Of a stretch of DNA of 64,000 nucleotides, positions 1 to 64,000 are shown one piece after another. The stretch lies in the NCBI RefSeq assembly GCF_900114215.1, contig NZ_FOSG01000013.1:62001-126000 (forward strand), in the 5' to 3' direction. A model generated the notes under the pieces. That model was not told the origin of the DNA. It saw only the letters and a program-made list of their open reading frames with translations, and did not search any database. Source of the stretch: Streptomyces mangrovi. GTDB lineage: Bacteria > Actinomycetota > Actinomycetes > Streptomycetales > Streptomycetaceae. Each line of letters starts with the position of its first letter. Position 1 is the first letter of the stretch. The position numbers and the translations under genes were made by a program.

Positions 1-9
1 GGTGTTCAT
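1..9 (-). CDS. Start of a leftward gene cut by the window edge
   Basis: Only an ATG and two further codons (Met-Asn-Thr) are inside the window. The start is supported by a consensus ribosome binding site, AAGGAG (minus strand, plus positions 15-20), five bases upstream. The gene would be divergent from the membrane protein gene to its right. Nothing can be said of its product. Confidence 0.5.
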
Positions 10-113
10 CCAAACTCCTTCCCGCTCCCTCCCACCGGACGGTCTCACCCACCCGCGGCCACCGCCGGGGGTGCCACCCGGCCCACCGCGTCCCCCTCCC
101 TCCACACCGGGCC

Positions 114-145
114 CGGTGGTACTCATGCGGCCCTGAGTACCACCG
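114..145. promoter_or_regulatory. Perfect 12-bp inverted repeat in a divergent promoter region
   Basis: Arms CGGTGGTACTCA and TGAGTACCACCG are separated by 8 bp (TGCGGCCC). The dyad lies between a leftward start at position 9 and the rightward membrane protein gene and is only three bases from that gene's first ATG. The TGAGTACC half-sites look like a regulator-binding site; I do not recognise the regulator. A hairpin in the mRNA leader is the alternative. Confidence 0.55.
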
Positions 146-148
146 CGC

Positions 149-2773
149 ATGCCCGCCCGCCCTCGTACACGCCACACTCCGCTCATGCCGAACCTCCCGC
201 CGCCCGCCTACTGCCCCGGCTGTTCCCTGCCGCTCGCTCCCGGTGCTCCGGGGGCCGTCTGCCCACGGTGCGCGCTGCCGCTCACCGGTCCGGTGCCGCA
301 GCGGGTGCTGGAGATCGACGCGGAGCTGTGGCGGCTGGAGGCCCGGCGCACCGGACTGCTCGCCACGCGCCAGGAGTTGCTGGCCGGGCTGCGCGCTTCC
401 GGTTCCGGGAGCGGTGGCCGGGCGGATGCCGCTTCGGTCGGCTCGTCCACCCCGATCGCCCCGGCCGCACCGCCGGCCGCACCGCCGGCCGCGCGGAACG
501 TGCTGCTGGCCCTCGGCGGGGCGCTGCTGGCGGTCGCGGTGACCGCCTTCACGCTGGTGAGCTGGGGCACGCTGGGTATCGGGGGGCGCTCCGCGGTACT
601 GGGCGCGCTGACGCTGCTGGCGCTCGGCGTGCCCGCACCACTGCTCCGCCGCAAACTGACCGCGACGGCCGAGGCGGTGGCGTCGCTGGGGCTGGTCCTA
701 CTGCTGCTCGACGCCTACGCACTGCACCGGGTGGCGCTGCCGGAGGCCGGCGGCGCCGGCTACGCGGCGGTGGCGGCGGCGGTGACCGCCGCGCTCTGGG
801 CGGGCTACGGGGCGGCGCTGCCGCGGCTGCGCGGCCCGCTGCCCGTCGCCCTGTGCCTGGCCCAACTCCCGCTGCCACTGTGGGTTTTGAGCGCGGACGG
901 CGGCCCGTACGCGCTCTCCTGGGCGCTGCTGGCCACGGCGGCCGGTGACACGGCGGTGGCGCTGTGGTGTGCCGGGCGGCGCGCCGGGCGCGGACGGCGG
1001 GCGCCGGCGGTGACGGCACTCGTCGCGGGCTGTGCGCTGGGGGCTCCGGGGCTGCTGACCTCCGCCGTACTGGCCCTGAGGGCCGCGGGTTGGGCCGAGT
1101 CGGCGCACGCCGCGGCGCTGCTCGCGGCGGCCGCGGCGGTGCTGCTGTACGCGGCCCGCCGTCTCGCCCGCGGCGCCGCCCGCGCGGACGCGGCGGCCCC
1201 CGCGGCGGTGGCACCGGCCGCCGTGGTGCCGGCGGCGGTGGCGGGGCTGGCCGTGCTGGTGGCGGGCGGCGGCGCACTGTGGAGGGTGGGGGCGCTACCG
1301 GAGCCGGGGTGGCCGGTGCTGGGCTTCCTGCTGTGCGCGCTGGCGCTGGGGGCGGCCCCGGTGGGGGAACGGTCCGTGGCGGCGGGGCTGCGGCTGGCGG
1401 CCGCAGCGGTGTGCGCCGGCGCGGCGCTGTGGGCGCTGCCCGCCGTGGCACGGCTGGTGCTGGGGCCGTTGGGCTGGGTGTTCAGGGTGTGGGACGGTGC
1501 GCCGCGGGGCGCCCGGGCCGCGGTCGCTCCGGGGCTGGGCTGGCCGTACGGGATGGCGCTGCCGGTGGTGCTGGGCACGCTGGCGGTGGCGGCGGCCGCG
1601 GTGGGCCGGGGCCTGGGGGCGGGGGCGCGGATGCCGCGGGAGTGGCGCGTACGGGCTTGTGGGGGCGCGCTGGCGGTGGCGGGCGCGGCGGCGGCCGTGC
1701 TGCCGGTGGTGCTGGACCTGCCCTACCGGGTGGCCGTGGTGCTGCTGGTGGCACTGGTGGTGCTGCTGCTGGCGGTCCCGGTGAGCCCGCCCCTGGCGGG
1801 TACGGCCGGGGCGGCTCCTGTGACCGCGCTGGTGGCGGCGGTGGCGGCGGCCGTGGCGGTGAGTGGCTGGTCCCTGGCCGAACCGGCGATGACGGTGGCC
1901 GTCCTGGGCGCGCTGGCCGCCGCCTTCGCCGGTGCCGCGGTGGTCGCGCGTGCCGACGCGGCGGTGGGTCCGGTGGCGGCCGTGGCGGCGGTGGTGTGGT
2001 CGGGCGCGTTCGCGGCCGCCCTGCCCCTGGCCCTGGACGTACCGCCGCACCGGACGGCGTTCGCGGTGCTGGGCGTCGCGGTCGCCACGGTGCCCCTGGC
2101 GGCCCGGCTGCGGGCGTGTCCGGCCGGGGTGCCGGTGGAGTGCGCCGGGTACGCCGTCGCCGCCGCGGCCGTCGTGCTGACGGTCGCGGAGCCCGTCGCG
2201 CTCTCCCTGGCCCTGGCCCTGTGCGGGGTGGCCGCGGGGGGCGTGGCGCTGCGCGCGGAGCGCCGGCCGGTCGCGGCGTACGCGGGGGGCGCGCTGCTGG
2301 TGCTGGCCTGGTGGGTGCGGCTGGGGAGCTGGGAGGTGACCTCGCCGGAGGCGTACACCCTGCCGGTCACCGTCCCCGTGCTGGCCATCGGCCATCTGCA
2401 CCGGATCCGTCCGGAGGTCTCCTCCTGGGCGGCGTACGGCCCCGGGCTGGCGACGACCCTGGTGCCGAGCCTGGCGGCGGTCTGGGTGGACGCGCACTGG
2501 CCGCGCCCGCTGCTGCTGGGCGCCGCCGCGCTGGCCCTGACCGTGCTGGGCGCACGGTCGCGGCTGAAGGCTCCGCTGCTGATGGGCGGGGGCACCGCCG
2601 CGCTGGTCGCCGTGCACGAACTGGCCCCCCATGTCGTCCAGGTGGCCGGGCTCCTGCCCCGCTGGGTGCCGCCGGCCGCCGCGGGCGTGCTGCTCCTGCT
2701 CGTCGGCGCGACCTACGAGCGGCGGCTGCGGGAGGCCCGGCGGCTGCGCCGCGCGGTGGGCCGGATGCGCTGA
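149..2773 (+). CDS. Large multi-spanning membrane protein with N-terminal zinc ribbon
   Basis: 874 residues. Residues about 22-47 hold two Cys pairs (CPGC and CPRC) typical of a zinc ribbon, followed by a short helical segment rich in Arg and Leu, then from about residue 117 a long series of Ala/Val/Leu-rich membrane spans (probably more than 20) to the end. The organisation (zinc ribbon, short coil, many spans) recalls the large actinobacterial membrane proteins named after SCO7613. The function is unknown. A second ATG at position 185 would also keep the zinc ribbon and neither start has a clear ribosome binding site, so the true start is uncertain. Confidence 0.8.
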   Translation: MPARPRTRHTPLMPNLPPPAYCPGCSLPLAPGAPGAVCPRCALPLTGPVPQRVLEIDAELWRLEARRTGLLATRQELLAGLRASGSGSGGRADAASVGSSTPIAPAAPPAAPPAARNVLLALGGALLAVAVTAFTLVSWGTLGIGGRSAVLGALTLLALGVPAPLLRRKLTATAEAVASLGLVLLLLDAYALHRVALPEAGGAGYAAVAAAVTAALWAGYGAALPRLRGPLPVALCLAQLPLPLWVLSADGGPYALSWALLATAAGDTAVALWCAGRRAGRGRRAPAVTALVAGCALGAPGLLTSAVLALRAAGWAESAHAAALLAAAAAVLLYAARRLARGAARADAAAPAAVAPAAVVPAAVAGLAVLVAGGGALWRVGALPEPGWPVLGFLLCALALGAAPVGERSVAAGLRLAAAAVCAGAALWALPAVARLVLGPLGWVFRVWDGAPRGARAAVAPGLGWPYGMALPVVLGTLAVAAAAVGRGLGAGARMPREWRVRACGGALAVAGAAAAVLPVVLDLPYRVAVVLLVALVVLLLAVPVSPPLAGTAGAAPVTALVAAVAAAVAVSGWSLAEPAMTVAVLGALAAAFAGAAVVARADAAVGPVAAVAAVVWSGAFAAALPLALDVPPHRTAFAVLGVAVATVPLAARLRACPAGVPVECAGYAVAAAAVVLTVAEPVALSLALALCGVAAGGVALRAERRPVAAYAGGALLVLAWWVRLGSWEVTSPEAYTLPVTVPVLAIGHLHRIRPEVSSWAAYGPGLATTLVPSLAAVWVDAHWPRPLLLGAAALALTVLGARSRLKAPLLMGGGTAALVAVHELAPHVVQVAGLLPRWVPPAAAGVLLLLVGATYERRLREARRLRRAVGRMR

Positions 2774-2780
2774 CCGGCGC

Positions 2781-2850
2781 GCCGTACCGGGACGGGAAGG
2801 CCGGGAGGGGCGGACGGGAGCCTGGACCGTCCGCCCCGGTCCGGTACGGC
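2781..2850. terminator. Nested hairpin terminator
   Basis: An inner perfect stem GGGGCGGACGG/CCGTCCGCCCC (9-base loop) sits inside an outer pair GCCGTACCGG/CCGGTACGGC. It lies just after the stop of the rightward membrane protein gene and two bases from the stop of the leftward gene remnant, so it can serve both directions. Confidence 0.7.
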
Positions 2851-2851
2851 C

Positions 2852-3079
2852 TCACTCGGGGAGGAGATCCCCGATCAGGGCGAGGTTCTGGATGGCGGCC
2901 AGGCCGTACAGGGCGGTGGTGTTGGTGTCCACCCAGGCGGCCCCGCTGCCCTCGACCAGGGCCATGGGCCCGCTGCTCCTCTCCGTCCTCCACGGGGAGG
3001 ACTCGCTGTACCCCCAGGCGTCCTTGGTGAAGAACTCGCGCCAGGCGCGGGTGCCGTACCTGTCCCGCTCGCCCCTATG
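2852..3079 (-). pseudogene. 3' remnant of an unidentified gene
   Basis: A 75-codon open segment on the minus strand has an in-frame TGA immediately upstream and no plausible start, yet reads like real protein: WREFFTKDAWGYSE in the first half, WVDTNTTALYGLAAIQNLA and IGDLLPE at the end. It lies directly downstream of the sugar-importer operon, where a glycan-degrading enzyme is often found, so it may be the tail of such a gene; that is inference. I cannot name the family. Confidence 0.5.
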
Positions 3080-3150
3080 TCAGGGGCATGACAGACAGGG
3101 GTCGCGACCGCCGGCGGTGGTACCGCGGCGGCCGGACCGGAAAGGCGCGG

Positions 3151-3855
3151 TCAGGTGCGGCCGTACCGGCGCTCGGCGGCGACCGCGCAGGCGGCCAGGC
3201 AGCCGAGCGCCGGGGCGGCCAGGGGCGGCAGCATCCAGGCGGCGACGACGACCACGGCCAGTCCCCCGGCCAGCAGCAGCGAGCCGCCCGGTTCGGTGCG
3301 CAGGGTGCGCCGGGCCGCCGCCCGGCCGGTACGGGCCCAGTCGTCGCCGGGCCGCCAGGCGGCGGCGGTGCGCAGCCCGGCCACCACCACGGCCACCGCG
3401 GCCACCGCCGCGGTGGCGCCGACCGCGGCCACCGCGGGGCCACCGGGCAGCAGCCCGGAGGAGACCACCCGCAGATCGAAGGCGAGCAGCGCCAGGGCGG
3501 CCCACCACAGCAGCGAGAACCGCCAGCCAGCCCGTACGGCGGCCGCCCACTCGGCGGCGAACTCCCGCCATCCGGCCTGCTCGGCGTCCAGGTGGCGCCG
3601 CAGATGCCCGCAGGCGGCGGCGAACGCGGGCAGCGCCGTCACCAGCGCGAGCGCGGCGAGCAGCAGCCACACCCCGGCCAGCAGGCACTCGGCGAAGAGC
3701 GCGAACCGGGCGGCGAGGGGCCTCCGGTCCGTGCCGGCGGCGGTGTCCGTGGCGGTGTCCGGAGAGGCGCCCCTGGCGGTGTCCGGAGAGATGTCCGGAG
3801 GGGCGTCCGGGGGGACGTTCGCAAAAGCCCGCGCCGCGGCGTTCGTCCCGCTCAT
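3151..3855 (-). CDS. YesL-like (DUF624) membrane protein of a sugar ABC operon
   Basis: 234 residues. A Pro/Asp/Thr-rich N-terminus (about 40 residues, with repeated SPDT) precedes roughly five membrane spans, including FALFAECLLAGVWLLLAAL and a WW-containing span about midway. Size, topology and position downstream of sugar permeases match the YesL/DUF624 family, whose role is not established. The start overlaps the stop of the upstream permease (ATGA), so it is translationally coupled and is the last intact gene of the importer operon. Confidence 0.8.
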   Translation of the reverse strand: MSGTNAAARAFANVPPDAPPDISPDTARGASPDTATDTAAGTDRRPLAARFALFAECLLAGVWLLLAALALVTALPAFAAACGHLRRHLDAEQAGWREFAAEWAAAVRAGWRFSLLWWAALALLAFDLRVVSSGLLPGGPAVAAVGATAAVAAVAVVVAGLRTAAAWRPGDDWARTGRAAARRTLRTEPGGSLLLAGGLAVVVVAAWMLPPLAAPALGCLAACAVAAERRYGRT

Positions 3856-4751
3856 CCCTTGAGCCCCGAGGTGGCCGCGCCCTCGACGAGGTAGCGCTGG
3901 AAGGCGAGGAAGAACAGCAGCACCGGCAGCAGGGCCGCGACCGACATGGCGATCATGCCTCCGTAGTCGGCGAGGCTGTCCTGGTCCATGAACATCTTCA
4001 GGCCGAGCGAGACGGTGTACTTGTCGGGCTCGTTGAGGTAGATCAGCGGCCCGAGGAAGTCGTTCCAGGCCCAGATGAAGCTGAAGATGGCACTGGTGAT
4101 CAGCGCCGGGCGGCACAGCGGCAGCACGATCGTCCAGTAGATCCGCCAGTGGCCGCAGCCGTCGATGCGGGCCGCCTCGTCCAGTTCCCTGGGGAGGTTG
4201 CGCATGAACTGCACCATCAGGAAGACGAAGAAGGCGTCCACCGCGAGGAACTTGCCCAGCAGCAGCGGCACATAGGTGTTGACCAGTTCCATCTTCTGGA
4301 ACAGCACGTACTGCGGCACCAGCAGCACGTGGACCGGCAGCAGCAGAGTGCCGATCATCAGCGCGAACAGCACGTTGCGGCCCGCGAAGCGGATCCGGGC
4401 GAAGGCGTACGCGGCCAGGGAGCAGGAGATCAGTACACCGGCCACCGACCCCAGCGCGACCAGCAGCGAGTTCACGAAGAACGTCTCGATGCCGATGCCC
4501 GCGATCCCGTCGGCGAGCCGCTCGTAGTTGTCGGTGATCGGGTCGGTGGGCAGCAGTTCCAGGCTGCCCACGATCTCGTCGCCCGGTTTGAGGGAGCCTC
4601 CCAGCACCCAGACGACCGGGTAGAGCACCACGGCCAGGAGGGCCAGTGCCCCCAGGTGCCACAGGACCGACCGCGCCCTGCGGCGCGCCGAGGCGTTGGC
4701 CCCGCCGCGCGAGGGGCGGGCGGGACGGACGGTACCGGTGGGCGCGCTCAT
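3852..4751 (-). CDS. Carbohydrate ABC transporter permease (MalG-like)
   Basis: 299 residues, six predicted spans. The permease coupling motif EAARIDGCGHWRIYWTIVLP lies about residue 205-225 and contacts the ATPase in this family. The protein ends SGLKG, usual for MalG-type subunits. It forms the inner-membrane channel with the neighbouring MalF-type permease. Both ends overlap neighbours by ATGA, which shows one polycistronic unit. No ATP-binding protein is encoded nearby; many Streptomyces sugar importers share the ATPase MsiK, so that is the likely partner. Confidence 0.93.
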   Translation of the reverse strand: MSAPTGTVRPARPSRGGANASARRRARSVLWHLGALALLAVVLYPVVWVLGGSLKPGDEIVGSLELLPTDPITDNYERLADGIAGIGIETFFVNSLLVALGSVAGVLISCSLAAYAFARIRFAGRNVLFALMIGTLLLPVHVLLVPQYVLFQKMELVNTYVPLLLGKFLAVDAFFVFLMVQFMRNLPRELDEAARIDGCGHWRIYWTIVLPLCRPALITSAIFSFIWAWNDFLGPLIYLNEPDKYTVSLGLKMFMDQDSLADYGGMIAMSVAALLPVLLFFLAFQRYLVEGAATSGLKG

Positions 4752-5755
4752 CGGCCCCCCTCCTCGTAGTGCACCCAGCGGCGCTGGGACCAGAACAGCA
4801 CGGCGGTCACCACGGCGATCCCGGCGAGCAGCATCCAGGCCATCGCGGAGGCGTAGCCCATGCGCAGGTTGGAGAAGCCCTGCTCGTACAGGTACCAGGT
4901 GTAGACGAGCAGCGAGTCGCCGGGGCCGCCCGCGCGCCCGCCGGGTCCGGCGATCACGAGCGCGGAGGTGAAGATCTGGAAGGAGTGGATGATCTCCAGC
5001 AGCAGGTTGAAGAAGAGCACCGGGGAGATCATCGGCAGGGTGATGGAGCGAAACCGCCGCCAGGCGCCGGCGCCGTCCACCTCCGCCGCCTCGTACAGCT
5101 CGCGCGGCACCTGCTTGAGACCGGCCAGGAAGATCACCATCGGCGCGCCGAACTGCCAGGCCGACAGGGCGATCAGGGTGGGTATCGACCAGTCCGGGTC
5201 GCCGACCCAGCCGCCGCCGTCCCAGCCGAACAGGCTCAGGGAGCGGTCGACGACCGCGTCGTCCTGGAACAGTGCTCGCCAGACGATGCCGATGCTCACG
5301 CTCGCCCCGATCAGCGAGGGGGCGTAGAACGCCGAGCGGTAGAAGCCCTGCCCCTTGCGGGGCCGGACCAGCAGCATCGCCACGCCGAGCGCGACCGCGA
5401 GCTTGAGCGGGGTGGCGACCAGCACGAACACGGCCGTGACCCGCACCGACGTCCACCAGCGGCCGTCGGAGAACATCTCGGAGAAGTTCTCCAGGCCCAC
5501 CCAGCGGGGCGAGTCGAAGAGGTTGTAGTCGGTGAAGGCCAGATAGAGGGAGACGAGCATCGGCCCCAGCGTCAGCAGCAGGATGCCGACGCACCACGGG
5601 GAGAGGAACAGGTAGCCGGCCAGGGTCTCCCGGCGGGCCCGCCGCCGCGCGGTGGCGGCGGGCCGGGAGGCGGGGGCGGAGGGATCGGGGCGGCGGGGGT
5701 TCCCCGCCGCCCGCTCCTCCTCCGTCCCGGCCGGTGCGGGGGTTTCGGTACGCAT
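4748..5755 (-). CDS. Carbohydrate ABC transporter permease (MalF-like)
   Basis: 335 residues. A Pro/Ala/Arg-rich cytoplasmic N-terminus of about 40 residues precedes six spans. The EAA loop reads YEAAEVDGAGAWRRFRSITLP around residue 235-255. It pairs with the MalG-like permease to form the channel. A good ribosome binding site (GAGGAG, ten bases before the ATG) supports this start; the gene begins 20 bases after the binding-protein gene. Confidence 0.93.
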   Translation of the reverse strand: MRTETPAPAGTEEERAAGNPRRPDPSAPASRPAATARRRARRETLAGYLFLSPWCVGILLLTLGPMLVSLYLAFTDYNLFDSPRWVGLENFSEMFSDGRWWTSVRVTAVFVLVATPLKLAVALGVAMLLVRPRKGQGFYRSAFYAPSLIGASVSIGIVWRALFQDDAVVDRSLSLFGWDGGGWVGDPDWSIPTLIALSAWQFGAPMVIFLAGLKQVPRELYEAAEVDGAGAWRRFRSITLPMISPVLFFNLLLEIIHSFQIFTSALVIAGPGGRAGGPGDSLLVYTWYLYEQGFSNLRMGYASAMAWMLLAGIAVVTAVLFWSQRRWVHYEEGGR

Positions 5756-5775
5756 CACGGGACGTTCTCCTCGGA

Positions 5776-7047
5776 TCAGGAGCCGAGGGCGGTCTTGGCC
5801 TCGTCGAAGAACTGGGACACCGCTTCGTCGACGGACACGGAGCCCTGCGCCATCGAGCGGTAGATGCTCAGGAAGGCGGCCTCGACGGTGTCGGTCCCGG
5901 CCGGGTGGGGCGTGATCGGCTCCAGGTAGTCGGTGACGCTCTGCTCGTACTCGGCGATCTTGGCGTCGGGCCCCTCGGGCTCGTAGGCCTCGAACTGCGC
6001 GTTGGTCGGCAGCACCCCGCGGTTGTAGCCCATGATCTTCCCGACCTCGGGGTCGTTGACCATGAAGTCGATGAACTTGGCGACCTCCTCCGGGTGCTCG
6101 GTCCGGGCGGAGGCGCTGAGCATCAGCGAGGAGAGGTACTGCGCGGTGCGCTCGCCGTCCATGGTCGGAATCGGCGCCAGGGCGAGTTCCCTGTCCGTCT
6201 CGGAGGCGTAGCGCGCCAGGAAGTTGTCCCAGGTGAACTCGGCGGCCGACAGACCGGCGCTGACCTCGGACTTGGGCAGGACCTGTGCGGCCTGCTTGGC
6301 CGGGACGAGCAGCCCGTCGTCGAGCTTGGCGCGGTGGTCGCCCCACCACTTCCTCAGGTCGGCCTCGGTGAAGCCGAGCCCGTCCTCGGTGAAGAACGCC
6401 TTGTCCTGCTGGCGCAGGTAGAGGTCGTACAGGTACATCACGCCGCCGTTGCTGCTGGCGCCCCAGAACTCCTCTCCGGGCTCGCTGATCTTCTTGACGG
6501 CCGCGTCGAAGTCCTTCCACGTCCAGCCGTGCTCGGGGGTGACACCGGCCTCCTCGAACGCCTTGACGTCGTAGACGAGGGTGAAGGTGTTTGCTCCCAC
6601 CGGCACGCCCAGCAGCTTCCCGTCGATCTCGCCGGCCCTGCCGAGCCCCTGGCGGAAGTCGTCCAGGTTCAGATTGCCCGCCTTCACCTGGGCGTTGAGG
6701 TCCAGCAGCAGGTTCTTCCGGCCGTACTTGCGCAGGAAGGCATAGGAGTTCTGGAAGACGTCCGGCGGATTGCCGCCCGCGGCCTGGGTGTTGAACTTCG
6801 TCCAGAAGTCGCCGTACTCCTGGAAGTCGGTCTTGACCTCGATGCCGGGATTCTCCTTCTCGAACAGGTCTATGGTCCTGTTGATCAGGTCGGCCCGGTC
6901 CTGCGCACCCCACCAGGAGTAGCGGATGGTCACCTTGCCGTCCGCACCCGTGTCGCCGCCGCCGCATCCGGAGGCGAGCAGCCCCAGCGCGGCCAGGCCG
7001 GCCCCCATGGCCCGCAGACCCGTGACCCTGCTCCGTCGAGAACTCAT
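5776..7047 (-). CDS. Sugar ABC importer substrate-binding lipoprotein
   Basis: 423 residues. The N-terminus has Arg residues, a hydrophobic stretch and a lipobox LASGC at about residue 24-28, so it should be lipid-anchored outside the membrane. The mature part has the family-1 extracellular solute-binding fold (IRYSWWGAQDRADLINRTID near the mature N-terminus, PDVFQNSYAFLRKYG about residue 93). It delivers a sugar or oligosaccharide to the two permeases downstream; the substrate cannot be read from sequence. It is first in the operon, preceded by LacI-type operators. No regulator gene is adjacent. Confidence 0.93.
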   Translation of the reverse strand: MSSRRSRVTGLRAMGAGLAALGLLASGCGGGDTGADGKVTIRYSWWGAQDRADLINRTIDLFEKENPGIEVKTDFQEYGDFWTKFNTQAAGGNPPDVFQNSYAFLRKYGRKNLLLDLNAQVKAGNLNLDDFRQGLGRAGEIDGKLLGVPVGANTFTLVYDVKAFEEAGVTPEHGWTWKDFDAAVKKISEPGEEFWGASSNGGVMYLYDLYLRQQDKAFFTEDGLGFTEADLRKWWGDHRAKLDDGLLVPAKQAAQVLPKSEVSAGLSAAEFTWDNFLARYASETDRELALAPIPTMDGERTAQYLSSLMLSASARTEHPEEVAKFIDFMVNDPEVGKIMGYNRGVLPTNAQFEAYEPEGPDAKIAEYEQSVTDYLEPITPHPAGTDTVEAAFLSIYRSMAQGSVSVDEAVSQFFDEAKTALGS

Positions 7048-7092
7048 CGAAACGCCCCTCCCGGGCGGGTTCGTCCCGCCACCCCGGTTACT

Positions 7093-7118
7093 TGAAACGT
7101 TTTAGGCAAGCGCTTGCC
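7093..7118. promoter_or_regulatory. Twin LacI-family operators upstream of the sugar importer
   Basis: A perfect 14-bp palindrome GGCAAGCGCTTGCC (7105-7118) directly abuts a near-palindrome TGAAACGTTTTA (7093-7104). Both resemble LacI/GalR-family sites with a central CG. They sit 46-71 bases before the binding-protein start, over the likely promoter, so a sugar-responsive repressor is inferred. The abutting arrangement suggests either two regulators or cooperative binding. Confidence 0.75.
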
Positions 7119-7208
7119 GGGCCAACTTAGGGACGTGCGGCAGAGGCGTCAACGGTTCGGACGGAATTCACCGCCGGGCATCCGGAGCGTGTGCGGGCGG
7201 ACACGAAG

Positions 7209-7253
7209 AGGCCGGGGTCCCGGCAGGCTCCGAGCCTGCCGGGACCCCGGCCT
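7209..7253. terminator. Perfect 22-bp hairpin after tRNA-Val(CAC)
   Basis: A 22-base arm beginning AGGCCGGGGTCCCGGC is followed after one base by its exact complement. It starts four bases beyond the 3' end of the leftward tRNA gene. There is no T tract, as usual for strong Streptomyces terminators. Confidence 0.8.
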
Positions 7254-7257
7254 TCGG

Positions 7258-7329
7258 TGGGCGATACTGGGATCGAACCAGTGACCTCTTCGGTGTGAAC
7301 GAAGCGCTCTCCCGCTGAGCTAATCGCCC
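7258..7329 (-). tRNA. tRNA-Val, anticodon CAC
   Basis: A 72-base cloverleaf reads on the minus strand. The acceptor stem is GGGCGAT/ATCGCCC, the D arm has AGCTCAGCGGGAGAGC, the anticodon loop TTCACAC is closed by CTTCG/CGAAG, and the T loop is GGTTCGATCC. CCA is not encoded. It reads GTG codons. Apart from the anticodon arm, acceptor positions and one T-loop base it is the same as the tRNA-Val(GAC) copies at 13.8-14.0 kb. Confidence 0.95.
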
Positions 7330-7405
7330 GGGTGCGGCGACAACATTACCGCATGTCAGCGACTGCTCGTGACCCCCTCGCGCACCCGGGAGGGACCTCG
7401 CCGGC

Positions 7406-7870
7406 TCAGCCCGCGACGTCCCACGGCATCGCCAGCCCATACCGGGCCAGATACAGACCCACCAGGACCGCGGCGACGGTCGCACCGAGCGCCGTGAGTG
7501 TCATGTTGCGGCGCCGCACCTTCGGGTCGAGCGCGCGCCTGGCCGCCTCGGACACCTTCCGCCGTGTCCACCGCAGGACGATCTGGGCCCAGACGAACTC
7601 CGTCGCCCAGACCGCCAGCCCCGTGAAGATCACCAGCCAGCCCGGCCCCGGCAGCGCCAGCATCAGCACTCCGGCGAACACGATGGCGAGCCCGACCAGG
7701 AAGACCCCCACCTGCCAGCTCAGATGGAGCGCCCGGGACGCCTTGATGAAGCGCGGCGCCCGTGAACCGAGGGCCCGTTCCTTACTCTCGGTTTCCACCC
7801 GCCCCAGATTACCCGAGGCCTCCACCCCGTTCGCCCGAACAGACCACCGGCCAAATCCCCATTCCTCCAT
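7406..7870 (-). CDS. PGPGW-motif membrane protein (TIGR02611-like)
   Basis: 154 residues from the chosen ATG. It has two closely spaced hydrophobic segments around ALPGPGWLVIFTGLAVWATE and a third near the C-terminus (LGATVAAVLVGLYLA). The PGPGW motif defines a small transmembrane family of unknown function found beside ssgB in streptomycetes. The gene is divergent from ssgB. A GTG at 7798 (VETESKER) is an alternative start and would give 130 residues; neither has a strong ribosome binding site. Confidence 0.75.
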   Translation of the reverse strand: MEEWGFGRWSVRANGVEASGNLGRVETESKERALGSRAPRFIKASRALHLSWQVGVFLVGLAIVFAGVLMLALPGPGWLVIFTGLAVWATEFVWAQIVLRWTRRKVSEAARRALDPKVRRRNMTLTALGATVAAVLVGLYLARYGLAMPWDVAG

Positions 7871-7901
7871 CTGAATGATGTGAAGGGAAACAAAAGGGGC
7901 A

Positions 7902-7919
7902 GAGGGGTTTACACCCCTC
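7902..7919. promoter_or_regulatory. Inverted repeat in the ssgB upstream region
   Basis: Perfect arms GAGGGGT and ACCCCTC flank TTAC, about 75-90 bases upstream of ssgB. The right part (GTTT, then about 15 bases, then GTGGCAT) loosely resembles a SigB/SigH-type stress promoter, which is the class reported for ssgB in S. coelicolor. The match is imperfect, so the promoter reading is tentative and the dyad is the firmer observation. Confidence 0.35.
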
Positions 7920-7991
7920 CTGTAGGTGGCATGTCGATTTCGCCGACGTGCGAATCCCCGAGCGCACACTGAGCGAAAGGCCCTGGCGCTT

Positions 7992-8405
7992 ATGAACACC
8001 ACGGTCAGCTGCGAGCTGCACCTGCGCCTCGTTGTATCGAGCGAGTCCTCCCTGCCTGTACCCGCGGGCCTGCGGTATGACACGGCCGACCCCTACGCCG
8101 TGCACGCCACCTTCCACACCGGCGCCGAGGAGACCGTCGAGTGGGTCTTCGCCCGCGACCTCCTCGCCGAAGGCCTGCACCGTCCCACAGGCACCGGCGA
8201 CGTCCGTGTCTGGCCGTCCCGCAGCCACGGTCAGGGCGTCGTCTGCATCGCTCTCAGCTCGCCGGAGGGCGAGGCGCTGCTGGAGGCCCCCGCGCGGGCC
8301 CTGGAATCCTTCCTCAAGCGAACGGACGCCGCCGTCCCCCCCGGCACCGAGCACCGGCACTTCGACCTCGACACCGAGCTCTCCCACATCCTCGCGGAGA
8401 GCTGA
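7992..8405 (+). CDS. ssgB: SsgB sporulation cell-division activator
   Basis: 137 residues, the usual size. The sequence (MNTTVSCELHLRLV at the start, VEWVFARDLLAEGL about residue 48-62, DTELSHILAES at the end) appears nearly identical to what I know of S. coelicolor SsgB. SsgB is an SALP-family protein that marks future septum sites in aerial hyphae and helps recruit FtsZ during sporulation. The start is fixed by family length and a GAAAGG ribosome binding site. The gene stands alone, with a strong terminator downstream. Confidence 0.96.
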   Translation: MNTTVSCELHLRLVVSSESSLPVPAGLRYDTADPYAVHATFHTGAEETVEWVFARDLLAEGLHRPTGTGDVRVWPSRSHGQGVVCIALSSPEGEALLEAPARALESFLKRTDAAVPPGTEHRHFDLDTELSHILAES

Positions 8406-8474
8406 CAGACGCCGGCACCCCGCTGCCGTCCGACTCGGGGCGACGGCTCGGGGCCCGGCCCTCACCACCCAGCG

Positions 8475-8520
8475 ACGGCGACGCCGCCGCCACGTACCAC
8501 CGTGGCGGCGGCGTCGCCGT
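8475..8520. terminator. Perfect 20-bp hairpin downstream of ssgB
   Basis: A 20-base arm starting ACGGCGACGCCG is followed by a 6-base loop (TACCAC) and the exact complement, then TT. It separates ssgB from the following CGNR gene on the same strand. Confidence 0.8.
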
Positions 8521-8597
8521 TTCCGGGAGGGGCTAGAGTCTCACCGCAGCAAGGCCCGCAGGGCTGCCGACGAGAAACCGGCCAGGGAGCGACGACC

Positions 8598-9158
8598 GTG
8601 CTGATCAACCACGACACCCGGTGCGCTCTCGACGCCGTTGTCGACCTCCTGAACACCGCGCCCGACGAACACACCCCCGACACGCTCACCGACACCGGCG
8701 CGCTGCGCGCCTTCGTGGAACGCAACGCCGTCAGCGACGTGGGCGCCCTGGACGACACGGACCTGGCCGCCGTACGGGACGTGCGCGATCAGTTCGGGCG
8801 GGTCTTCGAGGCCTTTGACGCACACCGCGCGGCCGAGCTGGTGAACACGCTGGTGGCCGCCGCCGGCACCACGCCCCGGCTCACCGACCACGACGGCTAC
8901 GACTGGCACATCCACTACTTCGCCCCGGGCGCCTCCCTCGCCGACCACCTCGCCGCGGACGGCGGCATGGCGCTGGCCTTCCTGGTCGTCGCCGGGGAAC
9001 GCGAACGGCTGCGCCGCTGCGCCGCCCCCGACTGCCGCCGCGCCTTCGTCGACCTGTCCCGCAACCGCTCGCGCCGGTACTGCGACAGCCGCACCTGCGG
9101 CAACCGTCTGCACGTGGCCGCCTACCGGGCGCGGCAGCGTGAGGCCTCCGGGAACTGA
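8598..9158 (+). CDS. ABATE/CGNR zinc-finger regulator
   Basis: 186 residues. An N-terminal ABATE-type domain (first about 120 residues) is followed by a C-terminal CGNR zinc finger: CAAPDCRRAFVDLSRNR, then RRYCDSRTCGNR. The family is thought to contain stress-related DNA-binding regulators, with the CGNR part as the DNA-binding module. The GTG start is chosen for its ribosome binding site (GGGAG, eight bases upstream) and because upstream codons run into the ssgB terminator. Confidence 0.88.
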   Translation: MLINHDTRCALDAVVDLLNTAPDEHTPDTLTDTGALRAFVERNAVSDVGALDDTDLAAVRDVRDQFGRVFEAFDAHRAAELVNTLVAAAGTTPRLTDHDGYDWHIHYFAPGASLADHLAADGGMALAFLVVAGERERLRRCAAPDCRRAFVDLSRNRSRRYCDSRTCGNRLHVAAYRARQREASGN

Positions 9159-9177
9159 CCGGCCCGACAGGCGGCGG

Positions 9178-9387
9178 TCAGAGCAGGAAAAGGTCGTGCA
9201 CCGCCGCCAGGAGGACCAGCGCGCCGATGACGGCCAGGAAGAGCATCAGCGGCGGCTGGGACAGGGCGAACAGGCAGCCGCGGGGCTCGGGCAGTTCGGC
9301 GGGGAGGCCGCCCGGGAGGACGCCGGAGCCCTCCTCGCGCGGGGGGCCGGGAGCACGGTCCTCGGGTGTTTCGGTGGTGTCGCGCAT
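9178..9387 (-). CDS. Small single-span membrane protein, unknown function
   Basis: 69 residues. The N-terminal half is acidic and Pro-rich; a single span LMLFLAVIGALVLLAAVHDL ends the protein, leaving almost nothing after it. It is leftward, 19 bases from the convergent CGNR gene. The ribosome binding site is weak. It is accepted on its typical coding composition and hydrophobic tail. No family is recognised. Confidence 0.65.
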   Translation of the reverse strand: MRDTTETPEDRAPGPPREEGSGVLPGGLPAELPEPRGCLFALSQPPLMLFLAVIGALVLLAAVHDLFLL

Positions 9388-9461
9388 CTCGCCGCGATGA
9401 TGGCGCAGGCCGGAGCGCCGCGCGGTTCAACACACCATCGTGCGGGCACGGTTCACCGGAT

Positions 9462-9941
9462 TCAGATGCCGTGTTTCCTCAGAATCGCTTCGATGTCCGA
9501 GAAGTCGTCCGCGTCGGTCGCCCCCGCCGCGGGCCGCTCCTCACGGCCCCCGCCTCCCCTGGTGCCCTCGCCGCCGAGGGCCGGCCGGGAGGCACCGGAC
9601 TCCGCCGCGCGGCGCGCGCCGCGCCCGGTTCCGGTACCGCCCTCGCGGGCACGCGTACGCCTCCCGGCGGCGCGGCCCACCACATAGAGGACGAAGGCCG
9701 CGGCGAGCACCCCGAAGCCGGTCCAGACCGTGGGCTTGAACACCAGGTCCGAGGCCCAGGCCGCCACCGCCCCTCCGATCTCGCCGAACATTCCCAGCAG
9801 GCCGGACATCGCCAGCCCGACGGGCACCAGGGACAGGGCCGCTATGCGGGTGGCCGCGGCGAAGCGGCGGCGGTAGGCCGTCAGGAAGGCGACGGCCAGT
9901 CCCGCCGCGGAGAGCGCCGCGCAGACGGTCGTGGTCAGCAT
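9462..9941 (-). CDS. Membrane protein with acidic cytoplasmic tail, unknown function
   Basis: 159 residues. Three predicted spans occupy the first 90 residues (the first begins MLTTTVCAALSAAGLAVAFL). A 60-residue Gly/Arg-rich linker follows, then a conserved-looking tail DDFSDIEAILRKHGI. The tail looks like a short interaction motif. It is leftward with the small membrane protein 74 bases downstream, perhaps co-transcribed. No family is recognised. Confidence 0.75.
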   Translation of the reverse strand: MLTTTVCAALSAAGLAVAFLTAYRRRFAAATRIAALSLVPVGLAMSGLLGMFGEIGGAVAAWASDLVFKPTVWTGFGVLAAAFVLYVVGRAAGRRTRAREGGTGTGRGARRAAESGASRPALGGEGTRGGGGREERPAAGATDADDFSDIEAILRKHGI

Positions 9942-10083
9942 GTATCCATCGTGCCGCTCCTCACCCCGGATGTGCCACGTTCCGCCCCGCGATCTCGGGG
10001 GGATTTCCGGGCCCTCTCCTCCTCAGGGCCACCTCGCGCACCTCCCGCTCTCCTCCCGGAGCCGGGCTGGGAGACTTGTCCGC

Positions 10084-10587
10084 ATGAACGACACCCGCCC
10101 CACCCGCCCCGTCCTGGACGTCTGGTGCGAGCTGCAGTGCCCGGACTGCGACCGGGCCATGGCCGACCTGCGCGCGCTGCGCGAGCGGTACGGCGACGCA
10201 CTGGAGATCCGGCTGCGCCACTTCCCTCTGGACAAGCACCGCCACTCCTACGCCGCCGCCCAGGCCGCCGAGGAGGCGTACGCGCAGGGCCGCGGCGACG
10301 AGTACGCCGGGGCGGTCCTGGCCCGTGCCGGGGAGCTGGGGAAGCGTGGCGAGGAACTGCTGCTGGAGGTGGCCCGGGAGCTGGGCCTGGACGCCGAGGA
10401 GATGGACACCGCCCTGATCGACGGGCGGCATCTGCTGATCGTCGACGCCGACCAGGCCGAGGGCCGGGCGATCGGGGTCACCGGCACCCCGACCTATGTG
10501 ATCGGCGGTGAGCGGCTGGACGGCGGGAAGAGCCAGGAGGGCCTGCGCGAGCGGATCGAGGAGATCGCCGACCGGCTGCTGGCCTGA
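10084..10587 (+). CDS. DsbA-family thioredoxin-fold protein
   Basis: 167 residues. The active-site dithiol CPDC lies at about residue 19-22 after the first beta strand, and the cis-proline segment GVTGTPTYVIGG at about residue 138-149, both hallmarks of the DsbA/FrnE fold. There is no signal peptide, so it should act in the cytoplasm as a dithiol oxidoreductase or a relative of FrnE. The ATG start follows a spacer of GC-rich sequence and matches the family N-terminus. Confidence 0.87.
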   Translation: MNDTRPTRPVLDVWCELQCPDCDRAMADLRALRERYGDALEIRLRHFPLDKHRHSYAAAQAAEEAYAQGRGDEYAGAVLARAGELGKRGEELLLEVARELGLDAEEMDTALIDGRHLLIVDADQAEGRAIGVTGTPTYVIGGERLDGGKSQEGLRERIEEIADRLLA

Positions 10588-10610
10588 GCCGGGGAGGGGA
10601 CCGGGCGGCA

Positions 10611-11441
10611 CTAGAGCAGCGGCTTGTGCAGATGGTGGGCGGTCGGCCGGTGACCGAGCGACTCGTACAGCCGCAGGGCCGCGGTGTTGTCCGTGAAGAC
10701 GTTCAGCCCCAGCGTGCGCGCCCCGGCCGCCAGGCACTCGCGCTCGGCGGCGAGCAGCAGTGTCCGGCCGTGGCCCCGGCCGCGGTGCGCCGGGGCCACC
10801 TCCACGTCGAAGACCCAGGCGCCGGATCCGCGCGCACGGGCCGTCGCCAGCCAGAGCGTGCCGACGTCCGCTCCCCCGTGGACGAGGACCCGCAGGGCGG
10901 TGCCGGTGGTGTCCGGTCCGTCGGGCAGCAGCTCGGCGTGGTCCGCCTCGGCCCTGAGGCGGGCCCGCCCGGGGTCCATGCCCCACCCGGTCCAGAGGCG
11001 GACGTAGGCCTCCCGGCGGCTCTCCAGCCACGCCGGGTACTCGCCCGCCTCCAGGGGGCGCACCGTGCTGCCGCCGGGCAGCACGGGCGCCTCGGACAGT
11101 TCCTTGGCCATGCTCCGGCTGCGCTCGGTGTAACCCAGGGCCGCGGTCAGCCGCAGGGCGTGGCCGGCGTCCGCCGGGACGCTCGCCTCGATCCGGCGGC
11201 AGCCCCAGCCGCGCAGCACCTCCTCGGCCGCGAGCGCGGCGACGGTGGCCCGGCCCCGGCGGCGGTCGGATTCGTGGACGGAGAGCTCCTCGACTCGGCC
11301 GGCCGACGGGCCGAAGCGTTCGTCCGTGGCCAGGCGCACACGGCCCGCGGGGCGGCCGTTGACGCAGATGTCGTACGAGCGGGAGCGGGCGCCGTCCGCG
11401 GCGCGCCGCTCAGGTCCGATGGGGCGCAGGGTGGTGGTCAT
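10611..11441 (-). CDS. Tandem GNAT acetyltransferase
   Basis: 276 residues with two GNAT domains. The first (about 1-125) has VEELSVHESDRRRGRATVAA; the second (about 130-276) has VFDVEVAPAHRGRGHGRTLL, the better acetyl-CoA-binding motif. The substrate is unknown. It faces the convergent DsbA-like gene 23 bases away. An ATG six codons upstream (11459) is possible; the chosen one gives the usual short N-terminus. Confidence 0.85.
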   Translation of the reverse strand: MTTTLRPIGPERRAADGARSRSYDICVNGRPAGRVRLATDERFGPSAGRVEELSVHESDRRRGRATVAALAAEEVLRGWGCRRIEASVPADAGHALRLTAALGYTERSRSMAKELSEAPVLPGGSTVRPLEAGEYPAWLESRREAYVRLWTGWGMDPGRARLRAEADHAELLPDGPDTTGTALRVLVHGGADVGTLWLATARARGSGAWVFDVEVAPAHRGRGHGRTLLLAAERECLAAGARTLGLNVFTDNTAALRLYESLGHRPTAHHLHKPLL

Positions 11442-11532
11442 CGCCCGGGTTCTACCCACCGCGGCGCCCAGCTGTCACCGGGGCTCGGGGAAGACCGGGG
11501 AATCCGGGGGAACCGGGGGTGCGGCCGCCGCC

Positions 11533-12357
11533 TCACGGGTCGATGTCGGCCGCCGAGCGCTCGGCGAAGATCCGCATCGCCTTGGCCGTGACCGGGCCCG
11601 GCGCGGAGGGCAGTTCGCGTCCGTCGATCCGGTGGACGGCCTGGACATCGCGCAGGGTGGAGGTGAGGAAGACCTCCTCGGCCCGCTCCAGGACGTCCAC
11701 CGGCAGGTTGGTCTCCTGTGCCCCCGTCCACTCGGCCACCAGTGCTCGGGTGATCCCGGCGAGGCAGCCGGAGGCGAGCGGCGGGGTGTGCAGCTCTCCG
11801 CCGAGGACGACGAAGACGTTGGAGCCGGTGCCCTCGCACAGCTGCCCGACGGTGTTGCCGAACAGGGCCTCCGAGGCGCCCTGCCGGTGGGCGTGGGCCA
11901 GCGCGACGACGTTCTCGGCGTACGAGGTGGTCTTCAGGCCGGCCAGCGCGCCGCGCTCGTTGCGGACCCAGGGGACGGTGACGACGGCAGTGGTGTCGGG
12001 ACGGGGCTTGGCCTCGCCGAGGGCGACGACCAGGGTGGGCCCGGCGTCGCCGCGGTCGGAGCCGAGGGGGGAGAGCCCTCCGGTGTAGGTGATCCGCAGC
12101 CGGCCCAGCGGCACGGGGTTGGCCTCCACCACGGTGGCGCAGGCGCGGCTCACCTCGTCCCGGTCCGGCTCGGGCAGGCCCAGACCGCGGGCGGAGACGG
12201 CCAGTCGCTCCAGGTGGCGGGTGAGGGCGAAGGTGCGCCCGCCGACGGTCTTGACCGTCTCGAAGACCCCGTCGCCGACGGTCAGTCCGTGGTCGAGCAC
12301 GGACACCCGCGCGGCGTCGGCGTCCCGCAGTTCTCCGTCCACCCAGATCAGCGTCAT
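11533..12357 (-). CDS. pabC: Class IV aminotransferase, probably aminodeoxychorismate lyase
   Basis: 274 residues, fold-type IV PLP enzyme. The likely PLP lysine lies in GLKTTSYAENVVAL around residue 140; the N-terminal VSVLDHGLTVGDGVFET and the C-terminal EEVFLTSTLRDVQAV are typical of PabC/DAT relatives. Its start overlaps the stop of the chorismate-binding gene (ATGA), so the pair should convert chorismate through aminodeoxychorismate to p-aminobenzoate for folate. A D-amino acid or branched-chain aminotransferase role cannot be excluded on sequence alone. Confidence 0.85.
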   Translation of the reverse strand: MTLIWVDGELRDADAARVSVLDHGLTVGDGVFETVKTVGGRTFALTRHLERLAVSARGLGLPEPDRDEVSRACATVVEANPVPLGRLRITYTGGLSPLGSDRGDAGPTLVVALGEAKPRPDTTAVVTVPWVRNERGALAGLKTTSYAENVVALAHAHRQGASEALFGNTVGQLCEGTGSNVFVVLGGELHTPPLASGCLAGITRALVAEWTGAQETNLPVDVLERAEEVFLTSTLRDVQAVHRIDGRELPSAPGPVTAKAMRIFAERSAADIDP

Positions 12358-13469
12358 GCCCCAGCTCCTCCGGTCCCGCCTGTCGCACCCGCCGCGCCGG
12401 TGGTCCGGATCGCGCCGCTCGCGGCAGACGTCTTCGCGTACTCCCCCGACGCTACCGTGAGCAGCCGCTCCGCCTTGAGCTCGGTCTCCTCCCACTCCCG
12501 CTCCGGGTCCGATCCCCAGGTGATCCCGGCGCCGGTGCCGAAGCACAGCGCCGGGCCGCCGGGCGCGGCGCGGTCGATCCAGAAGGTGCGGATGCCCACC
12601 GCCAGTTCCCCGGTGCCGCGGTCGGCGTCCACCCAGCCGATGCCGCCGCAGTACGGGCCCCGCGGGGCGGTCTCCAGGGAGCGGATGACGCGCAGGGCGC
12701 TGGACTTGGGGGCGCCGGTGACCGATCCGGGCGGGAAGGTGTGCTCCAGCAGCTCGGCCCAGCCGGCCCCGGGCGCCAGTTCGCCGCGGACGGTGGAGAC
12801 CAGGTGGACGAGCCCGGGGTGCGGCTCGACGGCGCACAGGGCGGGGACGGTGACCGATCCGGTGGCGCTGACGCGGCCGAGGTCGTTGCGGACCAGGTCC
12901 ACGATCATCACGTTCTCGGCGTGGTCCTTGTCCAGCAGGTCGGCGGCCGTGCGTCCGGTGCCCTTGATGGGGCGGGACTCCACGGTGCGTCCGCGGCGGG
13001 CGAGGTACAGCTCGGGCGAGGCCGTGGCGATCTCGACCCCGTGGGCGGGGAGGCGGACGGTGCCGGCGTGGGGAGCGGGGTTGCCGCGCGCCAGGAGCGC
13101 GGTCAGTTCGTCGGGGTCGGCGGCGGCCGGGTCCGGCAGCGGTGCGGTGAGCACGCGGCAGAGGTTGGCCTGGTAGACCTCGCCGGCCGCTATGTGCTCG
13201 CGTATGCGCCGCACGCCCGCGGTGTAGGCGGCGCGGTCCAGGGACGACGTCCAGGCGCCGGCGCCCGGCCCGTGCCAGCGTCCCGGCCGGGGGCGGGGCA
13301 CGGGGGCGGGCCGCACGTCGCCGAAACGGGCGCAGACCAGGTGCCCCTCGAAGGAGGCGACCACCGCCCACCAGCCCGTGGAGTCCAGGGCGGTGGGGTC
13401 GCTGGTGACGTCGCGCAGGTCGGTGGCGACAAGGCCACCGAAGCGGGCTACAGGGGCCGGATCGTGCAC
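12354..13469 (-). CDS. pabB: Chorismate-binding aminodeoxychorismate synthase component I
   Basis: 371 residues, shorter than full PabB because the N-terminal region is reduced. The catalytic chorismate-binding domain is complete: GEVYQANLCRVLTAPL, the PIKGTGRT loop, AENVMIVDLVRNDLGRV, FPPGSVTGAPKSSALRVI and PYCGGIGWVD. It adds ammonia to chorismate, probably with a glutaminase encoded elsewhere (no pabA here). The C-terminal 25 residues are a Gly/Ala/Thr-rich tail. It is translationally coupled to pabC. Confidence 0.9.
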   Translation of the reverse strand: MHDPAPVARFGGLVATDLRDVTSDPTALDSTGWWAVVASFEGHLVCARFGDVRPAPVPRPRPGRWHGPGAGAWTSSLDRAAYTAGVRRIREHIAAGEVYQANLCRVLTAPLPDPAAADPDELTALLARGNPAPHAGTVRLPAHGVEIATASPELYLARRGRTVESRPIKGTGRTAADLLDKDHAENVMIVDLVRNDLGRVSATGSVTVPALCAVEPHPGLVHLVSTVRGELAPGAGWAELLEHTFPPGSVTGAPKSSALRVIRSLETAPRGPYCGGIGWVDADRGTGELAVGIRTFWIDRAAPGGPALCFGTGAGITWGSDPEREWEETELKAERLLTVASGEYAKTSAASGAIRTTGAAGATGGTGGAGA

Positions 13470-13507
13470 ACGGCGAGTCTATGGCGGGCACGCTGGGGAA
13501 ACGGAAT

Positions 13508-13535
13508 TTGAGCTGGCCCGGGAATCCGCTAGAGT
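13508..13535 (+). promoter_or_regulatory. Promoter of the tRNA operon
   Basis: TTGAGC and TAGAGT are separated by 16 bases, about 70 bases upstream of tRNA-Gly. This is the only good sigma-70-like pair between pabB and the first tRNA. Confidence 0.6.
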
Positions 13536-13603
13536 TCATGTCGTCACCGAGCGCGGCAGCGGGAGGTGGCGGCAGCTCCCGGGCAGCGCCCGGGGGAGGC
13601 ACT

Positions 13604-13676
<73 letters not shown>

Positions 13677-13680
13677 CGAT

Positions 13681-13698
13681 GGGGGCCTTGCGGCCCCC
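13681..13698 (+). other. Hairpin between tRNA-Gly and tRNA-Cys
   Basis: A 7-bp stem GGGGGCC/GGCCCCC with a four-base loop separates the first two tRNAs. It is probably an RNA-processing structure or a weak terminator. Confidence 0.5.
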
Positions 13699-13703
13699 GC
13701 GCT

Positions 13704-13774
13704 GGTGGAGTGGCCGAGAGGCGAGGCAACGGCCTGCAAAGCCGTCTACACGGGTTCAAATCCCGTCTCCACCT
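13704..13774 (+). tRNA. tRNA-Cys, anticodon GCA
   Basis: A 71-base cloverleaf with acceptor GGTGGAG/CTCCACC, anticodon stem-loop ACGGC-CTGCAAA-GCCGT and T arm CGGGTTCAAATCCCG. CCA is not encoded. It is one base upstream of the first tRNA-Val. Confidence 0.96.
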
Positions 13775-13775
13775 C

Positions 13776-13847
13776 GGACGATTAGCTCAGCGGGAGAGCG
13801 CTTCCCTGACACGGAAGAGGTCACTGGTTCAATCCCAGTATCGTCCA
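13776..13847 (+). tRNA. tRNA-Val, anticodon GAC (copy 1)
   Basis: 72 bases with acceptor GGACGAT/ATCGTCC, anticodon stem-loop CTTCC-CTGACAC-GGAAG and T loop GGTTCAATCC. It reads GTC/GTT codons. It is identical to copy 3. Confidence 0.96.
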
Positions 13848-13850
13848 CCG

Positions 13851-13868
13851 AGGACCCCTCGGGGTCCT
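13851..13868 (+). terminator. Short hairpin after tRNA-Val copy 1
   Basis: An 8-bp stem AGGACCCC/GGGGTCCT with a two-base loop is followed by TGTT. It could be a partial terminator or a processing signal within the tRNA operon. Confidence 0.45.
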
Positions 13869-13874
13869 TGTTCC

Positions 13875-13946
13875 GCGCGATTAGCTCAGCGGGAGAGCGC
13901 TTCCCTGACACGGAAGAGGTCACTGGTTCAATCCCAGTATCGCGCA
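13875..13946 (+). tRNA. tRNA-Val, anticodon GAC (copy 2, variant acceptor stem)
   Basis: 72 bases, identical to copies 1 and 3 except that the acceptor stem is GCGCGAT/ATCGCGC. Positions 2 and 3 differ, and their partners 70 and 71 have changed to keep pairing, which indicates selection for function rather than decay. Confidence 0.96.
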
Positions 13947-13964
13947 CGCGGCACACCGCACTGC

Positions 13965-14036
13965 GGACGATTAGCTCAGCGGGAGAGCGCTTCCCTGACA
14001 CGGAAGAGGTCACTGGTTCAATCCCAGTATCGTCCA
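13965..14036 (+). tRNA. tRNA-Val, anticodon GAC (copy 3)
   Basis: 72 bases, identical to copy 1 (acceptor GGACGAT/ATCGTCC). It is last in the operon and is followed at once by a strong terminator. Confidence 0.96.
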
Positions 14037-14041
14037 CATCC

Positions 14042-14074
14042 CGAAGGGCCGGAGCCTGTTGCTCCGGCCCTTCG
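14042..14074 (+). terminator. Terminator of the tRNA operon
   Basis: A perfect 14-bp stem CGAAGGGCCGGAGC/GCTCCGGCCCTTCG with a five-base loop starts six bases after the last tRNA. It also lies downstream of the convergent zinc-ribbon gene. Confidence 0.85.
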
Positions 14075-14114
14075 TCGTGTTCCGGGTCGTCCCGCGGTCA
14101 CGGCCGGAGTGCGG

Positions 14115-14441
14115 TCAGGAGGAGAACAGCATCCGGCTGAAGCTCTTGTGGCGGCCGTGATGACCGTGGTGGCCGTGGTGCGGGGCTCCCCAGGCGGGAG
14201 GAGGAGCCGGGTAGGACTGGGCGGGCGGGGTCGGGTAAGGCTGAGCGGGCGGGGTCGGGTAGGACTGGGCGGCCGGGCCCGGCGGGGGCGGTGCCGGCTG
14301 CGACCACTGCGACTCGAGGCGGGTGAGCGCCTCCAGCTCCCCGTAGTCGAGGAAGACCCCCCGGCAGCCGCCGCACTGCTCGATCTGGACTCCACTGCGG
14401 TTGTACGTCTGCATGTGCGCTCGGCACTTGGGGCACTGCAT
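14115..14441 (-). CDS. TFIIB-type zinc-ribbon protein with Pro/His-rich tail
   Basis: 108 residues. The zf-TFIIB ribbon is at the start: CPKC at about residue 3-6 and CGGCRGVFLDYGELEAL at about 23-39. A repetitive region of YPTPPAQ units follows, then a His/Gly cluster and the basic tail KSFSRMLFSS. The His-rich stretch could bind metal. The family is widespread in bacteria without a proven role. The ATG start puts the first Cys pair at residue 3, as in relatives. Confidence 0.85.
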   Translation of the reverse strand: MQCPKCRAHMQTYNRSGVQIEQCGGCRGVFLDYGELEALTRLESQWSQPAPPPPGPAAQSYPTPPAQPYPTPPAQSYPAPPPAWGAPHHGHHGHHGRHKSFSRMLFSS

Positions 14442-14578
14442 CGTGTCTCGCCTCCGTGGCGGTAGGGGCTGTGTGGTTGTACAGACGCGCCGCGGGGTGT
14501 TCCGGATGCGTCCGCGTACCGGTCGGATCGGTGGGGCGGGCCGTCCGGGCGCGCCCAGCGTAGGGCCCGTGGGCTCCT

Positions 14579-15643
14579 TCAGGACCCCGCGATGCGGGAA
14601 CAGGCGTCGACCAGGGCGCGGTCGGTCTCGTCCGGTGCGCGGCCCTCGGCCTCGGCCCTGACCAGTGCGCGGGCCGCCAGTTGGACGGTCAGTGCCCGCG
14701 CGGGCGCGTCCAGCCGAGGCCAGGGGTCGAAGGGACGGCCGTCCGCGCCGCCGGGGAGCGCGGTGCCGCCCGCGGCCCGGTAGGCGCCCAGGAAGCGGCC
14801 GAAGTCCGCGGGGGCCAGCAGTCCGGTGGCGAACCAGGCGGCGGGCCGGGCCAGGTCCCAGGCCGGGTCGCCCAGGCCCAGGTCGTCCACGTCGATGAGG
14901 CGCCAGGGGCCGTCGGGCGCCGGGTGCCGGACGAGTTGGCCCAGGTGGAGGTCGCCGTGGCAGAGGGAGTCCGCGCGCGGCGGCGGTGCCTCGTCGCGCG
15001 TCCACGCGGGCAGGCCGGCCCAGGCCGCCTCGACGGCCCGTGCCGCGGCGGTGCGGCGGACCGTGCGGCGCAGGGATTCCAGGGCACGGGCGGCCTTGGC
15101 GGGGCCGCGCATCGGCGGGAGCGGTCCGGGCAGCGCGGCGGGCGGTACGGCGTGCAGGCGGGCGAGCAGCGCTCCGACCGCCTCCCAGGGGGCGGCCTCG
15201 GGTGCGCCGGGGTCCACAGGGGTGCCGTAGGGCCACAGACTCACCGGGCGGCCGTCGGGCAGGGTGTCCAGAAGCCGCCGCCCCGGCCCCGCCCCCGTTT
15301 GCGGGGCCGGGGACCGCGGGCCTTCGGCGGCGGGCAGCGGCGCGAGCAGGACGCGGCCCAGCAGCGGGTGGGCGGCGACGTCCAGCCGGAGCGCGAGCCG
15401 TTGGGGGTCGCCACCGGGGGCATGCGCCTTGGCCACGACGCTCCCGCTGCGTACGACGGTGGCGTCGGCCCGCTCGGCCAGCACCACGGGCCGGCCGGCG
15501 CCGTCGACGGCCGCGAGGCGGGCAAAGGCCGCGGCGTCGGCAGAGGCCGCGGCGTCGGCAGAGGCCGCGGCGTCGGCAGAGGCCGCGGCGTCGGCAGAGG
15601 CCGCCCGGTGGGCGAGATGTGCGATGAGCGGTGCGTGCGCCAC
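14579..15643 (-). CDS. APH-family small-molecule kinase
   Basis: 354 residues. The C-terminal lobe carries the phosphotransferase motifs DSLCHGDLHLGQLV (catalytic Asp) and RLIDVDDLGLGDPAWDLA (metal-binding). It resembles the aminoglycoside/choline kinase family, but the substrate cannot be told. Near the N-terminus is a run of ASADAA hexapeptides encoded by an 18-bp tandem repeat. The GTG start is chosen for its ribosome binding site (AAGGA, five bases upstream); open frame further upstream shows no start with support. Confidence 0.83.
   Translation of the reverse strand: MAHAPLIAHLAHRAASADAAASADAAASADAAASADAAAFARLAAVDGAGRPVVLAERADATVVRSGSVVAKAHAPGGDPQRLALRLDVAAHPLLGRVLLAPLPAAEGPRSPAPQTGAGPGRRLLDTLPDGRPVSLWPYGTPVDPGAPEAAPWEAVGALLARLHAVPPAALPGPLPPMRGPAKAARALESLRRTVRRTAAARAVEAAWAGLPAWTRDEAPPPRADSLCHGDLHLGQLVRHPAPDGPWRLIDVDDLGLGDPAWDLARPAAWFATGLLAPADFGRFLGAYRAAGGTALPGGADGRPFDPWPRLDAPARALTVQLAARALVRAEAEGRAPDETDRALVDACSRIAGS
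15522..15602. repeat. 18-bp tandem repeat inside the APH-family gene
   Basis: One variant and three perfect copies of GCAGAGGCCGCGGCGTCG plus a half copy. They are in frame and encode ASADAA repeats, so copy number can change without a frameshift. Confidence 0.9.
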
Positions 15644-15831
15644 GGTGTCCTTGGCCCCTCCCGGGCCCGCGGGCACGGGCCGTGCGGCGGATCGTACGGC
15701 CCAAGGCGGCGCGATGCCCGGGCAGTTCCCCAACTGCCCGGGCCTCACGCCGTCCGCCGTACCCCCGTCCCCACGGGGTTGGGTGACCGGATCTCCCGGC
15801 TCGGGCCGCTCTCCCGAGCCCGGGCCCTGTA

Positions 15832-16041
15832 TCAGAGCCCCAGCAGTCCGGCCACGGACGACGCCTGTGTGATCACCGCTTCCGCCCCGCCGAAGACGAC
15901 GGCCAGCAGGACGGCCAGCGGAAGGACCATGACGGCGGCCACCAGCGGGTGGCGGCGGTCGCCCGGCCGGGTGCCGAGGGCGGCGAGGTCCGCCAGGCGC
16001 CCCTGCGTCCGGGACGCCGGGCGCTGTGCTGTGTGCGCCAT
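15832..16041 (-). CDS. Small single-span membrane protein, unknown function
   Basis: 69 residues. A basic N-terminus with repeated Arg precedes one span, PLVAAVMVLPLAVLLAVVF, and a short outside tail. A strong ribosome binding site (AGGAG, seven bases before the ATG) supports it. It lies upstream of the APH-family gene on the same strand, 188 bases away. Confidence 0.75.
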   Translation of the reverse strand: MAHTAQRPASRTQGRLADLAALGTRPGDRRHPLVAAVMVLPLAVLLAVVFGGAEAVITQASSVAGLLGL

Positions 16042-16246
16042 GGTTCCGCTCCTGTCGTGGTACGGGGCGGCGGGCGTCTGGCTCGGGGGACGAGTGCTGC
16101 ACCCGCCGCTTGAGAACAACACTAGAAGTGAGGGGTGCCCCTCGGCGTCATGCCCGCGTACCGAACAAGGGCCTCCCGCAGGATGACTCCTCTCCGCCCC
16201 GGGTACTCCCCAGGGTGGAGAGGAGCTCTCCGGGGCCCGGGACTTC

Positions 16247-16282
16247 CCGGAGGGGGAGGGCTTGCCGGAGGGGGAGGGCTTG
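16247..16282. repeat. Two perfect copies of an 18-bp direct repeat
   Basis: CCGGAGGGGGAGGGCTTG occurs twice in tandem just downstream of the 80-residue leftward gene. It is non-coding as far as I can see. Confidence 0.8.
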
Positions 16283-16297
16283 GACCCGCGCCGCCGG

Positions 16298-16540
16298 TCA
16301 GCGCGCCGGCTCCTGCGCCGCGTCCTCCCGCGGCACCGGGTGCTCGACCAGGGCCAGCACCCGGTTGGCCATGAAGCGCGCGGTGCGCACCACCGTGCCG
16401 CTGCGGGTGATCTCGCTCACCTCCACCACTCCCCTGCGCACCTGCGTCTCCACCCGCCGGCCCGCACGCGTGGCCGCCATCTCGTAGGTACGGGTGGTGT
16501 CTCCGGCGTCCACCACGATCTCCACCCAGTCGCCCTTCAT
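16298..16540 (-). CDS. Small basic hypothetical protein
   Basis: 80 residues, predicted mostly beta strand: WVEIVVDAGDTTRTYEM, then RRVETQVRRGVVEVSEITRSG and FMANRVLALVEHPV. No membrane segment or known motif is seen. A good ribosome binding site (GGAAGGGGGA) precedes the ATG. It is divergent from the Ser/Thr kinase gene, with 246 bases between. I do not recognise the family. Confidence 0.75.
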   Translation of the reverse strand: MKGDWVEIVVDAGDTTRTYEMAATRAGRRVETQVRRGVVEVSEITRSGTVVRTARFMANRVLALVEHPVPREDAAQEPAR

Positions 16541-16786
16541 CGTGCGATCCCCCTTCCGGGAAGGCCTGTCGGACGCCTCCTGAGCAGGGCTTCTCCCGCC
16601 CCTGACTGCCGCGCGCCCACTCCTGAAGTCTCCCACCGGGCACTGACAACCGGGGTGTTCCGCATGCGCGGCCTGTCGGCGCGAGGGGGCCGCAGTCCGT
16701 AAGCTGTGGCACGTCAGAGGGACCGGGCAGTGCGGGGCCGCCCCACCGGGGCGGGACGGGCTCCCGGCCGGAGGTAGGGGAAGGAC

Positions 16787-18154
16787 ATGGCGATGATGCG
16801 GCTCCGGCGCGAGGACCCGCGAGTCGTCGGCTCGTTCAGGCTCCACCGGCGGCTGGGCGCGGGCGGGATGGGCGTGGTGTACCTCGGCTCCGACCGGCGC
16901 GGGCAGCGGGTGGCGCTGAAGGTGATCCGGCCGGATCTCGCGGAGGACCCCGAGTTCCGCTCGCGCTTCGCGCGCGAGGTGTCGGCCGCCCGCCGGATCC
17001 GCGGCGGGTGCACGGCCCGGCTGGTGGCGGCGGATCTGGAGGCGGAACGCCCGTGGTTCGCCACCCAGTACGTGCCGGGTCCGTCGCTGCACGACAAGGT
17101 GAACGAGGAGGGCCCGCTGCCCGCAGCGCAGGTCGCCTCGATCGGCGCGGCGCTGGCCGAGGGGCTGGTGGCGGTGCACGAGGCCGGTGTGGTGCACCGG
17201 GACCTGAAGCCGTCGAACATCCTGCTGTCGCCCAAGGGTCCGCGCATCATCGACTTCGGCATCGCCTGGGCGACCGGCGCCAGCACCCTCACGCACGTCG
17301 GCACGGCGGTGGGCTCCCCCGGCTTCCTGGCGCCCGAGCAGGTGCGGGGCGCGGCGGTGACCCCGGCGACGGACGTGTTCTCGCTGGGCGCGACGCTGGC
17401 GTACACGGCGACCGCGGACTCGCCCTTCGGGCAGGGCAGTTCGGAGGTGATGCTGTACCGGGTGGTGCACGAGGAACCCCAGCTGCACGGTGTGCACGCG
17501 GCGTTGGCGCCGCTGGTGCGGGCGTGCCTGGCGAAGGATCCGGAGGACCGGCCCAGCACGCTGCAGCTGTCGCTGCGGTTGCGGGAGATCGCCGCCCGGG
17601 AGGCGCGCGGGCTGCCGGAGGGCGCGGCCACGGGGGCGGCCGTACGCCCGGCGCGGCCGGCCGGGAAGCGGGCCGAGCAGTATCTGCGGCAGCGAACCTC
17701 GCGCGACGGCGATCGCCCCTCGGGCGGCCGCGGCTCCCGGGGGGCCTCCGGCCGTGCGGGCCTCGCCGACCGGGACGGGGCGGGTACGTCCCGGGGCCCG
17801 GTACCCCGCACACCGGCCCGGAACACCGTCCGGCCGTCCGCCGGCGGGCGGACGGGCGGCACCGCGGGAGGGGCGTCGGCCCGGCGTCCGGTGCGCACCG
17901 CGGGCGGCACCCGGCCGGGACCGCGGCGGCCGGCGAACCCCCGTCTGCTGCGCCAGCGCCTGGTCGTGTTCGTGACGGTGACGCTGCTGGTCGCACTCGG
18001 CATCGCGGCGGCGCAGGGCTGTCAGGGGCCGGCGCGGGGGCTGGGAGGTCCCGCGGGTCCGGCCGTCGGCGCCGGAACCGCGGACACGGCTGCCGGCGCG
18101 ACGGGGGCCGGGGGGACGGGCTCCGCCGCTCCGGTGGGGCGCCCGGCTCGCTGA
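16787..18154 (+). CDS. Membrane-anchored Ser/Thr protein kinase
   Basis: 455 residues. The Hanks-type kinase domain is at about 12-270: glycine loop GAGGMGVVY, invariant Lys in VALKVI, catalytic HRDLKPSNILL, metal-binding DFGIAWA and the activation segment ending SPGFLAPEQ. A Pro/Arg/Gly-rich linker leads to one span near residue 395-415 (VVFVTVTLLVALGIAAA) and a short Ala/Gly-rich outside part. There are no PASTA or other sensor domains, so the input signal is not visible. A GGAGG-rich ribosome binding site precedes the ATG. Confidence 0.94.
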   Translation: MAMMRLRREDPRVVGSFRLHRRLGAGGMGVVYLGSDRRGQRVALKVIRPDLAEDPEFRSRFAREVSAARRIRGGCTARLVAADLEAERPWFATQYVPGPSLHDKVNEEGPLPAAQVASIGAALAEGLVAVHEAGVVHRDLKPSNILLSPKGPRIIDFGIAWATGASTLTHVGTAVGSPGFLAPEQVRGAAVTPATDVFSLGATLAYTATADSPFGQGSSEVMLYRVVHEEPQLHGVHAALAPLVRACLAKDPEDRPSTLQLSLRLREIAAREARGLPEGAATGAAVRPARPAGKRAEQYLRQRTSRDGDRPSGGRGSRGASGRAGLADRDGAGTSRGPVPRTPARNTVRPSAGGRTGGTAGGASARRPVRTAGGTRPGPRRPANPRLLRQRLVVFVTVTLLVALGIAAAQGCQGPARGLGGPAGPAVGAGTADTAAGATGAGGTGSAAPVGRPAR

Positions 18155-18174
18155 CGCCCCCTCACCGCGGCGCC

Positions 18175-18387
18175 CTACAGCGCGCCGAGCGCGGACAGGA
18201 CGGTCAGGCACAGCGGGAGGGTCGCGGCGAAGGCGCCGCCCGCGTGCAGCACGGCTTCGGGGAGGGTACTGCCCGCGGCGCCGGAGAGGATGCCCGCGAC
18301 CAGGGCGACGAGGGCGGAGAACAGGACGGCGACCAGGACCCACAGGGCTCTGACCACCGGGGGGTGGGAGACGGGCTGGGTGCTCAT
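18175..18387 (-). CDS. Small two-span membrane protein, unknown function
   Basis: 70 residues with two spans (VRALWVLVAVLFSALVALVA, and a second at the C-terminus). A strong ribosome binding site (GGAAGGAAG) precedes the ATG. It is convergent with the Ser/Thr kinase gene, 20 bases apart. No family is recognised. Confidence 0.75.
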   Translation of the reverse strand: MSTQPVSHPPVVRALWVLVAVLFSALVALVAGILSGAAGSTLPEAVLHAGGAFAATLPLCLTVLSALGAL

Positions 18388-18632
18388 CGGTCGTCTTCCT
18401 TCCCTTCGGGAGGACGGCCGGGGCGAGCACGGACAGCCCCGACCCGACCGCCCTCTGGATGGGGCAAAGTCGAGATCTGCACCCCCAGTACAGATCCGCG
18501 TTTCATCGACGTGAGCGGGCCGGGCGGCGGTTGGCCCGCCGTCGGCCGCGCCGACCGAGTACTGGCGCGCTCACTTTATCACCCAGTGTCACCAAATGCC
18601 CGCTTTGGCGGACGGGGGACACACTGACGGAC

Positions 18633-19529
18633 TCACCCCGCGGCGGGGCCGGTCGCGTAGAAGGCCACGGCCGCGGCCGCGGCGACGTTGAGGGAGTCGA
18701 CGCCCGCGCTCATGGGGATCCGCACGGTCACGTCGGCGGCCGCGACCGTGGACGGGCGCAGGCCGTCCCCCTCGGAGCCGAGGATCAGGGCGGTCCTGGG
18801 GTGCCGGCGGGCCGCGAACTCGCCGAGGCCGACCGCGTTCTCGTCCAGGGCGAGCGCCGCCGTGACGTACCCCGCCTCCCGCAGCACCCCGACGTCCCCG
18901 GGCCAGGACTCCAGCCTGGTCCACGGCACCTGGAGGACCGCGCCCATGGAGACCTTGACCGAACGCCGGTAGAGGGGGTCGGCGCAGTCCGGTGAGAGCA
19001 GGACCGCGTCCATGCCCAGCGCCGCCGCGCTGCGAAACAGGGCACCGACGTTGGTGTGGTCGTTCACGGCCTCCAGCACCGCCACCCGGCGCGCGTCGGC
19101 CAGCAGGTCCGCCGGGCTCGGAAGGGGCTTTCGGCACATCGAGGCCAGGGCCCCGCGGTGCACGTGGTAGCCCGTCACCCGCTCGGCCACCTCCGGGCCG
19201 ACGCTGTAGACGGGCGCCCGGGCCGCGGCGACCACATCGCACATCGCCTCGGCCCACTTGGGCGTCAGCAGCATCGACCGCATCTCGTAACCGGCCGCGA
19301 GGGCCCGCCGGATGACCTTCTCGCCCTCGGCGATGAACAGGCCCTCCGCCGGTTCGCGTACGCGCCGCAGCCGGACGTCGGTCAGGCCGGTGTAGTCGCC
19401 CAGGCGCGGATCGCCGGGGTCCTCGACGGTGACCGGGCCCCGGACGTCCCCGCTCCCGCCTTCCGCCACGGCGGCGTCACCGTCCGCCGCCCCGGGCCTC
19501 CCGGCGCCTTCGGCCCCCCGCTCCGTCAC
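18633..19529 (-). CDS. TrmH/SpoU-family RNA 2'-O-methyltransferase
   Basis: 298 residues. The N-terminal 40 are Gly/Ala/Asp-rich and likely disordered. A substrate-binding domain (GLFIAEGEKVIRRAL) and the SPOUT catalytic domain follow, with motif 1 NDHTNVGALFRSAAALG, motif 2 LILGSEGDGL and motif 3 IPMSAGVDSLNVAAAAAV. It should methylate a ribose in tRNA or rRNA using S-adenosylmethionine. Its GTG start overlaps the stop of the upstream cobA-like gene (GTGA), so the two are coupled. Confidence 0.92.
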   Translation of the reverse strand: MTERGAEGAGRPGAADGDAAVAEGGSGDVRGPVTVEDPGDPRLGDYTGLTDVRLRRVREPAEGLFIAEGEKVIRRALAAGYEMRSMLLTPKWAEAMCDVVAAARAPVYSVGPEVAERVTGYHVHRGALASMCRKPLPSPADLLADARRVAVLEAVNDHTNVGALFRSAAALGMDAVLLSPDCADPLYRRSVKVSMGAVLQVPWTRLESWPGDVGVLREAGYVTAALALDENAVGLGEFAARRHPRTALILGSEGDGLRPSTVAAADVTVRIPMSAGVDSLNVAAAAAVAFYATGPAAG

Positions 19530-20758
19530 CGGCCGGTCCCGGCCCGGTTCACACCGACCACCTCGCCGACGACGATCACCGCGGGCGGACGTACGCCCTC
19601 CTCCTCGACCGTGCGCGCCGCGGTCGCCAGGGTGGCGTCCACCCGGCGCTGGCCGGCCATGGTGCCCTCCTGGACCACGGCGACGGGCGTGTCCGGGGCC
19701 CGCCCGTGCTCGATGAGCGCCTCGGCGATGGCGCCGATGCGCTCCACCGCCATCAGCATCACCAGGGTGCCGCGCAGTTTCGCCAGGGCCGCCCAGTCCA
19801 CCAGCGAACGCGGGTCGCCGGGTGCGACATGGCCGCTGACGACGGTGAACTCATGGGCCACCCCGCGGTGTGTGACCGGGATGCCCGCGGCGCCGGGCAC
19901 GCTGACGGAGCTGGAGATGCCGGGCACCACGGTGACCGGGATCCCGGCCCCGGCCAGCGCCTGCGCCTCCTCCATGCCGCGGCCGAAGACATAGGGGTCG
20001 CCGCCCTTGAGGCGCACGACGAACCTCCCGGCCCTGGCGTGCTCCACGAGGGCCGCGTTGATGGCCTCCTGGGCCATCGCCCGGCCGTAGGGGATCTTGG
20101 CCGCATCGATCACCTCGACGTGCGGCGGCAGTTCGTCCAGCAGGTCGCGCGGGCCGAGCCGGTCGGCGATCACCACGTCCGCCTCGGCCAGCAGCCGGCG
20201 GCCGCGCACCGTGATCAGGTCCGGGTCGCCCGGGCCTCCACCGACCAGGGCGACACCGGCCCTGCGGGCCCGGTGCCGGGGGGCGGTCAGGGTGCCGTCT
20301 CGCAGGCCCTCGACCACAGCGTCGCGCACGGCGGCCGAGCGGCGCGGATCGCGTCCGGTGAGGACCGCGACGGTGACGCCCTCGCTGCGTCCGGTGGCCG
20401 GGGTCCAGGCGGTGGCGGCGCCGGCGTCGTCGCTGCGGACGCACCACACCCGGCGCTCCTCGGCCTCGGCGGAGGCGGTCGCGTTGGCCCCGGCGTCGTC
20501 GGTGGCGACGACCGCGTACCAGGCGCCGTCCAGATCGCCCGGGCGGTAGGCGCGGCGCTCCCAGCGCAGCTCGCCCGCCTCGGCCATGGCCTCCACCGAG
20601 GGGGTGGCCGAGGGGGCGATCACCAGGACGTCGGCGCCCGCGGCCAGCAGTGCGGGCAGCCGCCGCTGGGCGACGGTCCCGCCGCCGAGGACGACCACAC
20701 GGCGCCCGGTCAGACGCAGGCCCACGGGGTAGGCGGGGTGCGCGGAGTGCTCGGACAT
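19526..20758 (-). CDS. cobA: Uroporphyrinogen-III C-methyltransferase fused to precorrin-2 dehydrogenase domain
   Basis: 410 residues. The N-terminal part (about 12-160) has a Rossmann motif VVVLGGGTVAQRRLPALLAAG like the dehydrogenase domain of CysG; the C-terminal part (about 168-400) is the methyltransferase: VALVGGGPGDPDLITVRG, then FVVRLKGGDPYVFGRG and ISSSVSVPGAAGIPVTHRG. It methylates uroporphyrinogen III to precorrin-2, and may oxidise it to sirohydrochlorin, feeding siroheme and cobalamin. It has a good ribosome binding site (GAGGAG), and bluB-cobT and cobL lie upstream on the same strand. Confidence 0.93.
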   Translation of the reverse strand: MSEHSAHPAYPVGLRLTGRRVVVLGGGTVAQRRLPALLAAGADVLVIAPSATPSVEAMAEAGELRWERRAYRPGDLDGAWYAVVATDDAGANATASAEAEERRVWCVRSDDAGAATAWTPATGRSEGVTVAVLTGRDPRRSAAVRDAVVEGLRDGTLTAPRHRARRAGVALVGGGPGDPDLITVRGRRLLAEADVVIADRLGPRDLLDELPPHVEVIDAAKIPYGRAMAQEAINAALVEHARAGRFVVRLKGGDPYVFGRGMEEAQALAGAGIPVTVVPGISSSVSVPGAAGIPVTHRGVAHEFTVVSGHVAPGDPRSLVDWAALAKLRGTLVMLMAVERIGAIAEALIEHGRAPDTPVAVVQEGTMAGQRRVDATLATAARTVEEEGVRPPAVIVVGEVVGVNRAGTGR

Positions 20759-20878
20759 GGCGGTGCGGCTCCTCAAAGGATCGCGGGCCGCTGCGACGGT
20801 GGAGCGGCGAAGACGGGACTGGCTGCAAAGGGCAGCGGGTGCGGGCAGCGTACGACGCGGCGGCCCGGCCCCGCTGTG

Positions 20879-20923
20879 CCGCAGGTCACCGGAGGGGATC
20901 CGGGACCTTCCGATGACCTGCGG
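20879..20923. terminator. Hairpin between bluB-cobT and cobA
   Basis: CCGCAGGTCA-C-CGGA pairs with TCCG-A-TGACCTGCGG around a 15-base loop, 22 bases after the bluB-cobT stop. It probably terminates that transcript, so cobA is likely to have its own promoter. Confidence 0.65.
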
Positions 20924-20944
20924 GCGGTACGGCGGCGGGGCGCG

Positions 20945-23900
20945 TCAGTTCTTCTCGGTGACGCCCGCCGAGTCGAAGGTGGCGACCTCGTGCATGGCCC
21001 GGGCCGCGCTCTGCACCACCGGCAGGGCCAGCAGGGCGCCCGTCCCCTCTCCGAGCCTCAGGTCGAGGTCGATCAGGGGACGCAGGCCCAGCTTGGTCAG
21101 TGCCGCGACATGGCCGGGCTCCGCGCTGCGGTGACCCGCGATGCAGGCCGCCAGCGCCTCGGGCGCGATGGCCCGCGCGACCAGGGCCGCCGCCCCCGCG
21201 CTCACCCCGTCGAGGACGACGGGGGTGCGCAGCGAGGCGCCGCCGAGGATCAGCCCGGTCAGCGCGGCGTGCTCCAGTCCGCCGACCGCCGCCAGGACGC
21301 CGAGGGGGTCGGCCGCGTCGGGCCGGTGCAACTCCAGGGCGCGGCGCACCACCTCGACCTTGCGGGCGTGCATCTCGTCGCTGACACCGGTGCCGCGACC
21401 GGTGACCTCGGCCGGGTCGGCGCCGGTGAAGACCGCGATCAGCGCTGCGGAGGCGGTGGTGTTGGCGATGCCCATCTCACCGGTCAGCAGCGCCTTGTTG
21501 CCCGCCGCCACCAGATCGCGGGCGGTCTCGATGCCCACCTCGACCGCGCGCAGCACCTCCTCGCGGGTGAGCGCGGGCCCGGCGGTGAAGTCCGCCGTGC
21601 CGGGCCGCACCTTGCGCGGCAGCAGACCGGGCGCGGACGGCAGGTCGGCCGCCACGCCCACATCCACCACACAGACCTCGGCGCCCACCTGGTTCGCGAA
21701 GGCGTTGCAGACCGCGCCGCCGGCCAGGAAGTTGGCGACCATCTGCGCCGTGACCTCCTGCGGCCAGGCGGTGACGCCCTGGGCGTGCACCCCGTGGTCC
21801 CCGGCGAAGACGGCGACGGCCGCGGGCTCGGGGACCGGCGGGGGGCACTGCCGGGCCAGACCGCTGAGCTGCGCGGAGATGATCTCCAGCATGCCGAGCG
21901 CGCCGGACGGCTTGGTCATCCGCTTCTGGCGCTCCCACGCCTCGCCGAGCGCCTTGGCGTCCAGCGGGCGGATACCCGCCAGGGTCTCGGTGAGCAGGTC
22001 GTGCGGCTCCTCCGCACCGGGCAGGACCCGGCGGCCGTAGGACTCCTCGTGGACGACCCAGGACAGCGGGCGGCGCCTGGACCAGCCCGCCTGCACCAGC
22101 TCGGGCTCGTCCGGGAAGGCGTCCACGTACCCGATGCACAGGTAGGCGACGACCTCCAGGTGCTCGGGCAGGCCGAGGACCCGGACCATCTCGCGCTCGT
22201 CGAAGAAGCTGACCCAGCCCACGCCCAGGCCCTCCGCGCGGGCCGCGAGCCAGAGGTTCTCCACCGCCAGGGCCGAGGAGTAGGGCGCCATCTTCGGCTG
22301 GGTGTGGCGGCCGAGGGTGTGGCGGCCGCCACGGGTGGGGTCGGCGGTGACGACGATGTTGACCGGGGTGTCGAGGATCGCCTCGACCTTCAGCTCCTTG
22401 AACTGCTTGGCACGGGCCCGGGGCAGCGACCGGGCGTACGCGTCGCGCTGGCGCATGGCCAGCTCGTGCATCGTCCTGCGGGTCTCCTCGGAGCGGATGA
22501 GGACGAAGTCCCACGGCTGGGAGTGGCCGACGCTGGGAGCGGTGTGGGCCGCCTCCAGGACGCGCAGCAGCACGTCGTCGGGGATCGGGTCGGAGCGGAA
22601 ACCGTTGCGGATGTCCCGCCTCTCGCGCATGAGGCGGTGCAGCGTCTCGCGTTCGACCTCGTCGTAGCCCGGGGCGGCGGGGGCGGGGGCGGGGGCGGCA
22701 CCGGTGGCCTCGGTGGCCTCATCGGTGGCAACCGCTCCGGCGGTGCCGGCCGCGTCCGGCGTCCCGGTCCCGGGCTCCTGCTCGGCGACGGGTACGGCCG
22801 GCCCACCGTCGGCGGGCGGCTGTGCGTCGTCCTGCCGGAGGGTCTCGGCGGTGACCGCCACGGCCTCCATCACCTGCGGTCCGGCGCCGGGCACCGCGGC
22901 CACGGCGAGTTGCTGCTCGGGGGCCGGCGCGGGGGCCTCGTCCGCCGGCGCCGGAGCGGGCTCCTGAGAGGGCTGCGGCTCGGCCTCGGAGGAGACGGGC
23001 TCGGAGGGGACGGGCTCGGAGGGCACGGGCTCGGAGGGGACGGGCTCGGAGGGGACGGGCTCGGAGGGTGCCTGGACAGACGCGGGTTCGGCCGCCGTGG
23101 GTTCGACAGTGGCGGGTTCGGGGGCGGGCGCCTCGGCAGCCTCCGCGGAAGCGGCCTCCGCGGAGGTGGGTCCGGCAGGGACGGGTTCGGCGGGAGTCGC
23201 CTCGGCCGAAACGCTCACCGGGGTCTCCGCCGCGACGGGCTCCCCGGCGTCCCCCGGGCCTTCCGGGGTCTTCGGCGCCTCGGACACGGCCTCCGGCTCG
23301 GCGGCGGGCCGGGGCTGCTCCGGTTCCGCGCCCTGTGCCTCGTGGACGGTCCGCGGACCGGGTTCGGCCACGGCGGGTTCGGGCGCTGCGGGTTCGGCGG
23401 ACTCGGCGACAGGGGCCGCAGCCACGGACGGCTCGACCGCCTCGGGCACGGACTCCGACTCCGGGGCAGAACCAGGGACAGGAGCGGAAACTTCGTCCGC
23501 CGGCGCCGGAACGGGCTCCTGGAAAGGCTGCGGCTCGGCCTCCTCCGCCTCGGGCGCGGGCTCCGCCTCGGGCGAGGACTCCTGCTCCGGGGCGGAAGCG
23601 GGGGCCTGGCCCTTTGCGGTCGGCGCCTCACCGGTCTCCGGGACGGGAGGCATCGCGGCGAGGTCCGGGCCGGGCAGCGGCTCGGCCGGCCATCCGGCCG
23701 CCGGCTGCACGGGAGCGGGCCCGGGTTCCGCCGCCGGGGCCGGCGCCGGAGGCTGCGGCGCCCAGGCGCCGGGCTGCACCGGGTCGGACGGAAGCGTGCC
23801 GGGCTGCGCGGCGGGAGCGGGCGCGGCCGCCTCAGGTGCGACGGTCTCGGGTGCCTCCGGAGAGGGAGCGGCCTGCGCCGCGGGCTCCTCGTGGGCGACG

Positions 23901-24373
23901 TCGAAGTACTCGGGCCCCGTGGTCGGCGGTCCCGGCTGCCGTACGGGCACGCCCTGCGGGGGCGTGGGCGCCGGAGCCGCCGGGGTGCTGCTGCGGTCGG
24001 CGAGCGTGCGCACCACGCCGGACTGCTCGGGCACGGGCGGCCCCAGGTGCGGCGGCCGGGGAGGCGTCGCGGCGGTGTGGGGCACCTGCCCGTGGGCCGT
24101 CTGCGCGGGCGGCACGGGGCGCTGCCCGTAGCCGTCCGACTCGCGCGGGCCGGGCACGGAGGCGGGCGCGGACGCCTGAGGCTGCGCGGACGCCGCCGCC
24201 TCGCCCCATCCGTGGGAGCCGGGCAGCAGCAGATCGTCCTCGTAGCCCGACGCCACACCTTCGACCGGGCCCGCGAAGGTGTACGTGCCGGGTGCCGGTG
24301 TACCCGGCTGCTCCGGCTGTCCGCCTGCGTTCTCCGGCTGCCCCTCGCCCGGGACCCGGCCGGTGTCAGTCAT
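20945..24373 (-). CDS. cobT: BluB-CobT fusion with very long Pro/Glu/Ala-rich N-terminus
   Basis: 1142 residues in three parts. Residues 1-565 are low-complexity Pro/Ala/Glu/Ser sequence with repeats. About 568-790 is a nitroreductase-fold BluB-like domain (MRERRDIRNGF, APSVGHSQPWDFVLI, GWVSFFDERE), which makes 5,6-dimethylbenzimidazole from FMNH2. About 790-1142 is CobT (SGALGMLEIISAQL, FAGDHGVHAQGVTAWP, TGEMGIANTTASAAL, and RLGEGTGALLALP with the catalytic Glu), which activates that base with nicotinate mononucleotide. The fusion couples two consecutive steps of lower-ligand assembly. The ATG overlaps the stop of a seven-codon mini-ORF (including its stop). The role of the extension is unknown. 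Confidence 0.92.
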   Translation of the reverse strand: MTDTGRVPGEGQPENAGGQPEQPGTPAPGTYTFAGPVEGVASGYEDDLLLPGSHGWGEAAASAQPQASAPASVPGPRESDGYGQRPVPPAQTAHGQVPHTAATPPRPPHLGPPVPEQSGVVRTLADRSSTPAAPAPTPPQGVPVRQPGPPTTGPEYFDVAHEEPAAQAAPSPEAPETVAPEAAAPAPAAQPGTLPSDPVQPGAWAPQPPAPAPAAEPGPAPVQPAAGWPAEPLPGPDLAAMPPVPETGEAPTAKGQAPASAPEQESSPEAEPAPEAEEAEPQPFQEPVPAPADEVSAPVPGSAPESESVPEAVEPSVAAAPVAESAEPAAPEPAVAEPGPRTVHEAQGAEPEQPRPAAEPEAVSEAPKTPEGPGDAGEPVAAETPVSVSAEATPAEPVPAGPTSAEAASAEAAEAPAPEPATVEPTAAEPASVQAPSEPVPSEPVPSEPVPSEPVPSEPVSSEAEPQPSQEPAPAPADEAPAPAPEQQLAVAAVPGAGPQVMEAVAVTAETLRQDDAQPPADGGPAVPVAEQEPGTGTPDAAGTAGAVATDEATEATGAAPAPAPAAPGYDEVERETLHRLMRERRDIRNGFRSDPIPDDVLLRVLEAAHTAPSVGHSQPWDFVLIRSEETRRTMHELAMRQRDAYARSLPRARAKQFKELKVEAILDTPVNIVVTADPTRGGRHTLGRHTQPKMAPYSSALAVENLWLAARAEGLGVGWVSFFDEREMVRVLGLPEHLEVVAYLCIGYVDAFPDEPELVQAGWSRRRPLSWVVHEESYGRRVLPGAEEPHDLLTETLAGIRPLDAKALGEAWERQKRMTKPSGALGMLEIISAQLSGLARQCPPPVPEPAAVAVFAGDHGVHAQGVTAWPQEVTAQMVANFLAGGAVCNAFANQVGAEVCVVDVGVAADLPSAPGLLPRKVRPGTADFTAGPALTREEVLRAVEVGIETARDLVAAGNKALLTGEMGIANTTASAALIAVFTGADPAEVTGRGTGVSDEMHARKVEVVRRALELHRPDAADPLGVLAAVGGLEHAALTGLILGGASLRTPVVLDGVSAGAAALVARAIAPEALAACIAGHRSAEPGHVAALTKLGLRPLIDLDLRLGEGTGALLALPVVQSAARAMHEVATFDSAGVTEKN
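22994..23068. repeat. Five 15-bp tandem repeats in the bluB-cobT extension
   Basis: Five copies of GACGGGCTCGGAGGG (one with C for the first G) encode consecutive PSEPV units on the minus strand. They are in frame, so the array can vary in length without disrupting the enzyme domains. Confidence 0.9.
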
Positions 24374-24390
24374 GCGTACCCCTCGCCCAT
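24370..24390 (-). CDS. Six-residue mini-ORF coupled to bluB-cobT
   Basis: ATG-GGC-GAG-GGG-TAC-GCA-TGA (peptide MGEGYA). It has a better ribosome binding site (GGAAGGAG, seven bases before its ATG) than the enzyme gene, and its TGA overlaps the enzyme ATG as ATGA. Translational coupling through a minimal leader ORF is the likely use. It could also be chance, since GAGGGG alone would serve the main gene. Confidence 0.35.
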   Translation of the reverse strand: MGEGYA

Positions 24391-24576
24391 CGGTAGTGCT
24401 CCTTCCAGCCCCAGCGGGCGCCCGCCGTGCCCCCGCCTGAACCATCCGGACATCGACAGACAAAGTGTCAATACCGGCTGGCGGCACAACGGTCCATCAG
24501 CCTACCCGCCGCCGCACCCCTCGGGGGGCGGGGGTGGACGACTGACCCCGGTTGGTCCGGTTCGTCTCGGACGAGA

Positions 24577-25815
24577 TCACATCCGGCTGCCGGACAGCAG
24601 GAAGACGACCGCGCGTTCGCGTTCCGTCCACTCCCGGGTGTCCAGTTCCAGGGACTGGAGCAGGGTGCACTCCACGGCGTATCCGCCGTCCGCCAGCACC
24701 CGTCCGACGGCCTCGGCCTCGTCGCGGGTGGAGGCGTGTGTGACGATCCTCTCGGGTCTGCGGTCGGCGCAGGCGGCGACCGTGCGCACCCCTCCCCCGC
24801 CGACGCGCACCACGTCGGGCTCGGGCAGCGCCTCCAGCGCCAGGGGTGCGATGCCGTGCACGACCTGGAGCTGGACGCCGAAGTGCCGTGCGGCGGCGGA
24901 CATCCGCGCGCAGGCGGCCGCGTCGCGCTCGACCGCGAGGACCGCGGCGCCGAAGCGGGCGGCCTCCACGGCGACGGCTCCGCTGCCCGCGCCGATGTCC
25001 CACAGCAGGTCGCCGGGCCTGGGGCCGAGCCGGGCGAGCTGGGCGGCGCGCAGTTGCGCGGAGTCCGCGGTCCCCGCCGCGGCCGCCCGGGCGTCCTGTC
25101 CGGTGTACTCGGCGGCCGGCCGGGCCCAGCCCCGCACGGCGGGCGGGTAGTTCGGATCACGGCCGGCCAGCCATCCGCCCCGGCCGGCCGCACCGGGCCC
25201 GGCCGCGGCCGCCGAACCGCCCACCACGATCACGACGTTGGGGTCGCGCCAGACATGGTCGGCGACCTTGTCGGAGGTCAGTACGGTGACCCGCTCGCGG
25301 TCGGTGCCCAGGGCCTCGCAGATGAAGAAGGTGCGGTGCACCCCCTCCAGCAGCAGGGCCAGTTCGGCGGGCCCGGCGCCGGGCGAGGTGAGGACGGCGA
25401 CCTTGGTGTGGGCGCGGCAGACGTTGACGGCGCGGCGCAGGGTGCGGCCGTGGGCGACGACGATCCGGGCGTCGTCCCAGGGCATCCCCGCGCGGGCGAA
25501 GGCCGCGGCGACGGACGAGACGGCGGGTACGACCTCGACCTCCAGGCCGTACTCGGGTGCGCGCAGGGTGCGGACGACGCCGAAGAAGCCCGGGTCGCCG
25601 TCGGCGAGGACCACCGCGGTGCCGCGGTGCCCGGCGATACGGCGGGCGGCCGGCGCCACACCGCCCAGCCGGATGCGCTCGGCCCCGGGCGGGACCTCGG
25701 GGAGGGCGAGATGGTGGGCGGCGCCGGCGACGAGGGTGGCGGCTCCGAGAGCGGCGCGGGCGGCCTCGGTCAGCGGCGAGCCGTCCCACCCGATCACGGT
25801 GACACGGTCGGCCAT
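24577..25815 (-). CDS. cobL: Precorrin-6Y C5,15-methyltransferase (decarboxylating), CbiE-CbiT type
   Basis: 412 residues. The N-terminal tetrapyrrole-methylase half (about 1-200, MADRVTVIGWDGSPLTEAA, with a Gly-Asp-Pro-Gly segment ADGDPGFFG) corresponds to CbiE; the C-terminal half (about 240-412, LLWDIGAGSGAVAVEAARFG) is a class I methyltransferase, CbiT. Together they methylate C5 and C15 of the corrin precursor and decarboxylate it. A GGAGAGAG ribosome binding site precedes the ATG. It is the first of three cobalamin genes on this strand, but no other cob/cbi genes are in the window. Confidence 0.94.
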   Translation of the reverse strand: MADRVTVIGWDGSPLTEAARAALGAATLVAGAAHHLALPEVPPGAERIRLGGVAPAARRIAGHRGTAVVLADGDPGFFGVVRTLRAPEYGLEVEVVPAVSSVAAAFARAGMPWDDARIVVAHGRTLRRAVNVCRAHTKVAVLTSPGAGPAELALLLEGVHRTFFICEALGTDRERVTVLTSDKVADHVWRDPNVVIVVGGSAAAAGPGAAGRGGWLAGRDPNYPPAVRGWARPAAEYTGQDARAAAAGTADSAQLRAAQLARLGPRPGDLLWDIGAGSGAVAVEAARFGAAVLAVERDAAACARMSAAARHFGVQLQVVHGIAPLALEALPEPDVVRVGGGGVRTVAACADRRPERIVTHASTRDEAEAVGRVLADGGYAVECTLLQSLELDTREWTERERAVVFLLSGSRM

Positions 25816-25995
25816 CGTCGGCTCTCTCCTGGCGCGTCGCGGGGCGGGGACGGAAGGCGGTGCGGGGATGTGCGCGGGTGCGGGGTGCGGTGCCGGTGGG
25901 GCGGCGGGATCGCCGCAGTGAGGTTACCGCGCCCGGCGCGGGGGGCCGACCGGGGCTTCACGGCTCGGGCTTCACGGTTGCGGGCTTCCGGGCCG

Positions 25996-26661
25996 TCAGC
26001 GCCAGTCGGGGTAGGCGGAGTAGCTCCCGGCCTCGGGGTAGGCGGAGTAGCCGCCGGCGTCGGCCGCCTCGCCCGGCCCGTCCTCCAGGTCCTCCGGCAG
26101 CAGGCTCCACACGATCAGGTCGGTGCGGATGTCGGTCCAGTTCCCGTCCTCGGTGCGGGTCCGGGCTATCCAGGCGTTGCGCAGCACGCCCTCGCTGACG
26201 CAGCCGACCTTCTGCGCGACCTGCTGGGAGGCGGTGTTGCCGGCCGGGGTGCGGATCTCCAGCCGCTCGAACTTCCGGTCCTGGAAGAGCCACTGGACGG
26301 CGGCGAGCAGCGACTCGGCGGCGTACCCCTCGCCCCGTGCCCAGGGCGCGATCACATACGCGGCCTCGGCGGACAGCACCCGCCAGTCGGCCTTGCGCAG
26401 GTGGACGGTGCCGACCAGGCGCTGGGTGAGGAACTCGGTGACGGCGAAGACGATGCCGCGTCCCCCGGTCCGCTCCGCGGGCGCCCCCCGCGTGATCCAC
26501 TCCCGGGCGTGCTCCTCGGTGTAGGGGGCGGGTACGGAGGTCCAGGCGGTGACCAGTTCGTCGTTCATCATCTCGGTGAACGCCGGGGCGTCCTCGGTCT
26601 CGAGGGGACGCAGCACGAGCCGTTCCGTGCTGATCGAGATCTCCGGGAAGATGGATGTCAT
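25996..26661 (-). CDS. RimJ/RimL-type GNAT acetyltransferase
   Basis: 221 residues. The RimJ/L start ISTERLVLRPLETEDAPAF is clear and the acetyl-CoA region is YVIAPWARGEGYAAESLLAA; the fold ends before residue 190. The tail carries two copies of a YSAYP-based repeat (GGYSAYPEAGSYSAYPDW), unusual for the family. The target amine is unknown. The ATG is chosen because it gives the usual short N-terminus before the first strand. Confidence 0.88.
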   Translation of the reverse strand: MTSIFPEISISTERLVLRPLETEDAPAFTEMMNDELVTAWTSVPAPYTEEHAREWITRGAPAERTGGRGIVFAVTEFLTQRLVGTVHLRKADWRVLSAEAAYVIAPWARGEGYAAESLLAAVQWLFQDRKFERLEIRTPAGNTASQQVAQKVGCVSEGVLRNAWIARTRTEDGNWTDIRTDLIVWSLLPEDLEDGPGEAADAGGYSAYPEAGSYSAYPDWR

Positions 26662-26726
26662 GCGCCGCTCCAGCCTGACGGGGTCGAGTGCACAGCATGC
26701 AGCATCACCCCGGCGGCGTGCAGCGC

Positions 26727-26762
26727 GGGCCCCGGCGGCGGGCCGGCCCACCGCCGGGGCCC
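26727..26762. terminator. Terminator of the metNIQ operon
   Basis: A perfect 12-bp stem GGGCCCCGGCGG/CCGCCGGGGCCC with a 12-base loop lies 20 bases beyond the metQ stop. A second CCGCC/GGCGG-rich stretch follows. Confidence 0.7.
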
Positions 26763-26782
26763 GGCCCACCGCCGTACCGGTG

Positions 26783-27658
26783 TCAGGAGGCGTCGGAGGC
26801 GGCCACCACCGAGCCCCGGTACTCCTCCTCGATGAAGCCGGCGACCTCCTCGGAGGCCAGCAGGCCGGCCAGCTTCCTCACCCGCGGGTCGTCCTCGTTG
26901 CCCTCCTTGACGACCAGGAGGTTGACGTAGGGGTTGCCCTCGGCCTCCTCCAGGGCCAGGGCGTCCTCGGCGGGCTCCAGACCGGCCTCGATGGCGTAGT
27001 TGCCGTTGACGACGGCGGCGTCCACGTCTTCGAGGGAGCGGGGCAGCGCGGCCGCCTCCAACTCCTTGAACTCCAGGCCCTTGGCGTCGGCGATGTCGGC
27101 CAGGGTGGCGTCCTGCCCGGCGCCGTCCTTCAGCTCGATCAGGCCGTGGTCGTCCAGGAGCCTGAGGGCGCGGCCCTCGTTGGTGGTGTCGTTGGGCACC
27201 GCGACGGTGTCGCCGGCGCCGAGTTCGGAGGCCTTCTTCAGGGTGGAGGAGTACAGGCCCAGCGGTTCCAGGTGGACGCCCGTCACGGGCACCAGGTGGG
27301 TGCCCTGCTTGGCGTTGACGTCGTCCAGGTAGGGCTTGTGCTGGAAGTAGTTGGCGTCGACCTCGCCGTTCTCGGTGGCGGTGTTGGGGAGGACGTAGTC
27401 GGTGAACTCCCGGATCTCCAGGTTCAGTCCGGCCTCCTCGGCCAGATTGTCCCTGACGAAGCCGAGGATGTCGGCGTGCGGGGTCGGGGAGGCGGCGACG
27501 GTCAGCGGCGCGTCGGCGCCTTCGGAACCGCCGGAGGCGGCGGGGTCGGAGTCGGTGCCGCAGGCGGCCAGCGACAGGGCCAGCGCGGTGGCGGCCAGGG
27601 CGGCGCCGGACCTGGTGATGGCGGACCTGGTGATGGCGGACTTGGTGATGGTGCGCAC
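26783..27658 (-). CDS. metQ: D/L-methionine-binding lipoprotein MetQ
   Basis: 291 residues. The signal peptide ends in lipobox SLAAC at about residue 28-32. The NlpA/MetQ fold is marked by TVAASPTPHADILGFV, NYFQHKPYLDDVNAKQGT and VAVPNDTTNEGRALRLL. It captures methionine for the MetN-MetI transporter. The GTG start follows AAAGAGG. The first ten residues are expanded by a 15-bp tandem repeat (SAITR units). It is last in the metN-metI-metQ operon. Confidence 0.94.
   Translation of the reverse strand: MRTITKSAITRSAITRSGAALAATALALSLAACGTDSDPAASGGSEGADAPLTVAASPTPHADILGFVRDNLAEEAGLNLEIREFTDYVLPNTATENGEVDANYFQHKPYLDDVNAKQGTHLVPVTGVHLEPLGLYSSTLKKASELGAGDTVAVPNDTTNEGRALRLLDDHGLIELKDGAGQDATLADIADAKGLEFKELEAAALPRSLEDVDAAVVNGNYAIEAGLEPAEDALALEEAEGNPYVNLLVVKEGNEDDPRVRKLAGLLASEEVAGFIEEEYRGSVVAASDAS
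27609..27653. repeat. Three 15-bp repeats in the metQ signal sequence
   Basis: Two perfect copies and one two-mismatch copy of GACCTGGTGATGGCG encode the repeated SAITR at the start of the MetQ signal peptide. The repeat lengthens the positively charged n-region only. Confidence 0.85.
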
Positions 27659-27772
27659 GAAGAGTGCCTCTTTCCGTTCTGCGTTCTCCGGGCTCCGGGG
27701 TGTGCCGGGGCTCCGGTCGTGCCGGACAAGGGGTCCGGCTTCCATGGGTGTGGGGAGTGGTTCGGGGGTGGT

Positions 27773-28441
27773 TCAGGTGGCGCGCTCGCGGCGGGAGAGC
27801 AGGCGCACCGCGCCGTCGCCCAGGAGCTGTACGGCGGTGACGAGGGCGAGCAGCACGACGACGGTGGCGAGCATGAAGCCGGTCTCGAAGCGCTGGTAGC
27901 CGTAGGTGATGGCCTTGCTCCCCAGGCCTTCGGCGCCCACCGCGCCGGCCATCGCGGAGTAGCCGACGAGGGTGATGACGGTGGTGGTCAGACCGGCCAC
28001 GAGGGAGGGCAGGGCCTGTGGCAGCAGCGCCTTGAGGACGACCGTGCCGGTGCCGCCGCCCATGGACAGGACGGCCTCGACCAGTCCGTGGTCCACCTCG
28101 CGCACGGCCGTCTCCACCAGGCGGGCGAAGAAGGGGATGGCACCGATGGACAGCGGCACCACGGCGGCCGTCGGGCCGATGGAGGTGCCGACGACCACGC
28201 GGGTGAAGGGGATCAGGGCGACGACGAGGATGATGAAGGGCAGGGAGCGCCCGACGTTGACCACGGTGCCGACGGCCTTGTTGACCGCCCTGTTCGCCAG
28301 CAGCCCGCCGCGGTCGGTGAGCACCAGCAGCACGCCCAGCGGGAGGCCGCCCAGGACGGTGACGAGGGTGGACCAGCCGACCATGTAGAGGGTGTCGACG
28401 GTGCCCTGGAGCAGGATGGGCTGCATCTCCGGCCAGGTCAT
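27773..28441 (-). CDS. metI: Methionine ABC transporter permease MetI
   Basis: 222 residues, five or six spans. The family motifs VGRSLPFIILVVALIPFTR and the EAA-type loop LVEAVLSMGGGT are present. It forms the channel as a homodimer with MetN. The start overlaps the metN stop by ATGA. Confidence 0.94.
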   Translation of the reverse strand: MTWPEMQPILLQGTVDTLYMVGWSTLVTVLGGLPLGVLLVLTDRGGLLANRAVNKAVGTVVNVGRSLPFIILVVALIPFTRVVVGTSIGPTAAVVPLSIGAIPFFARLVETAVREVDHGLVEAVLSMGGGTGTVVLKALLPQALPSLVAGLTTTVITLVGYSAMAGAVGAEGLGSKAITYGYQRFETGFMLATVVVLLALVTAVQLLGDGAVRLLSRRERAT

Positions 28442-29532
28442 CGGGTCTTCTCCACGGTCTCGGGGGTCTCGGGGGTCTCAGGGGCCCGGGCGGCTCCGGC
28501 CGCCTCGGGGAATTCGACGGTCAGTCCCCGCTCTCGCAGGAAGCCGATCGGCACGGCGTTGTCCTCGCGCCGGCCGGGCAGTTCGATCCGCATCCGGCCC
28601 ACCTGGCGGCCGCCGATGGTGTCCATGGCGGCGCCGAGGATCGACACGTCGACGCCCTGGGCGCGTGAGAGCTGGGAGATCAGCGGCCGTCCGGTGCTCT
28701 CGCCGTGGAAGGTGACGTCCACGACGGTGCGCTCCCGGACCGTTTCCTTCCCGGTCTCCGCCTCCCCGGCCGGGGTCGCTCCCCCGAGGGGGAACAGCTC
28801 GCGGGCCAGCTCCGAGCCCGGGGTGGCCAGCAGCCCGGAGACGGTGCCGGACTCGGCGACCTTCCCGTCCCGCATCAGTGCGGCCGAGTCGCAGACGGTC
28901 TTGACGACGTCCATCTCGTGCGTGATGAGCAGAACGGTCAGGCCGAGCTGCCGGTTGAGGTCGCGCAGCAGGGCCAGGACGGAGCGGGTGGTCTCCGGGT
29001 CGAGGGCGGAGGTCGCCTCGTCCGACAGCAGCACCCCGGGGTCGCCCGCCAGCGCCCGGGCGATGCCGACGCGCTGCTTCTGGCCGCCGGAGAGCTGTGC
29101 GGGCCAGGAGCGGGCGTGGTCGGCGAGGCCGACCAGGCCGAGCAGTTCCCGGGCCTTCCGGGCGCGCTCGCGGCCGGGGAGGCCGAGGATCTCCAGCGGC
29201 AGTTCGACGTTGCCCTGGACGGTCCGGGAGGACAGCAGGTTGAAGTGCTGGAAGACCATGCCGATGCGGCTGCGGGCCCGGCGCAGTTCGGCGCCGGCCC
29301 GCGGTCCGCGCCCGGCCAGGGCGGTGAGGTCCCGGCCGTCGACGACGACCGTGCCGGAGGTGGGGCGCTCCAGCAGGTTGACGCAGCGGATGAGGGAGGA
29401 CTTCCCCGCGCCGCTGCGGCCGACGACGCCGAAGACCTCGCCCTCGCGGACATGGAGGTCGACGCCGTCGAGCGCTGTCACGTCGCGGCCTCGGGAACGG
29501 TAGACCTTGGTGAGTCCCGTGGTGGTGATCAC
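28438..29532 (-). CDS. metN: Methionine ABC transporter ATPase MetN
   Basis: 364 residues. Walker A GRSGAGKSSLIR, signature LSGGQKQRVGIARAL, Walker B VLLSDEATSALDPE and the switch His in LLITHEMDVV are intact. The C-terminal NIL domain (about 275-345) binds methionine and inhibits transport when the cell is replete. A low-complexity tail with repeated PET follows. The start is GTG and overlaps the stop of a four-codon mini-ORF (MDTQ). It heads the operon metN-metI-metQ. Confidence 0.95.
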   Translation of the reverse strand: MITTTGLTKVYRSRGRDVTALDGVDLHVREGEVFGVVGRSGAGKSSLIRCVNLLERPTSGTVVVDGRDLTALAGRGPRAGAELRRARSRIGMVFQHFNLLSSRTVQGNVELPLEILGLPGRERARKARELLGLVGLADHARSWPAQLSGGQKQRVGIARALAGDPGVLLSDEATSALDPETTRSVLALLRDLNRQLGLTVLLITHEMDVVKTVCDSAALMRDGKVAESGTVSGLLATPGSELARELFPLGGATPAGEAETGKETVRERTVVDVTFHGESTGRPLISQLSRAQGVDVSILGAAMDTIGGRQVGRMRIELPGRREDNAVPIGFLRERGLTVEFPEAAGAARAPETPETPETVEKTR

Positions 29533-29679
29533 TGGGTGTCCATGACTGTCGAGTGCGCGGCGCGGGGTGCGGCGCCGGGCACGGGATGTTCCTGACGAAG
29601 GGGGTGGGGACCCGCGGTCCGGGCCACGCCTGGCGCGGGCGGACGGCGGGCGAGCACGGGGCCGGGCACATCCGGCGCT

Positions 29680-29700
29680 CTCCCGGCGGACTGCCGGGAG
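29680..29700 (-). promoter_or_regulatory. Hairpin in the metN leader
   Basis: A perfect 8-bp stem CTCCCGGC/GCCGGGAG with a five-base loop lies between the candidate leader peptide and metN. It could be part of an attenuation or translation-control structure. Confidence 0.45.
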
Positions 29701-29752
29701 GCGGGAGGCTCAGGTCTCGCTTCGGGGCGCGAGGCGGCTCGGGCGGGGGCCC

Positions 29753-29839
29753 TCAGCGGTCACACATTCGACACATACGGCGAGCACCGGGCGTCGTGGT
29801 CGCCTCGGTCGCATGGATGCGGCAGCTCGTCGCGGTCAT
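29753..29839 (-). CDS. Candidate leader peptide rich in Cys/Met codons upstream of metNIQ
   Basis: 28 codons. After ordinary residues the peptide ends GARRMCRMCDR, with two Met-Cys pairs separated by one Arg just before the stop, and another Cys at residue 6. It lies about 220 bases upstream of metN on the same strand. Runs of the regulatory amino acid late in a short ORF are the hallmark of leader-peptide control; methionine and cysteine fit a methionine importer. The ribosome binding site is weak (GAGGG, far upstream), so this is a hypothesis. Confidence 0.45.
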   Translation of the reverse strand: MTATSCRIHATEATTTPGARRMCRMCDR

Positions 29840-29875
29840 GCGGACGAGTAAAGCAGACCCCTGCCCTCTACACGT

Positions 29876-29897
29876 AAAAAACGGACACCCGTGTCCG
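29876..29897 (-). terminator. Intrinsic terminator with U tract upstream of metNIQ
   Basis: On the minus strand CGGACAC-GG-GTGTCCG is followed immediately by TTTTTT. The stem, two-base gap and six T residues make a classic factor-independent terminator, unlike the T-less GC hairpins elsewhere in the window. It lies upstream of metN in the same direction, with no gene before it on that strand, which suggests premature termination of a leader. The same dyad is also a plausible operator. Confidence 0.6.
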
Positions 29898-30014
29898 GAT
29901 ACTGGACATTCGAGTGTGCGACGACCGGCCCGCCCGCCCTCGCCGAAAAGTCGCCGTACCCGCTTCCACCTGCGTGGACGCTATTCGTGAGCCGTACGGG
30001 GAGCGGCCCGGTCT

Positions 30015-30028
30015 GTGGTCAAGACCAC
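30015..30028. promoter_or_regulatory. GTGGTC-TT-GACCAC dyad, GntR/DasR-like
   Basis: A perfect 6-bp inverted repeat with a 2-bp centre lies 65 bases upstream of the rightward small membrane gene and far upstream of metN. The core TGGTC-N2-GACCA resembles GntR-family sites such as the DasR site (TGGTCTAGACCA), with a different centre. The regulator is not identified. Confidence 0.45.
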
Positions 30029-30092
30029 GATGGGCGGGGGCTTCCGGAGGGGTCGTTCCGTCCGCGATGACGGGCTCGAATACAGTGCCGAC

Positions 30093-30461
30093 ATGCTCAC
30101 CCCGCTGACGGTCGCGGTCGCCGTGGCCGCGCTCGCCCTGGCCGCATGGTGCGGCTTCGCGGCCTACCGGGACCAGCCGACCAAGGACTGGCACTTCGCC
30201 GGCATGGCCGTGGTGACCGCGCTCGCCCTGGTGCAGCTGGTCGTCGGCGTCGTACAGCTGGCGCGCGGCGAGAAGCCGGACGGCGGCACGGTGGTCTTCG
30301 TCTCCTACCTGCTGGGCGTGGCGGCCTGCGTGCCGGCGGTCGGCTTCATGTCGCTGGCCGAGCGCACCCGCTGGGGCTCGGCGACGGTCGCCGCGGGCGC
30401 GGTGGTGATGGCCGTGCTCCAGGTGCGGCTGTACGACGTGTGGGGAGGCGGGCATGGCTGA
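30093..30461 (+). CDS. Four-span membrane protein, unknown function
   Basis: 122 residues with four predicted spans, starting TPLTVAVAVAALALAAWCGF, and a short soluble loop RDQPTKDWHFAG. It overlaps the next gene by eight bases, so the two are likely a pair of interacting membrane proteins. No family is recognised. Confidence 0.78.
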   Translation: MLTPLTVAVAVAALALAAWCGFAAYRDQPTKDWHFAGMAVVTALALVQLVVGVVQLARGEKPDGGTVVFVSYLLGVAACVPAVGFMSLAERTRWGSATVAAGAVVMAVLQVRLYDVWGGGHG

Positions 30462-30882
30462 TCCCCCGGGCCCCCCGGAGCGGCCGGGTCTGAACCGCGG
30501 GCCGGGCCGGCTGCTGGTCACGCTGTACGCGGTCTTCGCGATCGGTGCGACCTCCCGCTCGGTCTACCAGCTCTCCACCCGCTTCGACGAGGCGCCGCTG
30601 GCGTACGTCCTGTCGGCGGTGGCCGCGGCCGTCTACGTGGTGATCACCGTCGCCCTGGTCCGCGGCGGCAGGGGCGCCCGCCGGGTGGCGCTGGTGTGCT
30701 GCGCGGCCGAGCTGGCCGGGGTGCTGACGGTCGGCACCTGGACGGTGCTGGATCCATCGGCCTTCCCCGACGCGACCGTCTGGTCGGACTACGGCCTGGG
30801 ATATCTGCTGCTCCCGCTGGTCCTGCCGGTGATCGGCCTGCTGTGGCTGCGCCGTTCGCCCGCCGGGGCCGGCGCGGCCTGA
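30454..30882 (+). CDS. Membrane protein paired with the upstream gene, unknown function
   Basis: 142 residues. A Pro-rich cytoplasmic start of about 18 residues is followed by four spans (LLVTLYAVFAIGATSRSVYQ first, GYLLLPLVLPVIGLLWL last). SVYQLSTRFDEAPLAYVLS is a distinctive loop. Actinobacteria have similar paired small membrane proteins of unknown role. A terminator follows 21 bases after the stop. Confidence 0.8.
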   Translation: MADPPGPPERPGLNRGPGRLLVTLYAVFAIGATSRSVYQLSTRFDEAPLAYVLSAVAAAVYVVITVALVRGGRGARRVALVCCAAELAGVLTVGTWTVLDPSAFPDATVWSDYGLGYLLLPLVLPVIGLLWLRRSPAGAGAA

Positions 30883-30903
30883 CCGGCCCCGGCATACGTA
30901 CGA

Positions 30904-30932
30904 CCGCCCCGGTGGGGATTCCACCGGGGCGG
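30904..30932. terminator. Bidirectional terminator
   Basis: A perfect 12-bp stem CCGCCCCGGTGG/CCACCGGGGCGG with a five-base loop lies between convergent genes (membrane protein pair and a GNAT). Confidence 0.85.
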
Positions 30933-30971
30933 CCGTGCTCGTACGGGACGCGTGATGCGTACGGGGCGCGG

Positions 30972-31499
30972 TCAGGCGCTGGCGGCGTACGTCCGGGAGA
31001 CGTCCCCGCCCGCCGGCGAGGGCTCCGGCGCCTTCTCCAGGGTCACCATGTCCAGCCTGGAGGAGACCCGCTCCGTGGCCACCGGGGTGTAGCCGAGCCT
31101 GCGGTAGAGGCGGATGCCGCTCTCGCTGCGGTGTTTGGTGGACAGCCGGTAGCGCCTGGCGGACCGCTCCCGCGCCAGCCGTTCCTCGACCGCGGACAGC
31201 AGCCTCCCGCCGAGCCCGTGCCGCTGCATGCGGGGGTGGACGATCAGCTTGCCGATCACGGCCGTGCCGTCGTCCTCGACACGGCCCCGTACCGAGCCGA
31301 CGACCTCCGCGCCGAGCCGGGCCACGAGCACGCAGCCGCGGGCCAGTTCGGCGCGGAGGCCGTCGAGGGTCTGGGTGAGCGGCTCGATGCCGTAGTCGCC
31401 GTACAGCGCGGCCTCGGACTGGTAGCACAGGTACTGCAGTTTGAGGATCTGCTCGGCGTCTTCGTCCGTCGCCGCCGAGATGGTCACGCTCGTTCCCAT
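30972..31499 (-). CDS. GNAT acetyltransferase
   Basis: 175 residues. The acetyl-CoA motif IGKLIVHPRMQRHGLGGRLL is at about residue 83-102 and the C-terminal strand SESGIRLYRRLGYTPVATE is typical. The substrate is unknown. The ATG with ribosome binding site GGGAGA eight bases upstream is preferred over an ATG six codons earlier. Confidence 0.88.
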   Translation of the reverse strand: MGTSVTISAATDEDAEQILKLQYLCYQSEAALYGDYGIEPLTQTLDGLRAELARGCVLVARLGAEVVGSVRGRVEDDGTAVIGKLIVHPRMQRHGLGGRLLSAVEERLARERSARRYRLSTKHRSESGIRLYRRLGYTPVATERVSSRLDMVTLEKAPEPSPAGGDVSRTYAASA

Positions 31500-31893
31500 G
31501 TGCGCACGTCTCCCCATGTCTCGTCATGTCCGGGCGCGCGTGTCGAACGAGGGTCGCGCGCCCGAACTGTCTGCCCTGATGACGCCGGTGGTTCACCGCA
31601 CCTTTCCCCTGGTTCGGGGGGCGCAACCTCCGTCGTGAGCATTCTGCGCGGGCAATCGATGCAAGGGGAACGAATCGGTCCGGGACCGCCCTGTGAGATT
31701 CCCAACTCGCGGGCCTCTTCCCCGCGGCGGGGATCCGGCGGGAGGGCCGTCCCGCGTCGCGGCTGCCGTGCGGGCCGCGGTGCGAAACGGTCGCGCGGGC
31801 CGCGGCCCGCACCACCCTCGCGGGTGACCGCCGCGGCCCGCGCCGGCCTTCGGGCCGGGCCGACCGGAACTGACGGCCCGGCCGGCCGGGCCG
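31500..31893. other. 394-base intergenic region, no gene seen
   Basis: This region lies between two leftward genes. It includes a large GC hairpin (13-bp stem CGCGGGCCGCGGC/GCCGCGGCCCGCG with a long loop at about 31795-31842). The part nearest the GNAT has several ATG/GTG codons, as in a leader, but no convincing ORF or promoter. I could not assign any small RNA. Confidence 0.4.
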
Positions 31894-31903
31894 TCAGTTC
31901 CGG
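31864..31903. terminator. 40-base perfect palindrome over the GDPD stop codon
   Basis: Two 20-base arms beginning CCGGAACTGACGGCCC meet without a loop. The palindrome contains the TGA of the glycerophosphodiesterase gene, so the last codons are in the stem. It is most likely a terminator. Confidence 0.7.
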
Positions 31904-33048
31904 CGGAAGTCCTCGGCGGCCAGCAGAGCGGTGTCCGGCTGGTCGGCGAAGATGCCGTCGATGCCCGTCTCGAAGTACGCCCGCAGGGCGCCGAAGGCGT
32001 CCCCGTAGGCGTCCGGGTCGGTGCCGCGGCGGAAGTCCGCGGGCAGGAAGCGGTTCTCGTTGCGCATGGTGTACGGGTGGAGCAGCAGCCCGCGGGCATG
32101 GGCATCGCGCACCAGGGTGGTGGGCTCGCCCAGCCGCCCGTCCGCCCGCCGGGGGACGACGAGGTCGAGCACCGGGCCGACGCCCTGGGCGAAGCCGGAG
32201 ATCCACTCCAGCCCTTCGGGGGTGACGAGGTCCGCCACGGTGCGCGGGTCGCCGGCCTGTTCGAAGTCCCAGGGGCGGGAGTCGGCGGTCCACAGCAGCA
32301 CCACGCGCGGAGTCCTCACCAGCCGGCTCATCCGCTCCATGCTGGTCGGCTCGAAGGACTGCAGGAACGTGGGGGAGTTGGCGCGGTCCCGCCCGTACCG
32401 GCGCAGCAGCTTCGCCAGCCGCTCCTCCAGGCCCAGACCCAGTGCGCGGAAGTGGCTGGGGTGCTTGGTCTCGACGTGCAGCCAGACCGGGCGTCCGCGC
32501 CGGCGGCCCTCGCGCTCGGCCCAGCGCAGCACCTCCTCGAAGGACGGGACCGTCCAGCGACCGTCGTAGAGGGTGTTGTCGGGGCGGGTGCCGGGGATGC
32601 GCTCGGTGGCGCGCAGCGTCTTGAGCTCGGCGAGGGTGAAGTCCTCGGTGAACCAGCCGGTGATCTCGGTGCCGTCCACCGTCTTGGTGGCCTTGCGGTC
32701 GGCGAACTCCGGGTGGTCGGCCACGTCCGTGGTGCCGGTGATGTCGTTCTCGTGGCGGCAGACGAGATGGCCGTCCCGGGTGGGCACGAGATCCTGCTCG
32801 ATGACGTCGGCGCCCATGTCGAGGGCGAGTTGGTAGGCCCCCAGAGTGTGCTCGGGCCGGTAGCCGCTGGCGCCGCGATGGGCGATGACGGCGGGCACCG
32901 GCAGGGCCGTGCGTCCCCGGCCCGCGCCTCTCCCCCGGCCGCCGTCGGCCGTGGCCGCCGCGGCGGCCGGTCCCAGCGCCGCCGCGCCCGCGCCCAGCAC
33001 CGCCGCGCCCAGCACGGTCCTGCGGTCCGGCCTCTGCGCCTGTCCCAT
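31894..33048 (-). CDS. Secreted glycerophosphodiester phosphodiesterase
   Basis: 384 residues. The N-terminus has a twin-arginine signal (DRRTVLGAAVLGAGAAALG). The GDPD domain follows: AHRGASGYRPEHTLGAY holds the catalytic His-Arg and Glu; the second active-site segment is EQDLVPTRDGHLVCRHE. The enzyme hydrolyses glycerophosphodiesters to glycerol-3-phosphate outside the cell, for phosphate or lipid recycling. A strong ribosome binding site (GAGGAGAGGAG) precedes the ATG. Confidence 0.93.
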   Translation of the reverse strand: MGQAQRPDRRTVLGAAVLGAGAAALGPAAAAATADGGRGRGAGRGRTALPVPAVIAHRGASGYRPEHTLGAYQLALDMGADVIEQDLVPTRDGHLVCRHENDITGTTDVADHPEFADRKATKTVDGTEITGWFTEDFTLAELKTLRATERIPGTRPDNTLYDGRWTVPSFEEVLRWAEREGRRRGRPVWLHVETKHPSHFRALGLGLEERLAKLLRRYGRDRANSPTFLQSFEPTSMERMSRLVRTPRVVLLWTADSRPWDFEQAGDPRTVADLVTPEGLEWISGFAQGVGPVLDLVVPRRADGRLGEPTTLVRDAHARGLLLHPYTMRNENRFLPADFRRGTDPDAYGDAFGALRAYFETGIDGIFADQPDTALLAAEDFRRN

Positions 33049-33294
33049 GGGCACTCCTCTCCTCTTCACACGCCTGTGACTGTCCCGCGCCCGCCAGGCA
33101 ACGGAACCCGCGCATGGTAGGTGCGCGTCACTTCACTGCGGGAGGCCGCGCACGAAACGAGGCGTGAACGGCTGACAAATCGCGCCATCACGGGGTATCC
33201 GTGGGACGAACCCGGCGCGCACCCGCCGGTGACCGGCGAGTACCGTACTGATCCGCGCGGGTGCGCGCGCTGACCATCACGACCGGAGGGCACG

Positions 33295-33975
33295 TTGTCC
33301 CGTTTCCTGCTCATCAAGGCGCTGCTCGGCCCGCTCCTGCGCGTGCTGTTCCGTCCGCAGGTCGAGGGAGCGGAGCGGATCCCCGGCAGCGGCCCGGTGA
33401 TCCTGGCCGGCAATCACCTGACCTTCATCGACTCGATGATCCTCCCCCTCGTCGTCGACCGGCAGGTCTTCTTCATCGGCAAGGACGAGTACGTCACCGG
33501 GAAGAGCCTCAAGGGCCGTCTGATGGCGTGGTTCTTCACCGGCGTCGGCATGATCCCGGTGGACCGCGACGGCGGGCGCGGCGGTGTCGCGGCGCTGATG
33601 ACCGGCCGCCGGGTGCTGGAGGAGGGCAACGTCTTCGGCATCTACCCGGAGGGCACCCGCTCCCCCGACGGCCGCCTGTACCGGGGCCGCACCGGCATCG
33701 CCAGGCTGACGCTGATGACCGGCGCGCCGGTCGTCCCGTTCGCGATGATCGGTACCGACCGTGTGCAGCCGGGCGGCAGCGGGCTGCCCCGGATCGGGCC
33801 GGGACGCCGGGTCACCGTCCGCTTCGGCGAGCCGCTGGACTTCTCGCGCTACGACGGCATGGACCGCGACCGCTATGTGCTGCGGGCCGTGACCGACGAG
33901 GTGATGAGCCATGTGATGCGCCTGTCGGGCCAGGAGTACGTGGACGTGTACGCCACCAAGGCCAAGGCGGCCTGA
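33295..33975 (+). CDS. plsC: 1-acyl-sn-glycerol-3-phosphate acyltransferase
   Basis: 226 residues. The acyltransferase box NHLTFIDS (NHxTxxD) is at about residue 40, the glycerol-phosphate site FGIYPEGTRSPDG at about 115, and PVVPFAMIGTDRVQP near 145. It acylates lysophosphatidate in membrane lipid synthesis. The start is TTG, four bases after GGAGGG; no in-frame ATG fits the family N-terminus. It ends in a strong terminator and stands alone. Confidence 0.92.
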   Translation: MSRFLLIKALLGPLLRVLFRPQVEGAERIPGSGPVILAGNHLTFIDSMILPLVVDRQVFFIGKDEYVTGKSLKGRLMAWFFTGVGMIPVDRDGGRGGVAALMTGRRVLEEGNVFGIYPEGTRSPDGRLYRGRTGIARLTLMTGAPVVPFAMIGTDRVQPGGSGLPRIGPGRRVTVRFGEPLDFSRYDGMDRDRYVLRAVTDEVMSHVMRLSGQEYVDVYATKAKAA

Positions 33976-33990
33976 AGCTTCGTCCGGCTC

Positions 33991-34030
33991 CCGGAGCCCG
34001 GTACCGCCCGCGGACGGTACCGGGCTCCGG
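33991..34030. terminator. Terminator after plsC
   Basis: A perfect 16-bp stem CCGGAGCCCGGTACCG/CGGTACCGGGCTCCGG with an eight-base loop lies between convergent genes. Confidence 0.85.
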
Positions 34031-34075
34031 GGGCCGGCGTCTTCCCGCCGGCGGGCGGCCCACCGGGTGGACGGC

Positions 34076-34678
34076 TCACCGGGGCGGGCACCCGGCCGCC
34101 GGCCCGGCCGGCCCGGCGGCTCCTTCGGGAACACCGTGCGCGAGGACCAGCTTGAGCAGCAGCACCACGGGCAGCCAGGCCATTCCCCCGGGTGCGGTGA
34201 CCAGCGGCGCGACCATGGCTCCCAGGCCGACGGCCCCCAGCGCCACCGGGCGCCGGAGGGATTCGCGGACCCGGGCCACCAGTACGGCGCCGGCCAGCGC
34301 CCAGAGGTACCACAGGGGGCCCCACCACCAGGGCCCGCCGTCGAAGGCGAGGCCGGCCGCGACCGGCTGGACGTGCGCGGCGGTGAAGCCCACCGGATGG
34401 TGCAGGAAGCGCCCCACCGTCCCCGTTCCCAAAGGCGGCGGCGAGTGGTAGAAGCGCTTGGCCGTGTCCAGCCCGTTGGCCACCACACCCCCCGCCAGGT
34501 CCCACACGAGCAGCAGGCCCAGCACCCACTGCCACCAGGTCCAGCCCTCGTCCCGGCCGTACACCGCGAGGACCGCGCACCCGGCCGCCGCCACGGCGTG
34601 GGCCAGGACCTTCTGCGCGGGGGTCGCGCCCGTGCCGAAGAGCCAGTCCGGCCTGCCGGTCCTCCCGGGCTCCCGCAC
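34076..34678 (-). CDS. Membrane protein, unknown function
   Basis: 200 residues with five or so predicted spans. Aromatic-rich parts stand out: DEGWTWWQWVLGLLLVWDLA (about 47-66), then NGLDTAKRFYHSP and PVGFTAAHVQP, and GGPWWWGPLWYLWALAGAVL. The conserved-looking His residues (FLHHP, AAH) between spans might bind a metal or cofactor, but I recognise no family. The GTG start is supported by AAGGAGCGGAGA upstream. Confidence 0.78.
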   Translation of the reverse strand: MREPGRTGRPDWLFGTGATPAQKVLAHAVAAAGCAVLAVYGRDEGWTWWQWVLGLLLVWDLAGGVVANGLDTAKRFYHSPPPLGTGTVGRFLHHPVGFTAAHVQPVAAGLAFDGGPWWWGPLWYLWALAGAVLVARVRESLRRPVALGAVGLGAMVAPLVTAPGGMAWLPVVLLLKLVLAHGVPEGAAGPAGPAAGCPPR

Positions 34679-35032
34679 CCTCTCCGCTCCTTCTCGTCGC
34701 CACCGCCGCGGATGGGCGGCGCGGTCCACGGCGTCCCGGACGGGTGTCCGGGCGGACAGCCACTCCCCCGGGCGACCGCGTCCCCTTCGGCACACCCGGG
34801 TTCCCTCCTTCCGGCGGCATGCCCGGGCCCGGGGCCGTCCATGCTTCCCAGGACGGCGACGGGCCCGGAGGAACAGGTTCCGCGCTCTTCGACGAACCGC
34901 CGCCGGACAGCGCTGCGCGGGACGTCCGGCTGGGCCGCGCGGAGGGCGCGGGCGCCGGCCCAGGAGAGGCGCGAGGGGCGCGAGGAGAGGAGGCGGCGGG
35001 TGCTCCGCCGCCCCGCGCCCCGTCGCCGCTGT
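34679..35032. other. Intergenic region without an intact gene
   Basis: About 350 bases between the membrane gene and the carbonic-anhydrase relic. Frames in all directions read as Arg/Ala/Pro-rich sequence without family features. Part may be the eroded 5' end of the relic. Confidence 0.4.
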
Positions 35033-35270
35033 TCCGGCGGCCTGTGTGTGGACTGCCCGGTGATGCCGGAGACGCTGTTCGGCCGGGAGCCCGGCGCGCT
35101 GCTGGTGATCCGTACCGCCGCGCACACCCTGGACGCGGTGGTCGAGGGCAGTGTCGGGTACGGGCCGGTGGAGCCGGGCGTGCCGCTGGTGGCCGTGCTG
35201 GGGCACGAGCGCTGCGGGACGGGGCCGCGGCGCTGGAGTCGCGTACGGCGGGCGCCGGGCCGCCGCCCGC
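35033..35270 (+). pseudogene. Beta-carbonic anhydrase relic with frameshift
   Basis: One frame reads CVDCPVMPETLFGREPGALL, VIRTAAHTLDAVVEGSVGYG, then VPLVAVLGHERCG. This is the core of a beta-carbonic anhydrase: Cys-x-Asp, the GHxxCG zinc motif and the strand between. The usual Arg of the C-x-D-S-R motif is lost (Cys-Pro instead). After RCGTG the alignable sequence continues in another frame as AAALESRTAGAG; a single missing G in a G run near 35221 would explain it. The N- and C-terminal parts are absent, so this is a decaying gene. Confidence 0.7.
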
Positions 35271-35292
35271 TCGGCGGCGGCCCGGCGGAGGG

Positions 35293-38116
<2,824 letters not shown>

Positions 38117-38131
38117 AGGGGGCTCCTTACG

Positions 38132-38181
38132 ATGCATACGGTGACTGGTATAAGTATGCATCCCTCCGTATGGTTCGTCAA
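38132..38181 (-). promoter_or_regulatory. argG promoter overlapped by an ARG box
   Basis: Minus strand: -35 TTGACG (38176-38181), 17-base spacer, -10 CATACT (38153-38158). The perfect inverted repeat ATGCATAC/GTATGCAT (38132-38139 and 38154-38161) covers the -10. The half-site TGCATA matches the Streptomyces ARG-box half-site. Confidence 0.8.
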
Positions 38182-38249
38182 AGAGCGGTCATCCATCAGG
38201 AAAATCGCAGGTCAGATGCCTTCCGGTGATCCGCAGCGCACCGAACGCG

Positions 38250-38675
38250 TCAGTCGGGGGCGCCCCGGGCGGTCTCCCGCAGCACCTCGGCCAGTACGAC
38301 CGCGTGGCTGCGTTCCACGTCCCTGGTGGCCGTCAGCAGCGTCAGCGTCCCCTCCCCGGCCGACTCCCGCAGCCGCTCCACCGCCTCGTGCCGCCCCGCC
38401 TCCTCCAGTTCCGCGCGGTAGCGTCCGGCGAACTCCGCGTACCGCTCCGGGGCGTGGCCGTACCAGCGGCGCAGCCCGTCCGACGGGGCGGCGTCCTTGC
38501 ACCACTCGTCCAGTTCCGCCGCGTCCCGGCTCAGGCCGCGCGGCCAGATCCGGTCCACCAGCACCCGCCGGCCGTCCCCGGGGCCGGCCTCCTCGTACAC
38601 ACGGCGCACCCGCACCTCGGGGCCCCCGCTCCCGTCCCGGCTCCTGTCCCCGCCTGCTCCCCTGCCTTCGGCCAT
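38250..38675 (-). CDS. DUF488 family protein
   Basis: 141 residues. The core VRRVYEEAGPGDGRRVLVDR, then IWPRGLSRDAAELDEWCKD, and LTATRDVERSHAVVLAEVL are typical of DUF488 (YeaO-like), small proteins of unknown biochemical role. It is divergent from the adjacent flavin/PLP oxidase-fold gene and convergent to nothing; argG lies downstream behind its own promoter. Confidence 0.87.
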   Translation of the reverse strand: MAEGRGAGGDRSRDGSGGPEVRVRRVYEEAGPGDGRRVLVDRIWPRGLSRDAAELDEWCKDAAPSDGLRRWYGHAPERYAEFAGRYRAELEEAGRHEAVERLRESAGEGTLTLLTATRDVERSHAVVLAEVLRETARGAPD

Positions 38676-38735
38676 GTGTCCAGCCTGCGCCGGAAATACC
38701 GGGCGCGCACGCGCACACGGCGGCATGATGCCCAT

Positions 38736-39323
38736 GTGGGAAAGACATACGAACGCATCGACGGACGGCTGCGGGACTTCATCGAGGCCCAGCCCGTCTT
38801 CTTCACCGCCACCGCGCCGCTGTCCGGCGACGGCACCGTCAATCTCTCCCCCAAGGGGCTGAGGGGTTCCTTCGCCGTCCTCGACGAGCGCACCGTCGCC
38901 TATCTCGACTTCGCCGGCTCCAACGCCGAGACCGTCGCCCATCTGCGGGAGAACGGCCGGATCACCCTGATGTGGTGCGCCTTCACCGGCCCGCCGAACA
39001 TCGTGCGCGTCCACGGCCGCGGGGAGCCCGTCTTCCGCGACGACCCGCGCTGGGGAGAGCTGATCGCCCGATTCCCCGGCATCGACCACTCCCGGCACGG
39101 CCTGCGCGCGATCATCGTGGTCACCGCCGAGCTGATCCGCGACACCTGCGGTTACGCCGTACCGCTGATGACCTACGAGAGCGACCGTCCGCTGCACGGT
39201 TCGCGCTTCGAGCGCGAGACGGACGAGTCGCTGGACGCGTACTTCCACAAGAAGGAGCATGTCGCCACCAGCATCGACGGTCTCCCGGGGCTTCCGCTTC
39301 CCCTGCCGCCCACACCCGCCTGA
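38736..39323 (+). CDS. Pyridoxamine 5'-phosphate oxidase-fold protein
   Basis: 195 residues with split-barrel FMN-binding features: PVFFTATAPLSGDGTVNLSP at the start, then YLDFAGSNAETVAHLRENGR, ITLMWCAFTGPPNIVRVHGRG and a conserved C-terminal part SLDAYFHKKEHVATSIDGL. Members of this family bind FMN or F420 and reduce small substrates; the exact function is unknown. The GTG start fits the family N-terminus (YERIDGRLRDFIEAQ). Confidence 0.87.
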   Translation: MGKTYERIDGRLRDFIEAQPVFFTATAPLSGDGTVNLSPKGLRGSFAVLDERTVAYLDFAGSNAETVAHLRENGRITLMWCAFTGPPNIVRVHGRGEPVFRDDPRWGELIARFPGIDHSRHGLRAIIVVTAELIRDTCGYAVPLMTYESDRPLHGSRFERETDESLDAYFHKKEHVATSIDGLPGLPLPLPPTPA

Positions 39324-39417
39324 CCACCTGCCCGCCTGGGCACCCGCCTGCCTGGACACATGCCCGCCTGGCGGAACGCCCTTGCGGCCGGAGCCACGGA
39401 AGGAGTTCGATCGGGCG

Positions 39418-39963
39418 GTGCGAACCGAACACATCAGCAGTGCCGCGCCGGTGATCAACCGTCTGCCGGCCACCGAGATCCCCGCCGCGGCCCGGGACCT
39501 GGCCGCCCTGCTCCGCGACGCCGTCGAGGGCGGCTCCTCGATCGGCTTCCTCGCCCCGCTCGACCTCGCCGAGGCGGCGGCCTGGTGGGAAGGTCTGGCG
39601 CCCGAGGTCGCCGACGGCAGGACGGCGGTGTGGGTCGCCCGGGGCGGCGGCCGGATCCTGGGGACGGTGCAGCTGAAGTTCTGCGGCATGCCCAACGGCC
39701 GCCACCGTGCGGAGATGGCCAAGCTGATCGTGCACCGGGACGCCCGGGGCCGGGGGCTGGGCCGGCGACTGCTGGCGACGGCCGAACGGGAGGCCGCCGG
39801 CGCGGGGATCCGCCTGCTGGTGCTGGACACCCGGACCGGCAGCCCGGCCGAGCACCTCTACCGTTCGGCCGGCTGGACCGAGGCCGGCACGATCCCCGAC
39901 TACGCCGCCGACGCCGAGGGCGTGCTTTGGCCCACGACCTTCTTCCACAAGAAGCCGCTCTGA
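39418..39963 (+). CDS. GNAT acetyltransferase
   Basis: 181 residues. The acetyl-CoA motif MAKLIVHRDARGRGLGRRLL is at about residue 100-119 and LLVLDTRTGSPAEHLYRSAG follows. The substrate is unknown. The GTG start has AAGGAG 14 bases upstream, somewhat far. A short GC-rich repeat tract (CCCGCCTG copies) separates it from the previous gene. A second GNAT follows on the same strand. Confidence 0.87.
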   Translation: MRTEHISSAAPVINRLPATEIPAAARDLAALLRDAVEGGSSIGFLAPLDLAEAAAWWEGLAPEVADGRTAVWVARGGGRILGTVQLKFCGMPNGRHRAEMAKLIVHRDARGRGLGRRLLATAEREAAGAGIRLLVLDTRTGSPAEHLYRSAGWTEAGTIPDYAADAEGVLWPTTFFHKKPL

Positions 39964-40088
39964 GCAGGCGGAGGGCGGGCGCCGCCGGTGTGACGGCGGA
40001 CTCGGTCATGGCGGCCACCGGGAGCGGCAAGACCGCCGCGACCACACACCCCCACCGACACCGGCAAACGACCCTTCGAGGAGTCCCC

Positions 40089-40655
40089 ATGTTCAGCACC
40101 CCTCTCGGCGACGGCGCACAGCTGTGCCCCCTGGAGCCGTGGCAGGCGCCGGAGCTGGCCGCCTACACCGACCGGGTGCGTGACCATCTGGCGCCCTGGC
40201 TGCCGTGGGCGCACACCGTCACCGACACCGCCTCGGCCCGTGCCTTCCTCCAGCGCTACGCCGACAAGCAGGCCGCCGACGAGGGCCGGATCCACGGCAT
40301 CCGGCTGGACGGCGAGTTGGTGGGCGGCATGCTCTTCCGGCTGTTCAGCGTCTCCGAGGGCTCCTGCGAGCTGGGCGCCTGGCTGGCCCCCGAGGCGCAG
40401 GGGCGCGGGCTGGTCACCACCGCGGCCCGCCGCATGATCGACTGGGCGGTCGGGGTGCGCGGTCTGGCCCGGGCGGAGTGGCTGGTCTCCCCCGACAACG
40501 GCCCCAGCATCGCGGTGGCCGAGCGGCTGGGCATGACGCACGAGGGCACCCTGCGCAGCGTGTTCCCCATGGGCGGCCGCCGCCACGACCTCCAGGTCTG
40601 GGCTGTGCTGGCCCACGAGTGGCAGGCCGCCGACGGGAACGGCGCACACGGCTGA
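40089..40655 (+). CDS. RimJ/RimL-type GNAT acetyltransferase
   Basis: 188 residues. CELGAWLAPEAQGRGLVTTA holds the acetyl-CoA site, with the family C-terminus SIAVAERLGMTHEGTLRSVF. Likely acetylates a protein N-terminus or a small amine; the target is not determinable. GAGGAG precedes the ATG. It is 125 bases after the preceding GNAT, so possibly co-transcribed. Confidence 0.88.
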   Translation: MFSTPLGDGAQLCPLEPWQAPELAAYTDRVRDHLAPWLPWAHTVTDTASARAFLQRYADKQAADEGRIHGIRLDGELVGGMLFRLFSVSEGSCELGAWLAPEAQGRGLVTTAARRMIDWAVGVRGLARAEWLVSPDNGPSIAVAERLGMTHEGTLRSVFPMGGRRHDLQVWAVLAHEWQAADGNGAHG

Positions 40656-40699
40656 CGGGGGCGAACCGCGCGGCCCGGATCCCGGCCGGGCCCCGGGCC

Positions 40700-41260
40700 T
40701 CAGGCGCCGTTGCCCTGGTGGGAGTTCTTCTGCGCCAGCCGCAGCAGATGATCGGCCAGGGCCTGCCCGCCGGTGGGGTGACGGCTGATCAGCAGCAGGG
40801 TGTCGTCGCCGGCGATGGTGCCGATGATGTCGTGCACCTCCGCCTGGTCGATGGCCGAGGCGAGGAACTGGGCGGCGCCGGGCGGGGTGCGCAGCACCAC
40901 CAGATTGGCCGACGCCTCGGCGGAGATCAGCAGCTCGCCCGCCAGGCGTGCCATCCTCGCCTCGCTCGCGGACTCCCCCAGCGGGGCCCGGGGCGTGCGG
41001 TCGCCGCCCTCGCCGGGGACGGCGTAGATCAGTTCGCCCCCGGTGTTGCGGATCTTCACCGCGCCCAGCTCGTCCAGATCCCGGCTGAGCGTCGCCTGGG
41101 TGACGCTCAGCCCGTCGTCGGCGAGCAGCTTGGCGAGCTGGCTCTGGGACCGGACCGGCTCGCGGTTCAGGATCTCCACGATCCGGCGGTGCCGGGCCGT
41201 ACGCGTGTGGGGTACGGCCGGGCCGCCGTGGTTGCCGCCCTGCGCCTGCGCCTCGGTCAT
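40700..41260 (-). CDS. argR: Arginine repressor ArgR
   Basis: 186 residues. The N-terminal winged helix ([20 protein letters not shown], then [19 protein letters not shown]) binds ARG boxes; the C-terminal arginine-binding oligomerisation domain contains [18 protein letters not shown] and [13 protein letters not shown]. Arginine-loaded hexamers repress arg genes. It is last in argC-J-B-D-R, seven bases after argD, so its own synthesis falls under the argC promoter. Confidence 0.96.
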
Positions 41261-41267
41261 CTTCTCG

Positions 41268-42530
41268 TCAGTCTCCGGCTCGTCGGGGCCCGCCGGCGGC
41301 GTCGAGGACGGCGGGAAGGGACCGGACCAGCGCGTCCGCCTCGGCTTCGCCGATGATCAGCGGCGGGGCCAGCCGGATGACGTCCGGAGCGCACGCGTTC
41401 ACCAGGAAGCCCGCGTCCTGGGCAGCCTGCTGCACCTGGGGTGCGACGGGTTCGGTCAGTACGATACCGAGCAGCAGCCCGGCGCCGCGGACGTGGTCGA
41501 CCAGCGGGTGCCCCAGCGCCCGGACACCGTCGCGCAGCCGGCCGCCGATCCGCTCGACGTGGCCGAGGAGGCCCTCGGAGGCGATGGTGTCCAGGACGGC
41601 GAGCGCCGCCGCGCAGGAGACCGGGTTGCCGCCGAAGGTGGAGCCGTGGTGTCCGGGGCCCAGCAGCTCGGCGGCCTCGCCGAAGGCGACCGTGGCGCCG
41701 ATGGGCAGTCCGGCTCCCAGCCCCTTGGCGAGGGTGACGACGTCGGGCCGCACCCCCTGCGCCTGGCAGGCGAGCCAGTGCCCGGTGCGGCCGATGCCCG
41801 TCTGGACCTCGTCGATCACCAGCAGGGTGCCGGTGGCGGCGGTGATCTCGCGGGCCGCGGCCAGATAGCCCTCGGGCGCGACGACGACGCCGTTCTCGCC
41901 CTGGATCGGTTCGACGATCACCAGGGCGGTCTCCTCGGTGACGGCCGCCCGCAGCGCACCGGCGTCGCCGTAGGGGACATGGGTGACCTCGCCGGGCAGC
42001 GGGAGGAAGGGGTCGCGTTTGGCGGGCTGGCCGGTCAGCGCGAGGGCGCCCATGGTGCGGCCGTGGAAGCCGCCCTCGGTGGCGACCATGTGCGTCCGGC
42101 CGGTCCGGCGGCCGATCTTGAACGCCGCCTCGACGGCCTCCGCACCGGAGTTGGAGAAGTAGACGCGCCCCGTGCGGCCGAAGATCCGGAGCAGCCGTTC
42201 GGCCAGGGCGACCGGGGGTTCGGCGACGAAGAGGTTGGAGACGTGGCCGAGGGTGGCGATCTGCCCGGAGACCGCGCGGACGACCGCCGGGTGGGCGGTG
42301 CCGAGCGAGTTGACGGCGATGCCGCCGACGAAGTCCAGGTACTCCCTGCCGTCGGCGTCCCACAGCCGGGCGCCCTCGCCGTGGGTGATCGGAACGCGGG
42401 GGGTGCCGTAGTTGTCCATCAGCGAGCCCTGCCAGCGCCGGGTGAGACCGGCGTTGCCGGGCGCGGGGGCGGCGGGTACGGGGGCGGGGGTGGCGCCCGT
42501 GGTGGCGGTGGTGGCGGTGGTGTCGTTCAT
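41268..42530 (-). CDS. argD: Acetylornithine aminotransferase
   Basis: 420 residues, PLP class III. The N-terminal 30 residues are Thr/Ala/Pro-rich. Conserved parts include [32 protein letters not shown] (Asp that contacts the ring nitrogen) and the PLP lysine in [16 protein letters not shown]. It converts N-acetylglutamate semialdehyde to N-acetylornithine. The start overlaps the argB stop (ATGA). Confidence 0.96.
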
Positions 42531-43441
42531 GCCCGCTTCTCCTTCTCCGGCGCGGCGCCGTCCGGTACGACCATGGTTCCGATCCCCTCGTCGGTGAAGA
42601 TCTCCAGCAGGATGGAGTGCTGGACACGCCCGTCGATGACCCGGGCGGTGTTGACGCCGTTGCGCACGGCGTACAGGCAGCCCTCCATCTTGGGCACCAT
42701 CCCGCTGGCCAGGTCCGGCAGCAGCCTCTCCAGCTCGCTCGCGGTCAGCCGGCTGATCACGTCGTCGCTGTTGGGCCAGTCCTCGTAGAGTCCCTCGACG
42801 TCGGTGAGCACCATCAGCGTCTCGGCGCCGAGCGCCGCCGCGAGGGCCGCGGCGGCGGTGTCGGCGTTGATGTTGTAGACGTGCCCGTCGTCGGCGCTGC
42901 GGGCGATGGAGGAGATCACCGGGATGCGGCCGTCGTCCAGCAGGGCCTGGACGGCTCCCGCGTCCACCTCGGTGATCTCGCCGACGCGGCCGATGTCCAC
43001 CTTCTCCCCGTCGATGTGCGCGTAGCGCTTGGTGGCGGTCAGGGTGTGCGCGTCCTCGCCGGTCATGCCGACGGCGAGCGGGCCGTGCCGGTTGAGCAGG
43101 CCGACCAGTTCGCGCTGTACCTGGCCGGCCAGCACCATCCGCACGACGTCCATCGCCTCGTCGGTGGTGACCCGCAGCCCGGCCTTGAACTCGCTGACCA
43201 GGCCGAGCCGGTCCAGGTGGGCGCTGATCTGCGGACCGCCGCCGTGGACGACGACGGGCTTGAGGCCCGCGTGCCGCAGGAAGACCACGTCCTGGGCGAA
43301 CGCGGCCTTCAGCTCCTCGTCCACCATGGCGTTGCCGCCGAACTTGACGACCACGGTCTTCCCGTGATGGCGGGTCAGCCAGGGCAGCGCCTCGATGAGG
43401 ATCTGGGCCTTGGGCAGGGCGGTGTGCCTACGTGTGCTCAT
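42527..43441 (-). CDS. argB: Acetylglutamate kinase
   Basis: 304 residues. [20 protein letters not shown] and [19 protein letters not shown] form the nucleotide and substrate sites; [19 protein letters not shown] and [12 protein letters not shown] follow. It phosphorylates N-acetylglutamate. The N-terminal helix ([20 protein letters not shown]) is the kind present in arginine-inhibited hexameric enzymes, so feedback inhibition is likely. It overlaps argJ and argD by ATGA. Confidence 0.97.
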
Positions 43442-44592
43442 GACGAATAAGCGCTGTTCTCGTGGACGTAGTCGGCGGTGAGGTCGTTGGTCCAGATGAC
43501 GGCGGACTTCTCGCCCGCCGCCAGGTCGGCGGTGATGCGGACCTCGCGGTAGCGCATGTCCACCAGTTCGCGGTCCTCGCCCACCGATCCGTCGCGGCAG
43601 ACCCACACGCCGTTGATGGCGACGTTCAGCCGGTCGGGCTCGAAGGCGGCGGAGGTGGTGCCGATGGCGGACAGGACCCGGCCCCAGTTGGGGTCCTCGC
43701 CGTGGACGGCGCACTTGAGGAGGTTGTTGCGGGCGATGGAGCGGCCCACCTCGACGGCGTCGTCCTCGCCGGCGGCGTTCACCACCTCGATCCGGATGTC
43801 CTTGGAGGCTCCCTCGGCGTCCCGGATCAGCTGCTGCGCCAGGTCGTCGCAGACGGCCCGCACGGCCTCGGCGAACTCCTTCGCCTCCGGGGCGACCCCC
43901 GAGGCTCCGGAGGCCAGCAGCAGCACGGTGTCGTTGGTGGACATGCAGCCGTCGGAGTCGATGCGGTCGAAGGTGGTGCGGGTGGCCTCGCGCAGCGCGG
44001 CGTCCAGTCCGGGGGTGTCCACGTCGGCGTCGGTGGTGAGGACCACCAGCATCGTCGCCAGCCCGGGGGCGAGCATGCCCGCGCCCTTGGCCATGCCGCC
44101 CACGACCCAGCCGGAGGAGCCCTCGGCGACGGCGGTCTTGTGCACGGTGTCGGTGGTCTTGATGGCGATGGCGGCCCTGTCGCCGCCGTGCGGGGAGAGC
44201 GCCTCGGCGGCCTTCCCGATCCCCGGCAGCAGCCGGTCCATCGGCAGCCGGACGCCGATCAGGCCGGTGGAGCAGACGGCGACCTCGCCGGCGCTGTGAC
44301 CGAGTACCTCGGCGGTCTTCTCGGCGGTGGCGTGGGTGTCCTGGAAGCCGAGCGGGCCGGTGCAGGCGTTGGCGCCGCCGGAGTTGAGGACGACGGCCGA
44401 GACCTGCCCGCCCCTGAGGACCTGCTCGGACCAGAGCACGGGCGCGGCCTTGACGCGGTTGGAGGTGAACACACCGGCCGCGGCCAGGCGCGGCCCGGTG
44501 TTGACGACCAGAGCCAGGTCGGGGTTGCCGTTGTCCTTGATCCCGGCGGCGATCCCCGCCGCGGTGAATCCCTTCGCAGCGGTCACACTCAT
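43438..44592 (-). CDS. argJ: Bifunctional ornithine acetyltransferase / N-acetylglutamate synthase
   Basis: 384 residues. The self-cleavage site is at the Thr of [17 protein letters not shown] (about residue 185-200), giving alpha and beta chains; [14 protein letters not shown] is the family motif. [20 protein letters not shown] and the ending NSAYSS are also conserved. It recycles the acetyl group from N-acetylornithine to glutamate. The start ATG gives [13 protein letters not shown], the family N-terminus. About 100 bases lie between argC and argJ. Confidence 0.96.
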
Positions 44593-44694
44593 GGTGTTCT
44601 TCCGCTCCCTTCTCCGCCCGCGCGGCACAGCGCGGGCATCGTCGTCAACAGCCGGCCGGCAGCCGCGCGTGCGTCCCCGGCAGGCGCCTCCGGT

Positions 44695-45788
<1,094 letters not shown>

Positions 45789-45950
45789 GACACCGCGGGG
45801 GCGCAAGGAACGCGCCCCGGAAGACGACCGGCCCGCCGACCGGTCGGGGGACCGGTCGGCGGGCCGGACAGGACTGCGGCTGCGGCTGCGGCTCGGCGGT
45901 GAGTGCGGCGTCACACGGACGCCGCACGGTAGCGGCAGGGGGAGCGGGGG

Positions 45951-46346
45951 TCAGGGGCTGGGCCGGTCGCCCTGCTCCGCCTTCCGCTCCTTCAGGCGTG
46001 CCGCCTCCTTGCGGACCTCCGCCTGAGTGGCGCGCTCCTTCCGCAGCCACTCGGGGTTCTCCGCCTTGAGCGCCTCGATCTGCTCGGTGGTCAGGGGCTC
46101 GGTGATCCCGCCGCGCGCGAGTCCCGAGTTGGAGACGCCCAGCTTCGCCGCCACCACCGGACGGGGATGCGGTCCGTCGCGCCGCAGCTCCCGCAGCCAC
46201 TCGGGCGGGTCGGTCTGCAGCGCGTTCAGTTCCGCGCGCGAGACGACGCCCTCCCGGAACTCGGCGGGGGTGGCCTCGAGGTACACACCCAGCTTCTTCG
46301 CCGCGGTGGCGGGCTTCATCGTCTGGGCGGTCTGCTGCGACTTCAT
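45951..46346 (-). CDS. DUF5997 family protein
   Basis: 131 residues, basic. It has two helix-turn-like repeats, each with PEWLRELRRDGPHPRPVVAA or NPEWLRKERATQAEVRKEAA, and the start MKSQQTAQTMKPATAAKKLG. Such small actinobacterial proteins are typically divergent to a LysR-effector-domain protein, as here. The function is unknown; the repeated P-x-WL-x-E pattern suggests a nucleic-acid or protein-binding helical fold (inference). Confidence 0.85.
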   Translation of the reverse strand: MKSQQTAQTMKPATAAKKLGVYLEATPAEFREGVVSRAELNALQTDPPEWLRELRRDGPHPRPVVAAKLGVSNSGLARGGITEPLTTEQIEALKAENPEWLRKERATQAEVRKEAARLKERKAEQGDRPSP

Positions 46347-46418
46347 GGGGTCCAGGGTATCGAGCGCCCACGGCTCCTCCCGCCACCCGGTTCCCCGGCC
46401 GCCCGGTAGCCTGGCTCG

Positions 46419-47240
46419 GTGAACGGCTCGGAAGCACCCCCCTCGTTCCGGCTCGCGTACGTCCCGGGAGTGACACCCACCAAGTGGGTGCGGATCTGGA
46501 ACGAGCGTCTGCCCGGCATCCCGCTCGACCTCGTCCAGGTGCCCGCCGCCGAGGCGTCCGGTGTACTGCGCGACGGCGGCGCCGACGCGGGTTTCCTGCG
46601 CCTGCCCACCGACCGGACGGACCTCAGCGCCATCCCCCTCTACACCGAGACCACGGTGGTCGTGGTCCCCAGGGACCACCTCGTGACGGCGGCCGAGGAG
46701 GTGTCCGCCGGGGAACTGGCCGACGAGATCGTGCTGCACCCCCTCGACGACACCCTGGACTGGGAGCGCCCGCCGGGGCGGCCCGCCCTCGAGCGCCCCG
46801 CCACCACGGCGGACGCGATCGAACTGGTGGCGGCGGGGGTGGGGCTGCTCGTCGTACCGCAGTCGCTCGCCCGGCTGCACCACCGCAGGGACCTCACCTA
46901 CCGGCCCGTCACGGACACCCCCCAGTCCCGCGTCGCGCTGTCGTGGCGGGAGGACCGGACCACCGATCTCGTGGAGGACTTCATCGGGATCGTCCGGGGG
47001 CGGACCGTCAACAGCACCCGGGGCCGGCGCCCCGCCGCCGAGGAGGCCGGGCCGGGCGGACGGGAGAGGCCGAACAGGCAGGAGAAGCAGGGCAGGGCGA
47101 AACCGCAGCGCTCGGACGGGGGCGGAGCGCGGCGGAAATCCGCGGCAGGCGGGCAGACCGGCCGGGCCGGACGGCGCGGCTCCGGCAGCGCCAAGGGCTC
47201 CGGAGGCGGCCGGCGCGGCAGGCCCCGCCGCAGGTCGTAG
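46419..47240 (+). CDS. LysR-type effector-domain protein without HTH
   Basis: 273 residues. Residues about 10-205 form a LysR substrate-binding (periplasmic-binding-protein-like) domain: FRLAYVPGVTPTKWVRIWNE, then VVVVPRDHLVTAAEEVS and GVGLLVVPQSLARLHHRRDL. The DNA-binding domain is missing; the C-terminal 65 residues are instead a highly basic Gly/Arg/Lys tail that could bind nucleic acid. It is divergent from the DUF5997 gene with 72 bases between them. The start is GTG. Confidence 0.85.
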   Translation: MNGSEAPPSFRLAYVPGVTPTKWVRIWNERLPGIPLDLVQVPAAEASGVLRDGGADAGFLRLPTDRTDLSAIPLYTETTVVVVPRDHLVTAAEEVSAGELADEIVLHPLDDTLDWERPPGRPALERPATTADAIELVAAGVGLLVVPQSLARLHHRRDLTYRPVTDTPQSRVALSWREDRTTDLVEDFIGIVRGRTVNSTRGRRPAAEEAGPGGRERPNRQEKQGRAKPQRSDGGGARRKSAAGGQTGRAGRRGSGSAKGSGGGRRGRPRRRS

Positions 47241-47302
47241 CGTCTCCGCCGCGCCCCTCACCGCGCTTCTGCGGCTCCGGGGGGCGGGCCCCGGCACCGG
47301 GC

Positions 47303-47333
47303 TTGTGGTTGACGCCGCGTAAACCCCTAGCCT
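47303..47333 (+). promoter_or_regulatory. MerR-type promoter with 19-bp spacer
   Basis: -35 TTGTGG and -10 TAGCCT are 19 bp apart. The spacer and the end of the -35 carry an imperfect dyad GGTTGACG-CCG-CGTAAACC. A long spacer with an operator inside is the signature of promoters activated by MerR-family proteins; the TipA-like gene begins 43 bases downstream, so autoregulation is likely. Confidence 0.65.
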
Positions 47334-47376
47334 CGTCAGCACCGACCGAACGACCGGGACTCGGAGGCCGCAGGCG

Positions 47377-48126
47377 ATGGATTGGTCCATTCAGGAGATC
47401 GCCCGCTCGGCCGGGACCACCAGCCGCACCCTGCGCCACTACGACGCCGTGGGGCTGCTGCGTCCCAGCCGGGTCGGGCACGGCGGAATCCGCTACTACG
47501 ACGAGCACGCGCTGGTGCGGCTCCAGCGGATCCTGCTGCTGCGCGAACTCGGCCTGGGGCTGGCCGCCATCTCCGAGGCCCTCGACGGGCAGCGGGACGC
47601 GGCCGCCGCGCTGCGCACCCATCTGGAGCTGCTCGAACGGGAGCGGGAGCGCCTGGGCCGGCAGATCGAGTCGGTACGGAAGACGCTGACCAGGATGGAA
47701 GGAGGCGAGCCCCTGATGCCACAGGAGGCTCTCGACGGTTTCGACCACACCAGGTACAAGGACGAGGTGATCGAACGCTGGGGCCGCGACGCCTTCGAGC
47801 GTGGCGACCGCTGGTGGCGCTCGCTGACGGAGGACGACAAGAAGTCCCTCCAGCAGCGCCGGATCGACATCACCACCGACTACGCCCGCGCCCACCGGGC
47901 CGGTCTCGCACCGGACAGTGAGGAGGTGCTCGCGATCACCCGGCGGCACTACGAGTGGGTGTCCGCCGGCTGGCAGGGCAGGCACCCCGGTGCGGAGCAG
48001 TTCGCCGGGCTCGGGCAGATGTACGTCGACGACCCCCGCTTCACCGCCACCTACGACCAGTACGGCGAGGGCACGGCGGCCTTCGTCCGGGACGCCATGG
48101 CCGCCTATGCCGAGCGCGAACTGTAG
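47377..48126 (+). CDS. TipA-like MerR-family regulator
   Basis: 249 residues. The MerR winged helix is at the N-terminus (WSIQEIARSAGTTSRTLRHY, then GLLRPSRVGHGGIRYYDE), followed by a dimerisation coiled coil (about 75-112) and the TipAS effector domain (about 115-249). TipAL of S. lividans senses thiopeptide antibiotics and activates its own promoter. There is an internal ATG after a strong ribosome binding site that would give the effector domain alone, as TipAS in S. lividans. No cysteine is present, although thiostrepton is held covalently by a Cys in TipA, so the ligand mode must differ. Confidence 0.9.
   Translation: MDWSIQEIARSAGTTSRTLRHYDAVGLLRPSRVGHGGIRYYDEHALVRLQRILLLRELGLGLAAISEALDGQRDAAAALRTHLELLERERERLGRQIESVRKTLTRMEGGEPLMPQEALDGFDHTRYKDEVIERWGRDAFERGDRWWRSLTEDDKKSLQQRRIDITTDYARAHRAGLAPDSEEVLAITRRHYEWVSAGWQGRHPGAEQFAGLGQMYVDDPRFTATYDQYGEGTAAFVRDAMAAYAEREL
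47716..48126 (+). CDS. Predicted internal-start product: TipAS-like effector domain
   Basis: AAGGAGG (47699-47705) is followed ten bases later by an in-frame ATG inside the TipA-like gene. The product would be 136 residues (MPQEALDGFDHTRYKDEVIE onward), about the size of the 144-residue TipAS made the same way in S. lividans. In the known case the short form is far more abundant and sequesters the antibiotic. Confidence 0.6.
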   Translation: MPQEALDGFDHTRYKDEVIERWGRDAFERGDRWWRSLTEDDKKSLQQRRIDITTDYARAHRAGLAPDSEEVLAITRRHYEWVSAGWQGRHPGAEQFAGLGQMYVDDPRFTATYDQYGEGTAAFVRDAMAAYAEREL

Positions 48127-48208
48127 GGCTCCTCGGAGCAGGCGCGGCGAGGCGCCGCGGAAGTGCGGCGGGGGGTGCGGCCGGGAACGCCGCGCCCCCC
48201 GCCGCGCG

Positions 48209-48781
48209 TCAGTGGTCCATGGCCAGTGTCCAGTCCCCCGCCCACCCGGCCAGGGTGACCGACGACAGCGGCCGGACGTCCACACGCCAGTAGGTGTGCG
48301 GCGGCGCCTTCAGCGCGTACACCGCGGCCGCGCGCAGCACCGTCGGTTCGACGACCGCGGCGATCAGGGTGTCGCCCTCGCCACCCGGCCGGGTGTCCAG
48401 CCAGTCGCCCACCCGCAGGATGAAGGAGAGCAGCGACTCACCGCCGTGCGGGGTGGCGTGGGGGTCGGCGAGCCAGGCGTCCACGGCCCGCGGCTCGACC
48501 GCGGCGACCTCCCTGAGGGTGTGCCCGCGCCACCGGCCCATGTCGCACTCGCGCAGCGCGGGCTGGGCCAGCGGCCGCATCCCCAGGACGTCCCCGGTCT
48601 CGCGGCAGCGCATGGTCGGCGAGCAGTAGCGCAGTTCGGCGCCCGCCAAGTGCCCGTACGCCGGGAGGGCCCGCTCGGCCTCCCGCCACCCGGCGGCGTC
48701 CAGGGGGCGGTCGTCCTCGAAGCGCACGTCCAGCAGGGATGAGCTGCGGGCGGCGGCGAGCAGCGTGATCCGCAGGTGCAT
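48209..48781 (-). CDS. Histidine-phosphatase-fold protein lacking catalytic histidines
   Basis: 190 residues. The fold of the phosphoglycerate-mutase-like phosphatases is recognisable: YCSPTMRCRETGDVLGM, ECDMGRWRGHTLREV and HGGESLLSFILRVGDWL. The first motif, normally RHG, reads AARSSS, and the second, normally a His-Gly before the last Arg, reads VVEPTVLRA. Both catalytic histidines are therefore missing, which argues for a binding or regulatory role. It is next to and convergent with the TipA-like gene. Confidence 0.8.
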   Translation of the reverse strand: MHLRITLLAAARSSSLLDVRFEDDRPLDAAGWREAERALPAYGHLAGAELRYCSPTMRCRETGDVLGMRPLAQPALRECDMGRWRGHTLREVAAVEPRAVDAWLADPHATPHGGESLLSFILRVGDWLDTRPGGEGDTLIAAVVEPTVLRAAAVYALKAPPHTYWRVDVRPLSSVTLAGWAGDWTLAMDH

Positions 48782-48853
48782 TACCGGATGGTAGAACCGT
48801 GAACCGGATTGTTCGACGGTCGGGCACGGACTGTTTTCGGACGTATGCCCGGA

Positions 48854-49273
48854 TCACTCGGGGATCAGCGTCATCAGCCGCCCGGGATCCTCCGGCGGAC
48901 GGAAGCCGACCCCCTCGTAGAGGCCGTGCGCGTCCTCGGTGGCCAGCAGCACCCGCCCGAGCCCGTACGGCTCGAGCTCCGCGAGCGCGGCTTTCACCAG
49001 CGCCTTCCCCAGACCCCGGCCGCGGGCGGCGGGGGCGACGTAGACGTCGCACAGCCAGGCGAAGGTGGCCCGGTCGGTGACCACCCGCGCGTAGCCGAGT
49101 TGCTCGCCGGTGGCCCTGTCGTACGCCCCGAGATTGAGCGAGCCCGCGATGGCCCTGTCCTGTTTGCCGCGGCTGCGGCCGAGCGCCCAGTAGGCATCGG
49201 TGGAAAGCCAGTGGTGGACGCGGGCTGCGTCGAGGCGGGCGGGATCGGTGGAGATCTCGTACGGGGTGCTCAT
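48854..49273 (-). CDS. GNAT acetyltransferase
   Basis: 139 residues. It has the compact GNAT fold starting STDPARLDAARVHHWLSTDA, with acetyl-CoA motif VYVAPAARGRGLGKALVKAA and YGLGRVLLATEDAHGLYEGV. It resembles the group of small GNATs that include YiiD-like or antibiotic-acetylating enzymes; the substrate is unknown. The ATG is supported by family length. Confidence 0.88.
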   Translation of the reverse strand: MSTPYEISTDPARLDAARVHHWLSTDAYWALGRSRGKQDRAIAGSLNLGAYDRATGEQLGYARVVTDRATFAWLCDVYVAPAARGRGLGKALVKAALAELEPYGLGRVLLATEDAHGLYEGVGFRPPEDPGRLMTLIPE

Positions 49274-49456
49274 GGCGGGAGAGCCTGGCAGCCGGTGCGC
49301 GGTCCGTCGACCGGTTTTGCCCCCTCCTCAGCTTCCCTCCGCTTCCCCCTGCCCCCTGTTCCCCTCCGCATCCGTGTTCGCGGGCGCCCGGCCGCCCTCC
49401 GCCTCTAGAATCGTGATGAACAGGATTTTCTTCTCGATACGGACAGGAGACCGCCG

Positions 49457-49678
49457 ATGCAGGCGAACGCGGGCGACCTGCTGCTGGTCCACGGCAGGTT
49501 CGTGGGGCAGCACGAGAGGGTCGCGGAGATCATCGAGGTACTGGGGACGAACGGCGAGCCGCCGTACCGGGTCCGCTTCGAGGACGGGCACGAGACCGTC
49601 ATGTCACCGGGGCCCGACTCCGTGGTGCGGCGCCACGGCGAGCCCCTGCTGGAGCACGGCGAGCCCCGGCGCCGCTGA
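49457..49678 (+). CDS. DUF1918 protein
   Basis: 73 residues. ANAGDLLLVHGRFVGQHERV and the following EIIEVLGTNGEPPYRVRFED-plus-G-H-E are the DUF1918 signature: a small SH3-like barrel of unknown role common in actinobacteria. GGAGA precedes the ATG by about eight bases. It stands alone. Confidence 0.9.
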   Translation: MQANAGDLLLVHGRFVGQHERVAEIIEVLGTNGEPPYRVRFEDGHETVMSPGPDSVVRRHGEPLLEHGEPRRR

Positions 49679-49741
49679 CGCCGGGGCCGCGCACCGGACG
49701 AAGGAACACGGAAGGAGACGGGGGCCGCCGCGGGAGACCGG

Positions 49742-51001
49742 CTAGCGGGGCGCCCGCACCGGTCGGTCGTAGTGGTCCTCCACCACCCGGCTCATGGCCC
49801 CGATCGGGTCCGCGGCGACGTGCTTCGCCGAGAAGTAGACGTTGCCGCGGACCTCGGGGTGACGGCCGCAGAGCGTCAGATGGCGGGAGAGCTCGGCCGG
49901 GTCGTGCCAGGCCGGCCCCTGGGCCGGATCGCCCGCCTTGTACAGCGCCTCGCCGATGTGGAGTTCGACGCCGGTGTCCCGCACCACATCGGCCCACCAG
50001 GGCACCAGCTTCGCGTAGTCGGCGGCGGCGAAGCCGATGTTCCAGTACACCTGCGGCACGATGTGGTCGACCCAGCGCTCGCGCACCCACTTGCGGGTGT
50101 CGGCGTACAGGTCGTCGTAGGTCTCCACGCCCGCGCGGGTGTCGGAGCCCTCCGGGTCGGTGCCCGCGTTGCGCCACACGGCGAAGGGGCTGATCCCGAA
50201 GCGCACGCGCGGCTTGGTCCGCCTCAGGCGCAGCGAGGTCTCCCGCACCAGCTTGTCGATGTTGTCGCGCCGCCAGTCGGCCCGGTCGGCGAAGGCACCG
50301 CCGTACCGCTCGTAGGCCTCGTCGTCGTCGAAGACCTCCCCCGCCACCGGGTACGGGTAGAAGTAGTCGTCCCAGTGCACGCCGTCGATGTCGTAGCGCT
50401 CCACCGCGTCGAACATCGCGTCCTGGACGAAGGCGCGCACCTCGGGCAGCCCGGGGTTGTAGTAGAGCTTGCCGCCGTAAGCCACCACCCACTCCGGGCG
50501 GCGGCGTGCGGGGTGGGAGTCGGCCAGCCGCCCGGGATCGTCGTGGTTGGCCACCCGGTAGGGGTTGAACCAGGCGTGCAGCTCCAGCCCGCGACGGTGC
50601 GCCTCGCACACGGCGAAGCCCAGCGGATCCCAGCCGGGATCCTCGCCCTGGGTGCCGGTGAGGTACTGCGCCCAGGGCTCGTGGGGCGAGGGCCACAGGG
50701 CGTCCGCGGTGGGCCGCACCTGGAGGAACACCGTGTTGAGGCGGCGCTCGACCGCCGTGTCCAGATGCGCCAGCAGCTGTCTTCGCTGCTCGGCCGGGGC
50801 GAGCCCGGGCCTGGTCGGCCAGTCGATGTTGGCGACGGTGGCCACCCACATCCCGCGCAGTTGCGGGCGCTGCCGGTACCGGCCGCCCCCGCCGCCCTCC
50901 TGCGCGGCCGACGCCGCACCCGCCCCCGGACCCGTCAGCAGCGAGCCGGAGAGCACCCCGACCGCCGCCGCACCGAAGGTTCTCCTGGAGAAAAGCCCCA
51001 T
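49742..51001 (-). CDS. Secreted glycoside hydrolase-like protein (GHL10/DUF187)
   Basis: 419 residues. A twin-arginine signal (SRRTFGAAAVGVLSGSLL) is followed by the GHL10 TIM-barrel-like domain: RGMWVATVANIDWPTRPGL, NTVFLQVRPTADALWPS, ELHAWFNPYRVAN, and DIDGVHWDDYFYPYP with the likely catalytic acids. Members such as YngK are thought to cleave peptidoglycan-type or other amino-sugar polymers, but activity is seldom shown. It is divergent from the xyloglucanase gene. Confidence 0.92.
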   Translation of the reverse strand: MGLFSRRTFGAAAVGVLSGSLLTGPGAGAASAAQEGGGGGRYRQRPQLRGMWVATVANIDWPTRPGLAPAEQRRQLLAHLDTAVERRLNTVFLQVRPTADALWPSPHEPWAQYLTGTQGEDPGWDPLGFAVCEAHRRGLELHAWFNPYRVANHDDPGRLADSHPARRRPEWVVAYGGKLYYNPGLPEVRAFVQDAMFDAVERYDIDGVHWDDYFYPYPVAGEVFDDDEAYERYGGAFADRADWRRDNIDKLVRETSLRLRRTKPRVRFGISPFAVWRNAGTDPEGSDTRAGVETYDDLYADTRKWVRERWVDHIVPQVYWNIGFAAADYAKLVPWWADVVRDTGVELHIGEALYKAGDPAQGPAWHDPAELSRHLTLCGRHPEVRGNVYFSAKHVAADPIGAMSRVVEDHYDRPVRAPR

Positions 51002-51118
51002 GCTGCCTCCTTCGACGACGACTCACCCGATCATCCCGGCCGGGTAGCGGCATGGCAACTGCGCGTAACGGTCGAGTGCGCGCCGGCCGATGCCGCGCCG
51101 TCCTCCTGACGCACCCCC

Positions 51119-51147
51119 TTATGCGAACACTGTTCGACAACTAGCAT
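51119..51147 (+). promoter_or_regulatory. Promoter of the xyloglucanase gene
   Basis: TTATGC and TAGCAT are separated by 17 bases. The predicted transcription start falls at or next to the CebR-type operator, a placement suited to repression. Confidence 0.5.
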
Positions 51148-51156
51148 CCGCACACC

Positions 51157-51170
51157 TGGGAGCGCTCCCA
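51157..51170. promoter_or_regulatory. CebR-type operator
   Basis: TGGGAGCGCTCCCA, a perfect 14-bp palindrome, is exactly the Streptomyces cellulase operator bound by CebR and relieved by cello-oligosaccharides. It lies 58 bases before the xyloglucanase GTG start. Confidence 0.92.
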
Positions 51171-51228
51171 AAGATTGGTTGATCCCCTCACCGCCCACCT
51201 GGGCGGATCTGCCCGGAGAGGACGTATC

Positions 51229-53976
51229 GTGCCCGGAAGACGATCGGCCGGCGCCGCCCTGGCGGCGCTGGCACTGGCCGGAGGATTACTGACCGCCTCC
51301 ATGAGCCCGGCCTCGGCCGGCCCCGAGGCCCCGCCGGGGGGCGTCGAGGTCTCGGCCGACAGCTACACCTGGAAGAACGTCCGGATCGACGGTGGCGGCT
51401 TCGTGCCCGGCATCGTCTTCAACCCCTCGGAGAAGGACCTGGTCTACGCCCGGACCGACATCGGCGGCGCCTACCGCTGGGACGAGGCCGGGAAGCGGTG
51501 GACACCGCTGCTGGACTCCGTGGGCTGGGACGACTGGGGTCACACGGGGGTGGCGTCCCTGGCCACCGACCCCGTCGACCCCGACAACGTGTACGTCGCC
51601 GTCGGCAACTACACCAACGACTGGGACCCGAACAACGGCGCGGTCATGCGATCGTCGGACCGCGGGGCCACCTGGAAGAAGACCGAGCTGCCCTTCAAGC
51701 TCGGCGGGAACATGCCGGGCCGGGGCATGGGCGAGCGGCTGGCCGTCGACCCCAACGACAACCGCGTCCTCTACCTGGGCGCCCCCAGCGGCCACGGCCT
51801 GTGGCGCAGCACCGACTCCGGCGCCACCTGGTCCGAGGTGGAGAGCTTCCCCAACCCCGGCACCTACGTCCCCGACCCGGACAGTGACAACAGCTATCTG
51901 ACGGACGAGGTCGGCGTCGTCTGGGTCACCTTCGACGAGCGCACCGGCAGCGCCGGAAGCCGGACCGGGACGATCTACGCCGGCGTCGCCGACAAGGAGG
52001 AGTCGGTCTACCGCTCCACCGACGGCGGTGCCACCTGGGAGGCCGTCCCCGGCCAGCCCACCGGCTACCTCCCCCACAAGGGCGTGCTGGACACCGACAG
52101 CGGCCACCTCTACATCGCCACCTCCGACACCGGCGGCCCGTACGACGGCGCCAAGGGCCAGGTGTGGCGGTACGACACCGGCAGCGGTGAGTGGACGGAC
52201 GTCAGCCCGGTGCCCGAGGCCGACACCTACTTCGGCTACAGCGGGCTGACGGTCGACCGCCAGAACCCGGGCACGGTCATGGTCACCGGCTACAGCTCCT
52301 GGTGGCCGGACACCCAGATCTTCCGCAGCACCGACAGCGGCGAGACCTGGACCGGCGCCTGGGAGTACGAGGGCTACCCCAACCGCTCCGACCGCTTCAC
52401 CATGGACGTCTCCTCCGTGCCCTGGCTGACCTTCGGCGGCAACCCCTCCCCGCCGGAGACGGCGCCGAAGCTGGGCTGGATGACCGAGTCGCTGGAGATC
52501 GACCCGTTCGACTCCGACCGGATGATGTACGGCACCGGGGCCACGGTCTACGGCACCGAGGAGCTGACCTCCTGGGACCGCGACGAGACCTTCACCGTCA
52601 AGCCGATGGTCGAGGGCCTGGAGGAGACCGCGGTCAACGACCTGATCAGCCCGCCCTCCGGAGCCCCGCTGCTCAGCGGCATGCTCGACATCGGCGGCTT
52701 CCGGCACACCGACCTGGACCGGGTGCCGGAGCTGATGTACCGGTCGCCGTTCATGGAGGCCGTCTCCAGCCTGGACTACGCCGAGAAGGACCCGAACACG
52801 GTGGTCCGGGCCGGCAGCGGCGAGAGCGGGCAGCACATCGCCTTCTCCACCGACAACGGCGCCAACTGGTTCGCCGGCAGCGGCCAGCCGTCCGGGGTGA
52901 CCGGCGGCGGCACGGTGGCCGCGGCGGCCGACGCGAGCGGCTTCGTGTGGAGCCCGGAAGGCGCCGGCGTGCACCGCACCACCGGCTACGGCAGCTCCTG
53001 GTCGGCCTCGCGGGGCATCCCGGCGGGTGCTCGCGTCGAGGCGGACCGGGTGGACGCCGACACCTTCTACGGCTTCTCGGGCGGGACCTTCTACGTCAGC
53101 GGCGACGGCGGCGCCACCTTCACCGCCTCCGGCGCCACCGGGCTGCCCGCCGACGGCGACGTCCGCTTCAAGGCCGTGCCCGGCGAGGAGGGCCACATCT
53201 GGCTCGCGGGCGGCAGCGGCGACGCCTACGGGCTGTGGCGCTCCACCGACGGCGGGGAGAGCTTCGCCCGGGTCGCAGGCGTCGAGGAGGCGGACACCAT
53301 CGGCTTCGGCAGGGCCGCGCCGAACGCCTCGTACCCCGCCCTGTACAGCAGCGCGAAGATCGGCGGGGTGCGGGGGATCTACCGCTCCGACGACGCCGGG
53401 GCGAGCTGGGTGCGGATCAACGACGACGCCCACCAGTGGGGCTGGACCGGCGCGGACATCACCGGCGACCCGCGGGTGTACGGACGGGTCTACGTGGCCA
53501 CCAACGGCCGCGGAATCCTCTACGGCGACAGCCCCGGGACGACCGACCCGACGGACCCGACGGACCCGACCGATCCGGAGGAGCCCGGCGACCCGGACGA
53601 CCCCGAGGACCCCGAGGAGCCGGGGGACCCGGGGGATCCCGGTGAGCCGGGCACCGCGCGGTGCGCCGTCGCCTACGAGGTCACCAACCAGTGGCAGGGC
53701 GGCTTCCAGGCCGACGTCACCGTGCGGAACACCGGCGACACGGCCGTCGACGGCTGGGAGGCGGCCTGGTCCTTCACGGACGGCCAGCGGGTCGACCAGA
53801 TGTGGAACGCCTCCTTCACCCAGAGCGGCGCCACGGTGACGGCCTCCTCGGTGGGCTGGAACGCGCGACTGGAACCGGGCGCCTCGGCGTCCTTCGGCTT
53901 CACCGGCTCCTGGTCGGGCGCCAACGGCGTCCCCGACTCCTTCGAGCTCAACGGGGCGGCCTGCACGACAAGCTGA
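51229..53976 (+). CDS. Secreted GH74 xyloglucanase with CBM2
   Basis: 915 residues. A Sec signal peptide (SAGAALAALALAGGLLTASM, cleavage after SPASA) precedes the GH74 double beta-propeller (about 40-770). The catalytic Asp of each propeller lies in YARTDIGGAYRWDE and GMLDIGGFRHTD; repeated S-x-D-G/S-G-x-T-W blades are visible. An Asp/Pro/Glu linker of about 45 residues leads to a C-terminal CBM2 (CAVAYEVTNQWQGGFQADVT, ending in ACTTS) that binds cellulose. It should cut xyloglucan outside the cell. The GTG start is chosen over an upstream TTG for its ribosome binding site (GAGAGGA) and signal peptide. Confidence 0.95.
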   Translation: MPGRRSAGAALAALALAGGLLTASMSPASAGPEAPPGGVEVSADSYTWKNVRIDGGGFVPGIVFNPSEKDLVYARTDIGGAYRWDEAGKRWTPLLDSVGWDDWGHTGVASLATDPVDPDNVYVAVGNYTNDWDPNNGAVMRSSDRGATWKKTELPFKLGGNMPGRGMGERLAVDPNDNRVLYLGAPSGHGLWRSTDSGATWSEVESFPNPGTYVPDPDSDNSYLTDEVGVVWVTFDERTGSAGSRTGTIYAGVADKEESVYRSTDGGATWEAVPGQPTGYLPHKGVLDTDSGHLYIATSDTGGPYDGAKGQVWRYDTGSGEWTDVSPVPEADTYFGYSGLTVDRQNPGTVMVTGYSSWWPDTQIFRSTDSGETWTGAWEYEGYPNRSDRFTMDVSSVPWLTFGGNPSPPETAPKLGWMTESLEIDPFDSDRMMYGTGATVYGTEELTSWDRDETFTVKPMVEGLEETAVNDLISPPSGAPLLSGMLDIGGFRHTDLDRVPELMYRSPFMEAVSSLDYAEKDPNTVVRAGSGESGQHIAFSTDNGANWFAGSGQPSGVTGGGTVAAAADASGFVWSPEGAGVHRTTGYGSSWSASRGIPAGARVEADRVDADTFYGFSGGTFYVSGDGGATFTASGATGLPADGDVRFKAVPGEEGHIWLAGGSGDAYGLWRSTDGGESFARVAGVEEADTIGFGRAAPNASYPALYSSAKIGGVRGIYRSDDAGASWVRINDDAHQWGWTGADITGDPRVYGRVYVATNGRGILYGDSPGTTDPTDPTDPTDPEEPGDPDDPEDPEEPGDPGDPGEPGTARCAVAYEVTNQWQGGFQADVTVRNTGDTAVDGWEAAWSFTDGQRVDQMWNASFTQSGATVTASSVGWNARLEPGASASFGFTGSWSGANGVPDSFELNGAACTTS

Positions 53977-54014
53977 CCGTGCGGGCGTCCGCACGGACCG
54001 CCGTGCGGACGGCC

Positions 54015-54046
54015 GGTCGGCCGGGGCCGCGAAGCCCCGGCCGACC
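54015..54046 (+). terminator. Terminator after the xyloglucanase gene
   Basis: A perfect 13-bp stem GGTCGGCCGGGGC/GCCCCGGCCGACC with a six-base loop, then GTTT. Confidence 0.88.
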
Positions 54047-54146
54047 GTTTCTCCGGCGCGACGCGGTAACGTCGGTCGGCGAGGCGCTGCGGCCGGAACC
54101 GTACGGGGGCGGCGTCACGGACCAGTGGATCAGCGAAAGGCACGAT

Positions 54147-55004
54147 GTGACCGACATCGAACGCGTCGGAGTGGTTGGCTGCGGCCAGATGGGCTCGGGT
54201 ATCGCCGAGGTCTGCGCACGGGCCGGCCTGGACGTCATGGTCGCCGAGACCACCGGCGAAGCCCTGGAGATAGGCCGTACCCGGCTGGTGACCTCCCTGG
54301 ACAAGGCCGCCGCACGAGGCAAGATCAGCGAGGCGGAGCGCGACGCCACCCTGGAGCGCCTCTCCTTCACCACCGACCTCGGCGAGTTCGCCGACCGCGA
54401 TCTGGTGGTCGAGGCGGTCGTGGAGAACGAGCAGGTCAAGACCGAGATCTTCCAGATCCTCGATCAGGTGGTGACCAGCCCGGACGCGATCCTGGCCTCC
54501 AACACCTCCTCCATCCCGCTGGTGAAGCTGGCCGTGGCGACCGCCCGCCCGGACCGGGTGATCGGCATCCACTTCTTCAACCCCGCGCCGGTGCAGCGGC
54601 TGGTGGAGCTGATCCCCGCGCTGACCACCTCCGACGACACCATCGCGCGGGCCGAGACCGCGGTCGTCAAGCTGCTGGGCAAGCACGCCATCCGCGCCCA
54701 GGACCGCTCGGGCTTCGTGGTCAACGCGCTGCTGATCCCGTACCTGCTCTCGGCGATCCGGATGTTCGAGACGGGCATCGCCAGCCGCGAGGACATCGAC
54801 AACGGCATGGAGATGGGCTGCGCACACCCCATGGGGCCGCTCAAGCTCGCCGACCTCATCGGCCTGGACACCGTCGCCTCGGTCGCGTACTCGATGTACG
54901 AGGAGTACAAGGAGCCGCTGTACGCCGCCCCGCCGCTGCTCCAGCGGATGGTCGACGCCGGCCGCCTGGGCCGCAAGACCGGCGCGGGCTTCTACACGTA
55001 CTGA
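54147..55004 (+). CDS. 3-Hydroxybutyryl-CoA dehydrogenase
   Basis: 285 residues. The NAD site VGVVGCGQMGSGIAEVCARA is at the N-terminus; the catalytic His is in IGIHFFNPAPVQRLVELIPA, and HPMGPLKLADLIGLDTVASV marks the C-terminal domain. It interconverts 3-hydroxybutyryl-CoA and acetoacetyl-CoA, in butyryl-CoA formation or fatty-acid use. The GTG start follows GAAAGG. No partner gene of the pathway is adjacent. Confidence 0.94.
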   Translation: MTDIERVGVVGCGQMGSGIAEVCARAGLDVMVAETTGEALEIGRTRLVTSLDKAAARGKISEAERDATLERLSFTTDLGEFADRDLVVEAVVENEQVKTEIFQILDQVVTSPDAILASNTSSIPLVKLAVATARPDRVIGIHFFNPAPVQRLVELIPALTTSDDTIARAETAVVKLLGKHAIRAQDRSGFVVNALLIPYLLSAIRMFETGIASREDIDNGMEMGCAHPMGPLKLADLIGLDTVASVAYSMYEEYKEPLYAAPPLLQRMVDAGRLGRKTGAGFYTY

Positions 55005-55048
55005 GATCCGCCGAGCCGCACGGCGCCGGCCGGGCCGCGCGGAGGCGG

Positions 55049-55103
55049 GAACGCCGACGGCGGGGCACCCCTTGTCGAAGGGGGTGCCCCGCCGTCGGCG
55101 TTC
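55049..55103. terminator. Bidirectional 25-bp hairpin
   Basis: Arms starting GAACGCCGACGGCGGGGC pair over 25 bases with one bulged G around a four-base loop (GTCG), between the convergent dehydrogenase and pheT. Confidence 0.85.
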
Positions 55104-55157
55104 TGCGTTCCCCGTCCGCCGGCACCGGGCGGGCCGGCCGCGGCGGACGGGAGGCGG

Positions 55158-57694
55158 CTACGCGCCGCGCAGCACCGCGCCGGTACGCGTGACCGCCGCG
55201 GCCACCGCGGTCTCGCGGGCGGCCGTGGCCTCCTCGGCGGTCAGCGTGCGGTCGGGCGCGCGGAAGCGCAGGGCGTAGGCCAGGGACTTCTTCCCCTCGC
55301 CGAGCTGCTCGCCGGTGAAGACGTCGAACAGCCGCAGCGACTCCAGCAGCTCGCCCGCGCCGTCGCGCAGCGCCGACTCGACCTCGGCCGCCGGGACGGA
55401 GGCGTCCACCACCAGGGCGACGTCCTGCGTGGCCACCGGGAAGGTGGACACGTGCGGGGCCTGCGGAGCGCCCGAGGAGGCCCGCTCCAGCAGATCGAGG
55501 TCGATCTCCATGGCACAGGTGCGGGCGGGCAGCTGCATCGCCTTGATCACGCGCGGGTGCAGCTCGCCGGCGTGCCCGACCAGGGTGCGCCCACCGTCGG
55601 CGCCCGCGTACAGCGCGGCGCAACGTCCCGGGTGCCAGGGAGCGTGCCGGTCGGCCTCCACCTCCAGCTCCACACCGGCCTCACGGGCGACGCCGCGGGC
55701 CGCCTCGACCGCGTCGGCCCAGGTCGCCGGGCGGCCCTTGCCCCACCAGCCGGCCTGCTCGCGCGCCCCGGCCAGTACGACCGCGGCCCGGCGCGGCTGC
55801 TCGGGCAGCGCGGCGGTGAGGGAGGCGAGTTCCTCGTCGGTGGGACGGCGGTCGACCGGCAGCCGGACGGCGGCGGTCTCCTGCCCGGTGGGGCGGAAGA
55901 CCAGGCCGGTCTCGAAGAGCGCCAGATCGTGGGAGCCCCGGCCGTCGTTGCGGCGCAGTGCGGCGAGCAGCCCGGGCAGCAGCGTGGTGCGCAGCGCCGG
56001 CTCCTCGTCGGAGAGCGGGTTGACCAGCCGTACAGTGCGGCGGCGGGGGTCGTCCGCCTCCAGGCCGAGCCGGTCGAAGGCGGCGTCCCCGACGAACGGG
56101 TAGTTCGGCGCCTCGACGTACCCCGCTCCGGCCAGCGCCCGCCCGACCCGGCGGCGCAGCCGCTGCCGTTCGGTCAGACCGCGGCCCGAGGGCAGGCGCG
56201 GCAGGGTGGAGGGCAGTGCCTCGTAGCCCTCCAGCCGCATGACCTCCTCGGCCAGGTCGTTGGGGTCGGTCAGGTCCGGCCGCCACGACGGCACGGTCAC
56301 GGTCAGCTCGTCGGTGCCGTAGACGTCGCAGCCCACGTCCTGCAGCCGACGCGCCACGGTCTCGCGGCCGTAGGCCACGCCCGCGACCCGGTCCGGGTGG
56401 TCGGCGCGCATCCTGACGGTGTGCGGGCCGCTGGGCGAGACGATCTCGGTCACGCCCGCCTCGGCGGTGCCGCCCGCCAGCAGGACCAGCAGGTCCACGG
56501 TGCGCTGGGCGGCGGCGGAGGCGGCCTGCGGGTCGACGCCGCGCTCGAAGCGCCTGGACGCCTCGGAGGACAGCTTGTGGCGGCGGGCGGTGCGGGCGAT
56601 GGAGACCGCGTCGAAGTGCGCGGCCTCGATCACGATCTCGGTGGTGCCCGCCGCCTCCTGTGCGTCGGCGATCTCGGTGTCGGCTCCGCCCATCACCCCG
56701 GCCAGGCCGATGGGCCCGCTGTCGTCGGTGATGACCAGGTCCTCGGGGTGCAGCTCGCGCTTGGTGCCGTCGAGGGTGGTGAGCTTCTCCCCCGGCCGGG
56801 CCCGGCGCACGCCGATCGCCCCGCTGACGCGGGAGCGGTCGTAGGCGTGCAGGGGCTGACCGAGTTCGAGCATCACGTAGTTGGTGATGTCCACGGCCAG
56901 CGAGATCGGGCGCATGCCGGCCTTCTGCAGCCTTCGCCGGAGCCAGATCGGGGAGCGGGCGTCGGGCCGCACACCGGTGACCGTGCGGGCGGTGAAGCGG
57001 TCGCAGCCGCGCCGGTCCTCCACCTTCACCGGGTGGCCGTGCTCGTTGGGCACGGGGACGTCCAGCAGCGCCGGGTCGCGCAGCGGCAGGCCGTAGGCGG
57101 TGGCCGCCTCGCGGGCGACGCCGCGCATGGACAGGCAGTAGCCGCGGTCGGGCGTGACGGCGATGTCGAGGACCTCGTCGACCAGCTCCAGCAGCTCGAT
57201 CGCGTCGGTGCCCACCTCGTGCTCGGGCGGGAGCACGATGATGCCCTCGTGGTCGTCGCCCATGCCCAGCTCACCGGCCGAGCAGATCATGCCCTCCGAC
57301 AGCTTGCCGTAGGTCTTGCGGGAGCCGATCCGGAAGTCGCCGGGCAGCACGCCGCCGGGCAGGATCACCACGACCTTGTCGCCGACGGCGAAGTTGGTGG
57401 CGCCGCAGACGATGTTCTGCGGCTCACCCGTGCCTCCCCCGGAGCCTCCGGCCCGGGAGGCGCCCCCGGCCTCGCCGACGTCGACCTGGCAGTAGCGGAT
57501 CGGCTTCTTGAAGCCGGTCAGCTCCTCGATCGCCAGGACCTGGCCGACGACCAGCGGCCCGGTGATGTCGGCGCCGAGCCGCTCGACGGTCTCGACCTCC
57601 AGCCCGGCCGCGATCAGCTTCGCCGCGACGTCGCGGCCGGTCTCACCGGCCGGCAGGTCGACGTACTCCCGCAGCCACGAAAGCGGGACCCGCA

Positions 57695-57695
<1 letters not shown>
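55158..57695 (-). CDS. pheT: Phenylalanyl-tRNA synthetase beta subunit
   Basis: 845 residues. The start [20 protein letters not shown] leads into the EMAP/OB tRNA-binding domain (about 40-155), then B3/B4 editing (with [20 protein letters not shown]), B5, the inactive catalytic-like core and the C-terminal anticodon-binding FDX-ACB domain. It completes the (alpha-beta)2 enzyme with PheS. In the OB domain an unusual Gly/Ser-rich loop ([18 protein letters not shown]) is expanded. Its ATG overlaps the pheS stop by one base (TGATG). Confidence 0.96.
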
Positions 57696-58999
<1,304 letters not shown>

Positions 59000-59031
59000 C
59001 TACTGACCCGGAGGAGCCCGCGGGCGCCCGC

Positions 59032-60192
59032 TCAGGCCATGAAGGCCGGGACGCCCGCGGGCAGGGTAAATCGGAACTCGGCGCCGCCCGCGGACGAGCG
59101 GCCGACCGTGATCACCCCGCCGTGGGCCTCGACGATGCCCTTGACGATGTACAGGCCCAGGCCGGTGCCGCCGCGCTTGCTGCCGCGCCAGAAACGGGTG
59201 AAGACGCGGCTCATCGACTCCTCGGGGATGCCGGGGCCCTCGTCGCTCACCGTGACCGCCGTTCCTTCGTCGCCCGTCTTCGTCCGTGCCGGTGCCACCT
59301 CTATGGTGACCGTTCCCTCGCCGTGGCGCACGGCGTTTTCCAGCAGGTTGCCGAGCACCTGGTCGATCTTGTCGGGGTCCGCCCACAGCGGCGGGAGCGG
59401 AGTGACGATCCTGCGGGCGAAGCGCTCCTCGGGGCGGCCCGCCGCGATGTGGGCGCGGACGTGCCGCTCCACGGCGGCGGCCATGTCGACGGGCTGGCGG
59501 TGGATCTCCAGCCGCCCGGAGTCGATGCGCGAGATGTCCAGCAGTTCGGTGATGAGCCGGGTGACGCGGTCGGCGTCGGCGTCCACCGTCTCCAGCATCA
59601 GCCGCTTCTGGTCGTCGGTGAACCTCTCCCACTTGGCCAGCAGCGTCGCGGTGAAGCCCTTCACCGAGGTCAGGGGCGAGCGCAGTTCGTGGGCGACGGT
59701 GGCGATCAGCTCGGCGTTGCTGCGCTCGGTGCGCCGCCGGGCCTCGGTGCCGCGCAGGGTGACCACCAGGCGTTGCACGGGGCCGGCGGGGCGGGCGCGG
59801 ACGTACCGGGCGGAGACCAGGACCTCCCGGCCTCCGGGGAGTAAGAGGTTGCGTTCGGGCTGGCCGGTGCGGATGACCAGGCCCCCATAGGGGTCGGTGA
59901 CCTTCCACCAGCGCCGCCCCCTCAGGTCCTCCAGGGGCAGGACCTGCTCGACGGGGCGGCCCAGCGCCTCCTCGCGCGGCAGTGCGGTGATACGGGCGGC
60001 GGCGGCGTTGAAGCAGACGACCCGGCCACGGGCGTCGGCGACGACCAGTCCGTCGGGCAGGTCGTCGGGGAGCACCCCAGCGCCGTCGGGCCGCGGCGGC
60101 TCCCGCCGCGCGGGGAGGCCGCGGGGTGTACGGGGCGCGCCGGGCGCCTCGGGCGGCACGCCGTCCTGCCCGCCGGACGTCCTCACGTCCAC
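59032..60192 (-). CDS. Cytoplasmic PAS sensor histidine kinase (orphan)
   Basis: 386 residues with no membrane segment. After a Pro/Arg-rich start a PAS-like domain (about 40-140; LPDGLVVADARGRVVCFNAA) leads to the H-box VAHELRSPLTSVKGFTATLL (phosphorylated His at about residue 172), then N-box NLLENAVRHGEGTVTIEVA, DEGPGIPEESMSRVF and GGTGLGLYIVKGIVEAHGG. No response regulator is next to it. Sensor input is probably through the PAS ligand. The start is GTG. Confidence 0.92.
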   Translation of the reverse strand: MDVRTSGGQDGVPPEAPGAPRTPRGLPARREPPRPDGAGVLPDDLPDGLVVADARGRVVCFNAAAARITALPREEALGRPVEQVLPLEDLRGRRWWKVTDPYGGLVIRTGQPERNLLLPGGREVLVSARYVRARPAGPVQRLVVTLRGTEARRRTERSNAELIATVAHELRSPLTSVKGFTATLLAKWERFTDDQKRLMLETVDADADRVTRLITELLDISRIDSGRLEIHRQPVDMAAAVERHVRAHIAAGRPEERFARRIVTPLPPLWADPDKIDQVLGNLLENAVRHGEGTVTIEVAPARTKTGDEGTAVTVSDEGPGIPEESMSRVFTRFWRGSKRGGTGLGLYIVKGIVEAHGGVITVGRSSAGGAEFRFTLPAGVPAFMA

Positions 60193-60231
60193 TCCCGTTC
60201 ACCCCCTTCGGTCCCCGGGGCCGCCACCCTA

Positions 60232-61089
60232 CTAGCCCGGAGTCACGCTGCGGCACCCTCCGGGTGCGCGCTGCGCACGGGCCGAGGCGTAGAGGCAGAC
60301 CGCGGCGGCGGTCGCGAGGTTCAGACTCTCCGCGCGTCCGTGGATGGGGACGCGCACCACCTCGTCGGCCAGCGCGCGGGTCTCCTCGGGCAGCCCCCAG
60401 GCCTCGTTGCCGAAGACCCAGGCGGTGGGGCCGCCCATGCGGCCCTCGTCCAGTTCGGTGTCCAGGTCGTGCTCGCCCGCGCCGTCGGCGGCCAGCACCC
60501 GCACACCCGCCTCGCGCAGCCCGGCCACGGCCCGCTCGACGGGGACCCCGACGGCGACGGGGAGGTGGAAGAGGCTGCCGACCGAGGCCCGTACCGACTT
60601 GGGGTTGTACAGATCCACCGAGGCGTCGGTGAGCACCACCGCGTCGGCGCCGGCCGCGTCCGCGCAGCGCAGCACCGTCCCGGCGTTCCCGGGGTCGCGC
60701 ACGTTGGCGAGGACGGCCACCAGCTTCGGGCGGGCGGCCAGCACCCGGTCGAAGGGCAGGTCGAGGAAGCGGCAGACTCCGACCAGTCCCTGCGGGGTGA
60801 CGGTCTGCGACAGCTCCGCGATCACCTCGTCGGTGGCGGTGCGGATGCGGGCCCCGGCGGCGCGGGCGGCGGCAACGATGTCGGCGTGCCGCTCGGCGGC
60901 CTCGGGGGTGGTGAACAGCTCGGTGAGCGTGGGCTCGCCGCCGCTGCGGTGGCCGACCGCCTCGCGCACGGCCTGGGGTCCCTCGGCGAGGAAGCGGCGC
61001 TCCTTGCCGCGGGTGTTGCGGCGGGCCAGCCGTCGGGCGGCGGTGACGCGCGGGGAGCGCGGGGAGGTCAGTTCCGGGGCGGCGGCCAT
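60232..61089 (-). CDS. SpoU-family rRNA 2'-O-methyltransferase
   Basis: 285 residues. The N-terminal RNA-binding SpoU_sub_bind domain (ARRNTRGKERRFLAEGPQAV) is followed by the SPOUT core: VLANVRDPGNAGTVLRCADA, TAWVFGNEAWGLPEE and VPIHGRAESLNLATAAAVCL. It probably methylates a ribose in rRNA. It lies downstream of rplT but behind a strong terminator, so it is likely to have its own promoter; the functional link to the ribosome fits. Confidence 0.93.
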   Translation of the reverse strand: MAAAPELTSPRSPRVTAARRLARRNTRGKERRFLAEGPQAVREAVGHRSGGEPTLTELFTTPEAAERHADIVAAARAAGARIRTATDEVIAELSQTVTPQGLVGVCRFLDLPFDRVLAARPKLVAVLANVRDPGNAGTVLRCADAAGADAVVLTDASVDLYNPKSVRASVGSLFHLPVAVGVPVERAVAGLREAGVRVLAADGAGEHDLDTELDEGRMGGPTAWVFGNEAWGLPEETRALADEVVRVPIHGRAESLNLATAAAVCLYASARAQRAPGGCRSVTPG

Positions 61090-61173
61090 GGCGCGGCGTT
61101 CTCGCTTCTCGGGTTTCTCGGGGCTTCTCGGCGGGCTGAAGGACTGGACGGCCGGGCAGGCCGGGGGCAAACG

Positions 61174-61209
61174 ACCGGACCCGCGGGCTCGATGGCCCGC
61201 GGGTCCGGT
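61174..61209 (-). terminator. Terminator after rplT
   Basis: A perfect 15-bp stem ACCGGACCCGCGGGC/GCCCGCGGGTCCGGT with a six-base loop starts 18 bases beyond the rplT stop. Confidence 0.88.
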
Positions 61210-61226
61210 GGCGTCCCGTGCCGTCG

Positions 61227-61610
61227 TCAAGCGGCCTTGGGGGCGTTGACGTCGCTCGGCAGCGCCTTCTTGGCCACCTCGACCAGCGCGGCGAACGCGT
61301 TCGGGTCGTTGACCGCGAGGTCGGCCAGGATCTTGCGGTCCACCTCGATCTCGGCGGCCTTCAGCCCCTGGATGAAGCGGTTGTAGGTCATGCCGTTGGC
61401 GCGGGCGCCGGCGTTGATCCGCTGGATCCACAGCTGCCGGAAGTCGCCCTTGCGGCGCTTGCGGTCGTTGTAGTTGTAGACCAGGGAGTGGGTGACCTGC
61501 TCCTTCGCCTTGCGGTAGAGGCGGGAGCGCTGGCCGCGGTAACCGCTGGCCTGCTCGAGGATCGCCCGGCGCTTCTTGTGGGCGTTGACCGCCCGCTTGA
61601 CGCGTGCCAC
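61227..61610 (-). CDS. rplT: Ribosomal protein L20
   Basis: 127 residues. [20 protein letters not shown] at the start and [20 protein letters not shown] in the middle are the L20 signature. It is an early 50S assembly protein. The start is GTG. It is third in infC-rpmI-rplT. Confidence 0.98.
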
Positions 61611-61747
61611 GTGAATTACTCCTTGTCGCGGGGCCGGTGTGGTGGTCCGGCTGCCGTGCTACGGCGCCGTCGGCCCGAAGGTTCGATGGGGTCCCGGTGT
61701 CCGGTGTCCTGCGCCCGGCCGGTCACGGGGACCGGCGGGCGGCGGGC

Positions 61748-61942
61748 TCACTTGCCGAGAAGCTTCTTGATCTTCTTGGCGTCGGCCGGAGCCATCTCGG
61801 TCTTGCCGGCAAGGCGGCGCGTCAGCGTGGACGGCTTGTGCTCGAGAAGGTGGCGGCGGCCGGCGCGCTGGCGCATCACCTTGCCGGAGCCGGTGATCTT
61901 GAAGCGCTTGCTCGCACCGCTGTGCGTCTTGTTCTTCGGCAT
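61748..61942 (-). CDS. rpmI: Ribosomal protein L35
   Basis: 64 residues, full length. [20 protein letters not shown] and [14 protein letters not shown] are the L35 signature. It is the middle gene of infC-rpmI-rplT. Confidence 0.98.
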
Positions 61943-62079
61943 GTCGCCGTTCTCTCCTCGTCGGTGGCGCCGCCGGAGCCGGCCGTGGGCCGGCGTGCGG
62001 CAGCGTCAGCTGTTTCGGTTGCTGTCCGGGCCCGGGAAGGGGCCCGTGCGACCCGGCGGCCGGCTCCGCGGCCGCCGGA

Positions 62080-62694
62080 TCATGCCTCGGCGCGCTCCTC
62101 GGCAGGGGCTTCGTTCCCCTGCTGCTGGCGCTCCGCCTTGCGGGCGGCCTGCGCCTCACGGGCTTCGGCCATCGCCTCGGTCTTCTTCTTGTGCGGACCG
62201 AGGACCATGATCATGTTCCGGCCGTCCTGCTTGGGGTTCGACTCGACGAAGCCCAGGTCCTGGACGTCGTCCGCGAGGCGCTGGAGCAGCCGGTAGCCCA
62301 GCTCGGGACGGGACTGCTCACGACCGCGGAACATGATCGTGATCTTGACCTTGTCCCCCTGCTTGAGGAACCGGACGACGTGACCCTTCTTGGTGTCGTA
62401 GTCGTGCGGATCGATCTTCGGCCGGAGCTTCATCTCCTTGATGACCGTGTGCGCCTGGTTCTTGCGCGCCTCACGGGCCTTCATGGCCGACTCGTACTTG
62501 AACTTTCCGTAGTCCATGAGCTTGCACACCGGCGGACGGGCGTTCGCCGCGACCTCGACCAGGTCGAGGTCGTACTCCTGGGCAAGCTCCAGGGCCTTGG
62601 CAAGCGGCACGATGCCGACCTGCTCGCCACTGGGACCGACGAGTCGCACCTCGGGGACGCGAATCCGGTCGTTGATGCGGGGCTCGGCGCTGAT
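62080..62694 (-). CDS. infC: Translation initiation factor IF-3, apparent ATC start
   Basis: 204 residues if begun at the ATC, reading (M)[20 protein letters not shown], the normal Streptomyces IF-3 N-terminus. GAGGAGG lies four bases before this ATC. No ATG or GTG gives a complete protein; the first GTG would remove 15 conserved residues. IF-3 rejects non-canonical starts, and in E. coli infC (AUU start) this gives autoregulation; the same logic should hold here. The N-domain (to about 90) and C-domain ([20 protein letters not shown]) are followed by a Glu/Ala/Gln-rich tail typical of actinobacteria. Confidence 0.93.
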
Positions 62695-63020
62695 GGGGCC
62701 TCCTCGGTTGCGCCACGCGGATGCCTGGCGGACAGCCGCGCACGGTTGCGTTCGGTACGACCACCGAACCGGAACGCGAAAACGCCCCGGACGGGACGCA
62801 GGCGGGGCTCCTCATTGACCGGGAGCACCGCCGCGATACACCGCGGGGCGCAGCCTGACCTGTGACCCGCCGACCCGGAGGTCGATCGGGTGGGAGCTTC
62901 GGAGCCTCCACTTGCGGGCCGGAACGCGCTCTGCGCGGATCGCTCGGGTGCATCATCTGGATGATCCACCCGGGTGGTCACAGCGGGAGTATGGTCCGGC
63001 CGGTCGATTTCCCAGCATAG
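62695..63020 (-). promoter_or_regulatory. Long infC leader / divergent promoter region
   Basis: About 420 bases separate infC from the divergent DUF1844 gene. A -10-like TATGCT (minus strand; plus 63014-63019) would give a leader of roughly 310 bases. It contains two small dyads, ATCATC-TG-GATGAT (62952-62965) and the palindrome CCACCCGGGTGG (62966-62977), directly adjacent. The length and structure suggest post-transcriptional control of the IF-3/L35/L20 operon, but I recognise no known leader motif. Confidence 0.45.
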
Positions 63021-63116
63021 CAGGGTCGCGGGGAACTTCCTCCCCGGGCGTCGTACGCGCGCGCGACGGGCGGAGCCTAGGCTGGAGCGCACCCGACCAG
63101 CAGGAAGCGGAGAACG

Positions 63117-63521
63117 ATGAGCGACGACAGCGGCACCCCCACCCCCTCCCCCGGCGCCGCCGGAGGGGCCGGAGGGGCCGGAGGGGCAGCCGACTTCGAG
63201 ACGATGACCCGCGACATCGCGGACGTGCCCGCGGTCGAGGTGATCACCACGGTCGCGGTCCATCTGATGAGTTCGGCCGCGGTCAACCTGGGCCTGGCCG
63301 AGGGCGGCGAGGACCACAAGGACCTGGACGAGGCCCGCAAGCTGATCCAGGCGCTGGCCGGGCTGGTGACCGCCGCCGCCACCGAGATCGGCTCCTACCA
63401 CGCCGCTCCGCTGCGCGACGGGCTGAAGTCGCTCCAGCTCGCCTTCCGCGAGGCGTCGGCGGTGCCGGACGAGCCGGGTCAGGGGCCGGGCGAGAAGTTC
63501 ACCGGCCCGGTCATCGGCTGA
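63117..63521 (+). CDS. DUF1844 protein
   Basis: 134 residues. A Gly/Ala/Pro-rich start (repeats of GGAGGA) is followed by the DUF1844 helical domain: DIADVPAVEVITTVAVHLMS, then SAAVNLGLAEGGEDHKDLDE and LIQALAGLVTAAATEIGSYH. The family is found beside infC in many actinobacteria; its role is unknown. GGAAGCGGAGA precedes the ATG. Confidence 0.93.
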   Translation: MSDDSGTPTPSPGAAGGAGGAGGAADFETMTRDIADVPAVEVITTVAVHLMSSAAVNLGLAEGGEDHKDLDEARKLIQALAGLVTAAATEIGSYHAAPLRDGLKSLQLAFREASAVPDEPGQGPGEKFTGPVIG

Positions 63522-63544
63522 GGGCCGCCGGCCCGGGCTCCCGG

Positions 63545-63608
63545 CGTCCGGCACGGCCGTCCCGTCCGTCCCGTTCGCCACAGACGGTCCCGTCCGGCAC
63601 GGCCGTCC
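63545..63608. repeat. 18-bp direct repeat, two copies
   Basis: CGTCCGGCACGGCCGTCC occurs at 63545-63562 and 63591-63608, between two convergent genes. Its partly self-complementary core (GGCACGGCCG) may help form a terminator. Confidence 0.7.
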
Positions 63609-63620
63609 GGCCGCGGCCGC

Positions 63621-64000
63621 TCAGTCGCGGTCGTACAGCGGGCGCCCCGGCAGGGCTCCCTCCGGCGGCAGCAGGGCCAGATCCAGACCGCGCACCAGGC
63701 GCGCGCGGAGTGTCTCGTCCGCCGCGAGCGCGGCGGCCACCCGCCCGGCGGTCTCGCGCGGCGGCGCGGCCGGGTCCAGGCGCAGGGCCAGCACTCCGTC
63801 GGTGCCGCGGCCGGGCCCCAGCCGGGCGGCGCTCACCGCGGGCTCGGCGGCCAGCACCGTGCGCAGCGCCTCGGTGACGGCCGGGTCCTCCAGCGGATCG
63901 GCGGCCTCCGCGCGGCCCTCGGCGAGGGCCAGCAGCGCGGGGCCGGTGAGCTGGTAGGTCACCGGCCCGGCGAGATCCAGCACGAGGGTGTCGGCGCCCT
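63621..64000 (-). CDS. SseB-family protein, C-terminal part (cut by window end)
   Basis: The last 126 or so codons are present and the frame stays open to the window edge, where it reads ADTLVLDLAGPVTYQLTGPA; the start lies outside. SLVLDLAGPV-type sequence and the Ala/Leu-rich repeat of strands and helices fit the SseB domain. Next to infC-DUF1844 such a gene is the usual neighbour in Streptomyces. The function of the bacterial SseB fold is mostly unknown. Confidence 0.75.
   Translation of the reverse strand, partial: GADTLVLDLAGPVTYQLTGPALLALAEGRAEAADPLEDPAVTEALRTVLAAEPAVSAARLGPGRGTDGVLALRLDPAAPPRETAGRVAAALAADETLRARLVRGLDLALLPPEGALPGRPLYDRD

Follow-up and report, generated by a model that had tools for sequence, protein, structure and literature searches.

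Conserved short motifs in a long, predicted disordered N-terminal extension of Streptomyces BluB-CobT fusions suggest a possible tether

Introduction

A 64,000-nucleotide stretch of Streptomyces mangrovi DNA, referred to here as the window, encodes a fusion of BluB and CobT, the enzymes that make and activate dimethylbenzimidazole, preceded by some 565 residues of repeat-rich sequence. What could such an extension do for a cobalamin enzyme? The original prediction, made from the DNA alone, proposed that it either localises or tethers the enzyme or is a tolerated expansion. A relative was noted in 2015 in a single sentence, according to which Streptomyces griseus BluB/CobT is fused to a further N-terminal protein whose function is unknown (PMC4657239); this additional part is very likely the same extension. 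It is taken there as a fused protein, and its disorder, motifs, and distribution, which we describe here, are not covered in that section of the paper.

Results

The fusion gene lies on the minus strand at 20945..24373, with its ATG at 24373 and its stop codon ending at 20945, and translates into 1142 amino acids. Both enzymes match their family profiles in full and above the curated cut-offs, BluB at residues 570-775 (22049..22666, minus strand; TIGR02476, 297.5 bits, cut-off 150, profile positions 1-205 of 205) and CobT at residues 805-1138 (20960..21961, minus strand; TIGR03160, 417.9 bits, cut-off 319.3, profile positions 2-334 of 334). Consistent with the original prediction, the enzyme domains are confined to the C-terminal half. 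The extension runs from residue 1 to about 565-569, where the profile matches start, and we take it as residues 1-565 (22679..24373, minus strand). Its earlier placement at 22650-24373 held for the extension itself but not for the inner boundary, which fell 17 bases inside the BluB match starting at 22666.

As had been read from the sequence, residues 1-565 are acidic and rich in Pro (22.8%), Ala (21.6%), and Glu (12.2%). They have a net charge of -73, two Lys residues (0.4%), and no Cys. The reported PSEPV pentapeptides form a tandem array of five units at residues 436-460 (22994..23068, minus strand), within a period-15 array that Tandem Repeats Finder places at 22981-23068; shuffling these residues 2000 times never gave four or more PSEPV units. 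The reported duplication is also present, as imperfect copies with 78% DNA identity across 85 bases: EPQPFQEPVPAPADEV from residue 280 (23489..23536, minus strand) and EPQPSQEPAPAPADEAPAP from residue 465 (22925..22981, minus strand). At E values up to 1, neither Pfam nor NCBIfam yielded a match to the extension, and two AlphaFold models of single chains, built on alignments of 54 and 37 chosen sequences, gave it a pLDDT below 50 almost throughout, without secondary structure. On these grounds we rejected an unrecognised folded domain.

Mapping the extension among relatives, we found that it is not peculiar to the S. mangrovi strain. Among the 80 closest relatives it is complete in 67; in 10 the locus runs into a contig end, two show a disrupted frame preceded by extension motifs, and one could not be assigned. 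A fusion starting directly at BluB, which the original prediction had named as counter-evidence, was not seen among these 80, 12 of which do not show the gene start. Across the 67 Streptomyces loci the extension spans 386 to 1594 residues (median, 672), and proteins of up to 2,423 residues occur in another genus. The pooled extensions (47,250 residues) contain 0.09% Lys and a trace of Cys (0.00%), compared with 2.6% and 0.94% for the enzyme portion. Six family loci with apparently short frames were examined with their flanks. Five (L149, L151, L152, L191, and L194) carry extension motifs upstream, at least one of them out of the enzyme frame, so we rejected them as missing extensions; in the sixth (L150) the short frame stops at a contig end.

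Farther out, the picture changes. Fusions without an extension occur in other actinobacterial lineages; judged from their frames, 7 of the 20 retrieved from outside Streptomycetaceae carry no more than about 35 additional residues, if any. A second actinobacterial family (f17) has shorter extensions with a different conserved motif, present in all 14 loci tested. That motif was not found in any of seven genomes of this family with a CobT separate from BluB (best, 0.034). Large frames upstream of unfused CobT genes in another family (L181-L186) look like chance frames over a neighbouring gene, and we did not count them as extensions.

The extension consists of two layers, an N-terminal stretch with short motifs in a fixed order and a fast-changing linker that makes up the remainder. 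Motif counts refer to 68 extensions: that of the window and those of the 67 loci, out of 80, whose start motif is in frame. Motif A, MTDTGRVPGEGQPENAG (residues 1-17; 24323..24373, minus strand), is the start motif that defined this set, and its pattern GEGxP[EGAS] occurs in 59 of the 68 (expected, 2.44). Motif B, TYTF...YEDDLLLPGSHGW (residues 30-56; 24206..24286, minus strand), with the core acidic-LLLMPGxQGxW, and motif C, RPPHLGPPVPEQSGVVRTLADR (residues 106-127; 23993..24058, minus strand), with the core VRSLADRG, are both present in 68 of 68, where shuffled sequences give expectations of 0.06 and 0.013, respectively. A narrower pattern for motif C catches 63, the other five carrying VRPLSDRG, VRTLSDRG, or VRSLSERG. 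Motif D, RQPGPPTTGPEYFD (residues 145-158; 23900..23941, minus strand), is less widespread (48 of 68; expected, 4.42). Motif B precedes motif C in every extension, and both recur in six proteins of Streptomycetaceae genera other than Streptomyces. These motifs were absent from the original prediction, and we consider them the more telling feature.

The two layers evolve at different rates. Pooled over 14 close, non-overlapping pairs, dN/dS was 0.18 for motifs A-C, a value biased low since these regions were picked for conservation, 0.52 for the linker, biased high by uncertain alignment, and 0.04 for the enzyme. Between the S. mangrovi fusion and its nearest sequence (L001), 93 of 97 differing columns fall in the extension, all of them outside motifs A-D, while the tandem array differs even between these two. 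Synonymous divergence (pS) is 0.36 in motif B and 0.45 in motif C, comparable to 0.34 in BluB, so the constraint on B and C acts at the protein level.

Profiles of motifs B and C were searched against 12 genomes. With every candidate scored, the motif B profile recovered its own gene in all 12 at E values of 2.1e-8 or better; its next best hit, at 0.28-0.48 in 10 of the 12, was a TYDDVLLLPG stretch in what we presume to be IMP dehydrogenase (eight matches examined), which we regard as chance. The motif C profile, with 150 of 385-754 candidates scored per genome, recovered its own gene in 11 of the 12 with E values no higher than 8e-9 and missed it in one (G031), where the best place (0.43) lay elsewhere; across the 12 genomes and the candidates scored, the next best place outside the gene reached an unconvincing 0.013. 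With no convincing second gene for either profile among the candidates scored in these genomes, we set aside as unlikely the idea of a tag common to other proteins.

Discussion

A fast-changing extension that keeps a few short motifs suggests a tether rather than useless padding. With a probability that we put at about one in two, the extension acts as a leashed anchor, its motif-bearing tip drawing the enzyme to a putative partner. Motifs B and C chiefly would be short linear motifs binding one or more partner proteins, and we infer that what they bind is another protein. The length and exact sequence of the long acidic Pro/Ala/Glu/Val linker would hardly matter, leaving BluB-CobT mobile yet near its partner. 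Short motifs in fixed order are what a localising or tethering function predicts, and their conservation against a fast linker, the predicted disorder, and the lack of structure of their own on the monomer are in line with it, as is the different conserved motif on the fusions of the second family. Our guess is that the partner may be found among the enzymes of late cobamide assembly, around the membrane proteins CobS and CbiB, because such proposals have been made for other organisms; alpha-ribazole phosphate might then arise at its site of use, with little dimethylbenzimidazole left free. For Salmonella, a membrane complex for nucleotide-loop assembly that includes CobT has been proposed (PMC8092220), which gives a reason to hold CobT near CobS. 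It differs from the present case in being a proposal for another organism without a disordered tether.

Counting against a tether is the Propionibacterium freudenreichii BluB/CobT2, which has the same two enzymes in the same order and is active in vitro, with channelling of dimethylbenzimidazole, although it has 626 amino acids, no N-terminal extension, and a 34-residue Pro-rich spacer between the domains (PMC4657239). Together with the 7 of 20 fusions outside the family, this indicates that the extension is dispensable for catalysis in other lineages.

By analogy, the extension is best read as working like the scaffold of RNase E without being a member of that group. According to PMC4435900, the non-catalytic region of RNase E is disordered and partly AEPV-rich; next to a conserved enzyme, it combines tandem repeats with short microdomains set in rapidly evolving sequence. 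The same two sets of features are found here, disorder with biased composition and tandem repeats on the one hand and short conserved motifs in fast sequence on the other. Unlike our extension, however, the RNase E scaffold is C-terminal and has known partners (RhlB, enolase, PNPase, and the membrane), and we claim no homology.

Less probable, but the most serious alternative, is a tolerated expansion or entropic bristle, in which slippage lengthened a GC-rich, repeat-prone stretch that was kept only for general effects such as solubility, its N-terminal motifs being incidental or serving translation. The wide range of lengths, the tandem array that differs from the sister sequence, the linker dN/dS, and the existence of extension-free lineages all fit this explanation. 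However, it does not account for the presence of motifs B and C, in fixed order, in every one of the 68 extensions or for the low motif dN/dS, and drift is unlikely to hold Lys and Cys so far below their levels in the enzyme. Thus, each half of the original proposal is supported for a different part: the N-terminal motifs fit a tether, while the longer C-terminal part, constrained in composition but widely variable in length, fits an expansion.

An extended form of the tether reading is rather doubtful. According to it, two actinobacterial families would each have turned the enzyme that makes and activates dimethylbenzimidazole into an RNase E-like disordered scaffold with different motif sets, in proteins of up to about 2,400 residues in some genera, organising a cobamide-assembly metabolon in which motifs B and C serve as docking peptides for late B12 enzymes. 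Unlikely, too, is control in cis, in which the motifs would fold back onto dimeric BluB-CobT, gating its activity or flavin supply. The way the extension tracks the BluB fusion in the second family favours such control, whereas neither AlphaFold monomer confidently places the motifs on the enzyme, weak evidence since the models are of single chains.

We consider it very improbable that the extension is a cargo domain loading the enzyme into a Family 2 encapsulin shell. Disordered Pro/Ala/Gly-rich N-termini do occur on enzymes that are Family 2B cargos and are common in Streptomyces, according to PMC8346489, and our search for Family 2B shells found one above the cut-off in all 30 Streptomycetaceae genomes tested. 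Yet the cargo motif GPTGLGT, reported there for Family 2B terpene cyclases, occurs in none of the 67 extensions, and in the S. mangrovi genome the shell gene does not adjoin the BluB-CobT gene but lies on another contig (C53 versus C26). Moreover, among 14 extension-bearing genomes of the second family (excluding G362, whose extension rests on an open frame alone), eight have a shell above the cut-off, two only fragments, and four none, while shells occur in three of nine genomes with unextended or short fusions (G299 and G329 not read) and in three of three with unfused CobT; on these counts, shell and extension seem not to go together. Just as improbable is that the start region is conserved as RNA or DNA, through translation start or an overlapping leader frame: pS in motif A is low (0.165), the bases directly upstream are strongly kept, and a six-codon frame has its TGA overlapping the start in 58 of 67, but conservation looks much the same over the opening codons of the adjacent cobL gene (66 sequences), so that motif A does not stand out; B and C are more distant from the start and show normal synonymous variation, and no Rfam family reached its gathering score in 14-34 kb.

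That the last steps of B12 synthesis are held in one complex is put forward as a proposal in PMC8092220, and a motif-bearing Streptomyces enzyme gives it a direct handle: motifs B and C are two short, gene-specific, docking-type peptides, open to mutation and usable as bait. Should the two bind nothing, the growth of the extension from 386 to 1594 residues across 67 Streptomyces loci would still be a good example of bacterial linker growth. If the tether reading is true, a metabolic enzyme would join the bacterial proteins built like RNase E.

Architecture and composition of the fusion protein

The BluB-CobT fusion gene lies on the minus strand at 20945-24373, and its translated frame of 1142 residues carries BluB (TIGR02476) at residues 570-775 and CobT (TIGR03160) at residues 805-1138, both above the curated cut-off in profile searches. 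On the same strand it is flanked upstream by a CbiE/CbiT-type cobL (24577-25815) and downstream by a cysG-type gene (19526-20776); the part of PMC4991794 consulted lists the S. coelicolor cobT under SCO1554 and cysG under SCO1553. The extension, residues 1-565, gives no Pfam or NCBIfam hit at E values up to 1. The original prediction described it as acidic and Pro/Ala/Glu-rich, with PSEPV pentapeptides and a duplicated segment, and all of this was borne out: Pro accounts for 22.8% of its residues, Ala for 21.6% and Glu for 12.2%, the net charge is -73, five PSEPV units stand in tandem (four or more in 0 of 2000 shuffles), and an 85-base segment recurs at 78% identity. It holds two Lys and no Cys, and across 47,250 extension residues Lys makes up 0.09% and Cys 0.00% (one residue); the enzyme part has 2.6% Lys and 0.94% Cys.

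AlphaFold2 was applied to the 960-aa natural protein L011, which has the shortest extension of the set (54 sequences in the alignment). Nearly all of residues 1-390 are predicted with pLDDT <50, the enzyme is folded, and the first helix spans 392-404. The model of the window protein (37 sequences) looks alike as far as residue 570 or so, with a lower overall quality (mean pLDDT 52.8). Both are monomer models without interface scores and describe the single chain.

Two other loci of the same genome may be recorded here. A second CobT-like frame (G000:C20:344955-345935) has no BluB and is 39% identical over query residues 240-564, and frames resembling it turn up in many relatives. A Family 2B encapsulin match beyond the window (G000:C53:241172-242447) is split between two overlapping stretches that lie in different frames, and looks broken.

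Distribution of the extension in Streptomycetaceae

Of the 587 relatives from a scan of named genomes with the enzyme part, the 80 best were retained, 79 titled Streptomyces and 1 Streptosporangium nondiastaticum. In 67 of these 80 the frame stays open upstream until an MTDTG-type start, which adds between 386 and 1594 residues, with a median of 672. Among the 13 without a complete readable extension, a contig end cuts 10; conserved N-terminal motifs (A to D, in order) lie upstream in a frame differing from the enzyme's in L039 (A and C) and L051 (D), and L018 has no extension motif within the 2.4 kb available. Close relatives starting directly at BluB, named at the outset as evidence against the prediction, were not seen among the 80, with the gene start out of view in 12.

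Across the wider family, the enzyme part has at least some match in all 249 genomes drawn; at least five (G010, G038, G191, G205 and G218) have paralogue-type matches only, and there the fusion gene is missing or lost in assembly. Six family loci with short open frames were examined: in each of five, extension motifs lie upstream, one or more of these motifs in a different frame, and the sixth stops at a contig end. Frame breaks inside the extension occur in L149, L151, L152, L191, L194, L039 and L051, some on large contigs; in this GC-rich repeat they may reflect either sequencing error or genuine loss. Proteins from other genera reach 2,306 and 2,423 residues (g2), 1,749 (g5) and 1,693 (g15). 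The two g2 proteins belong to the L175-L177 group, and in L175, also from g2, the open frame extends 2,466 residues ahead of BluB. One genome has, besides its main copy, a second BluB-CobT-like stretch (L119, G015:C1:2195606-2197315), 40% identical with one internal TGA.

Short motifs are conserved on a variable linker

Motifs were counted in the 67 extensions plus the window (n=68), where selection itself guarantees the start motif, and expected counts came from shuffling residues within each extension. GEGxP[EGAS] follows the start motif in 59 of 68 (2.44 expected). Motif B, an acidic run followed by LLLMPGxQGxW, and motif C, [RL][STP]L[AS][DE]R, are present in all 68 (0.06 and 0.013 expected), C always later than B and usually as VRSLADRG preceded by RRPLHxGPPxPD. 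Motif D, of GPPTTGPEY type, occurs in 48 (4.42 expected); of two further motifs, E occurs in 32 and F in 23. For the 62 of 67 matched by a narrower C pattern, the median length is 159 residues from the start through motif C (range, 116-378) and 472 from motif C to BluB (270-1422). Six proteins checked from other genera (L176-L179, L192 and L193) all have B and C.

With all candidates scored, a motif B profile finds the fusion gene in 12 of 12 genomes at 2.1e-8 or better and the next best match at E 0.28 or worse; in 10 of the 12 this next best match is a TYDDVLLLPG stretch, which we take to be IMP dehydrogenase. In 11 of 12 genomes the motif C profile recovers the fusion gene with E no higher than 8e-9, the exception being G031; of 385-754 candidates per genome 150 were scored, and among these no other match is better than 0.013. 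The motif B profile matches no solved structure at E values of 1 or less.

L001, the closest sequence, carries the title Streptomyces barkulensis and is 99% identical in the enzyme part; of 97 differing alignment columns, 93 fall within the extension and 0 within motifs A, B, C and D, and its array at the PSEPV position is mostly PSESA. Pooled over 14 close pairs, dN/dS is lowest in the enzyme (0.04), intermediate in motifs A-C (0.18) and highest in the rest of the extension (0.52), values to be read knowing that the motif regions were picked for conservation and that uncertain alignment inflates linker change. Synonymous divergence across the whole set is 0.36 for B (67 sequences) and 0.45 for C (61), resembling the 0.34 of BluB; the 0.165 of motif A is not unusual, since the first codons of cobL are about as conserved as those of the fusion gene.

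A six-codon frame, MGEGYA* (24370-24390, minus strand), has its TGA overlapping the fusion gene's ATG as ATGA. This overlap occurs in 58 of 67 relatives (53 MGEGYA, 3 MGEGNA, 1 MGEGHA and 1 VGEGYA); in the remaining nine, the small frame continues into the gene in six, lies in the third frame in one, and the ATG is lost in two. At eight loci from other genera the MGEGYA stretch is absent, and mostly a GGAAGGAG-like site immediately precedes the start.

Fusions in other families

From 296 genomes drawn from the class, 20 BluB-CobT fusions outside Streptomycetaceae were fetched. Thirteen, all from one family (f17), have an extension with a different conserved motif, GL[LF]D[DG]LPE, also found in a fourteenth f17 locus (L148) and followed by N[VI][IV]P[FL]RG in 8 of 12 f17 loci. 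Extension length in 12 f17 proteins is 206-524 aa; for L173 and L161 the end point lies slightly farther on. With 150 candidates scored per genome, the f17 motif profile recovers the fusion, at values no worse than 5.3e-9, in each of the seven fusion-bearing genomes searched. It has no match better than 0.034 in seven f17 genomes with CobT unfused to BluB, which may carry BluB as a separate gene, and its best value elsewhere is 0.0079 (G102). In f17 genomes G264, G301, G331, G371, G389, G398 and G485, CobT is about 65-67% identical to that of the window and the match begins after BluB. The other seven fusions (f12, two f13, f23, two f33 and f40) were read as frames and have no extension or at most about 35 residues; the start of one, L156, is not assignable, and its short or absent extension is a judgement.

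A possible role for the extension

The part of PMC4657239 consulted has a single sentence on the S. griseus fusion, crediting it with a further N-terminal protein of unknown function, and among the matches listed from the open-licence PMC literature we recognized no other treatment of the Streptomyces BluB-CobT extension. The Propionibacterium fusion is active without an extension (PMC4657239, same part): in general, an extension is not required for catalysis. Because short motifs are kept, the linker is tolerant, the region lacks structure of its own and no convincing copy is found in other genes, the extension is most likely a tethered recruitment motif on a tolerant linker: the motifs would recruit a partner while the linker tethers BluB-CobT. 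A parallel is the noncatalytic region of RNase E, described in the part of PMC4435900 consulted as disordered and partly AEPV-rich, with tandem repeats and partner-binding microdomains. As a guess, the partners may be late cobamide-assembly enzymes, natural candidates because in Salmonella CobT has been proposed to be part of a membrane-anchored complex (PMC8092220) and the free intermediate antagonizes flavins (PMC10468695), as far as the consulted parts of these sources go.
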